In this document: positions 1 through 55,551 of the stretch, piece after piece | Layout of the letters: every line of letters begins with the position of its first letter | Position numbering within the stretch: position 1 is the stretch's first letter | From: Deltaproteobacteria bacterium | GTDB lineage: Bacteria; UBA10199; SPLOWO2-01-44-7 | Direction of reading: 5' to 3' | DNA: 55,551 nucleotides | NCBI GenBank assembly: GCA_023265595.1 | Contig: JAHFSU010000011.1 | Span: 1 to 55,551, forward strand | Position numbers and translations under genes: made by a program | Notes under the pieces: generated by a model | What the model was told of the DNA's origin: nothing | What the model saw: the letters and a program-made list of their open reading frames with translations, nothing else | The model's database searches: none

Positions 1-481
1 GAAAGACCTTTTCACCATGACACTGAAATCGAAAATGCCCCGGCTCAATAATGCCGGCATGGACCGGCCCCACAGCCACTTCATGAATCCCCTCCCCCTC
101 CATTTTATAAAAAGGAGAAGCGCCCTGCTTCCGAACCGGTTTTAGCCAAGGATGTCCTTCCGGCAAAATCCCATATTCTTCGTACAGCTCTCTTTCAAAG
201 AGATGAGCCTCCGTCCATTCGGGTGTCAAAGAGGGATAGGTTCGGTTTTCGGAAAAATCGGCGGCGCCGATCAGCAGATGTTTTTTGGAATCGATACCCA
301 AGATGCAATAAACCCGTATGAGGTCCTCGTTGATCTTGTCTCCAAAAAAAGCAACGATGCGGCTCTTTCCCTCTCTATAATTTTGAAGAATCGTCTGGCG
401 CCAAACTTCCGAGGAATAAACAGGCACTTTGGAGAGTTCAAAAGAGACGGCATTTTGAATGGTCAAAAAAGGAGAGGTCAT
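1..481 (-). CDS. hyfG: Hydrogenase-4-type large subunit (HyfG/HycE-like), N-terminal part only
   Basis: The first 160 residues are present; the rest lies beyond the left edge. The start ATG (481-479) overlaps the hyfF stop in an ATGA. Residues about 10-117 form a NuoC/30-kDa-like domain ending in the signature ERELYEEYGILPEGHPWLKP (97-116). A NuoD/49-kDa-like domain then begins with VGPVHAGIIEPGHFRF (137-152). This fused NuoC-NuoD layout is typical of HycE/HyfG. The Cys pairs that would bind a NiFe centre lie outside the window, so a real hydrogenase cannot be told from a metal-free Ehr-type relative. The protein would sit on the cytoplasmic side of the membrane arm encoded by hyfB, C, E and F. 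Confidence 0.88.
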   Translation of the reverse strand, partial: MTSPFLTIQNAVSFELSKVPVYSSEVWRQTILQNYREGKSRIVAFFGDKINEDLIRVYCILGIDSKKHLLIGAADFSENRTYPSLTPEWTEAHLFERELYEEYGILPEGHPWLKPVRKQGASPFYKMEGEGIHEVAVGPVHAGIIEPGHFRFQCHGEKVF

Positions 482-1935
482 AGCGGCCCCCCCAGAAGTT
501 TTGCCGCCGAATTCAAAAAAACAACCATCGGGGCCGGCAGATAAAAACCAAATAGAAAAATCGCCGCCGCAAGAAACACCGGCGCCACCATCATCAAATA
601 AGTCCGCTCCATTTTATGCGGTAATTCCCTTTTTTCCCCTTGCAACATTCCAAATAAAATTTGCGACATAGAGACAAAAATAATTCCCAAAAAAATCAGA
701 TAAAACGCCATCGCCACCGAATGCCCGGCGGCAAATCCCTCTTTAAGTATCAAAAATTCACTGAGGAACGGTGAAAACGGGGGAAAACCGACAATGGCCA
801 ATCCACCGATGGTAAAAAGAATGCCGGTCATCGGCAATGTCCTTAAAAGTCCATGTACCTCGGTTGTCTTTTTCGTCCGATAGGTCAGGACAATCTGCCC
901 CGCTAAAAGAAACAAAAGGCATTTTGTCAACGAATGGCTGATCACATGCAATAGACTTCCGAAGCCGGCCCCAACCCCGATCCCCAAAGAGAGAATCCCC
1001 ATATGTTCCACACTGGAATAAGCCAGCATTCTTTTGTAATCGCGCTGGGCGGTAATGAAAACGGCGGCAACAAAAAGGGAGACAAGACCAAAAAGGGTAA
1101 GGAGTGTTCCGGCAAAATCGGCAAGGTGGGCGGCGAAACAGATTTGATAACATCTCAAAATCCCCAAAAAAGCCGCATTTAAAAGAGCGCCGGAGAGGAG
1201 AGCCGATACGGGAGATGGCGCTTCGCTATGAGCGTCCGGAAGCCATGTATGCATCGGGGCCAACCCCATCTTGGTTCCAAATCCGACCAAAATAAGAATG
1301 AAGCCGATCCGAAGCCAGCGTGGATTGAGGATGGCGGCTTTCTCCACAAAAGATTCCACAAACAAATCGACACCGCTCCCCTTCCCTGCCGCGGCAATAA
1401 AAAAGACCCCCAATAATGCAAGCGCAATGCCGACCGAGCAGATCAGGAGATATTTCCAAGTCGCCTCCAGCGCCTGTTCATGATGGTGATAATAAATGAG
1501 CGGCGCCGTAGCCAGTGTTGTTGCTTCAATGCCCACCCACAACAGTCCCAAATGGGTGGTCATCGTTGTTAAAGACATGGCGCTCAGAAAAAAAAGCATG
1601 CACGGGGTGTAAAGATGGCGCACCCCCTCTTTTGTCCCCCCCTCTTTTGTCGGCGGTTTGTGCTCTTTGTAAAAATAACCGAAACTGTAAATGGCAACGA
1701 GAAAGAATAGGAGGCTTGTGATCGACAAAAAGAGGAGCCCGAGGGGATCGAGAAGAATATAATCGTTCCATTTGCGGGAAACGCCGGAGAAATAGAGGGA
1801 GAGTGTCCCCGCAAAATGGAGGGAGGCCCCCAACATTAAAATGCGGCGGCGTGTTTTTCTTTTTTCCTCACCCGAAATAAAAAGAGTCGCTACGCCGAGC
1901 AACGCCGGAATCGTTATTAAAAAGAGCAGTATCAT
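478..1935 (-). CDS. hyfF: Hydrogenase-4 component F-like proton-pumping antiporter subunit
   Basis: A 485-residue polytopic membrane protein of the NuoL/M/N (MrpA/D-like) family. The family core is clear: the Lys-containing segment GFGTKMGLAPMHTWLPDAHS, then EAPSPVSALLSGALLN. It would conduct protons in the membrane arm of a Hyf/Ehr complex. Family members are near 520 residues, so this is slightly short. The 5' end overlaps the hyfE stop by 4 bases and the 3' end overlaps the hyfG start, so the genes are translationally coupled. A hydrophilic loop near residues 95-107 contains PPTKEGGTKEGVRH, encoded by a tandem 15-base duplication near 1627-1660. The nearest alternative name is NuoN-like; gene order favours HyfF. 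Confidence 0.88.
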   Translation of the reverse strand: MILLFLITIPALLGVATLFISGEEKRKTRRRILMLGASLHFAGTLSLYFSGVSRKWNDYILLDPLGLLFLSITSLLFFLVAIYSFGYFYKEHKPPTKEGGTKEGVRHLYTPCMLFFLSAMSLTTMTTHLGLLWVGIEATTLATAPLIYYHHHEQALEATWKYLLICSVGIALALLGVFFIAAAGKGSGVDLFVESFVEKAAILNPRWLRIGFILILVGFGTKMGLAPMHTWLPDAHSEAPSPVSALLSGALLNAAFLGILRCYQICFAAHLADFAGTLLTLFGLVSLFVAAVFITAQRDYKRMLAYSSVEHMGILSLGIGVGAGFGSLLHVISHSLTKCLLFLLAGQIVLTYRTKKTTEVHGLLRTLPMTGILFTIGGLAIVGFPPFSPFLSEFLILKEGFAAGHSVAMAFYLIFLGIIFVSMSQILFGMLQGEKRELPHKMERTYLMMVAPVFLAAAIFLFGFYLPAPMVVFLNSAAKLLGGPL

Positions 1936-2570
1936 TCCACATCCCTCAATTTGGATAAGGCCTGTGTATCAATATGATCAAAGGTCTTATTGATATGATA
2001 AATGATGATCCCCATCACAAAGACGCCGACTAACAAATCGAGCAAAACCCCCATCTCCACTGTTAATGGAAAATCGGAAATGATCGTCATCCCAAAGAGG
2101 AAAACACCGTTTTCGAGGATCAGAAAACCGATCACCTGTGTGATCGCCTTGGTTCTGGAAACCAAAAGAAAAAAACCGATGAGCACCGTGGTCAGCGCCG
2201 CCGGAATGATGAGGGGGGGAAAGGGGGCCGTGGGCAAAGGAAAAGCCCGAAGACTGGCAAAGGCCATCACCAAAATGGCGCCGCCTCCAACAAGCGAAAG
2301 GTGAAGACTCACAATCGGCTCCACCTCTTTTTGAATCTTCGCCTGCTTTAAAGAGCGGAAGAGAAAAACGGGGATCGCCACGGTTTTGATGAAAAAAGAA
2401 ATAATAAAAAGAGTAAGACCATGCAGATCGAAAAAAGAAGGTCTCGAAAGCACTGGAAGAATCGAAAGCAATCCCCCTTGCAACGCCACCATGCGAATGG
2501 AACTCGCCAAACGCGACGACCCGAGGACGACAAAAGAGGTCAAAATAATTCCGGTAATCAGCCATTCCAT
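1932..2570 (-). CDS. hyfE: Hydrogenase-4 component E-like (NuoK-related) membrane subunit
   Basis: A 212-residue hydrophobic protein starting MEWLITGIILTSF. The open frame extends upstream to 2768, but that part lies inside hyfC in another frame. The ATG at 2570-2568 overlaps the hyfC stop as TAATG, which decides the start. Length and hydrophobic pattern match HyfE (about 216 residues), whose C-terminal half is NuoK-like. It is a small membrane-arm subunit between HyfC and HyfF. Its weak conservation is normal for this family, so the assignment leans on gene order. Confidence 0.85.
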   Translation of the reverse strand: MEWLITGIILTSFVVLGSSRLASSIRMVALQGGLLSILPVLSRPSFFDLHGLTLFIISFFIKTVAIPVFLFRSLKQAKIQKEVEPIVSLHLSLVGGGAILVMAFASLRAFPLPTAPFPPLIIPAALTTVLIGFFLLVSRTKAITQVIGFLILENGVFLFGMTIISDFPLTVEMGVLLDLLVGVFVMGIIIYHINKTFDHIDTQALSKLRDVE

Positions 2571-3493
2571 TACAGGGCCCTCCCGAAAATCGCCACCAAT
2601 AAGGCGAAAATGGTGACGACAAAATTGGCGATCAATAATTGCGGTATCTTGATCAGCCTCAAACGCGCGTTGGACGATTCCACAACACCGATCGCCACAG
2701 CCACCCCCAGAATTTTGAGCAAGAAGAAACCGAGTGAAAACCAACTCCATCCCCCTGTCTGGGGCCACAAAAGGGAGACCGCAAAGGTCATGAATAAAAA
2801 GAGTTTGATAGAGGCGCCGTAAAGAATAAATCCCAAATCGGGACCGCTCGTGTCGAGGATCATGACCTCATGAATCATGGTCAATTCCAAATGGGTCGCC
2901 GGATCATCGATCGGTATCCTCGAATTTTCGGTCAACAGAATCAGAAAAAATGAAAAGAACAAAAGGAGAAAAACCGGCTTGAAAGTGGAATGGAGCGATT
3001 CCCATTGAAAAATGCCATTGAGAGAAAGGGCGCCGGTGGTGACGACTAAAACCACTAACAAAAGAAAAAAGGCGAGTTCGGACAAAGCGCCGAATGTGAC
3101 TTCGCGGCTGGCTCCCATCCCCTCAAAACTCGATCCGGTATCCATCGCCGCCAAAATGAGAAGAAATCGGGTAAATCCCAAAAGGTAAGCGAACAAAATA
3201 ATATCTCCCCGAAAATAAAGTAAGGCGGCGCCGCCGATCGGAAGAAAGAGACCGGCAAAAATTAAAAGGATAAAAATGGCGGCCGGCGCCATGCGAAAAA
3301 TAGACGAGGTCGTTTTGCTGTAAACAGCCCCCTTCCTAAAGAGCTTGAACAAATCGTAATAAAGCTGAAGCAAAGGAGGCCCATTTCTTCCGACAAACCA
3401 CCCCTTTGTCTTGGCGATGACCCCCAAAAAAAACGGGGGGGCGACCAAAAGGAGAAATAAATGCAGTCCCCATAAAACCGGATCAAATTCCAA
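2570..3493 (-). CDS. hyfC: Hydrogenase-4 component C-like (NuoH-related) membrane subunit
   Basis: A 307-residue membrane protein of the NuoH/HycD/HyfC family, which couples the catalytic arm to the proton channels. Family marks include GWFVGRNGPPLLQLYYDLFKL near residues 31-51, the loop LTENSRIPIDDPATHLELTMIHE near 197-219, rich in acidic residues as in NuoH, and about eight membrane segments. HyfC of E. coli is 315 residues, so it appears complete. The start lies 11 bases inside the end of hyfB and the stop shares a base with the hyfE start. Confidence 0.9.
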   Translation of the reverse strand: MEFDPVLWGLHLFLLLVAPPFFLGVIAKTKGWFVGRNGPPLLQLYYDLFKLFRKGAVYSKTTSSIFRMAPAAIFILLIFAGLFLPIGGAALLYFRGDIILFAYLLGFTRFLLILAAMDTGSSFEGMGASREVTFGALSELAFFLLLVVLVVTTGALSLNGIFQWESLHSTFKPVFLLLFFSFFLILLTENSRIPIDDPATHLELTMIHEVMILDTSGPDLGFILYGASIKLFLFMTFAVSLLWPQTGGWSWFSLGFFLLKILGVAVAIGVVESSNARLRLIKIPQLLIANFVVTIFALLVAIFGRAL

Positions 3494-5438
3494 ACCACAC
3501 CTCCCACAAAAGCAAAAGAATAAGTGTCACAAACATGAGCGCCAAATAATCTTGCGTCTGACTCTTTTGCAATCGACGCAATAACGAAAAAAACCGGGTC
3601 GTTTTTTTAAACAAAGGGACAAAAAATCGCTCTTCTGCAAGATCCCCGTAATATTCGGTAAAGTGTTTCGAATGAAGAATCGGTTTTAACAACGGCTTGA
3701 AAAAAGTCGATATTGGTTCGGCAAATGAGGCGGCGCCATACTGCATTCTGGGGGTCGGATGGATGTAGCCGCAATCCCACGTGACCGAAAGACGAACCGG
3801 TTTTTTGCGCAAAATCCAATAGCGAATAAGGAACAAAACCGCGGCGCCACCGACAATGCCGGCGACAATCCGGCTGATCGTTGCCAAAGAATCGACTATC
3901 GTTGTTGCCTCGATTGCAAACCCCGTATGGAGAGATTGGACAGTTAAAAGTATCGGGCCCCAAATCATTTGGGGAACGAATCCGATTCCAAGAGACAAGA
4001 GACCCAAAATCAGTATCGGTATTTGCATCGAGGCAGGCACTTCCGTTATTTTTGTAATGTCCCTGTTTCTACAATTCCCCAAAAAAATCACGCCGAAGGC
4101 CTTGGAAAATACCGCAATGGCAAGCCCTCCCGCAAAAGCAAGGGCCACCACCCCCGCCACCGCCAAAAAGAGGGAAAAATGATTAAAGTCCTGTCCCCCT
4201 TGGAAAAGGCCCAAATAGATCAACCATTCGCTGATAAAACCGTTGAAAAGAGGAAACCCGCAAATTGCGGCTGAGGCCACAAAAAAGAGAGCTCCGGTAA
4301 CCGGCATCGGTTTCAAAAGCCCACCGAGTAGACTCATCTGTCGCGTGTGTGCGGTGCGGACAACATTGCCGGCGCTCAAAAATAAAATCCCTTTGAACAG
4401 AGCGTGATTCCAAATATGAAAAAGGGCTCCGGCGAAACCCAAGGTTGCAATCCATGGATTGGGCCAAGCCAAACCCATGACCCCCAAGCCTATCGCTACC
4501 GTAATGATGCCGATATTTTCAACGCTCGAATAGGCCAGAAGACGTTTGATATCTTCCTGTACAAAGGCATACAAAATTCCCAAGACGATTGAGAGCATCC
4601 CCAAAATCATCAGGAGACCGCCCCACCAGAGCTCCGGCCCTCCCACTAAGGTGAGGGTTCGCAAGATGCCGTAGATCCCCGTTTTGATCATCACGCCCGA
4701 CATCAGGGCCGAAATAGGACTTGGGGCCGCAGGATGGGCATGCGGCAGCCAGACATGAAACGGAAAAAGACCGGCCTTGGTCCCAAAGCCGATCACGGCA
4801 AAAACAAACAGCATCCCCGCCAGTGACGGAGAGAGCGGGAGTCGCCGTAACGCATCTTCAAACAGAAAAGAGCCGGAATTTTTCCAGAGGAGAATGAAAA
4901 AAACCATCAAAAAAGCAGTGGCAAGGTGTGTTGCTATCAGATAAATCCAGCCGGCATAGCGAACCTCTCTGGAATCATGCTCCACCGATACCAGAAAATA
5001 GGAGGCCAAAGACATCACCTCCCAGCAGATCAAAAATAAAAAACCGTCGCGCGCCATGACCACCGCCGCCATCGCACCGACCAAGACGGGAAAAAAAGGA
5101 TAGCTGGAGATAAGGCGCGTCTCCCCTTTGAGATAACCGATGCTGTAAATGGAGATCAAGATAGAGAGGAAAAAAATAGCCGCTAAAAAAAAGGCGCTCA
5201 AGGCATCGACCCCCAGCGCCAATGTGAGACCCGGGATGCCGCTGAACCACATCTCCCCCAAAGAGCCCTCGCCCGAAAGAATTTGCACTGCCGGCAAGAG
5301 CCCAAGAAGAGAACCGACAACGACACCGAAACAACTGAAAAGGATTTTTGGCTTTTCTCCTCGGCTAAGCAATGAAAAAACAGAGGCGGCAAGAAATGTG
5401 ATAAGTGAAGCAATGAGAAAGTTCATTTTGAGCGGCAA
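3483..5438 (-). CDS. hyfB: Hydrogenase-4 component B-like (NuoL-related) proton-pumping subunit
   Basis: A 651-residue polytopic protein of the NuoL/HyfB family and the first hyf gene in the transcript. The motif GFGTKAGLFPFHVWLPHAHP, followed by AAPSPISALMSGVMIKTGIYG, contains the conserved Lys and His of the antiporter core. A long C-terminal part (about 500-651) includes extra helices and the soluble stretch TWDCGYIHPTPRMQYGA typical of HyfB. The start is either TTG at 5438, with an AGG upstream, or ATG at 5426. I keep the longer form without certainty. The porin gene ends 33 bases upstream on the same strand, so they may share a transcript. Confidence 0.9.
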   Translation of the reverse strand: MPLKMNFLIASLITFLAASVFSLLSRGEKPKILFSCFGVVVGSLLGLLPAVQILSGEGSLGEMWFSGIPGLTLALGVDALSAFFLAAIFFLSILISIYSIGYLKGETRLISSYPFFPVLVGAMAAVVMARDGFLFLICWEVMSLASYFLVSVEHDSREVRYAGWIYLIATHLATAFLMVFFILLWKNSGSFLFEDALRRLPLSPSLAGMLFVFAVIGFGTKAGLFPFHVWLPHAHPAAPSPISALMSGVMIKTGIYGILRTLTLVGGPELWWGGLLMILGMLSIVLGILYAFVQEDIKRLLAYSSVENIGIITVAIGLGVMGLAWPNPWIATLGFAGALFHIWNHALFKGILFLSAGNVVRTAHTRQMSLLGGLLKPMPVTGALFFVASAAICGFPLFNGFISEWLIYLGLFQGGQDFNHFSLFLAVAGVVALAFAGGLAIAVFSKAFGVIFLGNCRNRDITKITEVPASMQIPILILGLLSLGIGFVPQMIWGPILLTVQSLHTGFAIEATTIVDSLATISRIVAGIVGGAAVLFLIRYWILRKKPVRLSVTWDCGYIHPTPRMQYGAASFAEPISTFFKPLLKPILHSKHFTEYYGDLAEERFFVPLFKKTTRFFSLLRRLQKSQTQDYLALMFVTLILLLLWEVWFGI

Positions 5439-5471
5439 AAGACCTAAATCTTTTGAGCCAAAAAATCAAGA

Positions 5472-6671
5472 TTATAGATAAAACTGGAATTGCAGACGGA
5501 CTTGATGATCATGCTGACCCTGATGAAAACCGGGATTGCCGCCGGTGGTGACAATATTGTTGGGTGAATCGACACCGGCGTTGCCGTTGGCGCCATAAAC
5601 TAGAGGGCTATTGATGAGCCAGTTATAATCGGCCTGCAGTTTTAAATTGTGGCCGAAGAAAAAATAATTGAGGGCGGCGCCGACTTCATAACCGCTCGCC
5701 ACATTTTGCGCCGTCGGGATTGCCCCGGCATATCGAGCGGCCATTTCCAACCGTTTTGGAATTAAAAAATAGCCCGACTGACCGATGAAACCCCACGTTT
5801 TGTTTCCTTGCGATAAATTATGAAAATAATAACCGGCGCCAAAAAACGAAAAGCCGGAGTAACGATAAACGATATCCCATGTTGTGGCCGTTGTATGATG
5901 ATCGGGGGAAGTTTGCGTCGCCCGGACTTTGTCATAAGAAGAGGCCAGACCTAATGCAAGCTGCGGTTTATCGGAATGTTCAATGGCGCTTTCGGCCAGA
6001 CCCAAATAGTTGAGATCCCCCATGCTATAACCGTGAAAACCCAAAACGTTGTAGACAACCCGGGAGGTAAACAAAAACATGTTATTTTTATTGGCCGCAT
6101 TGCGATGGGTTCCATCGTTCATCACATTGAAGGCATATTCCAACTTGTTGTCCCAAAGATTTCCCTTAATGGCCACGCCGATATCGCGATGATAGCTAAA
6201 GACTTCATTTGTAAAAGAATAGTCGACCATCTGCAACTGGGTCGTGGAGGTCAACTCTTCACGGTTGAAATAGGTTTTGAATTGTCCCACCTGAAATTGC
6301 AGCCACGGTTTCCATTTGTAAGTGGTCCAGCAATCTTGAAGATTGACTCCGCCGAACTGTAAACCCGGAGAAACGGTAAAAGCATGTCCCTGAACAATTT
6401 CCGGTTCAAAGCGATAGGTAAAATCTTTGGTAAAGGCATGGCCTGAAAAAGAAAGCCTGGCCCGGCGGATTTGGAATGTATTGACATTCCCCTGATTGCT
6501 GATGGAGAGAAACTGAAACTGCGGTTGGGCCCAGACATTAAATTTGAGTCTAAATTTTTCCGTTGCGTCCTGAATATAGAGTCCGTCTTTGTATCCTCCT
6601 TCTATCGAGTCGGTAAACGCCACGGCCGGAAACAAAAGCAAAACCAGCACGGCTATTTTGGAAATTTTCAT
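5472..6671 (-). CDS. OprP/OprO-type outer-membrane porin
   Basis: A 399-residue protein with a signal peptide (MKISKIAVLVLLLFPAVAFT, cleavage near residue 20). The rest is alternating beta-strand sequence rich in aromatic residues. The segments RLKFNVWAQPQFQFLSI, FQIRRARLSFSGHAFTKDFT and WLQFQVGQFKTYFNREELTS match the phosphate-selective porin O/P family (about 400 residues). It ends LQFQFYL, an outer-membrane-type C-terminus. In the family these are trimeric anion or polyphosphate channels; substrate cannot be told here. A sigma-70-like promoter lies just upstream (6691-6718), and hyfB starts 33 bases past its stop. Confidence 0.82.
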   Translation of the reverse strand: MKISKIAVLVLLLFPAVAFTDSIEGGYKDGLYIQDATEKFRLKFNVWAQPQFQFLSISNQGNVNTFQIRRARLSFSGHAFTKDFTYRFEPEIVQGHAFTVSPGLQFGGVNLQDCWTTYKWKPWLQFQVGQFKTYFNREELTSTTQLQMVDYSFTNEVFSYHRDIGVAIKGNLWDNKLEYAFNVMNDGTHRNAANKNNMFLFTSRVVYNVLGFHGYSMGDLNYLGLAESAIEHSDKPQLALGLASSYDKVRATQTSPDHHTTATTWDIVYRYSGFSFFGAGYYFHNLSQGNKTWGFIGQSGYFLIPKRLEMAARYAGAIPTAQNVASGYEVGAALNYFFFGHNLKLQADYNWLINSPLVYGANGNAGVDSPNNIVTTGGNPGFHQGQHDHQVRLQFQFYL

Positions 6672-6690
6672 AATCGCCCCTTAGACAATG

Positions 6691-6718
6691 CTTATATCTC
6701 CATCGATTTTCAACACAA
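6691..6718 (-). promoter_or_regulatory. Likely sigma-70 promoter of the porin gene
   Basis: On the minus strand, TTGTGT (6718-6713) and TATAAG (6696-6691) are separated by 16 bases and lie 20 bases upstream of the porin ATG. The gap between the porin and dus starts is only 89 bases, so the dus promoter must overlap this region. Confidence 0.4.
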
Positions 6719-6760
6719 GTTGATTTACATCATCTTATATGGCATAGGCCGCAAAAGATT

Positions 6761-7741
6761 ATGTGGCAATCATTATCCAAACCGATCATTGGGCTCTCAC
6801 CGATGGATGGGGTGACCGACTTCGCCTGCCGTTATATCACCGCCAAATATGGGAAGCCGGATGTCCTGTTCACCGAATTCACCACGGTCGAAGGTCTCTT
6901 TCACGCGCCGGAACGTATTTTGCGCGACTTTGAATATTCGGAGATCGAGCGGCCGATTGTGGCGCAGATTTACGGCGCCACACCGGAATATTTTTACAAA
7001 GCGGCGCAGATAGTTTGTAAATTGGGGTTTGACGGGATCGATATCAACATGGGCTGTCCCTCCAAGGCGGTTGTCAAAAGAAATTGCGGTGCCAAACTGA
7101 TCACCGTTCCCGATTTGGCCATCGAAATTATCCGTGCCACAAAACAGGGGGTTGCCGATTTTGGAAAAAGCCTCCCCCTTTCCATCAAAACCCGCATAGG
7201 TTATGACACAAACGTCGTCGAATGGTGGATGGAAAAATTATTGGAAGAAAAACCGGCGGCTATTTCTATTCACGGTCGCACGCTAAAACAGATGTATCAA
7301 GGCGAAGCAAATTGGGAGGCGATTGCAAAAGCGGCAAAGATCATTCATCAAACAAAAACGTTGGTGCTTGGCAACGGTGATATCGCCTCATTGGCAGAAG
7401 CAAAAAACCGTATCGAAGAGACCGGTGTTGACGGCGTCTTGATCGGCCGCCACGCCATTGGCAACCCTTGGATTTTCACAGGCACCAAACCGACCCGTGA
7501 AGAGAGAATGGCAACCGCAGTAGAACATGCTGCCTATTATGCAAACAGACGCGGGGAAACACGGCTGGCCTCTTTGGGAAAACATCTTGCCGGCTATTTG
7601 AGCCACTTTCCCGACGCCGCCATTTTGAGATCGAAAGTATTTGCAGCCAAAGATTTTAGGCGACTTGAGGAAGTTCTTGGAGAGAATCGGGCTTTGGCCC
7701 CCTTCCGGAACGATAGAGACGCCACGCGATTTCCGTTTTAG
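6761..7741 (+). CDS. dus: tRNA-dihydrouridine synthase
   Basis: A 326-residue FMN enzyme that reduces uridine to dihydrouridine in the D-loop of tRNA. The TIM barrel opens with SPMDGVTDFACR (13-24). The family motif DINMGCPSKAVVKRNCGAKL is at 94-113, with the likely catalytic Cys at 99. FMN-binding segments SIKTRIGYD, SIHGRTLKQMYQG, GNGDI and DGVLIGRHAIGNPW follow. Which Dus subfamily it belongs to is not clear. Its last 86 bases overlap the 3' end of the convergent sigma-like gene, so the ends of both proteins share DNA. Confidence 0.92.
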   Translation: MWQSLSKPIIGLSPMDGVTDFACRYITAKYGKPDVLFTEFTTVEGLFHAPERILRDFEYSEIERPIVAQIYGATPEYFYKAAQIVCKLGFDGIDINMGCPSKAVVKRNCGAKLITVPDLAIEIIRATKQGVADFGKSLPLSIKTRIGYDTNVVEWWMEKLLEEKPAAISIHGRTLKQMYQGEANWEAIAKAAKIIHQTKTLVLGNGDIASLAEAKNRIEETGVDGVLIGRHAIGNPWIFTGTKPTREERMATAVEHAAYYANRRGETRLASLGKHLAGYLSHFPDAAILRSKVFAAKDFRRLEEVLGENRALAPFRNDRDATRFPF

Positions 7742-9512
7742 TCGCTTCCGATACTTTAACAACCCCACTTTTTTCCAAAGCGGCCACAACATGCTGCACA
7801 CCGCCTCCTTTTGTATTCACGATGTGAAAATGGCCGGACGCATCTTTTTTCATCTCAACAGAAAAATAGAGACGGGGAATCTCGGCCCCTTCCGCAGAAA
7901 CAGAATCGAGACAACGAAACGCTCCCTTCCCGACATCGTGTCCTATGAGAAAAAAATGATCCCGACCTCCGGACAATGCGGCAAGTTCCCACGGGGTCAT
8001 GGTCGCCAAAAGGGTATGGTTCTGAAAACGGTGTCCCTTTCGTTGCCGCTGTTTTGATGTTTTGTCCACTCTATCCAAAATTTCTTTCGAAACCTGTACA
8101 TCTTTTGATTGTGCCAAATATTTTAAGGCGACAGCAACAGAAAGGCCACAAGGGGTTGGCAAAACATTCAAAACAATGTGATCCCCTTCGACTAAGATAT
8201 CACACACAATATGAAAATAACGTCCGGAACCTCTTTTTTTGTTCGCATCGGTAACGATGTCAAAAGATCTCAAACTCTCTTCTTGAATAATGCCGACCAA
8301 TTCGACTTGTCGATGCCCCTCAATCAATTCTCTTAAATCGGCTGTATGCAGACCCGCAAGGTCTTCCGGCTTTTGATAGTTCTGAAGCACCCCGTGTTTG
8401 TTTCTTAACCATCTCCATGTCACTTTGTAATCTTGAGGAGGGGGCGGAACAATGGTTCTCGATTTTTTTAACATAGTTCCCCACCGTGCCCTGTCAAATC
8501 CCGCCTTGGCCATCACCTTTCCCATTTCTTCGGCTGTCAAATAGCGCCTCAACTCATCCACCACCTCTTTTGAAGAAGACAGGCCCTCTGCCAATTCGGT
8601 GAATTCAGCCTCGATCAATCGTTTTTGCAACCTCCCCCTAAATTTTTCAGCGGCCTTTACTTCCCACTGACGGGTTCGCTCATCACTTACCGAAAATAGT
8701 TTTCCAACTAGCTCTCCGGCTACAACAGAACGCAAAATGAAAGCCTCTTTGGAACGTTGGCTGATTGTTGGGTCTGCGATCAGATCATACATGGCATAAC
8801 CGACAGCCAAAATAAGTGCATGGCTTCTTTCTCTTTCTTCATAAGTATTGGAAGAGAGCCGACTCCAAATGGAAAATGTTTCAGAATCTCTCGCATCATC
8901 GAAAACTCTGTCGACATGTCTATTCAGGCCGCGCCGGGCGACCTCTTCATCAATAGCCCGCCTCCTGACATCTTGATCTTTTTCTCCGACAAGGTGTAAT
9001 AGGGCAGTCCGTTTTGCATTGAGCAAATCGTGGATGACCGGATCGACATCGGCAATAAAGCGCTCCAAATAAGAGGGAAAATATTTTCTGGCAAAACCAG
9101 AGAGGGAAAGCCCTTTATCGACATCCCATTTCCATTCAATGACAAATAAAACAAAGGCGGCCTTGGTCAGAAGAAAAATATCTTCAAAATCAACGGGGGC
9201 CTTTTTTCTTCTACAAATGCTGACAAAGCGAGCGGCAAAACCACGGATGAGCGGTTCTGCCTGCTTGACCAAATCCTCCGCAACGGTACCAGGGGAAACG
9301 GCACCGGCTTCCAGCAATCTCTTTTCTTCAGACCCAAGTGAACCGAGTTTGCCTGCAAGGGTATCGAGTTTTGATCTTGTTGCCTGAGCGCCGGTCGGTT
9401 CCAGCATGACAAAACTGTCCATGGGGGTTGAGGCGGCAAGAGGCATGGCGCCATAAGAAAACGGAGTGGCCAAAGGAGGAACAACTGTAATAGGGAAAAT
9501 GGCTGTAACCAT
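7656..9512 (-). CDS. Divergent sigma-70-like protein with a long unknown C-terminal region
   Basis: A 618-residue protein with no clear name. Residues about 80-160 resemble sigma region 2: LVKQAEPLIRGFAARF, then DFEDIFLLTKAAFVLF, then EWKWDVDKGLSLSGFARKYF, in the order of the core-binding and -10-reading helices. Residues about 250-295 resemble region 4: SKEAFILR, then LFSVSDERTRQWEVKAAEKF, close to the usual VSRERVRQIEAKALRKLR recognition helix. The aromatic -10 residues of standard sigmas are only partly kept. Residues 300-618 match nothing I know. The first 60 residues are Pro/Ala-rich. Second gene of an operon; its ATG is 3 bases past the upstream stop. It could be a functional alternative sigma, an anti-sigma mimic, or a relic. 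Confidence 0.55.
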   Translation of the reverse strand: MVTAIFPITVVPPLATPFSYGAMPLAASTPMDSFVMLEPTGAQATRSKLDTLAGKLGSLGSEEKRLLEAGAVSPGTVAEDLVKQAEPLIRGFAARFVSICRRKKAPVDFEDIFLLTKAAFVLFVIEWKWDVDKGLSLSGFARKYFPSYLERFIADVDPVIHDLLNAKRTALLHLVGEKDQDVRRRAIDEEVARRGLNRHVDRVFDDARDSETFSIWSRLSSNTYEERERSHALILAVGYAMYDLIADPTISQRSKEAFILRSVVAGELVGKLFSVSDERTRQWEVKAAEKFRGRLQKRLIEAEFTELAEGLSSSKEVVDELRRYLTAEEMGKVMAKAGFDRARWGTMLKKSRTIVPPPPQDYKVTWRWLRNKHGVLQNYQKPEDLAGLHTADLRELIEGHRQVELVGIIQEESLRSFDIVTDANKKRGSGRYFHIVCDILVEGDHIVLNVLPTPCGLSVAVALKYLAQSKDVQVSKEILDRVDKTSKQRQRKGHRFQNHTLLATMTPWELAALSGGRDHFFLIGHDVGKGAFRCLDSVSAEGAEIPRLYFSVEMKKDASGHFHIVNTKGGGVQHVVAALEKSGVVKVSEATKTEIAWRLYRSGRGPKPDSLQELPQVA

Positions 9513-9515
9513 GTG

Positions 9516-10739
9516 TTATGTTATTTCATCGACCGGCATCGAGAGAACTGCACGTTGATGAGGAGTCCCCTTTTTCAAAATTATCTGTTTCAATCTTGTT
9601 GCTGCTTTAATGCCGATGTGTGAAAAAACAGCGATCAATCTTAATATAAGCTCATGATCCATTTCATCCTCTTGAGAAGAATGTTGTTTGATAAAGCATT
9701 TGGTATGTTCCCAGAGCAATGAAACCTGTTCCGATTGTTTTCTAAAACCCTCAAGTATGAGGAGGTTGCAAACCATTGCAAAAAAAGAAGTTACGGACTG
9801 CAGGTCGATGATCTGTGAAACGAAATCCCCTTCTCTTCTGTCACAAATAATGTGGGTCAGTAAAATGATGTCTTGTCTTCGCCCCTCTCTGACAGCCTCT
9901 CTTAAGGCCGACCAGACTTGCTCTGTCGACATTTTTGCAAAGCCCGAAATAATTTTCCGGACACTGTCCTCATATTTAGAATATTTTGTTGTGGCCTCTC
10001 GTGCCACAACCGGATCGGAGGAGAATCTTTGGATATCAAACAAAACGCCGGCAAAAATACCCCCATCACCACCTGACCGTTGTTCCTGTTGGATAGATTC
10101 TGCAAGCCATTGAATATCGGCCATGGTTGCCGAAGGGGGATCGACGTAGAGCCTGCCGAAACGGATCTCATTTTCCCAAAGGCCTTTTTTATCGGCCCCA
10201 TCCAAAATTTCATGCATCACCAGCGTTAGTTCTTGATAAAAGGGGTCAGCGTTGGCGAAACGTTTCCGAACATCATTCAAAGTAACCAACACGCCGCGCC
10301 AACTTAAGTCATCTTCACGAATTCTTCTCAAAGCCAAATTTTTAAGTTGCGATAAAAATTGGGAATCCCCGCCAGTGGCAACAAAGTGTCGGATGATGTC
10401 TTGCGGTGAGGTCCCCCCTGCCAGCAAAATATTCGTTCGAACTCCTTTTTTGCCAGCCCCCGAAAAGAGATCTGTCTCCATAAATGAAGCGGCGGCCCCT
10501 TTCTCAGGATTGCCTCGATTCGCCGATACTAATTCTCCCGCCAGCAGAAGTGATGCGGCGCTGGGGGCAAAGGCTTTAGCCCCCAAAAATGGCACCGATG
10601 GAGGGGTGTTGATGATGCCCACAATGTCAGGAAAAGGGATAAAACTGGGTCGCGCCAAAGCGATATCGGATAAAAGAGAAGGGGGCCGAAAACCCTCCAG
10701 TTGGGCAAATGGCAATAGTGCGGTTAAAGCAACACCCAT
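9516..10739 (-). CDS. Unknown 407-residue protein, partner gene of the sigma-like protein
   Basis: I do not recognise this protein. Residues 1-70 are Pro/Ala/Leu-rich and low in charge, similar in style to the start of the downstream sigma-like protein. From about 100 to 400 it is predicted by eye to be mostly alpha-helical with many charged residues, possibly helical repeats. The start ATG has a strong Shine-Dalgarno (GGAGG, 6 bases upstream). A FliA-like promoter motif lies 22 bases further up (10761-10787). Only 3 bases separate its stop from the next start, so the two proteins are probably made together. A role as chaperone or inhibitor of the sigma-like protein is conceivable from context alone. 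Confidence 0.6.
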   Translation of the reverse strand: MGVALTALLPFAQLEGFRPPSLLSDIALARPSFIPFPDIVGIINTPPSVPFLGAKAFAPSAASLLLAGELVSANRGNPEKGAAASFMETDLFSGAGKKGVRTNILLAGGTSPQDIIRHFVATGGDSQFLSQLKNLALRRIREDDLSWRGVLVTLNDVRKRFANADPFYQELTLVMHEILDGADKKGLWENEIRFGRLYVDPPSATMADIQWLAESIQQEQRSGGDGGIFAGVLFDIQRFSSDPVVAREATTKYSKYEDSVRKIISGFAKMSTEQVWSALREAVREGRRQDIILLTHIICDRREGDFVSQIIDLQSVTSFFAMVCNLLILEGFRKQSEQVSLLWEHTKCFIKQHSSQEDEMDHELILRLIAVFSHIGIKAATRLKQIILKKGTPHQRAVLSMPVDEIT

Positions 10740-10760
10740 AAAAATCCTCCGTTATTACTA

Positions 10761-10787
10761 TTATCGGCAATAGGCTAAAAAAGTTGC
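10761..10787 (-). promoter_or_regulatory. FliA-like promoter motif, copy A
   Basis: Minus strand: GCAACTTT, 11 bases, then GCCGATAA. GCCGATAA is the -10 consensus of sigma-28 (FliA), and the -35 to -10 gap fits that class; the -35 half matches its TAAAGTTT at 5 of 8 positions. The strong Shine-Dalgarno and ATG of the 407-residue gene follow. Copies B (12090-12116) and C (40540-40568) share the motif and a TAGT a few bases downstream. Confidence 0.5.
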
Positions 10788-10839
10788 GTCTTTACAACAT
10801 TTTTTAGGGGGGTAGAATTGCAGGCGTGGAAGGAGGGTT

Positions 10840-11085
10840 ATGGATGACAAAACCTTTAAAACCCTTTTTGACCAAAATCGAGAGAAAATTTTCGAGGCGT
10901 GGAATAAATTAAGCGATCAAGATTTAGATGAAATTAGAGGTGATTTAAGCCGATTTTTGAAGAAGGTCTCTTCTATTTATAAAACCCCGGACACGATCAT
11001 TTTAAAGGAGCTCGATGCGGTCAAGAAAAACGTCGATGAAGGGATCAGCGCTGATTATGCCCCCCATCTCGATCCACGAGAGTAG
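10840..11085 (+). CDS. Small CsbD-like stress protein
   Basis: An 81-residue acidic, helical protein. The core IFEAWNKLSDQDLDEIRGDL (17-36) parallels the CsbD family pattern W..LTD.DL..I.G, and the following FLKKVSSIYKT resembles its L..K.Q..YG helix. CsbD proteins are small stress-induced proteins without known enzymatic activity. The ATG is preceded by an excellent ribosome site (AGGAGGG). It is transcribed away from the 407-residue gene. The C-terminal 25 residues have no family match. Confidence 0.6.
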   Translation: MDDKTFKTLFDQNREKIFEAWNKLSDQDLDEIRGDLSRFLKKVSSIYKTPDTIILKELDAVKKNVDEGISADYAPHLDPRE

Positions 11086-11112
11086 AGGGGACTGTTGAAA
11101 AAGTGTCACCTA

Positions 11113-11129
11113 GTGCCTGGCACTATATG
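11113..11129. repeat. Dispersed palindrome GTGCCTGGCAC-TATATG, copy 1
   Basis: The 17 bases GTGCCTGGCACTATATG contain the perfect palindrome GTGCC-T-GGCAC. The identical 17 bases recur at 39514-39530. This copy lies 27 bases past the CsbD-like stop. It resembles REP-type palindromes that are mobilised by IS200-like (RAYT) transposases; none is encoded here. Confidence 0.6.
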
Positions 11130-11154
11130 CTAAAGTTTAGCTTTAAATCCATGA

Positions 11155-11187
11155 AACAAAAAACCCACTGTTGCTCAGTGGGTTTTC
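11155..11187 (-). terminator. Intrinsic terminator of the structured RNA
   Basis: Minus strand: stem AACCCACTG, loop AGCAA, stem CAGTGGGTT, followed by a run of T (six in all). Read on the plus strand only four T follow, so the minus strand is favoured, though it may act in both directions and also end the CsbD-like transcript. Confidence 0.75.
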
Positions 11188-11775
11188 TACAAGCGCTCAA
11201 ATAATCGTTTAGGTTAGTGGCTTATTCGTTTCTCCAGAGTTTTTATCTCAGATGTAGGCGGCCTCCCTTTCGAGTGCCTTTATCTCTCTTGCGCTTTATT
11301 TTTTGGGTTCGTACGGCCCAAAACCTGCGTTTCAGAGATTAGATTCCATCACCTGAAGACAGTAACTTTTGCTTGACCGGATCGCCAAGCTTTGGTTGCC
11401 AATCCTCTCGTGAAATTTCCTTTGGACTTATAAGGTTCTTTCAGAAATTTGAGGGGCACTGCTTCCAGCACCTCATCCTCTTTCACCCTTAGCAACCTCC
11501 CTTGCCCTAGAGTTCGGGAGATCACTGAATCTTAGAGTCTTGCTCTTGTCTCTGATATCGAACACCCTGTTGGATGCCCGACCCCTTTTTAGCCCCTTGT
11601 TCCGGTTCGCCCTCAACCTTTAAGAAACAGACTACCTTTAGTTCCGGTTCCCCCATAAACCAGAAAGCATTACTGCCTCTTGATATATGGTTCAAAGCTT
11701 GCCTGCCTCAGCCTTACGTAGATTGAGCGACCACTTCGGTTGCCACTCCTAAACGATTACTTGATAGCTTGTCAA
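11155..11775 (-). ncRNA. Candidate large structured non-coding RNA, about 610 nt
   Basis: No plausible reading frame fills this block. Its ends pair in a long terminal helix: on the minus strand CAAGC, TCAA, TAATCGTTTAGG and GTGGC (from 11771) meet GCCAC, CCTAAACGATTA, TTGA and GCTTG (ending 11190), with only small bulges. A terminator follows at once. Inside are hairpins such as GGTGCT/AGTGCC around 11455-11472 and CATCC/GGGTG near 11561-11575. Both need G-U pairs on the minus strand and would be mismatched on the plus strand, so the RNA is probably minus-sense. The sequence GAACCGGAAC occurs twice. It does not show RNase P, tmRNA, 6S or rRNA signatures. A known giant class (GOLLD, ROOL, OLE) cannot be excluded by eye. 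Confidence 0.65.
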
Positions 11776-12089
11776 AGAACTTACTTTTTTCACATCAACA
11801 ACAAGGCTGGTTTTACTGGAATCAAAAAATCGCGCAATACTATTTTTTTGAACCGACCGCTAATGCAGTACTGGCGCGGAGAAAAAATTTAAGAAATCGG
11901 TTTGCCTTTTTGTTATTTTTTTGGCGACGGCAATGTATCGAAATAACCAGTTAGAAATTATAAGATTTTTGGATAATGTCCTACCGAACGATTTTGGGAA
12001 TGGCATCCAAAAGGAAGGCAACGAGCTTCATTCCTGTGGCAAATCCAATAAAATAGCCTATTAGGCGATGATAAGCCCTCATACTATTG
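11776..12089. other. Non-coding leader region between motif B and the structured RNA
   Basis: About 310 bases, AT-rich, with several T-runs. The only open frames are short and lack a ribosome site. On the minus strand CTTATAATTTC near 11964 gives a good TATAAT -10 but no clear -35 at 17 bases. It may be the 5' leader of the structured RNA if transcription starts at motif B, or may hold the RNA's own promoter. Confidence 0.4.
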
Positions 12090-12116
12090 TTATCGGCAGG
12101 TCTCAAAAAAAGTTGC
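12090..12116 (-). promoter_or_regulatory. FliA-like promoter motif, copy B
   Basis: Minus strand: GCAACTTT, 11 bases, GCCGATAA, exactly the spacing of copy A, then TAGT. It begins on the base after the thioesterase stop codon and points into the 1 kb non-coding block that holds the structured RNA. No protein gene lies downstream on this strand for about 1.3 kb. Confidence 0.45.
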
Positions 12117-12527
12117 CTACATTTTGATCATTTTGCGTTTTAGGGCTTCTGGGACGGGATAGGAGAGCATCTTGTCGTAATCAAACATCACCTGAATGGT
12201 GTAGCCTTGGGCCAGAAGTTTTCCGGTCTTGGCGTTTTTCATTTCATAATCGATCCGAAAACTGGTGTTGCCGATCGAGGTGGTCCCCATCTCGATCGCG
12301 ATATCATCGTTGATATAAGCCGGAGCCTTGTAATCACAATGAGCTGCCGCGATGATAAAGGGAATGGATTTAAAATCGTCCCCCGCTTTCATCCCCAGCT
12401 TTTCAAAATACTCCACCCTCGCCTGCTCAAAGAAAGAAAAATAGGCGGCGTGATTCATATGCTGGTGCATGTCGCAGTCACTGTAACGCACTCTATCCCG
12501 ATAAATGAATTCGAATTGTTTTGTCAT
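12117..12527 (-). CDS. Hotdog-fold acyl-CoA thioesterase (YbgC/FadM-like)
   Basis: A 136-residue protein of the 4-hydroxybenzoyl-CoA thioesterase family, which hydrolyses acyl-CoA thioesters in the cytoplasm. RVRYSDCDMHQHMNHAAYFSFFEQARVEYFEK (12-43) matches the family pattern, including the catalytic Asp19 and the H.N.A.Y...E.AR.E block. Length is typical (130-140). It diverges from the alpha/beta hydrolase gene with only 23 bases between start codons, so their promoters must overlap each other's coding ends. Substrate unknown. Confidence 0.85.
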   Translation of the reverse strand: MTKQFEFIYRDRVRYSDCDMHQHMNHAAYFSFFEQARVEYFEKLGMKAGDDFKSIPFIIAAAHCDYKAPAYINDDIAIEMGTTSIGNTSFRIDYEMKNAKTGKLLAQGYTIQVMFDYDKMLSYPVPEALKRKMIKM

Positions 12528-12550
12528 GGGGCTTCCTTTATAGTGAAGCC

Positions 12551-13351
12551 ATGCCTACTTTTCAAGGAGTCTTTGGAAAAATCTTTTATACAATCCGCGG
12601 CAAGGGACTTCCGGTGTTTTTGATCCCCGGAATGGGGGCCTCCCATCAGGAGTGGTTTCAGCAGGTTCCGGTTTTAAGCAAACAGTTTCAAGTGATCACG
12701 TTCGATAACGCCGGTTCGGGAAAATCGGTCCATCCCGATTCCGAAATTTCGATTTTGGAGATGGCCGAAGATGTTCATCGGCTCCTGCAACACTTAAAAT
12801 TGGAGAAAGCGGTTTTGGTCGGCTCTTCGATGGGGGGATTGATTGCCCAGTGCTGTCTTGAAAAATATTTCGATAAAATTGCGGGGCTTGTTTTGTCGGC
12901 CACTTTTGGGCATGTCGATAATCACATCGTTCAAATTTTGTCGCCGCTTCTTCGCTCCCGACAATCTCCTAAAGTCCGCATTCGCAATGTTTTGCCTCTT
13001 CTGGTGTCGGAACAATTTATCAAAGAGAAGCTGGAGATTGCCAAACAATATGTGCAAAAAGCGGAAAAATTTGCCGCTCCCCGTGCCGTCTTGCAAAGAC
13101 AGGTTCGCGCGGTTTTAAATTTTACACCGCACCCGATTCAGCGCACCCACACCATTCCTATTTTAATTCTGGTCGGAAGTGACGATCCGATCACGCCGCC
13201 CGCCATGGCCTACGAAATTCAAAAGCGCTATTCCCATTCAAAGGTACACATTATCGAAGGTACAAAACATCTTCCCCATGTGGAAAGGGCCGAGGAATTT
13301 AATCGATTGATAGAAGATTTTCTTTCGTCATTGCGAACCCCAATGGGGTGA
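12551..13351 (+). CDS. Alpha/beta hydrolase
   Basis: A 266-residue serine hydrolase. An in-frame start at 12521 overlaps the divergent gene; ATG at 12551 (MPTFQGVFGK) fits the fold better. The oxyanion region is LIPGMGASHQEW, the nucleophile elbow VGSSMGGL (Ser93), the acid VGSDDPIT and the base EGTKHLPH. Fold members act on esters, lactones or other small substrates; none can be assigned. The last codons, TCA TTG CGA ACC CCA ATG GGG TGA, are the left arm of a dispersed inverted repeat (13327-13398), so the C-terminus has been rewritten by that repeat. Confidence 0.85.
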   Translation: MPTFQGVFGKIFYTIRGKGLPVFLIPGMGASHQEWFQQVPVLSKQFQVITFDNAGSGKSVHPDSEISILEMAEDVHRLLQHLKLEKAVLVGSSMGGLIAQCCLEKYFDKIAGLVLSATFGHVDNHIVQILSPLLRSRQSPKVRIRNVLPLLVSEQFIKEKLEIAKQYVQKAEKFAAPRAVLQRQVRAVLNFTPHPIQRTHTIPILILVGSDDPITPPAMAYEIQKRYSHSKVHIIEGTKHLPHVERAEEFNRLIEDFLSSLRTPMG

Positions 13352-13398
13352 AGCAATCTCAAGATTGCTTCGTCGGCCTACGGCCTTCTCGCAATGAC
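13327..13398. repeat. Inverted repeat of the GTCATTGCGA...GAAGCAATCT family (full two-arm copy)
   Basis: Left arm starts GTCATTGCGA and ends GAAGCAATCT; the right arm starts AGATTGCTTCG and ends TCGCAATGAC, so the arms pair end to end. The left arm encodes the last codons and stop of the upstream hydrolase, and the right arm ends 2 bases from the carB stop. One-arm copies occur at 42855-42899 and 44889-44933. Confidence 0.8.
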
Positions 13399-13400
13399 AG

Positions 13401-16400
13401 CTAAAGAACAGAAATGGGGATAGGAGTTAATCCCTCCCCCTTTGCCAAAAAAGCCATCGCCTGAACGGCCGCTTTTGCGGCCTGCATGTTGGTATAATAA
13501 GGAACACCCTTTTCCAGTGCGGTTCTTCGGATTAAAAAGGAATCGGCCACCTGTTTTCTTTCCAGCGTCGTATTGATCACGAGATCAATTCCCCCGCCTT
13601 GCAACATCTCGACAATATGCGGAGACCCTTCCTGAACCTTATGAATCCCCTCTGAAAAAATCCCATGGGCCGCCAGATAATTTTGAGTCCCGTGCGTTGT
13701 GACCAGCAAAAATCCGAGCCCAACAAGCGATTGGGCAAGGGGAACCGCTTCCGTTTTGTCCCCGTCATGCACACTGAGGAAAATCTTTTTGGAGCCAGAA
13801 GGAAAGGCTTGTCCTGCGGCAATTTGCGCCTTGGCATAGCCTTCCGCAAAACTTTTTCCGCGTCCCATCACTTCGCCGATAGAACACATCTCGGTCGATA
13901 AAATGGTATCGACATTGGGAAATTTGATGAAAGGAAAAACGGGGGATTTGACGGCGAAGAGCATTTGTTGCGGCCGTTTTTTGATCACCTCGTTAACTGG
14001 AATCCCTCCCAAAACTTTCGCAGCCAACTTGGCCCAAGGAATTCCCGTTGCCTTGGAGACAAAAGGAACGGTGCGTGAAGCCCGCGGATTCACTTCCAAT
14101 ACGTAAAGAATGTCGTTTTGAACGGCAAACTGGATATTCATGAGCCCTTTTATTTGCAAGGCCTTCCCCAACGCCACGGTCTGCTTTTCAATTTCGGCAA
14201 GGAGCTCTTTCGATAAGGTGTGCGGTGGAAGACAACAGGAGCTATCGCCGGAATGGATTCCGGCTTCCTCCACATGTTCCATGATCCCGGCCACAATAAT
14301 ATTTTGCCCATCACCGAGGGCATCCACATCGACTTCCGTCGCCTTTTTCAAAAAATGATCGATTAAAACAGGATGTCCATCGGCAACCAAAAATGCTTGA
14401 GTCAGACATTCTTCCAAATTTTTGTCGTCATGCACAACCACCATGGCGCGGCCCCCCAAAACGTAGGAGGGCCTTAGCAACAGAGGAAATCCGATGGAAT
14501 CGGCCAATGCCTTGGCCTCTTTCACATCATGAGCCAGCGCATTGGCCGGTTGTTTTAGGCCCAAGGCATCCAGAAGCAATTTGAATTTTTTCCGATCTTC
14601 GGCGCAATCGATATTTTCTGCCGAGGTCCCCAAAATGGGGATGCCGGCTTCGGCCAGAGAAACTGCCAGTTTGAGTGGCGTCTGCCCGCCGAACTGAATC
14701 ACCACCCCCTCCGGTTTTTCCTTCTCAAGAATATGCAGTACATCTTCCAATGTAAGCGGTTCAAAATAGAGCCGGTCGGAAATATCATAATCGGTGGAGA
14801 CCGTTTCCGGATTGCAATTAATCATGATCGTTTCAAAACCGGCGTCGCGAAAGGCCATGCAGGCATGAACACAGGCATAATCAAATTCGATTCCCTGCCC
14901 AATCCGGTTGGGGCCGCTCCCCAAAATAACAATTTTTTTTCGGGGACTCGGAGGAAACTCCTCTTCATTTTCATACGTGGAATAAAGATAGGGGGTAAAG
15001 GCTTCAAACTCCGCCGCACACGTATCGACCGTTTTATAGACCGGCCGGATATTATTTTTGTACCGGAACGCCCTCACCTCTTTTTCTTCACATTTTAAAA
15101 AAAGGCTGAGACGCTGGTCTGAAAAACCGTTTTGTTTCAACAGGGCGAGTTCTTCACGAGACATGCCCTGAAGATTTCTCCCTTTCAGCTCTTTTTCCAT
15201 CATCACAATCTGGTGAATCTGGTTTAAAAACCAAGGATCGATTTTGGTCATCTCATAAATGGCCTCAACGGAAGTTCCCTGCCAAAAAGCGTTGGCAATT
15301 TTCCAAAGGCGATTGGCCTTCGGTTTTTTCAGATCTTCTTCCAATGAAGGTTCCTTGGGGTCTCCCGGGCGGTCGAGCCCAAAATGCTTCACCTCCAGCG
15401 AACGAATCGCCTTTTGGAGCGATTCCTTGAAAGTGCGGCCAATCGCCATCACCTCCCCCACCGATTTCATTTGAGTGGTCAGTGTGGATGGTGTGGAGGG
15501 GAATTTTTCGAAATCGAATCGGGGAATTTTTGTTACGACATAATCGATCGACGGTTCAAAAGAGGCCGGTGTTTTTTTGGTGATGTCGTTCGGGAGCTCA
15601 TCCAAATGATAACCGACCGCTAATTTGGCCGCAATCTTGGCGATAGGAAAACCGGTCGCCTTGGAGGCCAGCGCTGAAGAGCGCGAAACGCGCGGATTGA
15701 TCTCAATCATCACCTGCTCACCGGTTTTGGGATTCACGGCAAACTGGATATTGCAACCGCCGGTATCGACACCGATCGCACGAATCGCCTTGATCGCCGA
15801 ATCGCGCATAATCTGATATTCTTTGTCGGTCAAAGTTTGGGCCGGCGCCACGGTAATGCTGTCACCCGTGTGAACCCCCATCGGATCGAGATTTTCAATC
15901 GAACAGATGATCACAACATTGTCTTTGCAATCGCGCATGACTTCGAGCTCAAATTCCTTCCAGCCTTCAACCGACTGCTCAACCAAAATCTGTTTGATGG
16001 GGCTTAAAGACAAACCCCAAGATGCAAAATTTTCAAACTCATAGGCATCATGCGCAATATTGCCGCCGGCGCCTCCCAATGTATAAGCGGGGCGAATCAC
16101 ACAAGGGAATTCGATTTTTGAGACCACCTCTCTGGCCTCTTCCATCGAATGAGCCAGACCGCTCGTGGGGACTTTTAAACCGATTGCGGTCATGCAATCT
16201 TTAAAGGCCTTCCGGTCTTCCGCTTTGTGAATCGCCTCAACGGAAGCCCCGATCAATCGAACATTCCCTTTTTGCAAAACACCGGCGCGATTCAAGTCCA
16301 TCGCTAAATTGAGGGCCGTTTGTCCCCCCACGGTGGGCAAAATGGCATCCGGTTTTTCTTTCTCAATAATTTTTGTCACACATTCGACGGTTAAAGGCTC

Positions 16401-16598
16401 AATGTAGGTGACATCGGCAAATTCCGGATCGGTCATGATCGTAGCCGGATTGGAATTGACCAAGACCGTTTGGAATCCTTCCTGTTTTAAGGCTTTGAGG
16501 GCCTGCGTTCCCGAATAATCAAACTCGCACGCCTGCCCGATCTGAATGGGGCCGCTTCCGATCACGAGAATTTTTTTAATGTCTGTGCGTTTGGGCAT
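13401..16598 (-). CDS. carB: Carbamoyl-phosphate synthase large subunit
   Basis: A 1065-residue enzyme (family about 1070) that makes carbamoyl phosphate from bicarbonate, ammonia and two ATP for pyrimidine and arginine synthesis. Two homologous halves are plain: the first opens [20 protein letters not shown] (8-27) and the second [20 protein letters not shown], each with an ATP-grasp domain. The C-terminal 130 residues form the MGS-like allosteric domain. It follows carA with 9 bases between and no strong ribosome site, suggesting coupled translation. lepA, lepB, carA and carB run as one co-directional block. Confidence 0.98.
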
Positions 16599-16607
16599 AA
16601 ATTGTTG

Positions 16608-17696
16608 TCATTGCGAGCGCAGCAGCGCCATCCATTGGTCAAAATAATTTTTGGCATCATTCGGGCCCGGCGCCGCCTCGGGATGATATTGCACCGACAA
16701 AATCGGATATTTTTTATGTTCAAACGCCTCCACCGTTTGATCGTTTAAATTAATCTGGGTGATGATCATCTCTTTTGGCAACGATCGGCTATCCACCGCA
16801 AACCCGTGGTTTTGCGATGTGATCAAGACTTTCCCGCTCTTTAAATCTTTTACCGGCTGGTTGCCGCCGCGATGACCGAACTTTAATTTAAATGTTTTGG
16901 CGCCGAGCGCCAAACTCAACAGCTGATGCCCCAAGCAGATTCCCAAAATGGGCAGCGGCCCGATCAGAGACCGGATATTTTCGATGAGGTCCAGACAGGC
17001 GGCCGGGTCTCCTGGCCCATTGGAAAAAACGATTCCATTCGGTTTCATTTTTAAGACATCGGCCGGTTTTGTTTGCGAGGGGACAACGGTTACTTCACAG
17101 CCTCTTTTCGCCAACTCACGCACGATATTTTGTTTGATTCCAAAATCAAAAGCGACCACTGAAAATTCTTTTTGGCTACCATTGGGCGCCACAGTGTAGG
17201 GCTCGGCACAAGTCACTTTGCTGACCAATTCTCGATTGTCCATTGTCGGTAAACTCGTGGCCCTCTTTTTCAAAGATTCAAGCGTTTCATCTCGGGTTGT
17301 CAATATCCCCGGCATCGCCCCCTTATCGCGAATGTGCCGAACAATTTCCCGCGTTGGCAATTGATGAACGCCGACAATTTTATTGGCGATCAGATAATCG
17401 GCCAGCGTTTGTGTAGCCCGCCAATTACTCGGGGTTGGGCAATATTCTTTAATGAGGAGCCCCGCCGCCTGAATTTTTTCCGATTCGGCATCTTCGGAAT
17501 GGACCCCATAATTCCCGATCATCGGATAGGTTAAAGTAACGATCTGTTGGCAATAAGAGGGGTCGGTCAGGATTTCTTGGTAGCCGGTGATGGAGGTATT
17601 GAAAACGACTTCGCCGACGGTTTCTCCTTCAAAACCAAATGACTCTCCTTTAAAAATGGCGCCATCGGCTAAAACAAGGTGGGCTGTCTTGGTCAT
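16608..17696 (-). CDS. carA: Carbamoyl-phosphate synthase small (glutaminase) subunit
   Basis: A 362-residue subunit that hydrolyses glutamine and feeds ammonia to CarB. The frame extends upstream into lepB, but ATG at 17696 (MTKTAHLVLADG) is the family start. The N-terminal domain (1-150) includes NTSITGYQEILTDPSY. The class I glutaminase has Cys254 in LGICLGHQ and His338/Glu340 in VQYHPEAAPGP. It starts 49 bases past the lepB stop. The final codons and stop (CGC TCG CAA TGA) are formed by a 12-base half of the GTCATTGCGAGC repeat at 16607-16618. Confidence 0.97.
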   Translation of the reverse strand: MTKTAHLVLADGAIFKGESFGFEGETVGEVVFNTSITGYQEILTDPSYCQQIVTLTYPMIGNYGVHSEDAESEKIQAAGLLIKEYCPTPSNWRATQTLADYLIANKIVGVHQLPTREIVRHIRDKGAMPGILTTRDETLESLKKRATSLPTMDNRELVSKVTCAEPYTVAPNGSQKEFSVVAFDFGIKQNIVRELAKRGCEVTVVPSQTKPADVLKMKPNGIVFSNGPGDPAACLDLIENIRSLIGPLPILGICLGHQLLSLALGAKTFKLKFGHRGGNQPVKDLKSGKVLITSQNHGFAVDSRSLPKEMIITQINLNDQTVEAFEHKKYPILSVQYHPEAAPGPNDAKNYFDQWMALLRSQ

Positions 17697-17745
17697 TCTA
17701 AAGGGGGGCTGGTATACCAAACTGTTTGTAAAAGCAAGCGATTTG

Positions 17746-18489
17746 CTAATAAATCCATCTTCCAAACCGATGCCAGCGGATGACATCGAGCCACGGCTTG
17801 GCCCAATCGAAGGAGAGCCAGATGAACATCGCGCGACCCTTGATATTCTCGCGGGGGACAAAACCCCAATCTCTCGAATCCGAGCTATGGTCGCGGTTAT
17901 CCCCCATCACAAAATAGTGACCCAAAGGGACAACAAATTCGGTATCGGGAAACCACGCGGTATCGTATTGAGCCCAATGCAATACCTCCCCCATTTTTTC
18001 CTGAACAATTTTGTAGCTCTCCCAATCAGGAAAAAAGGTTATTTTTTTATAAGGAACCGGCGGTTCAACCGATACTTGACTGCTGTGATCAAAGGTTGAA
18101 ACAAGATGCAGAGGTGTTTTGGGGACCAACTCTCCATTGACGTAAACTTTGTCTCCATCGACACGAATTTTGTCGCCGGGCAATCCCACCACCCTTTTGA
18201 TAAAATCGAGACTCTCATCTTTGGGATAGATAAAAACAATCACCTCTCCCCTATTGGGATCGCGTCCTTCCCAGATTCTCAATTTGGTTAAGGGAATACG
18301 TAAACCGTAAACGAATTTGTTGACGAAAATCTGATCGCCAATGAGAAGCGTCGGCACCATCGACGGCGATGGAATTTTGAAAGGCTCGACAACGAAAGAA
18401 CGAATGGCCAAGGCAATCAACAACGCCACGCCGATCGATTCTACCGTTTCTAAAAATTTACCTTTGTTTTTCTTTGGCTCGGCCATCAT
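17746..18489 (-). CDS. lepB: Signal peptidase I
   Basis: A 247-residue membrane-anchored serine protease that removes signal peptides. One N-terminal membrane helix (about 14-34) is followed by box B with the catalytic Ser43 ([11 protein letters not shown]) and box D with Lys98 ([12 protein letters not shown]). Box E is [15 protein letters not shown]. The start ATG overlaps the lepA stop (ATGA), or the next in-frame ATG as TGATG. The lepA-lepB order is common in bacteria. Confidence 0.96.
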
Positions 18490-20282
18490 TTCACCTTGAG
18501 CACACTTAAAAAAGCCTCCTGCGGAATCTCGACACTCCCCACCCGCTTCATCCGCTTTTTACCCTCTTTTTGTTTTTCCAACAACTTTCTTTTTCGAGTG
18601 ATATCCCCACCGTAACATTTGGCCGTCACATCTTTGCGCAATGCTTTCACCGTTTCGCGCGCAACTACCTTATTACCGATGGCGGCTTGAATCGCAATCT
18701 CAAACTGCTGCCTCGGGATGAGCTCTTTGAGTTTGGCCGCCAATTCTCTCCCTTTGTAATAGGCATGCTCACGATGGACAATGCAGGAGAGGGCATCAAC
18801 CCCCTCGCCATTGATTAAAATGTTGAGTTTAATCAAATCCCCTGCTTCATAACCCTCAATGGAATAATCGAGAGAGGCATAACCCTTGCTAACCGATTTA
18901 AGCTGGTCGTAAAATCCGAACATCATTTCGCCGAAAGGAATTTTATAGGTGATGAGCACCCGTTCGGTGCCGAAATATTGGAGATGTTCCTGCACGCCCC
19001 TCACCTCTTCGCATAGCTTAAACACGCCACCCACCGCTGTCGCCGGGCAGTGAATATGCACTTTTGCATACGGTTCCAAAACGGTTTCGATCTGCTGTAC
19101 CTCCGGCAATTTGGCCGGATTGTCGACCCAAAAAGTGGAGCCATCCGTTCTTTTCACCTGATAGACAACGGTCGGCGCCGTGGTAATCAGCGAAAGCTGG
19201 TATTCCCGTTCCAGTCTCTCCTGAATAATCTCCATATGGAGCGAACCCAAAAAACCGCAGCGAAAACCAAACCCCAGCGCCAACGAAGTTTCCGGTTCAA
19301 AAGTAAACGAAGCATCATTCAAGCGTAATTTTTCAAGGGCGGTTTTGAGGGCTTCATACTGATCGGCATCCGTCGGATAGAGTCCCGCAAAAACCATCGG
19401 TTTGATCTCTTTGAACCCGGGGAGAGCCTTGTTTGCCGGATGATCGGCATCGGTGATGGTATCGCCCACTTTTGTGTCGCGCACCTCTTTGATGTTGGCG
19501 ATGATGAAGCCGACTTCGCCTGCGAAAAGGGTATCCATCGGTTGTGCTTGGGGTCTGAACACCCCCAGTTTTTGCACGATAAAATTTTTACCGACATTCA
19601 TGAGGCGGATATTTTGCCCCACTTTGATCGAGCCATCAAAAATGCGGGCCAAAATGATCACCCCTTGATACGAATCAAACCAGCTGTCCATCATGAGGGC
19701 GCGCAAAGATTGATCCGGTTTTCCTTTCGGCGGCGGAAGTTTTTTGACAATCATTTCTAAAATTTCTTCAATGCCGATGCCTGTCTTGCCGCTCGCCAAA
19801 ACCGCCTCGCCGGCGTCGATCGCCAGAATATCTTCAATTTCGCGGCGGGCCCTCTCCGGTTCCGCGCTCGGCAGATCGACTTTGTTGATCACAGGGATCA
19901 ACTCCAGCCCCTGTTCCATCGCCATCATTGCATTGGCGACTGTTTGGGCCTCCACTCCTTGGCTTGCATCAACCAGCAAAAGTGCCCCTTCGCAGGCGGC
20001 AAGGCTTCGCGAGACTTCATAATAAAAATCGACATGACCGGGTGTATCGATCAGATTGAATTCATATTCCTCACCATCTTTCGCGGTATATTCCAGACGG
20101 ACTGTTTGGGCCTTGATGGTAATCCCCCGCTCCCGCTCCAGATCCATCTGGTCCAGAAACTGCTCGCGCATTTCGCGGTCGCTCACCGCGCCGAGCTTTT
20201 GCAAAAAGCGGTCGGCCAGCGTTGATTTCCCATGATCGATATGGGCGATAATACAAAAATTGCGGATATGGTTTTGGTCCAT
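18486..20282 (-). CDS. lepA: Elongation factor 4
   Basis: A 598-residue translational GTPase that acts on stalled or mis-translocated ribosomes. G1 is AHIDHGKST (13-21), then [17 protein letters not shown] and NKVDLP. The distinctive C-terminal domain includes [23 protein letters not shown]. The length equals the family norm. First gene of the lepA-lepB-carA-carB run; 57 bases separate it from the upstream HicB-like gene. Confidence 0.98.
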
Positions 20283-20339
20283 TTAAGTGGCTGGGCTCAT
20301 AGCACAACCGCCTAAAAGGACAAGTTTGGAGGCAGATCG

Positions 20340-20651
20340 TTACGCGGCCCATTTGTTGCGGCTTTTCTTGGGCCAGATTTTATAATGCCCGGAGGCAATT
20401 TGACGTTCTGCCGCTTTTAGTTTCTTCAAAATATCCGGTTCCGTTTCCAGGATATCGAGCGTTTCACGAACAAAATGAAGACGAATCACTTTGGGTTCTT
20501 GACCTTCTTCATAATGACACTTCACTGTATCACGGACATTGTTGTGTAACTCATCTAACGTGTTGGCCTCTGTAAAAATTGACGCTCCTAAAGCCTTGGC
20601 TGTAAAACCACCTTCCGGAGCATCCTCGACAAGAAAAATAATCTCATTCAT
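20340..20651 (-). CDS. HicB/DUF1902-like small protein without a toxin partner
   Basis: A 103-residue protein. Residues 1-55 (IIFLVEDAPEGGFTAKALGA, then TLDELHNNVRDTVKCHY) have the partial RNase H-like fold of HicB antitoxins. The last 40 residues (DILKKLKAAERQIASGHYKI) are helical. No HicA-type gene sits on either side, so it is an orphan. It may be a solitary regulator or the remnant of a toxin-antitoxin pair. Such proteins are often mis-named 2-oxoisovalerate dehydrogenase. Confidence 0.6.
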   Translation of the reverse strand: MNEIIFLVEDAPEGGFTAKALGASIFTEANTLDELHNNVRDTVKCHYEEGQEPKVIRLHFVRETLDILETEPDILKKLKAAERQIASGHYKIWPKKSRNKWAA

Positions 20652-20713
20652 GGTTTATATAATACTCCGTAAATAGTCTTTTTTTCAGGCATTTCTTTGA
20701 AGGGGCCTGAAGA

Positions 20714-21736
20714 TTACGGCAACGGGATGAGGGCGGGGTTGGTGATGAGATGGGCGTCGGCGGCGGGGCAATGCCCAAGGCCTTGCGCGTCGGTCGTGCA
20801 GCCGACAGGGGAATTGGGCGCGGAGGGTTTGCAGATGTACCAGTGCAACATAATTTGCCCCGATTGCGGATCGCAATAATATTCTTTCAAGACATCGGGG
20901 CGCTGACGGCCTTGCGGATAGCAGACATCTTTTTCGGAACGCAAAATTTCAGCGCCGCGGCGGATTTCGGTGGCAGAACCGACCGCCGGCGCATCACCGG
21001 CATCGCCATTGACGCAAATGGGTTGTGGCGGGGGAGTGCAATTTGGATTCGGATCACAGGGGCATACATCTATTCCATCCGACTGGCCGTCATTATCAGA
21101 ATCGGCATCGGCAGGGTTGCTATGCAATCGATAAATTTCATCATAATCAGAGACACCATCATGATCGGTATCATTACTCAAAGGGTCGGTGAAAAGGTCG
21201 GTGAAAACTATTCCGTTACATCCGCTGACACTAGTTCGAACTTCCAAACCATCAGATAACCCATCCCCATCTGTATCCGCCCTAAGGGGATCGGTTTCCG
21301 CAACATCTCTAATACAATTGCGATTGGCATCTTCCATGCCATCCGTGAGTCCATCCCCATCGGTATCCCGATTATGGGGATCTGTCCCCAAGCGGGTTTC
21401 GCAAATATCAGAAAGATCATCACCGTCAGAATCCAGTCCGAAGCAGTTCGGTTCAAAATTTAACGAATCGTTATCTCTTCCATCCATGCAACCATCGCCA
21501 TCGGTATCATTGTTATACCAGCAGGTCTCTTCCGGTTCGCAGAGGCAGTCGGAATTGATATCCTCATCATTATCGCTTAGGCCGTCACAATCGCTATCAG
21601 CATGCGGATCTCTTTCTCCTCCTTGTGCAGCAAGACCTATACACCTTTCCCAAGTATATAACTCCCCCCTGCACTCGTCTCTTGCAAACGCCACAGAGCT
21701 GACCAAACAAAAAAATAAGGCTAAGGCTATCTTCAC
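20714..21736 (-). CDS. Secreted protein with thrombospondin type 3-like calcium-binding repeats
   Basis: A 340-residue protein starting with GTG at 21736, which overlaps the upstream stop as GTGA and has a GGAGG-type site; the longer frame from 21802 is inside the upstream gene. A signal peptide (VKIALALFFCLVSSVAFA) is followed by seven Asp-rich repeats of the type DTDGDGLSDGLE or DSDGDDLSDICE (about 50-230), known to bind calcium. A Cys-containing tail (CVNGDAGD, YYCDPQSGQ, GCTTDAQGLGHC) follows. Probably an extracellular or surface protein, coupled to the Cys-rich gene upstream. Its C-terminal NPALIPLP-stop is echoed at 23240-23280. Confidence 0.75.
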   Translation of the reverse strand: MKIALALFFCLVSSVAFARDECRGELYTWERCIGLAAQGGERDPHADSDCDGLSDNDEDINSDCLCEPEETCWYNNDTDGDGCMDGRDNDSLNFEPNCFGLDSDGDDLSDICETRLGTDPHNRDTDGDGLTDGMEDANRNCIRDVAETDPLRADTDGDGLSDGLEVRTSVSGCNGIVFTDLFTDPLSNDTDHDGVSDYDEIYRLHSNPADADSDNDGQSDGIDVCPCDPNPNCTPPPQPICVNGDAGDAPAVGSATEIRRGAEILRSEKDVCYPQGRQRPDVLKEYYCDPQSGQIMLHWYICKPSAPNSPVGCTTDAQGLGHCPAADAHLITNPALIPLP

Positions 21737-23028
21737 TCCACCACCTCCCCGCACCAGTTTTGATGGAAGTTGTTGCAGGTGTCGCAACGGCCTTGGGCGC
21801 AAACTTTGCCGCCAGCGCAGCGGATGAGGTTTTCATCCAACAATCCATTCGCATCGCAACGGTATTGATACATATAATGGTTGTCATTGGCGTTGCAACG
21901 ATTGCAAAAAAATTGAGTCTGCTGGCCCACAATTTTCACACCGTTATCGAATGGCTGGCAGGGATTGTTCGGCTCTGTTCCCTCCATCGGGAGACAAACA
22001 GCCGTCACATTGACCGTGCCACCTCCTGTTTCTCCTCCACCCCCCTCGCCTTCCGAACCTCCCGACCCGCCGGCAGTACCGCCGCTTCCCCATCCTCCCC
22101 CTTCGGGACATTCACTCGGCAAATCCTCAGCACAATAAGCAAAGTCAGGCCGCGCGCGAATATGATCTGTAATGCCGCCGGTGCCGGGGTAATTATCTAT
22201 CGCATCGATCAATTTTTCTTTGTCGACACATCCGGAAACCTTGACCTCGGGAAGCCCTGGAATATCGGGTTGGCACGGCAAAGGGACATCATTCCCATGG
22301 CAATATTTTTCATTTTCCAACCAATAATCTTCCCCCTGATTCGCCACAAATGTCTGATGACTCCGTTGATCTTCCCAGACAGCATATTTCCCTGCAGGCA
22401 CTTTGCCGCAGGCCCGTTTCACCAACATCCGATCACTCTTGCAATAGGCTATCTTTTTATCGACCCTTTCAGAATTTTCCAGCTCGCCATCGTTTCTCAA
22501 TATAAAACCGTTGTTATAGTGGAGTTCGTTGGCCTGATAATCCATTTCACACTTTGTCGTCTGACAGCGCCCGTCCATGCAGCTCATGTTGATCGCCGCG
22601 CAGTCGAGATCGGCATAGGCCGGCGCTTTGGGCTCCCCTTTGCAAACCGCCTCTTCCAGTTTGGTATGATAGTTTCCGTCGTGAAGTCCCAACGAAAATC
22701 CAAAAGCCCGCTGATACCAATAAAACATTCTTTGAAGCAAGGAACCGGATGGCTTTGGCAAAACACAGCGATCCTGCAGAGTGACGGCCATTTTTCCCGC
22801 CGAACCTTTTACAAGGGCATCTCCCCCGTCCGGATCGTTACATTCTGTTATTGCCTGCATTGCAGGCGAGGTTTTGGGAAGTTGTGGTATTTGAACCGAA
22901 GGATGTTTTGGAATCTTTTGAAACCGGGAAAAACCAGACTGGGGGGCACTTGTTGAAACAGAGGGAACGAACCAGAGAATGAACACCAGAAAAAGCCCGC
23001 CACCCATCCACAGACGATGAAAAAACAT
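21733..23028 (-). CDS. Secreted Cys-rich protein of unknown function
   Basis: A 431-residue protein with an N-terminal hydrophobic segment (GGGLFLVFILWFVPSVSTS, about 9-27) acting as signal peptide or anchor. It contains more than 25 Cys residues, mostly in pairs spaced as in disulfide-knotted domains (CMDGRCQTTKC, FFCNRCNAND, CAGGKVCAQGRCDTC). A Gly/Ser/Glu-rich linker (GGGWGSGGTAGGSGGSEGE, about 313-331) separates two Cys-rich parts. I do not recognise the family. It is translationally coupled to the calcium-repeat protein; together they look like an exported surface pair. Confidence 0.65.
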   Translation of the reverse strand: MFFHRLWMGGGLFLVFILWFVPSVSTSAPQSGFSRFQKIPKHPSVQIPQLPKTSPAMQAITECNDPDGGDALVKGSAGKMAVTLQDRCVLPKPSGSLLQRMFYWYQRAFGFSLGLHDGNYHTKLEEAVCKGEPKAPAYADLDCAAINMSCMDGRCQTTKCEMDYQANELHYNNGFILRNDGELENSERVDKKIAYCKSDRMLVKRACGKVPAGKYAVWEDQRSHQTFVANQGEDYWLENEKYCHGNDVPLPCQPDIPGLPEVKVSGCVDKEKLIDAIDNYPGTGGITDHIRARPDFAYCAEDLPSECPEGGGWGSGGTAGGSGGSEGEGGGGETGGGTVNVTAVCLPMEGTEPNNPCQPFDNGVKIVGQQTQFFCNRCNANDNHYMYQYRCDANGLLDENLIRCAGGKVCAQGRCDTCNNFHQNWCGEVVE

Positions 23029-23112
23029 GAGTGCAGGATATCACAAACCGCCGAAACGGTCTTGGCATTTCTCTAACCCTTTATTTATTGAGACAAACCG
23101 TCAACATTTTCG

Positions 23113-23227
23113 GTAGTGGGTCAGTTTGCCGAGGTCATCCCCGCGAAAGCGGGGCTCCATGGATTCCTGCTGGAGTTTACCCCCGCGTGTTGTAAGCGGG
23201 GGCAGGAATGACAAACTGACCCACTAC
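23113..23227. mobile_element. MITE-like inverted-repeat element, 115 bp
   Basis: Perfect 16-base terminal inverted repeats, GTAGTGGGTCAGTTTG at 23113-23128 and its complement at 23212-23227, enclose two further GC-rich hairpins (CCCCGC...GCGGGG and CCCCCGC...GCGGGGG). No reading frame. The inner part resembles 40467-40518. It lies in the 252-base gap between the Cys-rich gene and the SPOR gene. No flanking target duplication is obvious. Confidence 0.7.
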
Positions 23228-23237
23228 CCAGTTTTAA

Positions 23238-23280
23238 CAGGGCCCATTTAAAAATTTACGGCAACGGGATGGCGGCGGGG
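23238..23280 (-). pseudogene. Duplicated 3' tail of the calcium-repeat gene
   Basis: Directly past the SPOR stop, in another frame, the minus strand reads DPAAIPLP-stop, almost the same DNA as the NPALIPLP-stop end of the gene at 20714 (shared CATCCCGTTGCCGTAA). It looks like the scar of a recombination or deletion between related genes. Confidence 0.4.
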
Positions 23281-24009
23281 TCATTCATTCACCGAAACAA
23301 ACGCGTCGACCTCTTCTTTGGATGTGAGATCTTTGAGATAGGCTTCAGCGGTATCTTTGTTTTCAAAACCGCCGATACGGACACGATACCAGCGGCCGCG
23401 GTTGGGGAGATCGGCGGAAACCAGATAGGCATCATAACCCTTTTGTTTCCAAAAATCGACCAACGTGTGGGCCTCATCCGGATTGGGATAGGAGCCGACT
23501 TGTATGGAATAGCGGGCATTCGTCGTGGCCGTTTTGATGACCGGCTCCGGCTTGGGTAACGCCGCGGCTGTTGGCGGAGGTGGCGGCGCCACTTCCTGTG
23601 GAGGGGCCACAGCATTTTCTACTCTCGGTGCCGCCTTGAGTGTCGATGTTGCCGCAGAGGCAGGCGCAGGAGCGGCCGCCTGTTTTTCTTCCAGCATTTC
23701 GGCCACCCGCTGTTTCAAATCAGGAGTCGGCGCCGAATGAAGCAAATCCTTCGCCAGCGCTTTTATTTCCGGATCATGCGTGGTGGCAATTTGATTGGGA
23801 TCGGTTAAAACCACTTCGGGAAGATTTTTTTTCTCTTCTTTGCCCGCTATCGGGTGTTTGACACCGAGTAACTCCCCCCCATAGCGCGAGCCAAGATAGA
23901 AAATAAAAAAGAGCGTAAAAATTTCGATGATGAGCAATGTGAAAAATTGGCCAAACGTGAACCGACAAAAATAACTCGTCTCTTTTTTATTATATTGCGA
24001 AGGGAGCAT
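23281..24009 (-). CDS. SPOR-domain membrane protein
   Basis: A 242-residue protein with one membrane helix (about 22-40, FTLLIIEIFTLFFIFYLGSR) and a short cytoplasmic N-terminus. A Pro/Ala-rich linker (about 105-160) leads to a SPOR domain (164-242) with the pattern YSIQVGSYPNPDEAHTLVDF and RGRWYRVRIGGF. SPOR domains bind denuded peptidoglycan glycan strands at the septum, so a division or cell-wall role is likely. The ATG lies 20 bases inside the end of argS, so it is coupled to it. Confidence 0.85.
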   Translation of the reverse strand: MLPSQYNKKETSYFCRFTFGQFFTLLIIEIFTLFFIFYLGSRYGGELLGVKHPIAGKEEKKNLPEVVLTDPNQIATTHDPEIKALAKDLLHSAPTPDLKQRVAEMLEEKQAAAPAPASAATSTLKAAPRVENAVAPPQEVAPPPPPTAAALPKPEPVIKTATTNARYSIQVGSYPNPDEAHTLVDFWKQKGYDAYLVSADLPNRGRWYRVRIGGFENKDTAEAYLKDLTSKEEVDAFVSVNE

Positions 24010-25693
24010 CTTTCGATTCCATTCTTTTTGGGGCCGAAATCCCCATCAACCTCAAGGCGTTTTGTAACACAATCTGGATATTTTTCAACAAATAGAGTTT
24101 GGCCTCCGTTTTGGGCCGGTTTTCAAGGTCAACCACTTTGTAGCGGACATCCTGTTTTGCCTGTGAATAATAGGCTTGAAAGAGTTTTGCCAAATCCAAA
24201 GCATAAAATGCGAGAGGATGCGCTGCCAGATCCTTTGCCGCCTCGGCCACCATGTCGGGAAAAACGAGCAATTTTTTGGCGAGTTCTTTTTCTTCGGGCA
24301 AATTCAAAAGGGAGAGGGCGATTCTTTTAAAACCTGTCTTGATTCCCCCTTCTTTGGCCTTAGCAAAAATGCTTTCAATCCGGGCATGGGCATATTGGAT
24401 GTAATAAACCGGATTTTCGGGCGTTTCTTTTTTCGCCAAAACAAGATCGAAATCGAGCGGCGTGCTCGCCGCCCGTTGCAAGAAAAAATAACGGGCTACA
24501 TCGACAGAAATTTCGTCCAGCAAATCATCCATGGTGATGAGGCTTCCCGCCCGTTTTGACATTTTCACCAAGACCTCGTTTTGCAAAAGATTCACCTGTT
24601 GGATAATAAGAATCGTCAACTGTTCCGGTTTGAAACCGAGGGCCTCCACGGCCGCTTTTGTACGCGCCACATAGCCATGATGGTCGGGCCCTAAAAGATC
24701 GACGGCCCATTGAAAGCCTCGTGCAAACTTGTCTTCATGATAGGCGATGTCCGACGCAAAATAGGAAAACTCTCCATCCTGTTTTTGCACCACCCGGTCT
24801 TTGTCGTCACCGAATGCGGTCGATTTGAAAAAATGCGCCCCCTCTTTTTTATATAAAAAGCCGCGCTCTTTCAATTTGGCCATGGCTTTTTGCGGCATCT
24901 TTTTTTTAATCAAATCCGATTGCCGATACCACTTGTCAAAAACAACTCCAAAATGTTTGAGACTTTTCTTTTGCCAATCGAGCATTTTTTTAAGGCCGAT
25001 TTTTTTGAAATCTTCCGGATGCCGGCCGGAGCCTGTCTCGTACTGCGATACGGCGCCGGCATGACGCCCACGGGCCAGCTCCTCCCCCAGTTTTTTCAAA
25101 TAGTCCCCTTGATAACCCTCTTCCGGAATGACGGCCTCTTGACCCAAGGCATGTAAATAACGGGCTCTCAGAGACTGAGCAAAAAGCTCAATCTGGTTGC
25201 CGACATCGTTTACATAATATTCGCGATGTGTTTTGAAACCGGCAAAATCCAAAAGATTAGCCAATGTGTCTCCCAAAACGGCGGCTCGTGCGCTCACCAC
25301 ATTCAAAGGGCCGGTTGGATTGGCGCTCACAAATTCTAAAATAACTTTTTTGCCTTTTCCTGTTTTGGAACTCCCAAATTTTTTCCCCTCTTTTAAAACC
25401 TCTTTCAAGACTTCGAAATAAGCGGTCGGTTTGAAAACAAAATTGATAAAACCGGCGCCGGCCCAATCAACCCGTTCTATCCATTCCGGCAACGGTTTTA
25501 AATGATCGATTATTTCTTGCGCAATGACGCGTGGGTTTTTTTTGAGTTCTCCGGCAAGGATGAAGGCAATGTTGGTGGATAAATCGCCATGCTCCAATTG
25601 TTTGGGAATATTTAAAAGAATCGGAAGGTTCCTATTAAAGGCCTTTTTCAGTCCTTTTTCGAGTAAAACTTTAATCTTTTGTTCCAGAATCAT
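23990..25693 (-). CDS. argS: Arginyl-tRNA synthetase
   Basis: A 567-residue class Ia synthetase charging tRNA-Arg. EFVSANPTGPLNVVSARAAV aligns with the usual ANPTGPLHVGHGR, so the HIGH motif reads NVVS here. The KMSKS loop is VKMSKRAGS, followed by DLLDEISVDVARYFFLQR, as expected. A DALR anticodon-binding domain ends the protein. The ATG overlaps the stop of the M16 gene upstream (ATGA). Identity is certain from the whole; the altered HIGH motif is noted as a finding. Confidence 0.95.
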   Translation of the reverse strand: MILEQKIKVLLEKGLKKAFNRNLPILLNIPKQLEHGDLSTNIAFILAGELKKNPRVIAQEIIDHLKPLPEWIERVDWAGAGFINFVFKPTAYFEVLKEVLKEGKKFGSSKTGKGKKVILEFVSANPTGPLNVVSARAAVLGDTLANLLDFAGFKTHREYYVNDVGNQIELFAQSLRARYLHALGQEAVIPEEGYQGDYLKKLGEELARGRHAGAVSQYETGSGRHPEDFKKIGLKKMLDWQKKSLKHFGVVFDKWYRQSDLIKKKMPQKAMAKLKERGFLYKKEGAHFFKSTAFGDDKDRVVQKQDGEFSYFASDIAYHEDKFARGFQWAVDLLGPDHHGYVARTKAAVEALGFKPEQLTILIIQQVNLLQNEVLVKMSKRAGSLITMDDLLDEISVDVARYFFLQRAASTPLDFDLVLAKKETPENPVYYIQYAHARIESIFAKAKEGGIKTGFKRIALSLLNLPEEKELAKKLLVFPDMVAEAAKDLAAHPLAFYALDLAKLFQAYYSQAKQDVRYKVVDLENRPKTEAKLYLLKNIQIVLQNALRLMGISAPKRMESKDAPFAI

Positions 25694-27012
25694 GGTTCCA
25701 CAATCACAATCTTTAAATTTTCAGGACGAATATATTTTTTGGCCACATCCTGAACCTCTTTCAACGTCACCTTTCGGATTGCCTCGGGATATTTTCGCAA
25801 ATAATCTTTCGGATATCCCAAGAGATCAAAGCTAGCTTGTTGAAAAATGACTTTGAATGGAGAATCGAATGAAAAAATATATTTGTTCAACAGCGACTCT
25901 TTTGCCAAGGCCAGTTCTCCGGGGGTGATGTCCCCGTTGTTGCTGAAACGTTTCAAATGCGTGTCGATTTTTTCCAACACCGCCTGTTTGGCATCGGCCT
26001 TTGTTTGCACTTGAATGGAAAAGATGCCGCCGACCGGATTGGCATCCCAATCGGTATAAACACTGTAAGCCAAACCCGATTGCGACCGGATATCAAGCCC
26101 AAGCCGGCTGATGAACGGCTCGCCTCCCAAAATATATTGCATCACTGCATAGGCATATTCTTCTTTGGAAAGCCGCACCAAGCCGGAATGTCCGGCCTCA
26201 ATAAAGGCCTGCGTCACCTTTCGCTTGATGATGGTTGTCGCCCCTTTTCCTCCGATGGCCACTTTTTTCCACTCCGGTTGCGGAACCTCTTTCGGTTTTA
26301 ACGGCCCAAAATTTTTTGCGGCCCATTGTCTGACTTTCTCTTTTGAAAAATCGCCCGCAACGGCCAACAACATTCTATTGGGATGAAAATGGGTTTCATA
26401 AAATTGACGCACCTCTTTGAGGCGAATGTCGGAGACACTTTTAACGGTGGGCCGTCTCCCCCACGGATGGTCTTTGCCATACACCGCTTCATTAAAGGCG
26501 TGTGCCGCCACAACGTGTGGTGCATCTTCTTCACGGCGGAGGCCCTCTTTTGTCTGGCCGATGATCAAACGAAAGCGGTCTTCGTCAAAGCGGGGCTTCG
26601 TCACGGCTTCCTGCAGGATGGCCAAAAGAGAATCGAGTTGTTTGGACAAAGAGGCGGCAGTGATCGTTGTCAATTCACGTCCCGCATCACCTCTCAATTG
26701 GATGGACTTTTCATCGAGCCAGAGATCAAGCGCCTCCGGTGTTTTATCGAGCGTCCCGCCGCCGGCCAGCAGATCGGCCACCACATCGGCCAAGCCGGCC
26801 AGTCGCCCCTCTTCATAAGCCGAGCCCACTTTGACAAAGAGTTTTGCCTCCACGATCGGCAGTTCGTGATTTTCCAAAAGATAGATTTGAAAACCGTTGG
26901 GGAGTATATAGGTAGAGACCTTTGGCGGCGTCCATGATATCGCAAAAAGAGAACAGGGAAATAAGCCGGAGACGGCGAGGAAGCAAAACGACCCAAGCAA
27001 CGTTTTCTTCAT
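25690..27012 (-). CDS. M16 peptidase-family protein lacking the zinc motif
   Basis: A 440-residue secreted protein: signal peptide (MKKTLLGSFCFLAVSGLFPC) and two M16 domains. At the place of the HxxEH zinc site it reads GLADVVADLLAGG, so it should not bind zinc. The second half carries the substrate-grasping segment (GLDIRSQSGLAYSVYTDW). In the family an active and an inactive subunit are often encoded side by side, as in mitochondrial processing peptidase. Its partner is the active gene directly upstream, overlapping by 4 bases. Confidence 0.9.
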   Translation of the reverse strand: MKKTLLGSFCFLAVSGLFPCSLFAISWTPPKVSTYILPNGFQIYLLENHELPIVEAKLFVKVGSAYEEGRLAGLADVVADLLAGGGTLDKTPEALDLWLDEKSIQLRGDAGRELTTITAASLSKQLDSLLAILQEAVTKPRFDEDRFRLIIGQTKEGLRREEDAPHVVAAHAFNEAVYGKDHPWGRRPTVKSVSDIRLKEVRQFYETHFHPNRMLLAVAGDFSKEKVRQWAAKNFGPLKPKEVPQPEWKKVAIGGKGATTIIKRKVTQAFIEAGHSGLVRLSKEEYAYAVMQYILGGEPFISRLGLDIRSQSGLAYSVYTDWDANPVGGIFSIQVQTKADAKQAVLEKIDTHLKRFSNNGDITPGELALAKESLLNKYIFSFDSPFKVIFQQASFDLLGYPKDYLRKYPEAIRKVTLKEVQDVAKKYIRPENLKIVIVEP

Positions 27013-28490
27013 CTATTTCCCCTCACGAGTTGCAAGATAACCCGGTTATTCGGCTGAAAATATTTTTTGGCGGTATCATTGACCTCTTTCGGCCCGATCG
27101 ATTCTATCTTTTTGGAAAATGTGGCAATATATTTCCAATCACCAATGGTTACTTGCGCACCGGCCAGTTGTTCCGCCAGATCCATATTGCTTTCAAGTCC
27201 CCAATAAAAATCGTAGACAATCTTGTTTTTGACCCTTTCCAATTCTTTTTGATCGACACGTTCGGACAGGGCTTGCAATTCAGCCAAAATCTCTTTCTCC
27301 AGTTCTGCGACGGAATGTCCATGAATGGGACTCGCATAAATGAGAAAGAGATTATCGAGACGAGAACCCGGAAACCCGTTGACGCAGGTGATGCTCGATG
27401 CCATTTTTTTCACTTTGACCAGTTTGTAATTAAGCCGCGCCGTTCTCCCCTCGCACAAAATGCCGTCAATCAGATCGAAAACGTAATCGGTCTGAGCCGG
27501 CGCCTTCGGTTTGTGAAAAGCGATCACGAGATACGGTTCCGACGGAAAATGAATTGCCTTTCTTTTTTCTCCCTGAAAGGAATAATCTTTTTCCCCCTCG
27601 CTTTTTTTTGGCACTGCGGCAGCAGGAAAGGCGCCGAAATATTTTTCCAAAACAGTTCGGGCCCTCTCCATGGAAATATCGCCCACAAGCACACCGACTA
27701 TATTTTGAGGAACATAATAACGCTGATGAAAAGAGGCCGCATCTTCCATGGTAAGCCCCACTAAATCTTTTGGACTTCCAATTGGGGACCAGTGATACGG
27801 GCCGTCTGGAAATGCCGTCTGGACAAGATTTTCAAAGAGATACCCATAGGGACTGTTGTCATAACGCAAACGCCTCTCTTCCATCACCACATCCCGTTCC
27901 TGATAAAACTCGCGCAGGACCGGATGGAAAACCATCTCTGAAGCGACAAAGGCCCATGTTGGAAAGGCAGAAACCGGCATACTGGCGTGATAGGCGGTCA
28001 CATCCTTCGTAGTAAAAGCGTTCAGATCCCCCGCCCCTTTTCGGGACAAGGTCATCCATATTTCGTTTTTGATCATGTATTGGTATTCTTCTTCAGTGAG
28101 TTCCTGAATTTTTTTCTTGAAGGCCGCGATCTTGGCAGGGTCGGGTTTCTCTTTTTGGCTCTCTTCCGACATGTCGCGACCCACTTTGGCGATGGTATTC
28201 AAAATGGGGATCTCTTTGGCAAAATTTTTCGTCCCGATTTTTTTGGAACCCTTGAAAGCCATGTGTTCAAACATATGGGCCAGGCCGGTTTTTCCCTCTT
28301 CTTCATCCAACCCCCCAGCCTTGACCATGACAAGCCCTGAAAAAACCGGAACACTGGGACGGTAAACAACAAACCACAACATCCCGTTGGAGAGCGTGAA
28401 CGAATGGACCTCATGGACGAGGTTAAAAGCAAAAACCCCTTTAGAAAAGGTGAAAAAAACGGGGATCAGAAAAATCAGGATTTTTTTCAT
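27009..28490 (-). CDS. M16 zinc peptidase, active subunit
   Basis: A 493-residue secreted peptidase with signal peptide (MKKILIFLIPVFFTFSKGVFA). The inverted zinc motif HMFEH is at 72-76 (GLAHMFEHMAFKG), and a distal Glu ligand likely sits in VVMEERRLRYDNSPYG. Between them is a charged helical insertion (SEESQKEKPDPAKIAAFKKK, about 109-128). With the inactive subunit it would form a periplasmic peptide-degrading heterodimer. Its ATG shares a base with the arginine decarboxylase stop (TAATG). Confidence 0.92.
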   Translation of the reverse strand: MKKILIFLIPVFFTFSKGVFAFNLVHEVHSFTLSNGMLWFVVYRPSVPVFSGLVMVKAGGLDEEEGKTGLAHMFEHMAFKGSKKIGTKNFAKEIPILNTIAKVGRDMSEESQKEKPDPAKIAAFKKKIQELTEEEYQYMIKNEIWMTLSRKGAGDLNAFTTKDVTAYHASMPVSAFPTWAFVASEMVFHPVLREFYQERDVVMEERRLRYDNSPYGYLFENLVQTAFPDGPYHWSPIGSPKDLVGLTMEDAASFHQRYYVPQNIVGVLVGDISMERARTVLEKYFGAFPAAAVPKKSEGEKDYSFQGEKRKAIHFPSEPYLVIAFHKPKAPAQTDYVFDLIDGILCEGRTARLNYKLVKVKKMASSITCVNGFPGSRLDNLFLIYASPIHGHSVAELEKEILAELQALSERVDQKELERVKNKIVYDFYWGLESNMDLAEQLAGAQVTIGDWKYIATFSKKIESIGPKEVNDTAKKYFQPNNRVILQLVRGNR

Positions 28491-29041
28491 TAAGGAACGA
28501 AAATAGCACCGGCAAGCACGGTAGTCCAGAGACCATTTTTGTCACCGATGGCCGATTGGGTGATATTCATCGTCTTGACGATCTCGCCCGAGATGGTCCA
28601 AAGGTTTTTCCGATCATTCCATGATTTATCGGCCTCGAAAGGCACGCCCAAGGTGGTGGCCAACATTTCGGCCGCCAAGTCCTCGGTGTAATCGCCCGCC
28701 TGCTGTTCGGTTTGTCCGAAACTTTTGTGTTCGGAGAGATAACCGTGATGATCGGAGTTTTTGGGGAGCGCCAAACCGACAGAAGCCGCAACCAGACGGT
28801 GCGGCTCGTTGGTGGAATTGTCATAAAGGACACAAAAAACAACTTCACCGTCATGGAGCAACTGAATTCCCTTTTCTCTCGGAATGATTTTGCAATTGGG
28901 GGGGAAGATGCTGGAAACACGGACCAGATTATATTTGGCGATCTTTGCGTCGCGCAAGGCCATCTCAAAACTCTGCAATTTTTCACGATGGCGACCGACA
29001 CCTTTCGTCAAAAAAAGTCTGTTTGGAACAAAACCTTTCAT
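28490..29041 (-). CDS. Pyruvoyl-dependent arginine decarboxylase
   Basis: A 183-residue proenzyme that self-cleaves between Ser43 and Ser44 (LVRVSSIFPPN) to generate a pyruvoyl cofactor, then converts arginine to agmatine, the first step to putrescine and spermidine. GEVVFCVLYDNSTNEPHRLV and ASVGLALP are family segments. The start at 29041 has a GAGG site 6 bases upstream; an in-frame ATG at 29074 lacks one. It heads the run with two M16 peptidases, argS and the SPOR gene, though a metabolic link is not evident. Confidence 0.9.
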   Translation of the reverse strand: MKGFVPNRLFLTKGVGRHREKLQSFEMALRDAKIAKYNLVRVSSIFPPNCKIIPREKGIQLLHDGEVVFCVLYDNSTNEPHRLVAASVGLALPKNSDHHGYLSEHKSFGQTEQQAGDYTEDLAAEMLATTLGVPFEADKSWNDRKNLWTISGEIVKTMNITQSAIGDKNGLWTTVLAGAIFVP

Positions 29042-29154
29042 AAGAAACCTCGCTTTTGCATTGGCGGCTAACATATTTGTCCAAGGGCTACAAGAAAAAA
29101 ACGCAGGTTATCTGCATTCTTTACAAACTTTTGGGCCGGTGGCATGGAAGATTT

Positions 29155-29754
29155 ATGAAATTGATTGCCCTCACCGGCGGTTTCGGCACCGGAAAATCGA
29201 CCGTTGCCCGAATGTTGGAAGAATTTGGGCTTGCGCGCATCGACGCCGATATTTTAGCGCATGAGGTGACACAACCCGACCGGACCGCGTGGCGCCAAAT
29301 TGTGATCCAATTTGGAGAGGCAATCCTGATGTCCGACAGAAATCTGGACCGGGCCAAACTCGCTGAAATTATTTTTCATGATCCTGTCCAGCGCCGGACT
29401 TTGGAGGCCATCATCCACCCCAAAGTGCGCGAGACGATGCACAAAAAAATTCTCGAATTCCGTCAACAGGGTTACAAGCAGGTCATTTTGGAAATCCCGC
29501 TTCTGTTTGAAGCCGGTTGGAATGTCGACGAACCGCTCGACGCCATTGTCGTTGTGACCGCCGATGAAAAAACGCAGATCGAACGGGCTAAAAAGAAATT
29601 CAAACTTTCCGAAACGGAGATCCGTGCCCGAATTCAAGCCCAACTGCCGCTCGAAAAAAAGGCCAAAAAAGCAACCTTTGTGATTGATAACGGCAAAGAC
29701 CTTGCCGCCACGAAAACCCAAGTCGAGAAATTGTTCAAGCAACTGCCCGCCTGA
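29155..29754 (+). CDS. coaE: Dephospho-CoA kinase
   Basis: A 199-residue P-loop kinase performing the last step of coenzyme A synthesis. P-loop GGFGTGKST (8-16), DADILAHEVTQPD and PLLFEAGW are the family landmarks. An ATG at 29056 is in frame, but the family N-terminus (MKLIALTGGFG) sets the start at 29155. It diverges from the arginine decarboxylase and converges with pnp, leaving only 10 bases between stops. Confidence 0.95.
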   Translation: MKLIALTGGFGTGKSTVARMLEEFGLARIDADILAHEVTQPDRTAWRQIVIQFGEAILMSDRNLDRAKLAEIIFHDPVQRRTLEAIIHPKVRETMHKKILEFRQQGYKQVILEIPLLFEAGWNVDEPLDAIVVVTADEKTQIERAKKKFKLSETEIRARIQAQLPLEKKAKKATFVIDNGKDLAATKTQVEKLFKQLPA

Positions 29755-29764
29755 AGGCGCCTGC

Positions 29765-31870
29765 CTAATTCACCGTTTCATTTTCATGGCCGGCGGCTTC
29801 TTTGAGGGAGAGGCGGACTTTGCCGCTCCCCTCTTCCACTTCAAGCACCTTGACGACAATTTCATCTCCCTCTTTCACCACATCGGTCACCTGCTTCACA
29901 CGGTGATTGGCCAATTGGGAGATATGCACCAAACCGTCGGTCCCCGGCATGAACTCCACGAAGGCGCCGAAATCCATGATTTTGACAACAGTCCCTTTGT
30001 AGTATTTTCCAATTTCAGGGACCGCGGTGACTTCACGGATTCTCTTGAGCGCCCGTTCACCGGCCTCTTGATCGATCGCAAAAACGCTGACGGTGCCGTC
30101 ATCTTCAACATCGATTTTAGCGCCCGTTTCATCGACGATCGAGCGGATCATCTTGCCGCCCGGACCGATCAATGCGCCGATTTTATCGGGGTTGATTTTG
30201 AGCGTCGTGATTTTTGGCGCGTGCGGCGACAGTTTTTCTCTCGGGGCCTTTAACGCCTCATCCATCTTGTCGAGAATGTGCATGCGGCCTTCATGCGCCT
30301 GATGCAACGCCTCAGCCAACAAGGTTTCGGAAAGCCCTTCTATTTTGATATCCATCTGAAGCGCGGTCACACCGTTGCGTGTCCCGGCCACCTTGAAATC
30401 CATATCACCCAAGTGATCTTCATCACCCAAGATGTCCGACAAAATGGCATACTTTCCCTCTTCCTTAATGAGCCCCATCGCAATACCGGCAACAGAGGCC
30501 TTGATCGGAACGCCGGCATCCATGAGGGAAAGGCATCCGCCGCAAACTGTGGCCATCGATGAGGAACCGTTCGACTCCAAAATTTCGGAGACCACGCGGA
30601 TGGTGTAGGGAAATTCTTCCTCCGTCGGCAAGACATAGCGAAGCGCCCGCTCCGCCAGCGCACCGTGACCGATTTCACGCCGTCCCGGCGAGCGCAAAAA
30701 TTTTACTTCGCCCGTTGAGAAGGGTGGGAAATTGTAATGAAGCATAAAACGTTTGTAATAGACTTCTCCCAACGCATCAATCAACTGTTGGTCTTCGGAA
30801 GAACCGAGCGTCGTCACCGCCAAGGCCTGCGTTTCACCGCGCGTGAAGAGGGCTGAGCCATGTGTTCTCGGAAGCAATCCGGCTTCGCAGGCAATCGGAC
30901 GGATATCTTTAGTGGAACGCCCGTCGATCCGGCGCTTCTCGCTCAAAATCATCCCCCGCACAACCTTTCTCTGTTCCTCTTCAAAAACATGCTTGACCAA
31001 TCCCAAATTCGGATCTTCTGCGCCGAGCGGGCAGAGGTCGGTCAATAATTTTTCCTGAAGCGCCTTGAGTTGATTGTTTCTCTCCTGCTTGGACGTAATG
31101 CTATAAGTCTCTTTCAATTTGCTTTTCAAAAGATCGGTTGTTTTTTTGACAACGGCTTGATCGACTGCGGCCGGTTGGATTTCCCATTTTGTTTTTCCGA
31201 CCTTTTTGGCTAACTCTTCCTGAATTTTAAGAACCGGCTGGATCGCCTGATGCGCTGTCCGAATGGCCTCGATCATCACATTTTCCGAAACCTCTTTAGC
31301 GCCCCCCTCAACCATCACGACCGCATCACGGCTTCCGGAAACGATGATATCGATGTCCGAAGTTTCCATCTGCTGCGGTGTCGGGTTGATCACAAATTTT
31401 CCATCGACTCGGCCGACACGGACACCGGCGATGGGGCCTAAAAACGGGGCCGGTGAAATCAGCAACGCGGCGGAAGCGCCCGCCATCGCCAAAATATCGG
31501 GTTCATTGTCGAGATCGGCCGACAAAACGGTCGCAATCACCTGTGTCTCATGATGGTAATCTTCCGGAAAAAGGGGACGGATCGGACGATCGATAAAACG
31601 GGAAGTCAGTGTCTCCAGCTCGGAAGGCCTCCCCTCTCTTTTGAAAAAACCGCCCGGAATTTTTCCGGCCGCAAATGTTTTTTCAATATAATCGACCGTG
31701 AGGGGCAAAAAATCGCAATTCTCTTTCGGTTTTTCATTGGCCGTGGCGGTCACCAAAACGATGGTATCGCCATAGCGAACGATAACGGAACCGCCCGCCT
31801 GTTTGGCCAAATGACCGGTCTCGATGGTTAAAGTTCTCCCGCCAAAATCGGTGTGAACAGATGTCTTCAT
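29765..31870 (-). CDS. pnp: Polyribonucleotide nucleotidyltransferase
   Basis: A 701-residue 3'-5' phosphorolytic exoribonuclease of the RNA degradosome. Two RNase PH domains, a KH domain ([20 protein letters not shown], about 558-577) and a C-terminal S1 domain ([20 protein letters not shown], about 624-643) are in the usual order. It follows rpsO by 168 bases that hold two hairpins, as in the classical rpsO-pnp arrangement, where processing in the gap controls pnp. Confidence 0.98.
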
Positions 31871-31880
31871 TTATTTCTCC

Positions 31881-31904
31881 TTGCCCTGAGCTTGTCGAAG
31901 GGCC
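31881..31904. repeat. Short dispersed palindrome CCCTGAGCTTGTCGAAGGG
   Basis: In the pnp leader, near the start codon. The complement, CCCTTCGACAAGCTCAGGG, is the same as the core of the repeats at 42855 and 44889 (CCCC-ATTCGACAAGCTCAT-GGGG) apart from the stem ends, linking these elements into one family. Confidence 0.5.
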
Positions 31905-31958
31905 TCTTATTTTTTGTGGGATTTTTGTGGTAAGACCGGCTGATAACTTATAACAAAA

Positions 31959-31980
31959 CCGGCTCAAAGCCGGATTTTTT
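31959..31980. terminator. GC-rich hairpin with T-run between rpsO and pnp
   Basis: CCGGC-TCAAA-GCCGG followed by six T on the plus strand, four T on the minus strand. Both flanking genes are on the minus strand, so it probably acts as a partial terminator or processing site of the rpsO-pnp transcript. A second hairpin, GCCCGCC/GGCGGGC at 32011-32034, has no T-run. Confidence 0.5.
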
Positions 31981-32038
31981 ATCAATTATCAGCGAACCGC
32001 AACAATCCCTGCCCGCCGTGTTTTAGTGGCGGGCCCTG

Positions 32039-32308
32039 TTATTTTCTTAAACCTAAATTCTCAATCACTTTTTTATAACGATGGACGTCTATTTTCCTCA
32101 AATAATTCAAAAGTTTACGGCGTTGTCCCACCATCTTGAGCAGACCGCGGCGCGAAGAATGATCTTTTTTGTGAGAGACAAAATGTTTGTTTAAATCTTC
32201 AATGCGAGTCGATAAAAGAGCGACTTGAACCTCTGGCGAGCCGGTATCCTCTTTGTGGGTTTTGAACCGGCCGATCAATTCTTGTTTTTTTGCTGCTACC
32301 ATTACCAT
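32039..32308 (-). CDS. rpsO: Ribosomal protein S15
   Basis: 89 residues, the family norm. [20 protein letters not shown] and [22 protein letters not shown] are diagnostic. It binds 16S rRNA in the platform of the small subunit. The start is ATG at 32308 or, two codons on, 32302. Only 12 bases separate it from the rnhB stop, so it is likely co-transcribed with the rplS-rnhB run. Confidence 0.98.
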
Positions 32309-32320
32309 TGAAAAAGCCTA

Positions 32321-32935
32321 TCACGACAAAACAAAATCTGTAAAGCGGTTTTTTAAAAAACTCCGACGGTGGATTTGAGTCGGGCCGTTGGCCTCCAACT
32401 CTGCGTAGTGGGCTTTTGTCCCGTATCCTTTATGGATATCAAACCGAAATTGCGGATAGGTTTGAATAAGCCCCATCATGAGCCGGTCGCGGGTCACCTT
32501 GGCCACAATGGAGGCCGCAGCAATCGATAAACAAAGGGCATCTCCCTTGACCAGCGGTTTTTGGGGGAGCGTCAAAAGCGAAATGGGACGATTGCCATCG
32601 ACGAGCAAAAAATCGGGTTTTATCTGCATCATCTCCACGGCCAAACGCATCGCTTTCAGAGAGGCGCGGCTGATATTCATCGTGTCGATTTCCGAGGCTT
32701 CGACGATGCCGATTCCGTAAGCCATAGCCCGCTGCAAAATTTCCGGGAATATTTTTTCGCGTTGGGCTGCGGTCAATTTTTTGGAATCATTGACTCCTTC
32801 AAATTTTTCCCACCACGGCAACAAAACAGAGGCCGCCACAACCGGGCCGGCGAGACAACCGCGCCCTACTTCATCAACACCCGCAATGTTTTGGAAACCT
32901 TGCTCCTTGAATTGACGCTCAAGGTTTGGATTCAC
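32321..32935 (-). CDS. rnhB: Ribonuclease HII
   Basis: About 204 residues; cuts RNA in RNA-DNA hybrids. The catalytic motif [14 protein letters not shown] lies near the N-terminus, with a further acidic residue in LLVDGNRP. The frame is open to 33001. I prefer GTG at 32935 (VNPNLERQF), which has a GGGGGA site 8 bases upstream, fits the family length and overlaps rplS by only 17 bases. ATG at 32965 is the alternative. Confidence 0.92.
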
Positions 32936-33326
32936 CTTTCGATTCCCCCGCTGTACTCTTTGCATTTCCCGCCGCCGGTCCCCATTCTTCTTCCACGGCA
33001 ACGCGGGCTTTTTTACCCGCTAACTTTCTCAAGTAATACAAACGGGCCCTACGAACCTTCCCCTTTTGGACCACCTCGATATGATCGATAACCGGTGAAT
33101 GAATCGGAAAAATGCGTTCCACACCGACACCGTAAGAGACTTTGCGAATCGTGACGGTAGCGCGGGTCCCGGCCCCTCTTTGGCGTAAAACAACTCCTTC
33201 AAAGGCTTGAAGGCGCTCTTTTTCACCCTCTTTGATTTTGGCAAAAACACGAACGGTATCCCCGGGACGAAAAGAGGTGGTCCCTTTTTTCAAATAAGCC
33301 TGTTCAATGCGCTCGACGAGATTCAT
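32919..33326 (-). CDS. rplS: Ribosomal protein L19
   Basis: 135 residues. [40 protein letters not shown] and [18 protein letters not shown] are the L19 core (1-115). A Ser/Gly/Lys-rich tail ([17 protein letters not shown]) is longer than usual and overlaps the rnhB start region. An AGGAG site precedes the ATG. L19 sits at the subunit interface near bridge B6/B8. Confidence 0.98.
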
Positions 33327-33404
33327 ACATCACTCCTTTTTGGGTGGAGGTCTCTTAGCCACTTTCTCGCCCTTTTGCAAGACCAATAAATGGACCCGGT
33401 GCCG

Positions 33405-34085
33405 CTACTTTTTTTTGGTCAACAAATCCAGGCGTCTTTCTTTCGTAATCTTCAACGATTGCTCACGGCGCCATTTTTCGATCTCTTTATGATGGCCCGA
33501 TTGCAACACATTGGGGACCTTCAATCCTCTAAATTCAGGGGGCCTTGTGTACTGAGGGTATTCGAGCAAGCCATCCTTAAAAGACTCTTGGCGGGTCGAT
33601 TCAACATTCCCCATAAAACCGGGGATAAAGCGGACTAACGTTTCCAAAAGGACCAAAGCGGCGGTTTCTCCGCCGTTTAAAATATAATCTCCGACCGAAA
33701 TTTCTTCATCGATCGCCAACTCTTTGACCCGTTCGTCGACCCCTTCATAACGCCCACAAACCAAAATGAGTTGATCAAAGCCGGCCAATTTGGAGGCCAT
33801 CTTCTGATCAAAGCGTTTCCCTCGTGGAGAAAGCAAAATACGAAGCGATTTATCCGACCTTGGAATCGATTCAATCGTGGCAACGAGAGGCTCCGGCTTC
33901 ATCACCATACCGGCCCCACCGCCGTAAGGGGTATCGTCAACAGTATGGTGTTTATCTAAAGTAAAATCTCGAATATCGTGAATAAAAACAGACAATTTTT
34001 CTTGATCTAAGGCCTTACCTATCAAGGAAATCTTTAATGGAGACTCAAAAAAATCCGGAAAGAGTGTGAGGATGTCAAAACGCAC
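33405..34085 (-). CDS. trmD: tRNA (guanine-N1)-methyltransferase
   Basis: A 226-residue SPOUT enzyme making m1G37 in tRNA, which prevents frameshifting. The trefoil-knot segments YGGGAGMVMKPEPLV, CGRYEGVDERV and SVGDYILNGGETAAL are present, and the length is close to the 240-250 norm. khpA ends 3 bases upstream; the usual rimM gene between khpA and trmD is absent. Confidence 0.97.
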   Translation of the reverse strand: MRFDILTLFPDFFESPLKISLIGKALDQEKLSVFIHDIRDFTLDKHHTVDDTPYGGGAGMVMKPEPLVATIESIPRSDKSLRILLSPRGKRFDQKMASKLAGFDQLILVCGRYEGVDERVKELAIDEEISVGDYILNGGETAALVLLETLVRFIPGFMGNVESTRQESFKDGLLEYPQYTRPPEFRGLKVPNVLQSGHHKEIEKWRREQSLKITKERRLDLLTKKK

Positions 34086-34088
34086 AAA

Positions 34089-34334
34089 CTACTCAATTAT
34101 TTCCAAAACAGAGCGGCGACGAAGTTTGGTGGAGGCCGCACCGAGAATCGTTCTTAATGCCCTTGCCGTTCTTCCTTCTTTGCCGATCACTTTACCCAAA
34201 TCTTCCTTGGCCACTTTCAATTCGATAACTGTGGTCTGTTCCCCTTCGACTTCAATCACTTCCACCTCTTCCGGTTTGTCGACCAAGGCTTTTGCCATGG
34301 TCTCTACCAAGGCTTTGATTATCTCTTCTCCCAT
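34089..34334 (-). CDS. khpA: KH-domain RNA-binding protein KhpA
   Basis: 81 residues, a single KH domain with the GxxG loop in [19 protein letters not shown]. In the family KhpA pairs with KhpB to bind RNA and influence envelope and cell-division genes. Located between rpsP and trmD, its standard place, 10 bases from rpsP. Confidence 0.95.
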
Positions 34335-34344
34335 AATCCCCCCC

Positions 34345-34593
34345 CTATTTCGCAGCGAGCCCCTGTTGTTTGAGCAATTGGCTAACCAACTCGCTTGGAG
34401 TGGCCCCCTTTTTAAACCAGTAATCGAGGCGTTCTTTGTTGACTTTTAGTTTCTCTTTTTCGAGTTTCGGATTGTAGGTTCCCAAAACCTCCAGACAACT
34501 TCCACCCCGCGCATTGGTTCGGTCCGTGGCAACCAACCGAAAAAGCGGCTTGTTGTTTGTCCCGACGCGGCTAAATCGTATTCTTACAGGCAT
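34345..34593 (-). CDS. rpsP: Ribosomal protein S16
   Basis: 82 residues. [20 protein letters not shown], then LEVLGTYNP and [15 protein letters not shown], are the S16 signature. First gene of rpsP-khpA-trmD-rplS-rnhB-rpsO. An AAGGGG site and a clear sigma-70 promoter (34622-34651) precede it. Confidence 0.98.
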
Positions 34594-34621
34594 AAAGACC
34601 CCTTCAAAATTTGGATTCGGC

Positions 34622-34651
34622 TACATAGCAATGGGGGCTCCTTTAAGTCAA
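34622..34651 (-). promoter_or_regulatory. Sigma-70 promoter of the rpsP operon
   Basis: Minus strand TTGACT (34651-34646), an 18-base spacer and TATGTA (34627-34622), 29 bases upstream of the rpsP ATG. It fits entirely in the 60-base gap behind the bamB stop. Confidence 0.65.
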
Positions 34652-34653
34652 GG

Positions 34654-35757
34654 TTATTTATATTGAAAGGCATAGAGTCGGCTGGCATTGGATAGAATAT
34701 AGAGTCTGTTTTGATCCATAATCGGATCGGAATAACTCCCCCCTTTTACATAATAGCCGTACAAAATATCTCCCTGCATTTTGTCTAAAAAAAAGATTTT
34801 CCCCTTCGTGGCGACAACGGAGAGCCATTTGTCATAAATAACGGGGGCTGAGACACCCGGGATGTCAAGATTTTGCTCCCATATCGGTTCTCCCGATTCG
34901 GCCCGGACGGCATAGACAGTGCTGCCCGCTGTTACATAAAGGATATCCCCGCTAACAGTTGCATTATTGACTCCTCCAAAAGGGGTCTCCCAAACACTCT
35001 CTCCCGTTTTGGGATCGAGGGCAAAAAATTTACCATCGGCGCTGGAGACATAGGCATATTTTCCTGCCAAAAGAAGAGTTGCATCGACATCGTGAAATTC
35101 GGCTGTGGGGTCTCCCAACTGTCTTGCCCAATGGATATCACCATTGGCGGGATTAAAAGCAACCAGAGAACCGTCTGAAAATCCGGTCACAATGTTCCCC
35201 TCGACCAAAATGGGATCTGCCGCTCCGACAATGCTGAAACCCCTTTCCCGCAATGTCTGAGATGTCTGCCACAAGACATTGCCGTTGTGGATGTCAACCT
35301 GTGCGAGTTCTTTATCTAAGGTGACAATGTAGAGTTTGTCGCCGAGAATCAACGGGGATGACAAAACCTCGCCATCCACTTTGGAAATCCATGCGAGCGT
35401 CCCGTTTTCTTTGTTCAATGCGTAGAGGGTCCCTTTGGCATCGGAGAAGTAGAGACGGTCTCCTGCAACGACCGCCTTGGAATAAACAGGGCCTTGTGTT
35501 TTGAAGGTCCACAATTTTTTCCCCCGTTTGGCGTCGATGCCGTAAAATAGATTTTTTTGGACACCGACGAAAATTTTATCGCCGTCGACAACCGGTTTTG
35601 CAAATTGAAACGGTTTTCGGTTGAAATAGGAATTCTGTTTTAATTTAACGACCCATTTCCGTTTGACGAAAGAGACCGTTGTTCCGGCAACGCTTTCGGG
35701 AACCACCGACACAAACAGGAAAAAGAGGATCAGGAAGCGGGCTGTAATTCTAACCAT
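34654..35757 (-). CDS. bamB: BamB-like PQQ-repeat beta-propeller
   Basis: A 367-residue exported protein. After the signal peptide (about 1-24), repeats of the type GDKIFVGVQ...GKKLWTF, GDRLYFSDAKGTLYALN and GKFFALDPKTGESVWET build a beta-propeller, as in BamB of the outer-membrane protein assembly complex. No Cys follows the signal peptide, so it lacks the lipobox of classical BamB. Its neighbour encodes a YfgM-like protein, and yfgM-bamB-der order is known from E. coli; here der is 2.5 kb away. An alternative is another periplasmic PQQ-repeat protein. Confidence 0.72.
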   Translation of the reverse strand: MVRITARFLILFFLFVSVVPESVAGTTVSFVKRKWVVKLKQNSYFNRKPFQFAKPVVDGDKIFVGVQKNLFYGIDAKRGKKLWTFKTQGPVYSKAVVAGDRLYFSDAKGTLYALNKENGTLAWISKVDGEVLSSPLILGDKLYIVTLDKELAQVDIHNGNVLWQTSQTLRERGFSIVGAADPILVEGNIVTGFSDGSLVAFNPANGDIHWARQLGDPTAEFHDVDATLLLAGKYAYVSSADGKFFALDPKTGESVWETPFGGVNNATVSGDILYVTAGSTVYAVRAESGEPIWEQNLDIPGVSAPVIYDKWLSVVATKGKIFFLDKMQGDILYGYYVKGGSYSDPIMDQNRLYILSNASRLYAFQYK

Positions 35758-36329
35758 AATATTTCCTCTTCAATTTTTTCTCTTAAATCGTGCGGAAGGT
35801 CTTTGGCATTGAGCAATTCTTCAAGCCCTTTCTGCACGGAAGGATCGCCGGCTTTTTGCAGACTGACCAATGTCTCAAAGCGGCTCAATCCCTTGGCCTC
35901 GTTGCCGGGCTCTTTGGCGGCCCGGTCAAAAAATGCGGCCGACTTTTTATAATCCTTTTTACCGCGCCAGCAAGTACCGGCCCCATGCAATGCCAAAACA
36001 CGCCAATACGGATGATGTATCGTTTCAACCAATTTTTCGTACGTTGCGGCACAGGCATCAAAATTCTTGTCGGCCAACTGTTGCGACCCGATATCGGCCA
36101 AAGCCATCGCCGCCGCTTTTTGTCTCGGATAGTCTTGAACCACCTTTTGCAACAAAGCCGGATCTTTTTTGCCTTGGTACAGGGCCGTCAGGGCATCGGT
36201 CTCTTTTTTGTTCTGCCAATAAGTTGCCATAGCCAAAAAGACAAACAGAGCAATCCCGCCGCACAAAACAAAAAGAATCTGTTTTTGACTCCGCGCCACC
36301 CAGTTGAGAAGGTTCTCCCCCAAATTCAT
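35730..36329 (-). CDS. YfgM-like membrane-anchored TPR protein
   Basis: A 199-residue protein with a short cytoplasmic N-terminus (MNLGENLLNWVARSQKQ), one membrane helix (about 18-37) and a periplasmic helical domain with TPR-like repeats (DYPRQKAAAMALADIGSQQL, then ALHGAGTCWRGKKDYKKSAA). The start is set at ATG 36329, because residues further up match no family member. It resembles YfgM, which works with periplasmic chaperones and SecYEG. It overlaps bamB by 28 bases. Confidence 0.75.
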   Translation of the reverse strand: MNLGENLLNWVARSQKQILFVLCGGIALFVFLAMATYWQNKKETDALTALYQGKKDPALLQKVVQDYPRQKAAAMALADIGSQQLADKNFDACAATYEKLVETIHHPYWRVLALHGAGTCWRGKKDYKKSAAFFDRAAKEPGNEAKGLSRFETLVSLQKAGDPSVQKGLEELLNAKDLPHDLREKIEEEILWLELQPAS

Positions 36330-36388
36330 AGGAACCGCCTTGCTAACAAATCTTGCCCACAAGTGCAAGGTTATCGTAGAATAGGTTT

Positions 36389-37207
36389 ATGTGGTTTTGG
36401 CACCGATTGCGTCGTCTTCGATTCAAGTGGCACCGCTTCAACATCTATTTTAGAACGTTGACCGAGGCAAACACGATCGACCGTCTCACCGATTTTACAA
36501 ATTGCAAAAACCCTGTTTTGATTTTGTATGGCTTCGGGGCTACGCGCCGGAGTCTCCATATTCTGGAATCGCGGTTGCGCGAGGATGGTTTCGGTGTTTT
36601 TTCGATCAATTTAGGAGGCCTTTTTGACCTCTTCAACACCGCGCCGATCGACCGCTTGGCCCTTTTGGTGGCGGCCAAAATTGAGAATTTGTGCCGAAGA
36701 TACAAACTTCCCCGTTTCAGTATCATTGGGTATTCCAAAGGGGGATTGATCGGCCGCTATTATTTAACCCATCTTGACGGACAAAAACGGGTTCATACAT
36801 TGATTACACTGGCGACGCCGCATCGTGGCAGTCCGTGGCTGCTTTTAAGTTACCCGCTATTGATCGGCTTTGTGTCGAAAGGGATAAGGCAAATGATTCC
36901 GAAATCGAAATTTCTGCGCCGCCTCTCCAAAAAACATTTTCCGGATGGGGTGTATGTCGCTTCGATCTATTCCGATCGGGATAAAACAACCCCTTCCAAA
37001 TTCTGCCGCCTGCCGGAGCGGTCGGACAAATCGGTCATCACCAATGTCTTGATCCCGCAACTCTATCACTCCGATTTTGTCATCAAGCAGAGGGCCTATC
37101 AGGAGATCCATAAGCATTTGACGGCGGGGATTCAATTCGCAGTGAGGTATCCCCTCCATACAGCCGGCGGGCAGGCGGTTCCTCACGAAGTATCCGGCTC
37201 CTCGTGA
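36389..37207 (+). CDS. Lipase/esterase of the alpha/beta hydrolase fold
   Basis: A 272-residue protein. PVLILYGFGATRRSLHILES (42-61) is the oxyanion region, and the nucleophile is Ser116 in IIGYSKGGLIGRYYL, followed by LATPHRGSPWLLL as in triacylglycerol lipases. The catalytic His is probably in PQLYHSDFVIKQ. No signal peptide is clear; the N-terminus is basic and aromatic. It diverges from the YfgM-like gene with 59 bases between. Confidence 0.8.
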   Translation: MWFWHRLRRLRFKWHRFNIYFRTLTEANTIDRLTDFTNCKNPVLILYGFGATRRSLHILESRLREDGFGVFSINLGGLFDLFNTAPIDRLALLVAAKIENLCRRYKLPRFSIIGYSKGGLIGRYYLTHLDGQKRVHTLITLATPHRGSPWLLLSYPLLIGFVSKGIRQMIPKSKFLRRLSKKHFPDGVYVASIYSDRDKTTPSKFCRLPERSDKSVITNVLIPQLYHSDFVIKQRAYQEIHKHLTAGIQFAVRYPLHTAGGQAVPHEVSGSS

Positions 37208-37215
37208 AAATGCGG

Positions 37216-38031
37216 CTACTTATTGGTCAGAACCTTTTTGTGTTGTGTAAAAGCCACAATCTCGGCGGAAAAAAGAAGGATGTTGGAGACATAATAAAAC
37301 CAAAGGACCAATAAAATGAGGGCGGTGATCGATCCGTAGATCACATTATATTGACTGAAGGCCTTCATCATATACCACCGAAACCAGACGCGGGCGAGAT
37401 AGACACCAAAGGAAAAAAAGAGGCCGCCGACCATCGCATAGCGAAAACGAATTTTATGGTGCGGCACCACCATCACAATCAGGACAAAAGCAAAAAAGGT
37501 GAAAAGAACGAGAAACCCTTTGCCGCGAATGAAGTCTCCCAGCGGAAAATGAAACCCGAATCGGACAAGCCCTTTGGTCAATAGATCGGCGATGGTCGGC
37601 AAAAAGAAGAAAAGCGAAATGACCACAATCATACTGATGGCGATAAAACGGGAATGCAAAAAATTCCGGCTTTTTTCCGTTTCAAAGATGATGTCGAGAG
37701 AACGCTCGATCGCACCAAACAGAAGCGATGCGATAAAAATAAGCATGACAAACCCCAAAACACCGAGGGAATGGCGCTGACCGACAATCTCGCGCAGGTT
37801 GTTCATCAAAAAATCTTTTCCCTGCGGCAACAGGTCGGTAATCACGTTGATGAGCTGCTGATAAATGTCGTTCGAGGACCCCAAAAGAAATCCGGTAATC
37901 GAAACGGCGAGCAAAATCATCGGGACCAATGAGAGAAGCCCGCAAAAAGAGATATGAGTGGCCAGATAGAAGCCATCATGTTTGAAAAAATTGCGGACGA
38001 CCGTTGTGATCGCATTCCGGATCGTTTTCAT
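37216..38031 (-). CDS. YihY/BrkB family membrane protein
   Basis: 271 residues with six membrane segments. HDGFYLATHISFCGLLSLVP near residues 18-37 is the family start, and YGSITALILLVLWFYYVSNI is its conserved fifth helix. The function of the family is unsettled (often mis-named ribonuclease BN). Its ATG overlaps the der stop by 4 bases. Confidence 0.88.
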   Translation of the reverse strand: MKTIRNAITTVVRNFFKHDGFYLATHISFCGLLSLVPMILLAVSITGFLLGSSNDIYQQLINVITDLLPQGKDFLMNNLREIVGQRHSLGVLGFVMLIFIASLLFGAIERSLDIIFETEKSRNFLHSRFIAISMIVVISLFFFLPTIADLLTKGLVRFGFHFPLGDFIRGKGFLVLFTFFAFVLIVMVVPHHKIRFRYAMVGGLFFSFGVYLARVWFRWYMMKAFSQYNVIYGSITALILLVLWFYYVSNILLFSAEIVAFTQHKKVLTNK

Positions 38032-39377
38032 TTTTTCCTCAAGCGAAACGTCAATGCCAGCGGAATTTTAAGCCCCCCCATCGCCATCAGCAATTGTCGC
38101 GCAAGATAGCGGCGATACGAAACCGGTACCCCCTGCGGGTAATTAGTAAAAAAAACAAAATGGGGCGGTTCAACCCCCACCTGCGTTCCGTAAAAAATTT
38201 TGACGTTTTTTCCTTTATACATCGGAAGCGGATGCGAGACGAGTATTTTTTCAAGCCATTCGTTCAAGGCAGATGTCGAGAGTCTTTTTTCCATTGCCGA
38301 TTGAATGGTAAACAAAGTGTCCCAAATGGCTTCGCAATTTTGGCCCGTCTTGGCGGAGACGACCAAAAGCGGCGCCTCACGCAATTCTCCGAATTGCGGC
38401 GTCACATCTTCGACATATTTTTTGAGAGAGGCCTTCATGAGATCCCATTTGTTGACCAAAAAGAGCAGCCCCTTTTTCGCCTCCCAAACGGTATGGGCCA
38501 GTTGCAAATCCTGATGGGTTACACCTTGCGTGGCATCCAAGAGAAGGCAGACCAGTTGGCTGTGATCCATCGCCTTAAGGCTTTTCATCGCGCTGAATTT
38601 TTCAAGACGCGTTTTGGTCGCACTCTTTTTTTTGATGCCGGCCGTGTCGACCAAAACAAGTTTTTTCCCTCCCCTTTCGATCACGACATCAATCGCATCG
38701 CGCGTCGTGCCGGCCTCTTCATGGACAACCACCCTTTCGAGACCGGCCAGTTTATTGATGAAGGTCGATTTGCCGACATTCGGCCGCCCGATAATGGCCA
38801 CTCGTAAAACTCCCTCTCCCTGGATGGGAGAGGGTTGCCTGTCCGCCGGTAGTGTGACGGAGGGTGAGGGTGGCAATTTGCCATAAATGGCCTCCAACAG
38901 ATCCGAGACGCCGCGGCCATGTTCCGCAGAAACGGGATAGAGATTTTTGAGCCCCAGCCGGCTGAATTCAAAAGTCTCTTTTTCGTGGGTTGCTTCATCA
39001 ATTTTGTTGACGCAAAAAAAGACCGGTTTGTTTGATTTGCGAAGTTCACGAACTAACACCTCGTCGACCGCGGTCGGCCCCTCCAGCCCATCCATCAAAC
39101 AGAGAATAAAATCGGCCTCTTCGATTGCCAAAAAGGCCTGACCCCAGACCTTTTTGTCGAGGGGATCTTCGGCCCCCGGAATGAGACCGCCGGTGTCGAC
39201 GACGATAAATTCGCGGCCGCGCCAATCGGCGACACCGTAGTGGCGATCGCGAGTGACTCCGGGTTGATCGTCCACGAGCGCTTTGGCGCTGCCGCCAATG
39301 AGGCGATTGAAAAGCCGCGACTTCCCGACATTCGGCCGGCCGACGATGGCAAGGATGGGGTGAGACATGGGCGGCAT
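38028..39377 (-). CDS. der: Double-Era GTPase, ribosome assembly
   Basis: About 449 residues with two G domains and a C-terminal KH-like domain; acts in 50S assembly. G1 sites are GRPNVGKSRL and GRPNVGKSTF. DTGG and DTAG are the switch II sites, and NKID and NKWD the base-specific sites. The linker between the G domains (PPSPSVTLPADRQPSPIQGE) is encoded by a dispersed repeat (38812-38870). Possible starts are TTG 39386, ATG 39377 and ATG 39368; none has a clear ribosome site. Confidence 0.96.
   Translation of the reverse strand: MPPMSHPILAIVGRPNVGKSRLFNRLIGGSAKALVDDQPGVTRDRHYGVADWRGREFIVVDTGGLIPGAEDPLDKKVWGQAFLAIEEADFILCLMDGLEGPTAVDEVLVRELRKSNKPVFFCVNKIDEATHEKETFEFSRLGLKNLYPVSAEHGRGVSDLLEAIYGKLPPSPSVTLPADRQPSPIQGEGVLRVAIIGRPNVGKSTFINKLAGLERVVVHEEAGTTRDAIDVVIERGGKKLVLVDTAGIKKKSATKTRLEKFSAMKSLKAMDHSQLVCLLLDATQGVTHQDLQLAHTVWEAKKGLLFLVNKWDLMKASLKKYVEDVTPQFGELREAPLLVVSAKTGQNCEAIWDTLFTIQSAMEKRLSTSALNEWLEKILVSHPLPMYKGKNVKIFYGTQVGVEPPHFVFFTNYPQGVPVSYRRYLARQLLMAMGGLKIPLALTFRLRKK
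38812..38870. repeat. Dispersed CCCTCTCCC...GGGTGAGGG repeat inside der
   Basis: The plus strand has CCCTCTCCCTGGATGGGAGA, a short GC-rich middle, then GACGGAGGGTGAGGGTGG. This looks like an intergenic repeat common in many proteobacterial genomes. It sits in frame exactly in the Der linker, adding about 20 Pro/Ser-rich residues. Confidence 0.7.
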
Positions 39378-39429
39378 ACTTGACAAAGATTCTACGAAAA
39401 TGCAAGTTGCCGAAAATTGTTAATAAATC

Positions 39430-39503
39430 GGCTGGGTAGCTCAGTTGGTGAGAGCGAGGGATTCATAACCCCTAGGTCGGCGGTTCGACTCCGCCCCCAG
39501 CCA
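39430..39503 (+). tRNA. tRNA-Met (CAT)
   Basis: Acceptor GGCTGGG pairs with CCCAGCC, D-arm AGCTCAGTTGGTGAGAGC, anticodon CAT in TTCATAA, T-arm GGCGGTTCGACTCCGCC. The G1-C72 pair and general form fit elongator Met; tRNA-Ile2 with lysidine cannot be ruled out. The anticodon stem has A31 opposite C39. CCA is not encoded. Confidence 0.92.
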
Positions 39504-39513
39504 CACTCATAAG

Positions 39514-39530
39514 GTGCCTGGCACTATATG
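39514..39530. repeat. Dispersed palindrome GTGCCTGGCAC-TATATG, copy 2
   Basis: Identical over 17 bases to 11113-11129. It lies 10 bases past the tRNA-Met and contains the stop codon (TAG, 39526-39524) of meaB. Confidence 0.6.
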
Positions 39531-40450
39531 ATGGTTTTTGAAATTTTGGCTAATGCTTCATAAGGGTTGATTTTTTCGGAGCCGACTTTTTCTAAGACCT
39601 CTTCTAATAAATGTTTCAGCTTTTTGTCGGTCGTGAATTTTTTCTCGAATTCTCGTTTGGCCATCTCGCCGCACATCTCCAAAAATTGCGCTTTTCGCAG
39701 GCTTTCTTGATGTCGCGCATGCATCGAATCTTTCACTAAAATTTCGGCATGTTGGCCCACCCTATTCCAAAGCTCTTCAACCCCCATACCTTTATCGGCT
39801 TGTGTCAGAACCACCGGAAGTTGCATATGATACCTGCTACCATATGCAACTTCCTCCAGCATTGTTTTCATCTCCTTGGCGCCGGGGCGATCGGCCTTAT
39901 TGACGACAAAGATATCGGCAATCTCCATGAGACCGGCCTTGAGCGTCTGCACCGCATCACCTGCTTCCGGAACCAAAACCACAACGGTGGTTGTGGCCAA
40001 TCCCATAATGTCGAGTTCAGTTTGGCCCACCCCGACACTCTCTATAATGATCTGATCAAAACCGAACGCGTCGAGGCAGACGGCAATATCGCGCGTCGCC
40101 GCAGAGAGCCCCCCATGTGCGCCACGACTGCCGAGCGAGCGGATGAAAACGCCGTCGTCGGTGGCATGGCGCTGCATTCGGACACGATCGCCCAAAAGGG
40201 CCCCACCCGTAAAAGGGCTGGAGGGGTCGATGGCAATCACCCCCGCCGATTTTTTTAAGCCCCGCAAATGATGGATGAGCTGATCAACTAAGGTCGATTT
40301 GCCGGCCCCCGGAAGGCCGGTGATCCCTAAAATGGGGGCCCCCCTCCTTTGGGAATAGAGTTTTGCCAAAACTTTGAGATAATCCCCCTCTCGATTTTCA
40401 ATCTGGCTGATGGTTTTGGAAAGAGTGCGAAGATTCATGCCGGCATTCAT
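39524..40450 (-). CDS. meaB: MeaB/ArgK-type P-loop GTPase
   Basis: A 308-residue G3E-class GTPase that protects and reloads B12-dependent methylmalonyl-CoA mutase. P-loop GLPGAGKST (45-53), DPSSPFTGGALLGDRVRM, ETVGVGQ-like ESVGVGQTELD and NKAD are all present. No mutase gene is in this window. The start may be ATG 40450 or 40438. The stop codon lies within a dispersed palindrome. Confidence 0.93.
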   Translation of the reverse strand: MNAGMNLRTLSKTISQIENREGDYLKVLAKLYSQRRGAPILGITGLPGAGKSTLVDQLIHHLRGLKKSAGVIAIDPSSPFTGGALLGDRVRMQRHATDDGVFIRSLGSRGAHGGLSAATRDIAVCLDAFGFDQIIIESVGVGQTELDIMGLATTTVVVLVPEAGDAVQTLKAGLMEIADIFVVNKADRPGAKEMKTMLEEVAYGSRYHMQLPVVLTQADKGMGVEELWNRVGQHAEILVKDSMHARHQESLRKAQFLEMCGEMAKREFEKKFTTDKKLKHLLEEVLEKVGSEKINPYEALAKISKTII

Positions 40451-40466
40451 AAGTTATTGAAATTAC

Positions 40467-40518
40467 TGGACTCCGTCTAGAGTTTACCCCGTGCTCTGAC
40501 ACGGGGCCGGAGTGGTGC
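40467..40518. repeat. GC-rich hairpin related to the MITE at 23113
   Basis: GAGTTTACCCC-GTG...CAC-GGGG followed by CCGGAGTGG. It matches the inner hairpin of the 23113-23227 element (GAGTTTACCCCC...GGGGG-CAGGAATG) in layout and partly in sequence, but lacks the outer terminal repeats. Confidence 0.5.
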
Positions 40519-40539
40519 ACACTTTTTTTTTACTCTCAC

Positions 40540-40568
40540 GCAACTCTTGACCCCTACCATGCCGATAA
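40540..40568 (+). promoter_or_regulatory. FliA-like promoter motif, copy C
   Basis: Plus strand GCAACTCTTGACC, then CATGCCGATAA, with TTAGTG shortly after. The gap between the GCAACT and GCCGATAA parts is 2 bases longer than in copies A and B, which weakens the -35 match. It is 40 bases upstream of the glycine-zipper gene. Confidence 0.4.
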
Positions 40569-40607
40569 CTTTAGTGAAAGGGAAGGATTTTTGAAGGAGA
40601 TATAAAT

Positions 40608-40952
40608 ATGTGGGGAGGATTTAAAGTAATTGGTGGAGGAATCGTCGGAGGAGTCGCTGGCTTTCTCGTTGCTGGCCCGGCGGGAGCCGTTATGGGTGCC
40701 GGCATGGGGGCCCAGATGGGTTTGAGCGTCCATCAATATCAAGAGGCAAAAGAGGATGGCAAAAGGGCAAAGGCCGAAGCAACGGCCCTGAACACCAAAC
40801 GGAAAGTTCAAACCGAGGTGTTGGCTAAAAACCAATTTGATTCGGTAACATCGCAATATGCCGCCGCTTCCGTTTATGCCCGAAAAGAAATTTCGGACGA
40901 AAAACGAAAAGCAGAGGCCGATTACAAAAATTATGGGAATCCGGTCGGTTAA
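40608..40952 (+). CDS. Glycine-zipper small protein
   Basis: A 114-residue protein of unknown family. Residues 2-38 (GGFKVIGGGIVGGVAGFLVA, then GPAGAVMGAGMGAQMG) are a glycine zipper with repeated GxxxG, able to pack as paired membrane helices. Residues 45-114 are highly charged and helical (EAKEDGKRAKAEATALNTKR). The ribosome site GAAGGAGA is strong and a FliA-like motif lies upstream. Glycine zippers occur in pore-forming and lipid-binding proteins; the role here is open. The next gene starts 46 bases on. Confidence 0.65.
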   Translation: MWGGFKVIGGGIVGGVAGFLVAGPAGAVMGAGMGAQMGLSVHQYQEAKEDGKRAKAEATALNTKRKVQTEVLAKNQFDSVTSQYAAASVYARKEISDEKRKAEADYKNYGNPVG

Positions 40953-40998
40953 CAATCATTAACAATCCGCCAAAATGGCGGGCAAGGAGGATAAAAAT

Positions 40999-41565
40999 AT
41001 GATAGCAGCAGGAAAAATAGGTACGGATGTAAACTTGGAGGCCAAACTTCCGGATGGAAGCGAACCATTTGATCATCTGGAGCGGATGAACACAGACGAC
41101 AATGTCACCCAGTTAGGCATTGCTCGGGATAACAATAAAACACAGCTAGACATCGCCAAAGACGGCACCAACACCCAACTCATGGCCGCCGGCATCGGTC
41201 AACTTGGGCAGGTCTTCAACAGTCTGTTTCAATGGTTAGGTTTTAAAGAATACCAAGAGACACAAGAAGAGGTCGCTCGAATAAATTCGGCTGGAGCAGT
41301 TGAAATTGCCCAAGAAGCGACAAAATGGAAAGGGTTAGAGACCAAAGTAATGAATCATCAAAACGACCTGTTGCTCGGACCCGGTGGTTATTTAAGAGAG
41401 CGGGACAGAACCCGTGCGCAAGCGGCAGAAAATATCACCCGCGTTCACGAGGATGGAAGAACTGATAGAGCGGCGCTCTCCCGTGCTGACGGCGCCTTTG
41501 AAATGGATTTCAGAGACAACTACGACTACGGCAGGCCGTTCGGTTCCGACGAGAGAAACGGATAA
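40999..41565 (+). CDS. Unknown protein with three TQL repeats
   Basis: 188 residues; ATG at 40999 has an AAGGAGG site, so the in-frame codons from 40975 are not used. Near residues 37-66 a degenerate 10-11-residue unit occurs three times: NVTQLGIARDN, NKTQLDIAKDG, TNTQLMAAGIG. The rest is hydrophilic and helical, ending DYGRPFGSDERNG. I recognise no family. It probably shares a transcript with the glycine-zipper gene. Confidence 0.6.
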   Translation: MIAAGKIGTDVNLEAKLPDGSEPFDHLERMNTDDNVTQLGIARDNNKTQLDIAKDGTNTQLMAAGIGQLGQVFNSLFQWLGFKEYQETQEEVARINSAGAVEIAQEATKWKGLETKVMNHQNDLLLGPGGYLRERDRTRAQAAENITRVHEDGRTDRAALSRADGAFEMDFRDNYDYGRPFGSDERNG

Positions 41566-41575
41566 AAATTTTGTT

Positions 41576-41604
41576 TTGCCATTCAGAAATTGAAATGGTA
41601 GACT
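41576..41604 (+). promoter_or_regulatory. Sigma-70 promoter of hicBA
   Basis: TTGCCA (41576-41581), 17 bases, TAGACT (41599-41604), 6 bases before the hicB ATG. With so short a leader the HicB-HicA complex could easily block it, as is known for this family. Confidence 0.5.
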
Positions 41605-41610
41605 AAGCCC

Positions 41611-41838
41611 ATGAAAAAGTTTCGTTTTCCAGTCGTGATTGAATGGGATGAAGAGAGCAAACTCTATGTAGCCATTATTCCCGGGCTGGCCGGTGGTCAT
41701 ACGCAGGCGGCCACTCTCGACGAATTGCAAAAAAATGTTCAGCAGGTACTGGAACTCTGCATGGAAGAGGCAAAGGCCAGTGGAGAAACTGATTTTCCGG
41801 AATTTGTGGGTGTGCATACCGTTGAGATTGCATCGTGA
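41611..41838 (+). CDS. hicB: HicB-type antitoxin
   Basis: 75 residues: FPVVIEWDEESKLYVAIIPG, then TLDELQKNVQQVLELCMEEA, the partial RNase H-like HicB fold without a C-terminal DNA-binding domain. It neutralises HicA. The last codons overlap the hicA start by 4 bases (GTGA). Confidence 0.88.
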   Translation: MKKFRFPVVIEWDEESKLYVAIIPGLAGGHTQAATLDELQKNVQQVLELCMEEAKASGETDFPEFVGVHTVEIAS

Positions 41839-42068
41839 GCCGCCTCAAAATTGTTACTGCCCATCGTCTCGAAAAACTCATTTTCCATCTCGGGTTTTTT
41901 AGGACACGTCAAAAAGGGTCTCATGTTTTTTATCGCCATGCAGATGGGAGAACCACTACGATTCCCCATCACCCGGGACGGGACATTTCCAAACCTTTGA
42001 TAAGAGAAATTTTAAGGGAAATAAAACTGGATCCGGATGCATACAACAAGTTACTTGAAGAAATTTAG
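41835..42068 (+). CDS. hicA: HicA-type mRNA interferase toxin
   Basis: 77 residues, GTG start overlapping hicB. The double-stranded RNA-binding-like fold has the active-site His30 in TRQKGSHVFYRH, followed by TTIPHHPGRDISKPLIREIL. HicA proteins bind and degrade mRNA. The order antitoxin then toxin is one of the two known for this module. The pair sits between two unknown genes, in a part of the window with accessory character. Confidence 0.88.
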   Translation: MSRLKIVTAHRLEKLIFHLGFFRTRQKGSHVFYRHADGRTTTIPHHPGRDISKPLIREILREIKLDPDAYNKLLEEI

Positions 42069-42094
42069 TAGACGCGCTAAATTTTGAATAAGAT

Positions 42095-42850
42095 ATGGCC
42101 ACACCTGAAAATGTCATGGAATTTATCTGGGTCTCGGTCGATAAAGGGCCGGATGGTTCCGTTCACTACCCAAAAGAATTTATCGATTTCTTGTGGGACT
42201 ACGGTTTTGTCGATACCAAAAAACACTCCAAAGAGATTTGGCGCGCCGCTTTTGAACCGTTCCAACAACCCGACGGTCATTTCAAAATCAACCATGATGA
42301 ATTTTTAACCCTCGGCAAATACCGTTACGAGGGAGAAGTCAAAATCCCCTTCGATCCGATGCGGATCAACGAGGGGAAATATACCGATGAGGGGCTGGGA
42401 CAACTGATTAACGAATCGATCGCCCCCTCTTGCGGTCTCGACGCCCAAAATTTAAACCGGTTTTTCGAAGGGCTCAAAAAAGAATTTCGCCAGTCGGACG
42501 ATCTGATTTTGATCAAGGCCGACGCCAAACAAAAAATCAAAAAAATGCTCGACGAAAATCCGTCGCCGCTCCGCCGTTTGGAGCTCATGTTCGATGGTCT
42601 CCTGAAAAAACAGGGATTCAAGGAAGAAACGAAAGAGACGATGCAAAAAGTGGCCGCCACCGCCACGCCGGAACAGTTGGCGGCCCTGCAAACATCGACT
42701 TTCACTGCCGGCCCCACTAGCCTTGCCGAAGAGCAGGCGGTCAAATTGAAACAGATGTCCAAAGCAAAAGCGCCGCAAGCCCCGTCCCCCGACGATGCCG
42801 GAGAGGCCCTCAAAAAAATCAAGAGATCGAAAAAGGGGTTGAGGGGATAA
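42095..42850 (+). CDS. Unknown 251-residue protein
   Basis: Not recognised. It starts 26 bases past the hicA stop. Residues 1-70 (YPKEFIDFLWDYGFVDTKKH, then EIWRAAFEPFQQPDGHFKIN) are aromatic and globular; residues 100-180 helical and charged; the last 50 residues (KQMSKAKAPQAPSPDDAGEA) are a disordered, basic, Pro/Ala-rich tail. No signal peptide or membrane helix. Coding character is convincing: long frame, proper start and no competing frame. Confidence 0.65.
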   Translation: MATPENVMEFIWVSVDKGPDGSVHYPKEFIDFLWDYGFVDTKKHSKEIWRAAFEPFQQPDGHFKINHDEFLTLGKYRYEGEVKIPFDPMRINEGKYTDEGLGQLINESIAPSCGLDAQNLNRFFEGLKKEFRQSDDLILIKADAKQKIKKMLDENPSPLRRLELMFDGLLKKQGFKEETKETMQKVAATATPEQLAALQTSTFTAGPTSLAEEQAVKLKQMSKAKAPQAPSPDDAGEALKKIKRSKKGLRG

Positions 42851-42854
42851 ATCG

Positions 42855-42899
42855 AGATTGCTTCGCCCCATTCGACAAGCTCATGGGGCTCGCAATGAC
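42855..42899. repeat. Dispersed 45-bp repeat AGATTGCTTCG...CGCAATGAC, copy 1
   Basis: Identical over 45 bases to 44889-44933. Both ends match the arms of 13327-13398, and the middle holds CCCC-ATTCGACAAGCTCAT-GGGG. This copy lies between the 251-residue gene and the LapA-domain stop, touching neither. Confidence 0.85.
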
Positions 42900-42900
42900 A

Positions 42901-43242
42901 TCACGGACTTTTCTTTTCCACGCCGGCCAACTGCCTCGCCACATTCAGCTCCCGTTCCAATTCGCGGATTTTTTTGTTTTTAGCGCGGAGCTCGAACGTT
43001 TTATAAAGAGACGGGAGGGCTTCTATCAACGCAATCGTAATCATCCCGACACAAAAAGTGATGAGCAGAACAAACCCGAGTGGCAGCGGCAAGGATTGAA
43101 AACCGTTCGGCAAAATGACCGGAATGTAAAACTTGAACACAACGGAATAGGCAAAAGTCTGTTTGTCGAGGTTGCAGTAGACGAAATTGAGTAAAGTGAA
43201 AAAGAGCAAGGCCATGATTGTTGCGAAGATTAAGCGTTTCAT
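42901..43242 (-). CDS. LapA-domain (DUF1049) inner-membrane protein
   Basis: 113 residues with two membrane helices (about 5-23 and 55-80) separated by a short loop, then a charged coiled-coil (RAKNKKIRELERELNVARQL). This is the lipopolysaccharide assembly protein A domain layout. It is the last gene of the rpsA-sppA-ihfB-HIT run, and in E. coli-like genomes lapA also lies close to ihfB and rpsA. Confidence 0.8.
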   Translation of the reverse strand: MKRLIFATIMALLFFTLLNFVYCNLDKQTFAYSVVFKFYIPVILPNGFQSLPLPLGFVLLITFCVGMITIALIEALPSLYKTFELRAKNKKIRELERELNVARQLAGVEKKSP

Positions 43243-43251
43243 TATTTCCCC

Positions 43252-43752
43252 CTAGATTTTTTGAAACTGGTCCACAAGACGCCTGTACGTCTCGGATAAA
43301 TATTCGGGCATCGTGCGGGCGCCGCTCAAAACCGGCATGAAATTCGTATCGCCCATCCAACGCGGCACGACATGCCAGTGAAAATGATCGAGAATGCCGC
43401 AACCGCCGATACGCCCCACGTTCAATCCGCAATTAAAACCTTCGGCGCCTAATTTTTCCTTCAAAATGGCGATGCTTTCGACGGTCAGTTCCAAAATTTC
43501 TCCGTAAGAATCTTTCGGCAACTGTTTAAGATCGGCTGTGTGCGTATTTGAAACAATCATGAGATGACCGCATGTATAGGGAAAACGGTTCATCACAATG
43601 TAATTTTGCTTTCCGCGATACAAGACAAGATTTTCCGGACTCGGCGCCCCCCCTTTGAGTTCACAAAAAACACAAGGCCCCTCCCCCGTTTTTTGGCGAT
43701 TGTCCTTGATGTACTCCATCCGCCACGGAGTCCATAAATTATCAGCCGCCAT
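43252..43752 (-). CDS. HIT-family nucleotide hydrolase/phosphorylase
   Basis: A 166-residue histidine-triad protein. The active site is DHFHWHVVPRW and the nucleotide-binding part includes CVFCELKGGAPSPENLVLYR and PYTCGHLMIVSNTHTADL. The length and CxxC pair fit the Ap4A phosphorylase-like branch. It overlaps the ihfB end by 11 bases. Confidence 0.9.
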   Translation of the reverse strand: MAADNLWTPWRMEYIKDNRQKTGEGPCVFCELKGGAPSPENLVLYRGKQNYIVMNRFPYTCGHLMIVSNTHTADLKQLPKDSYGEILELTVESIAILKEKLGAEGFNCGLNVGRIGGCGILDHFHWHVVPRWMGDTNFMPVLSGARTMPEYLSETYRRLVDQFQKI

Positions 43753-44026
43753 TGTTCACCTTTTCCTTAAGTTCTTTCCCCACTTTAAAAAATGGGACTT
43801 TTCTCGTCCCCACATCCACCGACTTTCCGGTTTTCGGATTACGCCCCGTTCTGGGATGACGCACGCGCACTTCAAAACTGCCAAAACCGCGGATCTCGAT
43901 CCTGTCGCCTTTTGAAAGCGTTCTCCCCATGGAATCGAAGATCGTGTTGACGATCACTTCGACATCCTTGAATGCGAGATTCGGCAATCGGCCGGCGACT
44001 CTTTGCACCAAATCACTTTTGTTCAT
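43742..44026 (-). CDS. ihfB: Integration host factor beta subunit
   Basis: 94 residues of the HU/IHF family. MNKSDLVQRVAGRLPNLAFK, then RIEIRGFGSFEVRVRHPRTG and RNPKTGKSVDVGTRKVPFFK, including the intercalating Pro arm, match IHF beta better than HU. It bends DNA at specific sites. The ATG is 14 bases past the sppA stop. Its place after rpsA is typical. Confidence 0.9.
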   Translation of the reverse strand: MNKSDLVQRVAGRLPNLAFKDVEVIVNTIFDSMGRTLSKGDRIEIRGFGSFEVRVRHPRTGRNPKTGKSVDVGTRKVPFFKVGKELKEKVNNGG

Positions 44027-44040
44027 GCATCCTCCTTAAA

Positions 44041-44880
44041 TTATGGATATAAATAAAAAGCCATCGGCCCCAGTGAGGCCGCCTTGGCCTGACCAAAAAG
44101 AGACTTCACCCACCAAGCCACCTCTTTTTCGCCGTAAACAAGTTCCGGCTCCCCTTTAATACCGGCCATGGCCGCCGCCGCTTTCACCGCGCTCGGAAAA
44201 TCGCCGAGCTGATCGACAAGGCCCAATGCCAAACCTCTTGCTCCGGTAAAAATGCGGCCATCGGCAAAGGTGTCGAGTTTGTTCATCGGGATATTTCTCG
44301 ACTGAGAAACTGCCTCTTTAAACTGGGCGTGAATTTCCTGCATCAACGATTCGAAAAATTTTGTTTCTTCCGGCGTCAGCGGTTTGGTGAACGAGGCCAT
44401 ATTTTTGTAACGCCCGCTCTTGACCGTCTCCATCCCGATACCGGCCCATTTCAAGAGACCACCCAAATCGACATGTTCCATTTTGACACCGATGGAACCG
44501 GTCAACGTCCCCGGATCGGCAAAAACTTTTTTAGCCCCCATCGCGACATACAAACCGCCCGAAGCGGCAATGGTTCCCATGGAAGCCACCACCGGTTTTT
44601 TGGCGCCCAGCGATTGTAATGCGGAATAAATTTCCTGCGAGGCCCCGACGGTCCCCCCCGGTGAATTAATACGGACCACCACCGCACGAATACGGCTATT
44701 TTTTCGGAAAGATTCGATCTGCTTGACGAGATCATCGGAGACCCAGAGAGTCCCCTCTACATTGATAACACCGATGGCGCTTCCAAAAGGGGTGACTGGT
44801 GTGGCACACATTCTCGTGATGCCGACGATGGCAAAGAGAATCAAAAAAACAAGGCCAAGCCTTTTACCCCATTTTTTCAT
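44041..44880 (-). CDS. sppA: Signal peptide peptidase SppA, short form
   Basis: A 279-residue membrane-anchored serine protease that clears cleaved signal peptides. One N-terminal helix (about 8-27) is followed by VRINSPGGTVGASQEIYSAL and TIAASGGLYVAMGAKKVFAD. The Ser/Lys dyad is likely in GTLTGSIGVKME and KSGRYKNMAS. It overlaps rpsA by 4 bases. Confidence 0.93.
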   Translation of the reverse strand: MKKWGKRLGLVFLILFAIVGITRMCATPVTPFGSAIGVINVEGTLWVSDDLVKQIESFRKNSRIRAVVVRINSPGGTVGASQEIYSALQSLGAKKPVVASMGTIAASGGLYVAMGAKKVFADPGTLTGSIGVKMEHVDLGGLLKWAGIGMETVKSGRYKNMASFTKPLTPEETKFFESLMQEIHAQFKEAVSQSRNIPMNKLDTFADGRIFTGARGLALGLVDQLGDFPSAVKAAAAMAGIKGEPELVYGEKEVAWWVKSLFGQAKAASLGPMAFYLYP

Positions 44881-46490
44881 TTCGATTTAGATTGCTTCGC
44901 CCCATTCGACAAGCTCATGGGGCTCGCAATGACAAGATGAAACTTGCGTCCCTCTTCATCCACCGTTTGCACAACCAAATTTAATGTATCGCCCACTTTG
45001 ATTTCTTTGGAGGCGGCCGACTTAGGGAGCAATCCTTCCATACCCCCCTCCAGTTCCACAACCGCGCCGGCAAGATGCACGGCGGTTACTTTCCCCTCTA
45101 CCTGCGTCCCTTGAGGATAGCGGGAACGAATGGTCTCCCACGGATTGTTTTGCAACGTTTTCAGACTGAGGGAAAAGCGTTCCGCATCGGGATCGACATT
45201 CATCACCACCACATCTACCGATTCTCCCTTTTTATAAAGATCCTGCGGATGCGCAAAATTCTGAACCCATGCCATATCGGAAATATGGACGAGACCATCG
45301 ACGCCAACACCGCAATCGACGAAGAGGCCGAAATCGGTCACATTCCGGACCGTCCCCTGCACTTTGGAACCGACCGGACATTGCTGTACTAACACCTCCC
45401 ACGGATTTTGTTTGAGCTGTTTCATGCCTAAGGCTATCCGACGGGCAACCACATCACAATCGAGAATGATCGCTTCCACCTCTTGTCCTGCCGTCAATTC
45501 CTGCGACGGGTGTTTCATTTTTTTGTTCCATGAAATTTCGGAGATGTGGACCAAACCTTCGATACCCGGTGAGAGTTCCACAAAAGCACCGTAATCGGTC
45601 AATGAAACGATCTTCCCCTTAATGCGCGACCCGACCGGAAAGCGGCCTTCCACATCGGTCCACGGATCTTCCTGAAGCTGTTTGTAACCGAGGGAGACGC
45701 GCTGATTTGTCTCGTCAAATTTAAGCACCGCCACACGCACATCACTCCCGACCTTGAAGAGATCGGAGGGATGATTGATCCGTCCCCAACTCATGTCGGT
45801 CACATGGAGCAGGCCGTCGATACCGCCGAGATCGATAAAAGCACCATAGTCGGTCACATTCTTGACGGTCCCTTCCAAAACCTGCCCCACCCGAATATTT
45901 TGCAAAACCTGTTCTTTCAACGTGTCGTTTTCTTTTTCCATCACCCCTTTGCGGGACAAAACGATATTGCCGCGACGTTTGTTCAGTTTTAAAATTTTGA
46001 ATTTGAAACGCTTGCCGAGATATTTATCGAGATTTTTGGAAGGACGCGATTCGATTTGAGAGCCGGGCAAAAAGGCTTTGACACCGACATCGACCGCCAA
46101 ACCTCCTTTGACTTTGCCGATCACGACCCCTTCCACAACACCATCGGCCTCCTGAATTTTGACAAGGGTATCCCACGCCTTGAGCGCATCGGCCCGCTCT
46201 TTGGAGAGACGGATCATCCCGTTTTCATCTTCCACATTTTCGAGTAAAACCTCGACCTCATCTCCGGGTTGAACCGTGATCTGATGTTGGCTATTTCTAA
46301 ACTCGTTTGTCGGGATTTGTCCTTCTGATTTGAAACCGATGTCTAAGGTGACATAATCGTTGGTGATGTGAACCACCTTTCCCTTAACAAGGTTTCCCTC
46401 TTCGATTTTGACTTGGGTCTCTTTGGCCTCCAAAAGCTTGGCAAATTCAGAACGGGTCTGTTTTTCTGTCGGTAGAATGATTGCTGCCAT
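44877..46490 (-). CDS. rpsA: Ribosomal protein S1
   Basis: 537 residues with six S1 domains (near 30, 118, 205, 290, 378, 465). The third to fifth, such as GTVKNVTDYGAFIDLGGIDG and GKIVSLTDYGAFVELSPGIE, are closest to consensus. It brings mRNA to the 30S subunit. The last 18 or so codons (HLVIASPMSLSNGAKQSKSK) are made by the 45-bp dispersed repeat, so the native C-terminus has been replaced or extended. The AAGGAGG site is 11 bases from the ATG; the promoter is at 46528-46556. Confidence 0.96.
   Translation of the reverse strand: MAAIILPTEKQTRSEFAKLLEAKETQVKIEEGNLVKGKVVHITNDYVTLDIGFKSEGQIPTNEFRNSQHQITVQPGDEVEVLLENVEDENGMIRLSKERADALKAWDTLVKIQEADGVVEGVVIGKVKGGLAVDVGVKAFLPGSQIESRPSKNLDKYLGKRFKFKILKLNKRRGNIVLSRKGVMEKENDTLKEQVLQNIRVGQVLEGTVKNVTDYGAFIDLGGIDGLLHVTDMSWGRINHPSDLFKVGSDVRVAVLKFDETNQRVSLGYKQLQEDPWTDVEGRFPVGSRIKGKIVSLTDYGAFVELSPGIEGLVHISEISWNKKMKHPSQELTAGQEVEAIILDCDVVARRIALGMKQLKQNPWEVLVQQCPVGSKVQGTVRNVTDFGLFVDCGVGVDGLVHISDMAWVQNFAHPQDLYKKGESVDVVVMNVDPDAERFSLSLKTLQNNPWETIRSRYPQGTQVEGKVTAVHLAGAVVELEGGMEGLLPKSAASKEIKVGDTLNLVVQTVDEEGRKFHLVIASPMSLSNGAKQSKSK
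44889..44933. repeat. Dispersed 45-bp repeat, copy 2, inside rpsA
   Basis: Identical to 42855-42899. Read on the minus strand it runs in frame into the last codons of rpsA, coding LVIASPMSLSNGAKQS, and the stop follows 9 bases after it. Confidence 0.85.
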
Positions 46491-46527
46491 GAAATTAAAA
46501 TCCTCCTTTGAACTTTAAAGTGGGTTT

Positions 46528-46556
46528 TACATAGTTTTTTTTCCCAGACGTGTCAA
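46528..46556 (-). promoter_or_regulatory. Sigma-70 promoter of the rpsA operon
   Basis: Minus strand TTGACA (46556-46551), exactly 17 bases, TATGTA (46533-46528), 37 bases from the rpsA ATG. It is the best consensus promoter in the window and would drive rpsA-sppA-ihfB-HIT-LapA. Confidence 0.75.
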
Positions 46557-46592
46557 AGAAAAAAATGATTATTTTTCAGATACTTTTAGTGG

Positions 46593-46621
46593 TTGACGCC
46601 TTTTTCGGAATCCTTTAATTT
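46593..46621 (+). promoter_or_regulatory. Sigma-70 promoter of the PuuD-like gene
   Basis: TTGACG (46593-46598), 17 bases, TAATTT (46616-46621), 36 bases from the ATG at 46658, which has a GGGGGAG site. It is back to back with the rpsA promoter. Confidence 0.6.
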
Positions 46622-46657
46622 ACGCCGCAATAGTCACTAATTAACAAAGGGGGAGAT

Positions 46658-47269
46658 ATGTTTGGAATTGATACCAATCTGTTGGTCCCATTCCTATCGC
46701 GCTGGGTCCATTTCATGGCCGGAATTACGTGGATAGGGATGCTCTACTTCTTCAATTTCGTGAATGTCCATTTTGCCAAATTGCTCGACGCCGATACCAA
46801 AAAGAAGGTGGTGCCTGAGTTAATGCCAAGGGCCCTCTTCTGGTTTCGATGGGGGGCCATGTTGACACTCCTTTCGGGACTGTTCATCATTTACTGGAAT
46901 TTTTGGGTCGCCAGCGAGGGTGGTTTTTCGGGCCTTTTCGCCAGCTCTTACGGTTTCTGGATCACATTTGGCGGCGCGTTGGGAATCATCATGTGGTTCA
47001 ACGTCTGGTTTATCATCTGGCCGGCACAGAAAAAAATCATCGGATGGGTGAAAGCCGGACAAAATCCGCCGGAGATGGCCGGCATTGTCAAGCGGGCGAC
47101 AAATACCTCTAAATTGAACACGTATTTATCCGTTCCGATGTTGTTTGGAATGGGCGCCGCAAGCCATTTTCCGGTCGATCAACATTGGCTCGCGCTTTTG
47201 GTTTTGTTGGTCGGCTGCCTCATTGCCTATTTAACGATCAATGCCGCATCCAAGATAAAAGGATTTTAG
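46658..47269 (+). CDS. PuuD-like urate hydroxylase membrane domain protein
   Basis: 203 residues with about five membrane helices. SRWVHFMAGITWIGMLYFFN (14-33), WGAMLTLLSGLFII and ALGIIMWFNVWFIIWPAQKK match the membrane domain of PuuD-type urate oxidases. Those proteins carry a C-terminal cytochrome c domain, which is missing here. No purine catabolism genes are near. It may be a redox-linked membrane protein of another function. Confidence 0.7.
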   Translation: MFGIDTNLLVPFLSRWVHFMAGITWIGMLYFFNFVNVHFAKLLDADTKKKVVPELMPRALFWFRWGAMLTLLSGLFIIYWNFWVASEGGFSGLFASSYGFWITFGGALGIIMWFNVWFIIWPAQKKIIGWVKAGQNPPEMAGIVKRATNTSKLNTYLSVPMLFGMGAASHFPVDQHWLALLVLLVGCLIAYLTINAASKIKGF

Positions 47270-47328
47270 GTTTCTTGGTTGCATTTTTTGGTTGTGTTGT
47301 TATGAGAAGCGCTCTGCGAATGCTGATT

Positions 47329-47455
47329 GCAAAACGCTCAAAAAGGTCCAGATACGAGGCAGTCCTAGGAGCAAAACCGCAGCATACCTTTGATGGTATG
47401 TGAGGATTTTGCGACGACGGACAACGAAGTAGATGGCCTTTTTTCAGCGTTTTGC
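47329..47455. repeat. 127-bp inverted-repeat element before tRNA-Gly
   Basis: The left end GCAAAACGCTCAAAAAGG and the right end CCTTTTTTCAGCGTTTTGC are complementary with one mismatch and a small gap. The middle holds a smaller hairpin (GCATACC...GGTATGT). It looks like a dispersed element of the AAAAAGGTCCAGATGCAAGG type; it ends 3 bases before the tRNA. Confidence 0.6.
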
Positions 47456-47458
47456 CAC

Positions 47459-47534
47459 GCGGGAGTAGCTCAGTTGGTAGAGCGCAACCTTGCCAAGGTT
47501 GAGGTCGCGGGTTCGAGACCCGTCTCCCGCTCCA
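47459..47534 (+). tRNA. tRNA-Gly (GCC)
   Basis: Acceptor GCGGGAG pairs with CTCCCGC, D-arm AGCTCAGTTGGTAGAGC, anticodon GCC in TTGCCAA, T-arm GCGGGTTCGAGACCCGT. CCA is encoded, and the very next base starts the pgsA stop codon on the other strand. Confidence 0.97.
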
Positions 47535-48131
47535 TTATCTTCTTTTCAGTTCCCGGACAAATCCCACCGTGTAGTGAACACCCGACATGAGGGAAAAAAC
47601 AAGGGCCGGCCAGATGAAGACCCACGCTATCATCCGCCAGTTGGTGCCAAACAAGGGATAGTGAATCAGCAGGCCGGCCGTTACGGTGCTGATCAACGCC
47701 GATTTGTATTTGCCCAAATGGCCGGCTGGAATAACAATCCCCTCGTCAATCGCCACGCCGCGCAGTGCCGTGACTATCACTTCGCGCCCCAAAAAAATGC
47801 AGACGATCCACGCAGGCATGCGTCCGAGCTGCACCATGAAAATCATCGCCACCAAAAATAAAAGCTTGTCTGCCAAGGGATCAAAAAATTGCCCAAAAGT
47901 GGAAACAATATTATACTTTCTTGCATAATAGCCGTCGACCATGTCGGAAACCATCGCCAAAAGAAAAACCACTGCCGCGGCGATACTTAAAATTTTGTTC
48001 AACAACTCTTTGGAAAGATCACGGTCGTTCATAAAAAGCATCACCATCATCATGATCGGCACCGCCACAAACCGACCCATCGTAATATAATTGGGGATAT
48101 TGAGAAAACGTTCGCGCAAAGTGAGGGGCAT
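47535..48131 (-). CDS. pgsA: CDP-diacylglycerol-glycerol-3-phosphate phosphatidyltransferase
   Basis: A 198-residue membrane enzyme for phosphatidylglycerol synthesis. The CDP-alcohol transferase motif is intact: DMVDGYYAR, eight residues, GQFFDPLAD. It opens with NIPNYITMGRFVAVPIMM, the usual start, and has about five helices. Tail to tail with tRNA-Gly with no gap; head to head with nadB, 43 bases apart. Confidence 0.93.
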   Translation of the reverse strand: MPLTLRERFLNIPNYITMGRFVAVPIMMMVMLFMNDRDLSKELLNKILSIAAAVVFLLAMVSDMVDGYYARKYNIVSTFGQFFDPLADKLLFLVAMIFMVQLGRMPAWIVCIFLGREVIVTALRGVAIDEGIVIPAGHLGKYKSALISTVTAGLLIHYPLFGTNWRMIAWVFIWPALVFSLMSGVHYTVGFVRELKRR

Positions 48132-48174
48132 GAACGCCTTGTAACCCCAATGAGGCTATGATAGCAAGTTTGTT

Positions 48175-49767
48175 ATGATTCAAAGTGATTTTCTGGTTTT
48201 GGGAAGCGGTTTGGCGGGACTCTACTTTGCCCTCAAAGTGGCGCCTCACGGCAAAGTGGGAATCGTCACCAAACTTTCCCGTTCAGAGGGAGCCACCGCA
48301 AAAGCGCAGGGAGGCATCGCCGCTGTTCTGGACCCGACTGATTCTTTTGAAAAACATATTCAGGATACTTTACAGACCGGCTGCGGGCTTTGTCATGAAG
48401 AGGTTGTCCGCCGCGTGATTGAAGATGGCCCGCATCAAATTAAGGAATTAATCCAAATGGGCGTTCCTTTTTCGCGCCGCCAGACCGGCGATCTCGATCT
48501 GACACGCGAAGGGGGACATAGCGCACGCCGTGTCGCCCACGCCGCCGATGCAACGGGATTTGCGATTGAAAAGGCGCTGGTGGATGCCTGCTCGCAGCAT
48601 CCGAATATTCAATTTTTTGAATATCAGATGGGGGTCGACCTCATCACCGATCGGAATTTACCGAAAGAGAGGCAATCCACGCCGACAAAATGTTATGGGG
48701 CCTACGTTTTGAACACACAAACCGGCGCCATACAAACCTTTGCCGCCAAGATAACAATGCTTGCAACGGGAGGGGCCGGCAAAGTCTATCTCTACACAAG
48801 CAACCCCGATGCCGCATCGGGCGACGGCATGGCGCTTGCGTGGCGCGCGGGATGTCAACTTGCCAATATGGAATTTGTCCAGTTTCATCCGACTTGTCTG
48901 TATCATCCTCAAGCAAAAAATTTTCTGATTTCCGAAGCGGTGCGGGGTGAAGGAGGCATTTTGCGATTGAGAAGCGGCGAGTCGTTCATGAAAAAATACG
49001 ATCCGCGCGGTGAACTCGCAACGCGTGACATTGTGGCACGTGCGATCGATTTTGAACTGAAAAAAACCGGCGACCCGTACGTATTGCTAGACATCACCCA
49101 CAAACCGGCAACGTTTATCCGGGAACATTTTCCGAATATTTATCAAACCTGTCTCCGTTACGGAATCGACATGACCACACAACCGATCCCCGTTGTGCCG
49201 GCGGCCCATTATTTTTGCGGCGGTGTCTGTTGCGATTTACAGGGACATACCACGTTGCTGCGGCTTTATGCCTGCGGCGAAGTGGCCCACACCGGTCTTC
49301 ATGGCGCCAACCGGCTTGCGAGCAATTCCCTTTTGGAGGCGGCAACGTTTTCCAATCACGCGGCGGAAAGTGCGATCCGTGAGGCCGAAGAAATTTCCCT
49401 CGAAAAAAATATCCGGCCTTGGGATCCCAAAGGGGCAACCGATATCAATGAAGAGGTGGTGATCTCCCAAAATTGGGAGGAGATCCGGACTTTTATGTGG
49501 AATTATGTCGGCATTGTTCGTTCAGACAAACGGCTAAAACGAGCGGCCAACCGGATTAAACTGTTACTTGAAGAGATCAATGAATATTACCGAAATTTCA
49601 AGCTGACCAAAAACCTGCTCGAATTGAGAAATTTAAGCCTCGTCGCCGACCTGATTATACGCTCTGCGAGCAGCCGCAAAGAAAGCCGTGGTCTTCATTA
49701 TAATATCGACCATCCCAAAACAGACCCCGCTTTTGCGAGAGATACCGACATTACAGATAGACCGTGA
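48175..49767 (+). CDS. nadB: L-aspartate oxidase
   Basis: A 530-residue flavoenzyme for the first step of NAD synthesis (aspartate to iminoaspartate). The FAD motif is [14 protein letters not shown] (8-21). [17 protein letters not shown] and [20 protein letters not shown] are the active-site segments of the succinate dehydrogenase/NadB family, and the C-terminal helical domain is typical. NadA and NadC are not in the window. The 3' end overlaps the convergent TonB-family gene by 17 bases. Confidence 0.95.
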
Positions 49768-50554
49768 AAGTCCAGCTCATCCTGAGGAGCCCCTCTTTAT
49801 CGAGCAATTTGGCGGGCGGTGTTGAAAAGGGGGATGAGGCCTTGATGGTCCGGAGGGCCTCCTGATCGTATCGTTCGATGCCGGAACTTTTGAAAATAAA
49901 AAGTTCGGCCAGATTGCCGCCCGCATCAAGAGAAGCACCCAGCACCGTTTCAATTCTTCCGCGACTGATCTGATTTGCAAAATAGGCCTCTTTGAGCGGG
50001 GCCAACGGATTGAATGTCAGCTTGAAAACTCTTTTGAGACGGACAAAATATTGGACATCGGGAAAACGCAAAACATTCAGGTAGGTCCTCTTTCCCCGTT
50101 TGAAATCGGGATAAAAATCGTCGGCCGGCGCTTCACCCGGTTCCCCTTCTTCAAAAGAGGGCTGCGGTTTTTGCTTCGATTCTTTGACAGCGACCAGCCC
50201 CTTATCAAATTTTTCCAGCTTTTCGACGACCTCTTTTTCTTTTTGAACTTTCTGCTTTTGTTTATTTTCTCCGGCCACCCCCCCCCTCCCCTGTCTTTTC
50301 GCCACCTGCTCTTCTTTCACATGGCTGTCATAAGCTCCCAAAAAACGGGGGTCCGTCGGCCTCTCTTCCACTTTGGGCTGGGCAATATCGGCGATTTCCA
50401 TTTTCCCATTTTTGAGATCGATCCAAATCGGGCTCTCGGTCTGCAGCGCCTCCATCGGATTTTTTTCGGGGATTCTGAAATACAAAAGGGCCAGAAAGTG
50501 GATCAAAAGCGACAAAATCAGATAGGGGAGAAATTGTTTAAGCCGTCTGTTCAT
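49751..50554 (-). CDS. TonB-family energy transducer-like protein
   Basis: 267 residues: one N-terminal membrane helix (about 9-28, [18 protein letters not shown]), a charged Lys/Glu/Pro-rich spacer (about 60-150) and a C-terminal domain (about 180-267). That domain has the TonB pattern [20 protein letters not shown], then [20 protein letters not shown]. It would cross the periplasm and contact outer-membrane proteins. No ExbB/ExbD genes are near. Only 11 bases lie between the recO stop and its ATG. Confidence 0.8.
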
Positions 50555-50565
50555 CGCGTCCCATC

Positions 50566-51168
50566 CTACACCAAAAGGGTCTCCTCAAGCAATGGCCGCG
50601 TCAAAAAGGGCTGCGAGACGACATGGGTCCAATAATGGTCAAGAACTCCCTGAAAGTGTCTGACACTTTCAGGGCTGAAAGTATCAGACACCTTCAGACC
50701 GCAGATGCCGCAAGTTTCAAAATTGGGTTCCCAACCGGAAAGGGAGAGCCAATGCAACTGAAAATCGAAGAGAAGCTGTTTGGCATTCTCTTTTTCGAGA
50801 TAGGTCAAAAAGTCGGTGAGGAGTTGAAACTTGGCCAAAGAAGGTTGATGTTCCGGCAATGTCTTCAGCACCAATTCCAATACAAAACTGGTTGCAGTAA
50901 TCCCTTCTAAAAAAGTCCGCCAAGTCCGTTGAAACCCGACAAGCGACGCCTCTTGCAAAAAAACAAGGTCTCTCCCCGGTTTTGCTTCAAAAGAGATCTC
51001 AACGAGATTTCCATTTTCCAACGCGGTCCCAAATCGTTTTTTGGACCTCGCCCCCCCCTTGGCCAAACCGGAAATCCGCCCGCTGTTTTTGGTAAAGAGG
51101 GTTGCAATAATATCGGCCTCACCATACTTTACGGTGCGGAGGATGATGGCCTCGTCTTTTGAGTTCAT
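50566..51168 (-). CDS. recO: DNA repair protein RecO
   Basis: A 200-residue protein (family about 240) that loads RecA with RecF/RecR. The N-terminal OB fold is clear (EAIILRTVKYGEADIIATLF, SGLAKGGARS), then the helical middle and the start of the zinc finger (FETCGICGL). There a double palindromic repeat (50650-50697) replaces the expected sequence, coding KVSDTFSPESVRHF, and the second Cys pair is absent. The protein still ends in a plausible tail (PFLTRPLLEETLLV). The function of the finger is doubtful. Confidence 0.88.
   Translation of the reverse strand: MNSKDEAIILRTVKYGEADIIATLFTKNSGRISGLAKGGARSKKRFGTALENGNLVEISFEAKPGRDLVFLQEASLVGFQRTWRTFLEGITATSFVLELVLKTLPEHQPSLAKFQLLTDFLTYLEKENAKQLLFDFQLHWLSLSGWEPNFETCGICGLKVSDTFSPESVRHFQGVLDHYWTHVVSQPFLTRPLLEETLLV
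50650..50697. repeat. Tandem REP-like palindromes inside recO
   Basis: Two 23-base palindromes with the core AAAGTGTCTGACACTTT (perfect) and AAAGTATCAGACACCTT (two mismatches), spaced by 2 bases, each flanked by CTG and CAG. The paired-palindrome form is typical of REP/BIME elements. Confidence 0.85.
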
Positions 51169-51323
51169 GGTTGCTCCCTTTAAATCACAAAACGGCCTAA
51201 AAAATCAAGATTCCGATTTGCCATTGCTTCTCGGAGCCCATCATCTTTACGACCGATATGGGGAGTGGAAGATGAGATTCGGGTGGCGCGAGCTCTTTTA
51301 GGATTGCCGTTAATGAAATAGGG

Positions 51324-51689
51324 TTAAATTGGAAGTTGGCGAATACGGATGCGAGTTCTTTCCAAAACGACCACAGAACCCTTTGTCAAAGCTTCCTGGA
51401 GATGGGGCAAATTTTTGAGAAGAAGTGCAACCTGCCCTTTTGGGTCTCTTTCCACTTCATGGCGAAAAAGAATAATGGAAGGATTTTTATCTTTCCGCAT
51501 TGCCAGTAAAGTTCCGAAATCGGTATCCGATGAAACCAATATTCGATTTTCTTTTATAGCTCTATCCAATAAAATTTCATCCGTAGCAGATTGCAAATGG
51601 TATTCACGCACATGAACGGCCTCATATCCCCCTTTTTGTAATCCGGAAGCAACAGTGGGGGAAAGCGCATTGTCGATTAGAAATTTCAC
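51324..51689 (-). CDS. DUF5615 PIN-like toxin
   Basis: 121 residues. [20 protein letters not shown], then [16 protein letters not shown] (Asp55, Asp57), are the acidic sites of the PIN-like DUF5615 family, putative ribonucleases of toxin-antitoxin pairs. It overlaps the DUF433 gene by 4 bases. The 155 bases between this gene and recO show no recognisable feature. Confidence 0.82.
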
Positions 51690-51916
51690 GATGCTTTAAG
51701 AAGGGGGATTTCTCTTTCACGAACAGCTTCTGCTGCATATTGGAGGGCTTCTGCAATATCCGCCTCTTCCAAATCGGGATAATTCTTCAAGATTTCAGAC
51801 CTGTCCATTCCTTGAGCAACCATTTCTATAATGGTAGCAACCGGAATTCTCAAGCCCCTAATGCAGGGAACACCACCCATTTGCTGCGGGCTTACTGTAA
51901 TACGACGAAAATTCAT
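51686..51916 (-). CDS. DUF433 antitoxin
   Basis: 76 residues. The core [20 protein letters not shown], then [20 protein letters not shown], is the DUF433 helix-turn-helix fold usually found before DUF5615 toxins. The frame opens at 51997, inside the end of mgtE, but ATG at 51916 has a CGGAG site. It probably represses its own operon. Confidence 0.85.
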
Positions 51917-51980
51917 TTTATACACTCCGAGGCTAATATAACCATCTCCATTTAAAATAACAAGAAATTTAACAAGAAAT

Positions 51981-53339
51981 TCACGCCGTGTTCCCAATCA
52001 GATACGTAGCCAAGGCGAAGTAGACCCACATGCAAAAAATGTTGACGAGCGTGGTGACGAAGGGGCCGGTCGCTACGGCCGGATCGATTCCGATTTTTTT
52101 GAACAAAATGGGAATCGATGTCCCTACCGCCACAGCGATAATCATCGACAGGGCTAATGCCACACCGATCGCGACGGGGAGAAAGGGCCAAGTGCCGTAA
52201 CGAAGTCCGATAAAAAGGGCGAGCAAAAATCCATACGAAACACCCAAAATCAGCGCCAAACGAAATTCATGAAACATCGCATCCCAGACCTGACTCAAGC
52301 TGCATTGTCCGCGAGTCAGCGAACTGACCACGATCGTCATCGATTGGGTTCCGATATTTCCCCCCATCGCCAAAACAAGCGGGATGAAACCGGCCAGCAA
52401 ACCGACTTTTGTAATAAACGGAGTAAAACGGACAATGACTTCCGAGGCAATCAAACCGCCGACAAGTGTGACCAAAAACCAAGGCATTCTTTTTTTGAGG
52501 CTCTCCATCACCGTACTTTCCGTCATCGCCTCTTTTCCGGCGCCAGTCATCAGCAAAAGATCCTCGGTCGCCTCTTCCTTGATCACATCAATCACATCGT
52601 CCACCGTCACCACACCGACCAGCGCATTAGAAGAATCGATGACCGGCAGCGAGAGATAATTGTAGCGCGAAACGGTGCGGGCCACCTCTTCCTGATCTTC
52701 ATCGACCCGCACCCGGACGGGATCTTTGTCCATGATCTCTTTGAGTTTTATGGTTCGGGCTGCGAGAATTAATTTTTTCAACGAAAGAACACCAACGAGT
52801 TGGCCTTGCGTGTTGACGACATAGAGATAAAAAACAGTTTCGACACTTCGCGCCTGCTGCAACTGTTCAATCGCCTCGGCGACTGTCATCTCTTCTTCCA
52901 GTGAAAAAACTTCCGGCGACATGATGCCACCGGCTGTATCTGGGCGATAGCGGATCAGCTCTTCAACCTCTTCGGCCTCCTCTTTTTTGAGGCGGAGCAA
53001 AATGGCGCTGGATAAATCTTCCGGCAATTGTTCCAAAATGTCGGCCGCATCATCGGGAGAGACATGGCTCAAAATTTCAGCCGATTTTTCGGCTCCCAAA
53101 TGTTCGAGAAGTCCTGAAACCAGATCGAGCTGTAACTCGGATAAAACCGTCGCCATCTGTTCCGTATTTTTAAGCAGCAAAAAAATCTGAGTCTGACCAG
53201 CGACATCCATTTCACTTAAAACAGTGGCGATGTCGGCATGATGGGCCTTGGCCAAAATATTTTTCAGATTTTCATCGGCATGGCAGTGCAGCAGTTTTTT
53301 GATCGTTTCGGAGAGAACTTGTACCTTTTTGGTAATCAT
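51981..53339 (-). CDS. mgtE: Magnesium transporter MgtE
   Basis: A 452-residue Mg2+ channel: N-terminal helical domain (1-125; EKSAEILSHVSPDDAADILE), two CBS domains (about 130-255) that sense Mg2+, and five membrane helices with GGLIASEVIVRFTPF, LVLAMGGNIGTQSMTIVVSS and FLPVAIGVALALSM. The start at 53339 overlaps the RodZ-like stop (ATGA); the longer frame to 53432 lies inside that gene. Confidence 0.95.
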   Translation of the reverse strand: MITKKVQVLSETIKKLLHCHADENLKNILAKAHHADIATVLSEMDVAGQTQIFLLLKNTEQMATVLSELQLDLVSGLLEHLGAEKSAEILSHVSPDDAADILEQLPEDLSSAILLRLKKEEAEEVEELIRYRPDTAGGIMSPEVFSLEEEMTVAEAIEQLQQARSVETVFYLYVVNTQGQLVGVLSLKKLILAARTIKLKEIMDKDPVRVRVDEDQEEVARTVSRYNYLSLPVIDSSNALVGVVTVDDVIDVIKEEATEDLLLMTGAGKEAMTESTVMESLKKRMPWFLVTLVGGLIASEVIVRFTPFITKVGLLAGFIPLVLAMGGNIGTQSMTIVVSSLTRGQCSLSQVWDAMFHEFRLALILGVSYGFLLALFIGLRYGTWPFLPVAIGVALALSMIIAVAVGTSIPILFKKIGIDPAVATGPFVTTLVNIFCMWVYFALATYLIGNTA

Positions 53340-53704
53340 CGCGATGTCAGATAGGCCACGAGCACGATAAAAATCATCAAGAAAACAAAAAAGACCCACG
53401 GTTTGAGCTGCAGGCCGCCGGGCCGCAACCATTTTACCTTTACTTTTTTATTTGCATTTTCTGCATGCGTGGTCTTCAAATACTCTTCAAACTGTAGCAG
53501 CGCCTCATCCGCATTGAGACCGATTGCGCGCGCGTAAGCCCTTACAAAACCCTTTGCAAAAATGCTTCCCGGAAGGGCTTCCAGATCGTCGGCTTCCAAA
53601 GATTTCAGCAAATTCATACTGATTTTGGTCACTTGCCCAACCTCTTCCAGACTGATTTTGCGCATTTCCCTCTGGCGCTTGAGATAAGCTCCGATGCTTT
53701 CCAT
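53336..53704 (-). CDS. Short RodZ-like protein
   Basis: 122 residues: an HTH domain (MESIGAYLKRQREMRKISLE, then SLEADDLEALPGSIFAKGFV, about 1-75), a basic stretch (NKKVKVKWLRPG) and one membrane helix (about 101-120). This is the RodZ layout, which ties MreB to the membrane, but the periplasmic beta domain of full RodZ (about 300 residues) is missing. Start ATG 53704 overlaps the mtnP stop by 1 base. Confidence 0.78.
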   Translation of the reverse strand: MESIGAYLKRQREMRKISLEEVGQVTKISMNLLKSLEADDLEALPGSIFAKGFVRAYARAIGLNADEALLQFEEYLKTTHAENANKKVKVKWLRPGGLQLKPWVFFVFLMIFIVLVAYLTSR

Positions 53705-54564
53705 TATAAATATTTCCCTGTGATGGCTTCCAAACGTTTTTTGACTTCCGGTTTGATTTTTTTCGGATCGGTCATGATCGCATTTTTCAATGCCGACCCA
53801 CAAAAACAGTCCCGTTTCGCCGGAATATTTTCAACCGCTGTTTTGATAATAGCTTTGGCCGTGGCCACATTTTTTTTGATCGTGGCCACCACCATCGCCA
53901 CATCAACTGCCTCTTCAGACTCATGCCAACAATCATAATCGGTCGAAAGCGCAATCGTGACATAACAAATTTCGGCCTCCCTCGCAAGTTTGGCCTCCTG
54001 CAAATTGGTCATGCCGATCACATCAACCCCCCAAGAGCGGTAAAGTTTCGATTCAGCGCGGGAAGAAAACATCGGCCCCTCGATGCAAATGTAGGTTCCC
54101 CCCTTGTGGGCTTTCGCCCCCGCTTTTTTTGCGGCATCAAACGCCACATTAAAAAGTGCAGGGCAAACCGGATCGGCAAAACTGACATGGGCTACAATCC
54201 CCTTTTCAAAAAAAGTATAAGGACGCGAACGGGTCCTATCGATAAACTGATCGACGATCACAATATCGCCCGGTGGGATATCCTCTTTCATCGAACCGAC
54301 CGCGCTCACCGAAAAAATCTGCTCCACCCCCAACAATTTCAGCGCATAAATGTTGGCCCGAAAATTGATTTCGGTCGGGGAGATAACATGCCCGCGGCCG
54401 TGGCGAGGCAAGAAAGCGATGTTTTGGCCGTCGAGTTCGCCGATGAGGATGGCATCGGAGGGTTTGCCGAATGGCGTGTCGACACTTTTTTCTTCAAGAA
54501 CTTTGAGCCCTTCTATTTCATAGAGCCCGCTTCCGCCGATGACACCGATTTTTGCCTGAACCAT
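53704..54564 (-). CDS. mtnP: S-methyl-5'-thioadenosine phosphorylase
   Basis: A 286-residue enzyme cutting methylthioadenosine, a by-product of polyamine synthesis, to adenine and methylthioribose-1-phosphate. GVIGGSGLYEIEGL (7-20), LPRHGRGHVISPTEINFRAN, YICIEGPMFSSRAES and DVIGMTNLQEAKLAREAEIC are diagnostic. It fits with the arginine decarboxylase of this genome (agmatine to polyamines), though not in its operon. The ribosome site is inside a hairpin (54571-54589). Confidence 0.93.
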   Translation of the reverse strand: MVQAKIGVIGGSGLYEIEGLKVLEEKSVDTPFGKPSDAILIGELDGQNIAFLPRHGRGHVISPTEINFRANIYALKLLGVEQIFSVSAVGSMKEDIPPGDIVIVDQFIDRTRSRPYTFFEKGIVAHVSFADPVCPALFNVAFDAAKKAGAKAHKGGTYICIEGPMFSSRAESKLYRSWGVDVIGMTNLQEAKLAREAEICYVTIALSTDYDCWHESEEAVDVAMVVATIKKNVATAKAIIKTAVENIPAKRDCFCGSALKNAIMTDPKKIKPEVKKRLEAITGKYL

Positions 54565-54590
54565 AAAAATCCTCCCGAATTTTGGGAGGG
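54565..54590 (-). terminator. Hairpin with T-run that also carries the mtnP ribosome site
   Basis: Minus strand CCTCCC-AAAATTC-GGGAGG-ATTTTT-ATG. It can end the PDZ transcript, and its 3' arm GGGAGG is the Shine-Dalgarno of mtnP, so folding and initiation exclude each other. Confidence 0.6.
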
Positions 54591-54629
54591 TCTAACACTT
54601 ATGACATTGGCTTGCAATGGTAAGCTGTT

Positions 54630-55391
54630 TTAATTGTCCACACTCGTTGCGCACAAGTCTTCGCGATTAAAAGTGATGTTGGAGACCTCTCTAGAATCGA
54701 GAGAAACCAGACTCAATGTAACCATCGAACCTTGTGGCCCACGGATTCTCTTGATGAGGCTCCCTAGAGAGAACGGCGTCACATCTTCTCCATCCACAGC
54801 CATAACCAAAGTTTTTTTCGGTTCAACCAAACCGACCGCCGCACTTACGGCCACAATCAGATCTATCCGGGCAGGAGAACCGACCTCTTTCTCCACCCCC
54901 ATCCCAATGCCACACAGTTTGGATGTTTTCCATTGCAGACTATCCAAAATACTTTTTGCATTATTTTCCATCCGATACTTCATCGCCCTAAAAAAATAAT
55001 CTGTTCTTGGAGCTACTGCATCGGATTCCACCTTGATTTTATCTTGGAGGGAATAAAGCAGCTCCAATGTTTCTTCCCGCTTTTTTATTCGTTCTGCATC
55101 ACTCAAAGGAGTTTTCCGCTTTAATTCCGGTTTCACAATTGTCTCGTTAAACTGCCGACGGTACATATCTGCCCGAAAATAGGGGCAAAGAGCTGAAGAG
55201 GGAGATGAAGGAATATCCACTTGAGAAGGACGCGCATCTTGCAACATGTAAAGACTCCGCCATCTTTCCAGATCGGCATCATCGATTTGTCCATTGGGAC
55301 CAATTTTCCAATTTTCGCCAAATTGATCGAAAGGTTTTAACCACGATTCACCCTCACCGACGCTCATGCACGGTTTTTCAACATTTGCCAT
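54630..55391 (-). CDS. PDZ-domain protein of unknown function
   Basis: 253 residues. The C-terminal part (about 155-250) resembles the PDZ domain of carboxy-terminal processing proteases: LVMAVDGEDVTPFSLGSLIK, then RIRGPQGSMVTLSLVSLD and NITFNREDL. No protease domain follows. The first 150 residues are hydrophilic, with a helical segment (DAERIKKREETLELLYSLQD), and match nothing I know. No signal peptide, so probably cytoplasmic or exported by another route. An AAGGAGAT site precedes the ATG. Confidence 0.7.
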   Translation of the reverse strand: MANVEKPCMSVGEGESWLKPFDQFGENWKIGPNGQIDDADLERWRSLYMLQDARPSQVDIPSSPSSALCPYFRADMYRRQFNETIVKPELKRKTPLSDAERIKKREETLELLYSLQDKIKVESDAVAPRTDYFFRAMKYRMENNAKSILDSLQWKTSKLCGIGMGVEKEVGSPARIDLIVAVSAAVGLVEPKKTLVMAVDGEDVTPFSLGSLIKRIRGPQGSMVTLSLVSLDSREVSNITFNREDLCATSVDN

Positions 55392-55420
55392 AGGTATCTC
55401 CTTTTAAATACGGCCAGAGG

Positions 55421-55449
55421 CTCATATTTAATCACTACAAGGCTGTCAA
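55421..55449 (-). promoter_or_regulatory. Sigma-70 promoter of the PDZ gene
   Basis: Minus strand TTGACA (55449-55444), 17 bases, TATGAG (55426-55421), 29 bases from the ATG. The last 100 bases of the window show nothing else. Confidence 0.6.
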
Positions 55450-55551
55450 TCTCTTAAACTCTAAGCCACTAGCCGTCCCAAAGACCTGGAGGATGTGGAG
55501 AAACTCCTGCAAGTTGCAAAACTGACAAAAAAATAATAATGTGAAATGCCA

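Follow-up and report, generated by a model that had tools for sequence, protein, structure and literature searches.

A conserved, boxA-preceded structured RNA gene with a closing helix and duplicated domains in an uncultured bacterial phylum

Analysis of the window, a 55,551 nucleotide stretch of DNA from a Deltaproteobacteria bacterium (contig JAHFSU010000011.1), revealed a structured non-coding RNA of 593 nt on the minus strand between 11780 and 11188, running from a boxA-like element to the end of a closing helix and supported by folding energy, homologues and covariation. The region 11130-11800 folded with -228.3 kcal/mol compared to -180.9 ± 7.4 kcal/mol for shuffled sequences (z = -6.4), and none of 20 shuffles was as good. 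A preliminary description, made from the sequence alone, had placed an untranslated block between 11155 and 11775; no ORF above 58 aa was found inside the RNA region and a structured RNA is indeed present there, but its limits had to be moved to 11780 and 11188, as 11155 belongs to the U-run of a terminator. This intrinsic terminator, AAAACCCACTG-AGCAA-CAGTGGGTTTTTT, lies on the minus strand (11157-11186) directly behind the RNA, as had been proposed. Likewise, the predicted terminal helix of more than 20 pairs was recovered as 29 bp between the ends of the window copy, on the minus strand. The two hairpins named in that description (11455-11472 and 11561-11575) were real. The first, at 11456-11471 on the minus strand (UGGAAGCA loop region), is the conserved helix 10 of the consensus structure, with compensatory changes in 5/6 pairs; the second, at 11558-11581 on the same strand (UCGGGCAUCCAACAGGGUGUUCGA), was found in the window fold and lies within the model of the middle domain (R3). 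A small CsbD-like protein of 81 aa (10840-11085; named from sequence only) adjoins the RNA in the window, and a homologue of it does so in G003; outside the family it is not a neighbour. Elsewhere in the window, a short sequence resembling a palindromic repeat (GAAGCAATCTCAAGATTGCTTC followed by CTCGCAATGACAG) was noted behind a hydrolase gene at 13340-13400.

By plain DNA search, each of the five remaining family members was found to carry a homologue of 67-81% identity, present as two fragments in G002. The same search gave short anchors in three genomes further away, where inspection revealed full-length copies. Covariance model R1, which represents the 3′ domain, matched 24 of the 46 class members with E-values between 1e-11 and 6e-46. 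The same 24 were recovered with the broader model R2 across the phylum, which in the genome set searched coincides with the class. About half of the phylum's 46 genomes were without a match; either not every member depends on the RNA or it is too divergent for detection in these. Model R3, which covers another segment of the RNA, matched directly beside the R2 site in 23/24 genomes, the exception being a truncated copy in G042. Beyond these, R3 gave only two matches, both marginal (E 0.004-0.008). In the window's own genome its match had an E-value of 2.0e-36. Across 385 genomes of the domain, credible matches were found only in the phylum and in one other genome, G223 (E 2e-18). Five genomes of the G223 phylum were searched, and this revealed a second carrier, G385, with two loci (E about 2e-13). 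Both G223 and G385 were matched independently by R3, and their loci (L058 in G223; L115 and L116 in G385) are distant relatives in a second small phylum, apparently longer at around 1 kb. A match in G355 (E 5e-4) was rejected, the surrounding sequence having no evident boxA or closing helix.

There is one locus per genome, apart from in-place tandem arrays, and the copies are chromosomal, intergenic and at non-homologous sites. The flanking genes vary from genome to genome; outside the closest family they include dnaB, ATP phosphoribosyltransferase and oligoribonuclease-like genes (named from sequence starts). Cis-regulation was rejected and a trans-acting RNA is favoured, because outside the nearest family each copy is flanked by different genes and none of the neighbours is conserved. 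A phage or plasmid origin was also rejected: no record in the phage and plasmid collections searched matched the RNA, and scans of viral sequences for the pattern gave only two matches, both of which were due to chance and were unconfirmed by the model.

The 27 full-length copies were aligned (alignment A5) and a consensus structure of 90 pairs was obtained with RNAalifold, in which 79/90 pairs showed at least one compensatory change. In this alignment 93.1% of cells were paired, compared to 73% in shuffles and 37-49% when the partners were slid by 1-3 columns, a control that favours the structure somewhat because the structure was derived from these same sequences. The covariation score was 0.619 compared to 0.243 ± 0.008, and 0/500 shuffles were as good, although relatedness of the sequences inflates such shuffle tests. 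Given the slid-partner controls and how many pair types occur, there is no reasonable doubt that a base-paired structure is under selection. The closing helix, which resembles a leader-trailer helix, is formed on the minus strand by a 5′ arm at 11742-11773 (consensus pairs 11748-11760) and a 3′ arm at 11189-11223 (consensus pairs 11201-11213). It was present in 27/27 copies with 16-30 bp, and 12/13 of its consensus pairs showed compensatory changes. The mean energy of an arm with its own partner was -32.5 kcal/mol compared to -18.5 kcal/mol with the arms of other genomes, and 0/2000 permutations were as good. The preliminary description had suggested looking for compensatory changes as a check, and in the terminal helix and the two hairpins alike they were found decisively; neither a decayed intron or IS nor helices broken without compensation were seen.

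The RNA can be divided into three domains, all on the minus strand. The 5′ domain (11601-11741; helices 2-5 and alignment) is variable and largely absent in G012 and G015. It is followed by a middle domain (11422-11600; R3) and a 3′ domain (11226-11420; R1 and R2), which by covariation is the most conserved part, with compensatory changes in 37/41 pairs and 92.8% of cells paired. The middle domain of the window was cross-matched by the 3′-domain model with 20.1 bits (E 0.0004). When every position was scored with R2 without filters, the secondary matches coincided with the middle domain over the full length and in the correct orientation. Fifteen of the first 16 (14.1-25.0 bits) were the middle domain and the remaining one (25.0 bits) was an additional domain copy within G223; outside these RNAs the highest match scored 11.1 bits. 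Reciprocally, R3 matched the 3′ domain in several genomes. The two domains, of ~180-195 nt each, share a common plan of 4 bp, a 3x3 A-rich loop and 4 bp, then a hairpin, a second 4-3x3-4 module that closes a variable hairpin, and a last hairpin. These cross-matches show the middle and 3′ domains to be homologous, the RNA having been enlarged by internal duplication. At least three such domains are present at the G223 locus, and G385 may carry more; the RNA is therefore modular, and the number of domains appears to vary between phyla.

The boxA-like antitermination element, GTTCTTTGACAA, lies at 11769-11780 on the minus strand, adjoining the 5′ arm of the closing helix. All 27 copies matched GNTCTTTGANAA at 9/10 or more positions directly before the closing helix, 14 of them perfectly. 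This is a short motif, which matched 60-70 times per 330-400 kb on both strands, and ~0.1 matches were expected by chance. The 16S leader of the same genome has GCTCTTTGAAAACTAAATAGCG before its own leader-trailer helix, with a complementary trailer after the 16S, and boxA precedes the 23S too in the phylum. The element would thus probably act as a boxA. In Escherichia coli, boxA is both required and sufficient for the antitermination complex, 30S subunits cannot form without a leader-trailer helix of more than 17 bp, and the rrn leader likewise carries boxA directly before the 5′ arm of the helix that joins the ends (PMC10250234). The 16S of the window's genome (L012; G000:C55:37151-39691) measures ~2.5-2.8 kb between its conserved ends and must therefore contain an insertion of at least 1 kb (an intron or intervening sequence); the 16S of G004 likewise looks longer than normal.

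Head-to-tail tandem copies were found in two genomes, four in G041 and two in G044, each copy with its own boxA and with a strong terminator only after the last copy of each array. This layout, in which boxA is repeated before each unit as it is before 16S and 23S, is the pattern that an antiterminated operon of stable RNAs would be expected to show. The G041 array (L060; G041:C341, reverse strand, about 230-2760) has diverged closing helices; it adjoins an MBL-fold protein and a histidine kinase, both named from sequence only. A strict scan found terminators behind 14/27 copies compared to 0.1 expected from shuffles, and was used in place of a lax scan that did not discriminate (22 compared to 14.8 expected). 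Several of the 13/27 copies without a strict terminator (G041a, G041b, G041c and G044a) lie inside arrays. Upstream of the window copy, a candidate promoter, TTGCGC-16-TAAAAC (11810-11837, minus strand), is suggested by a conserved block in the aligned upstream regions of the family. It was not called by simple promoter scans, and the promoters of the copies match the sigma-70 consensus poorly.

Two features of an rRNA-type antiterminated transcript were present, namely a boxA near the 5′ end (27/27 copies) and a covarying end helix of 16-30 bp. The RNA enclosed by this helix, by contrast, matched no rRNA model. The RNA might be ribosome-associated, assist ribosome assembly or act as a decoy for ribosomal proteins, being made with the rRNA transcription machinery. 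Its boxA and leader-trailer plan, identical to that of the phylum's 16S and 23S leaders, would accord with this, and OLE is reported to bind the ribosomal protein bS21 (PMC12054373). Nevertheless, boxA alone indicates the mode of transcription and not the role, no rRNA family was matched, and we regard such a ribosomal role as unlikely.

The preliminary description had offered two options, an unreported member of a class such as GOLLD, ROOL or OLE, or a new class. Its proposed search with cmscan, run against all 4227 families of Rfam 15 at gathering and at permissive thresholds (E up to 5-10; the window and eight homologous loci), gave no relevant match, GOLLD, ROOL, OLE, introns and rRNA included. 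Together with the covariation this bears out the proposal, and of the two options a new class is the better fit. OLE, ROOL and GOLLD are likewise RNAs of ~600-800 nt that are highly structured, mostly non-coding and of largely unknown function, and the abundance of ROOL can equal that of 16S rRNA (PMC12286853). A far-diverged member of these classes acting in the same mode (an RNA-only cage or a membrane RNP) would agree in size (OLE ~600 nt; ROOL env-120 659 nt; PMC12286853) and in its closed ends, ornate fold and autonomous locus. We give it only a small chance, as even the permissive scan found no match in the window or the eight homologous loci, no phage or plasmid record matched and the two viral pattern matches were not the RNA. 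Furthermore, the genes for GOLLD and ROOL lie close to tRNA islands in phages and prophages (PMC12286853), whereas this locus is chromosomal and outside a tRNA island, the tRNAs of the window lying at 39430 and 47459. The window RNA differs from all three in having no sequence or covariance match to them and no phage link found. It also differs in being chromosomal in an uncultured phylum, and in its boxA, DnaA boxes, domain duplication and operon-like tandem copies.

RNase P RNA (RF00010) and tmRNA (RF00023) are bacterial RNAs that are likewise stable and structured, measure several hundred nt and have paired ends. Both were rejected, as they are encoded elsewhere in the same genomes (at another locus in 7/8 and 6/6 genomes, respectively). 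A group I or II intron was rejected too, there being no Rfam intron match and no ORF above 58 aa in this intergenic RNA. Although its size and complexity would permit a ribozyme, a decayed group I or II intron or another mobile element, such an origin is very improbable given these results and the single locus per genome save for in-place arrays, intergenic at non-homologous sites and with its own terminator. The RNA could conceivably still be catalytic. No report of such an RNA was found in the open-licence literature.

The regions upstream of the RNA carry DnaA boxes. The exact box TTATCCACA was present upstream of boxA, mostly by 110-230 nt, in 17/23 genomes, compared to a background of 2-3 per 330-400 kb (one per 130-200 kb) in the two genomes counted. 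The distant relative G223 also carries a DnaA box upstream. The link to DnaA is weakest at the window copy, where only a degenerate box with one mismatch, TTATCCAAA, was found (11968-11976, minus strand) in place of the exact boxes of most homologues; three close relatives (G001, G003 and G005) had no DnaA box. The upstream boxes are often trailed by a T-run. DnaA is a known transcription factor that binds the box TTATCCACA (PMC8203912), and a DnaA-regulated promoter would be the simplest reading of the upstream boxes. The locus is not oriC because dnaA lies on other contigs or 180-500 kb away and no GC-skew switch was found in G030 or G015. That it is mainly a DnaA-binding site in DNA (titrating or regulatory, like datA) with the RNA as a passenger is scarcely credible: the boxes are strongly enriched, also at G223, but base-pair selection spans the RNA's 590 nt, no exact box is present at the window copy or in some relatives, and the locus is not oriC.

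The locus thus holds a conserved, covarying and autonomous RNA gene with a boxA, a closing helix, tandem arrays and internal duplication, and we consider it probable that it represents a new class of large, autonomous, trans-acting non-coding RNA whose expression resembles that of a small ribosomal RNA gene. In such a class the RNA would be antiterminated in the style of rRNA, controlled by DnaA, trimmed at its ends and highly abundant. Transcription would start from its own promoter ~35-60 nt before boxA, tuned to growth or the cell cycle by DnaA bound upstream. The boxA of the nascent RNA, judging from its motif and position, may recruit NusB/S10 (NusE), and the polymerase could then cross 600 nt of untranslated structured RNA, or tandem copies of it, without Rho termination. 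The ends pair into the 16-30 bp leader-trailer-type helix that closes the RNA, which may be trimmed by RNase III, and the transcript would be released by the intrinsic terminator, whose sequence was seen behind roughly half of the copies. Once mature, the RNA would consist of two homologous ~180-195-nt domains, each with the 4 bp/3x3 A-rich loop/4 bp plan twice. It would most likely be an abundant structural RNA or the scaffold of an RNP rather than a cis-regulator, possibly linked to ribosomes or growth. More tentatively, it could be a third rRNA-like stable RNA, that is, a modular RNA with a duplicated ~190-nt domain, antiterminated through boxA, at times made from tandem units and controlled by DnaA, that forms an abundant particle coupled to growth or to the cell cycle; it would apparently have two such domains in one phylum and more in another.

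The preliminary description had included neither boxA nor DnaA box, and neither the duplication within the RNA nor its tandem arrays; the original observation is stronger than could be seen from the window sequence. To our knowledge, only a few bacterial RNAs of such size and complexity are known, most of them without an agreed function. Covariation support for this large RNA spans a whole uncultured phylum, its features connect a large non-coding RNA with the machinery of ribosomal transcription and perhaps with DnaA, and it illustrates the growth of a large RNA through domain duplication; each of these opens concrete tests. As the RNA has been kept by many members of the phylum and is apparently made like rRNA, it is probably an important component of the cell.
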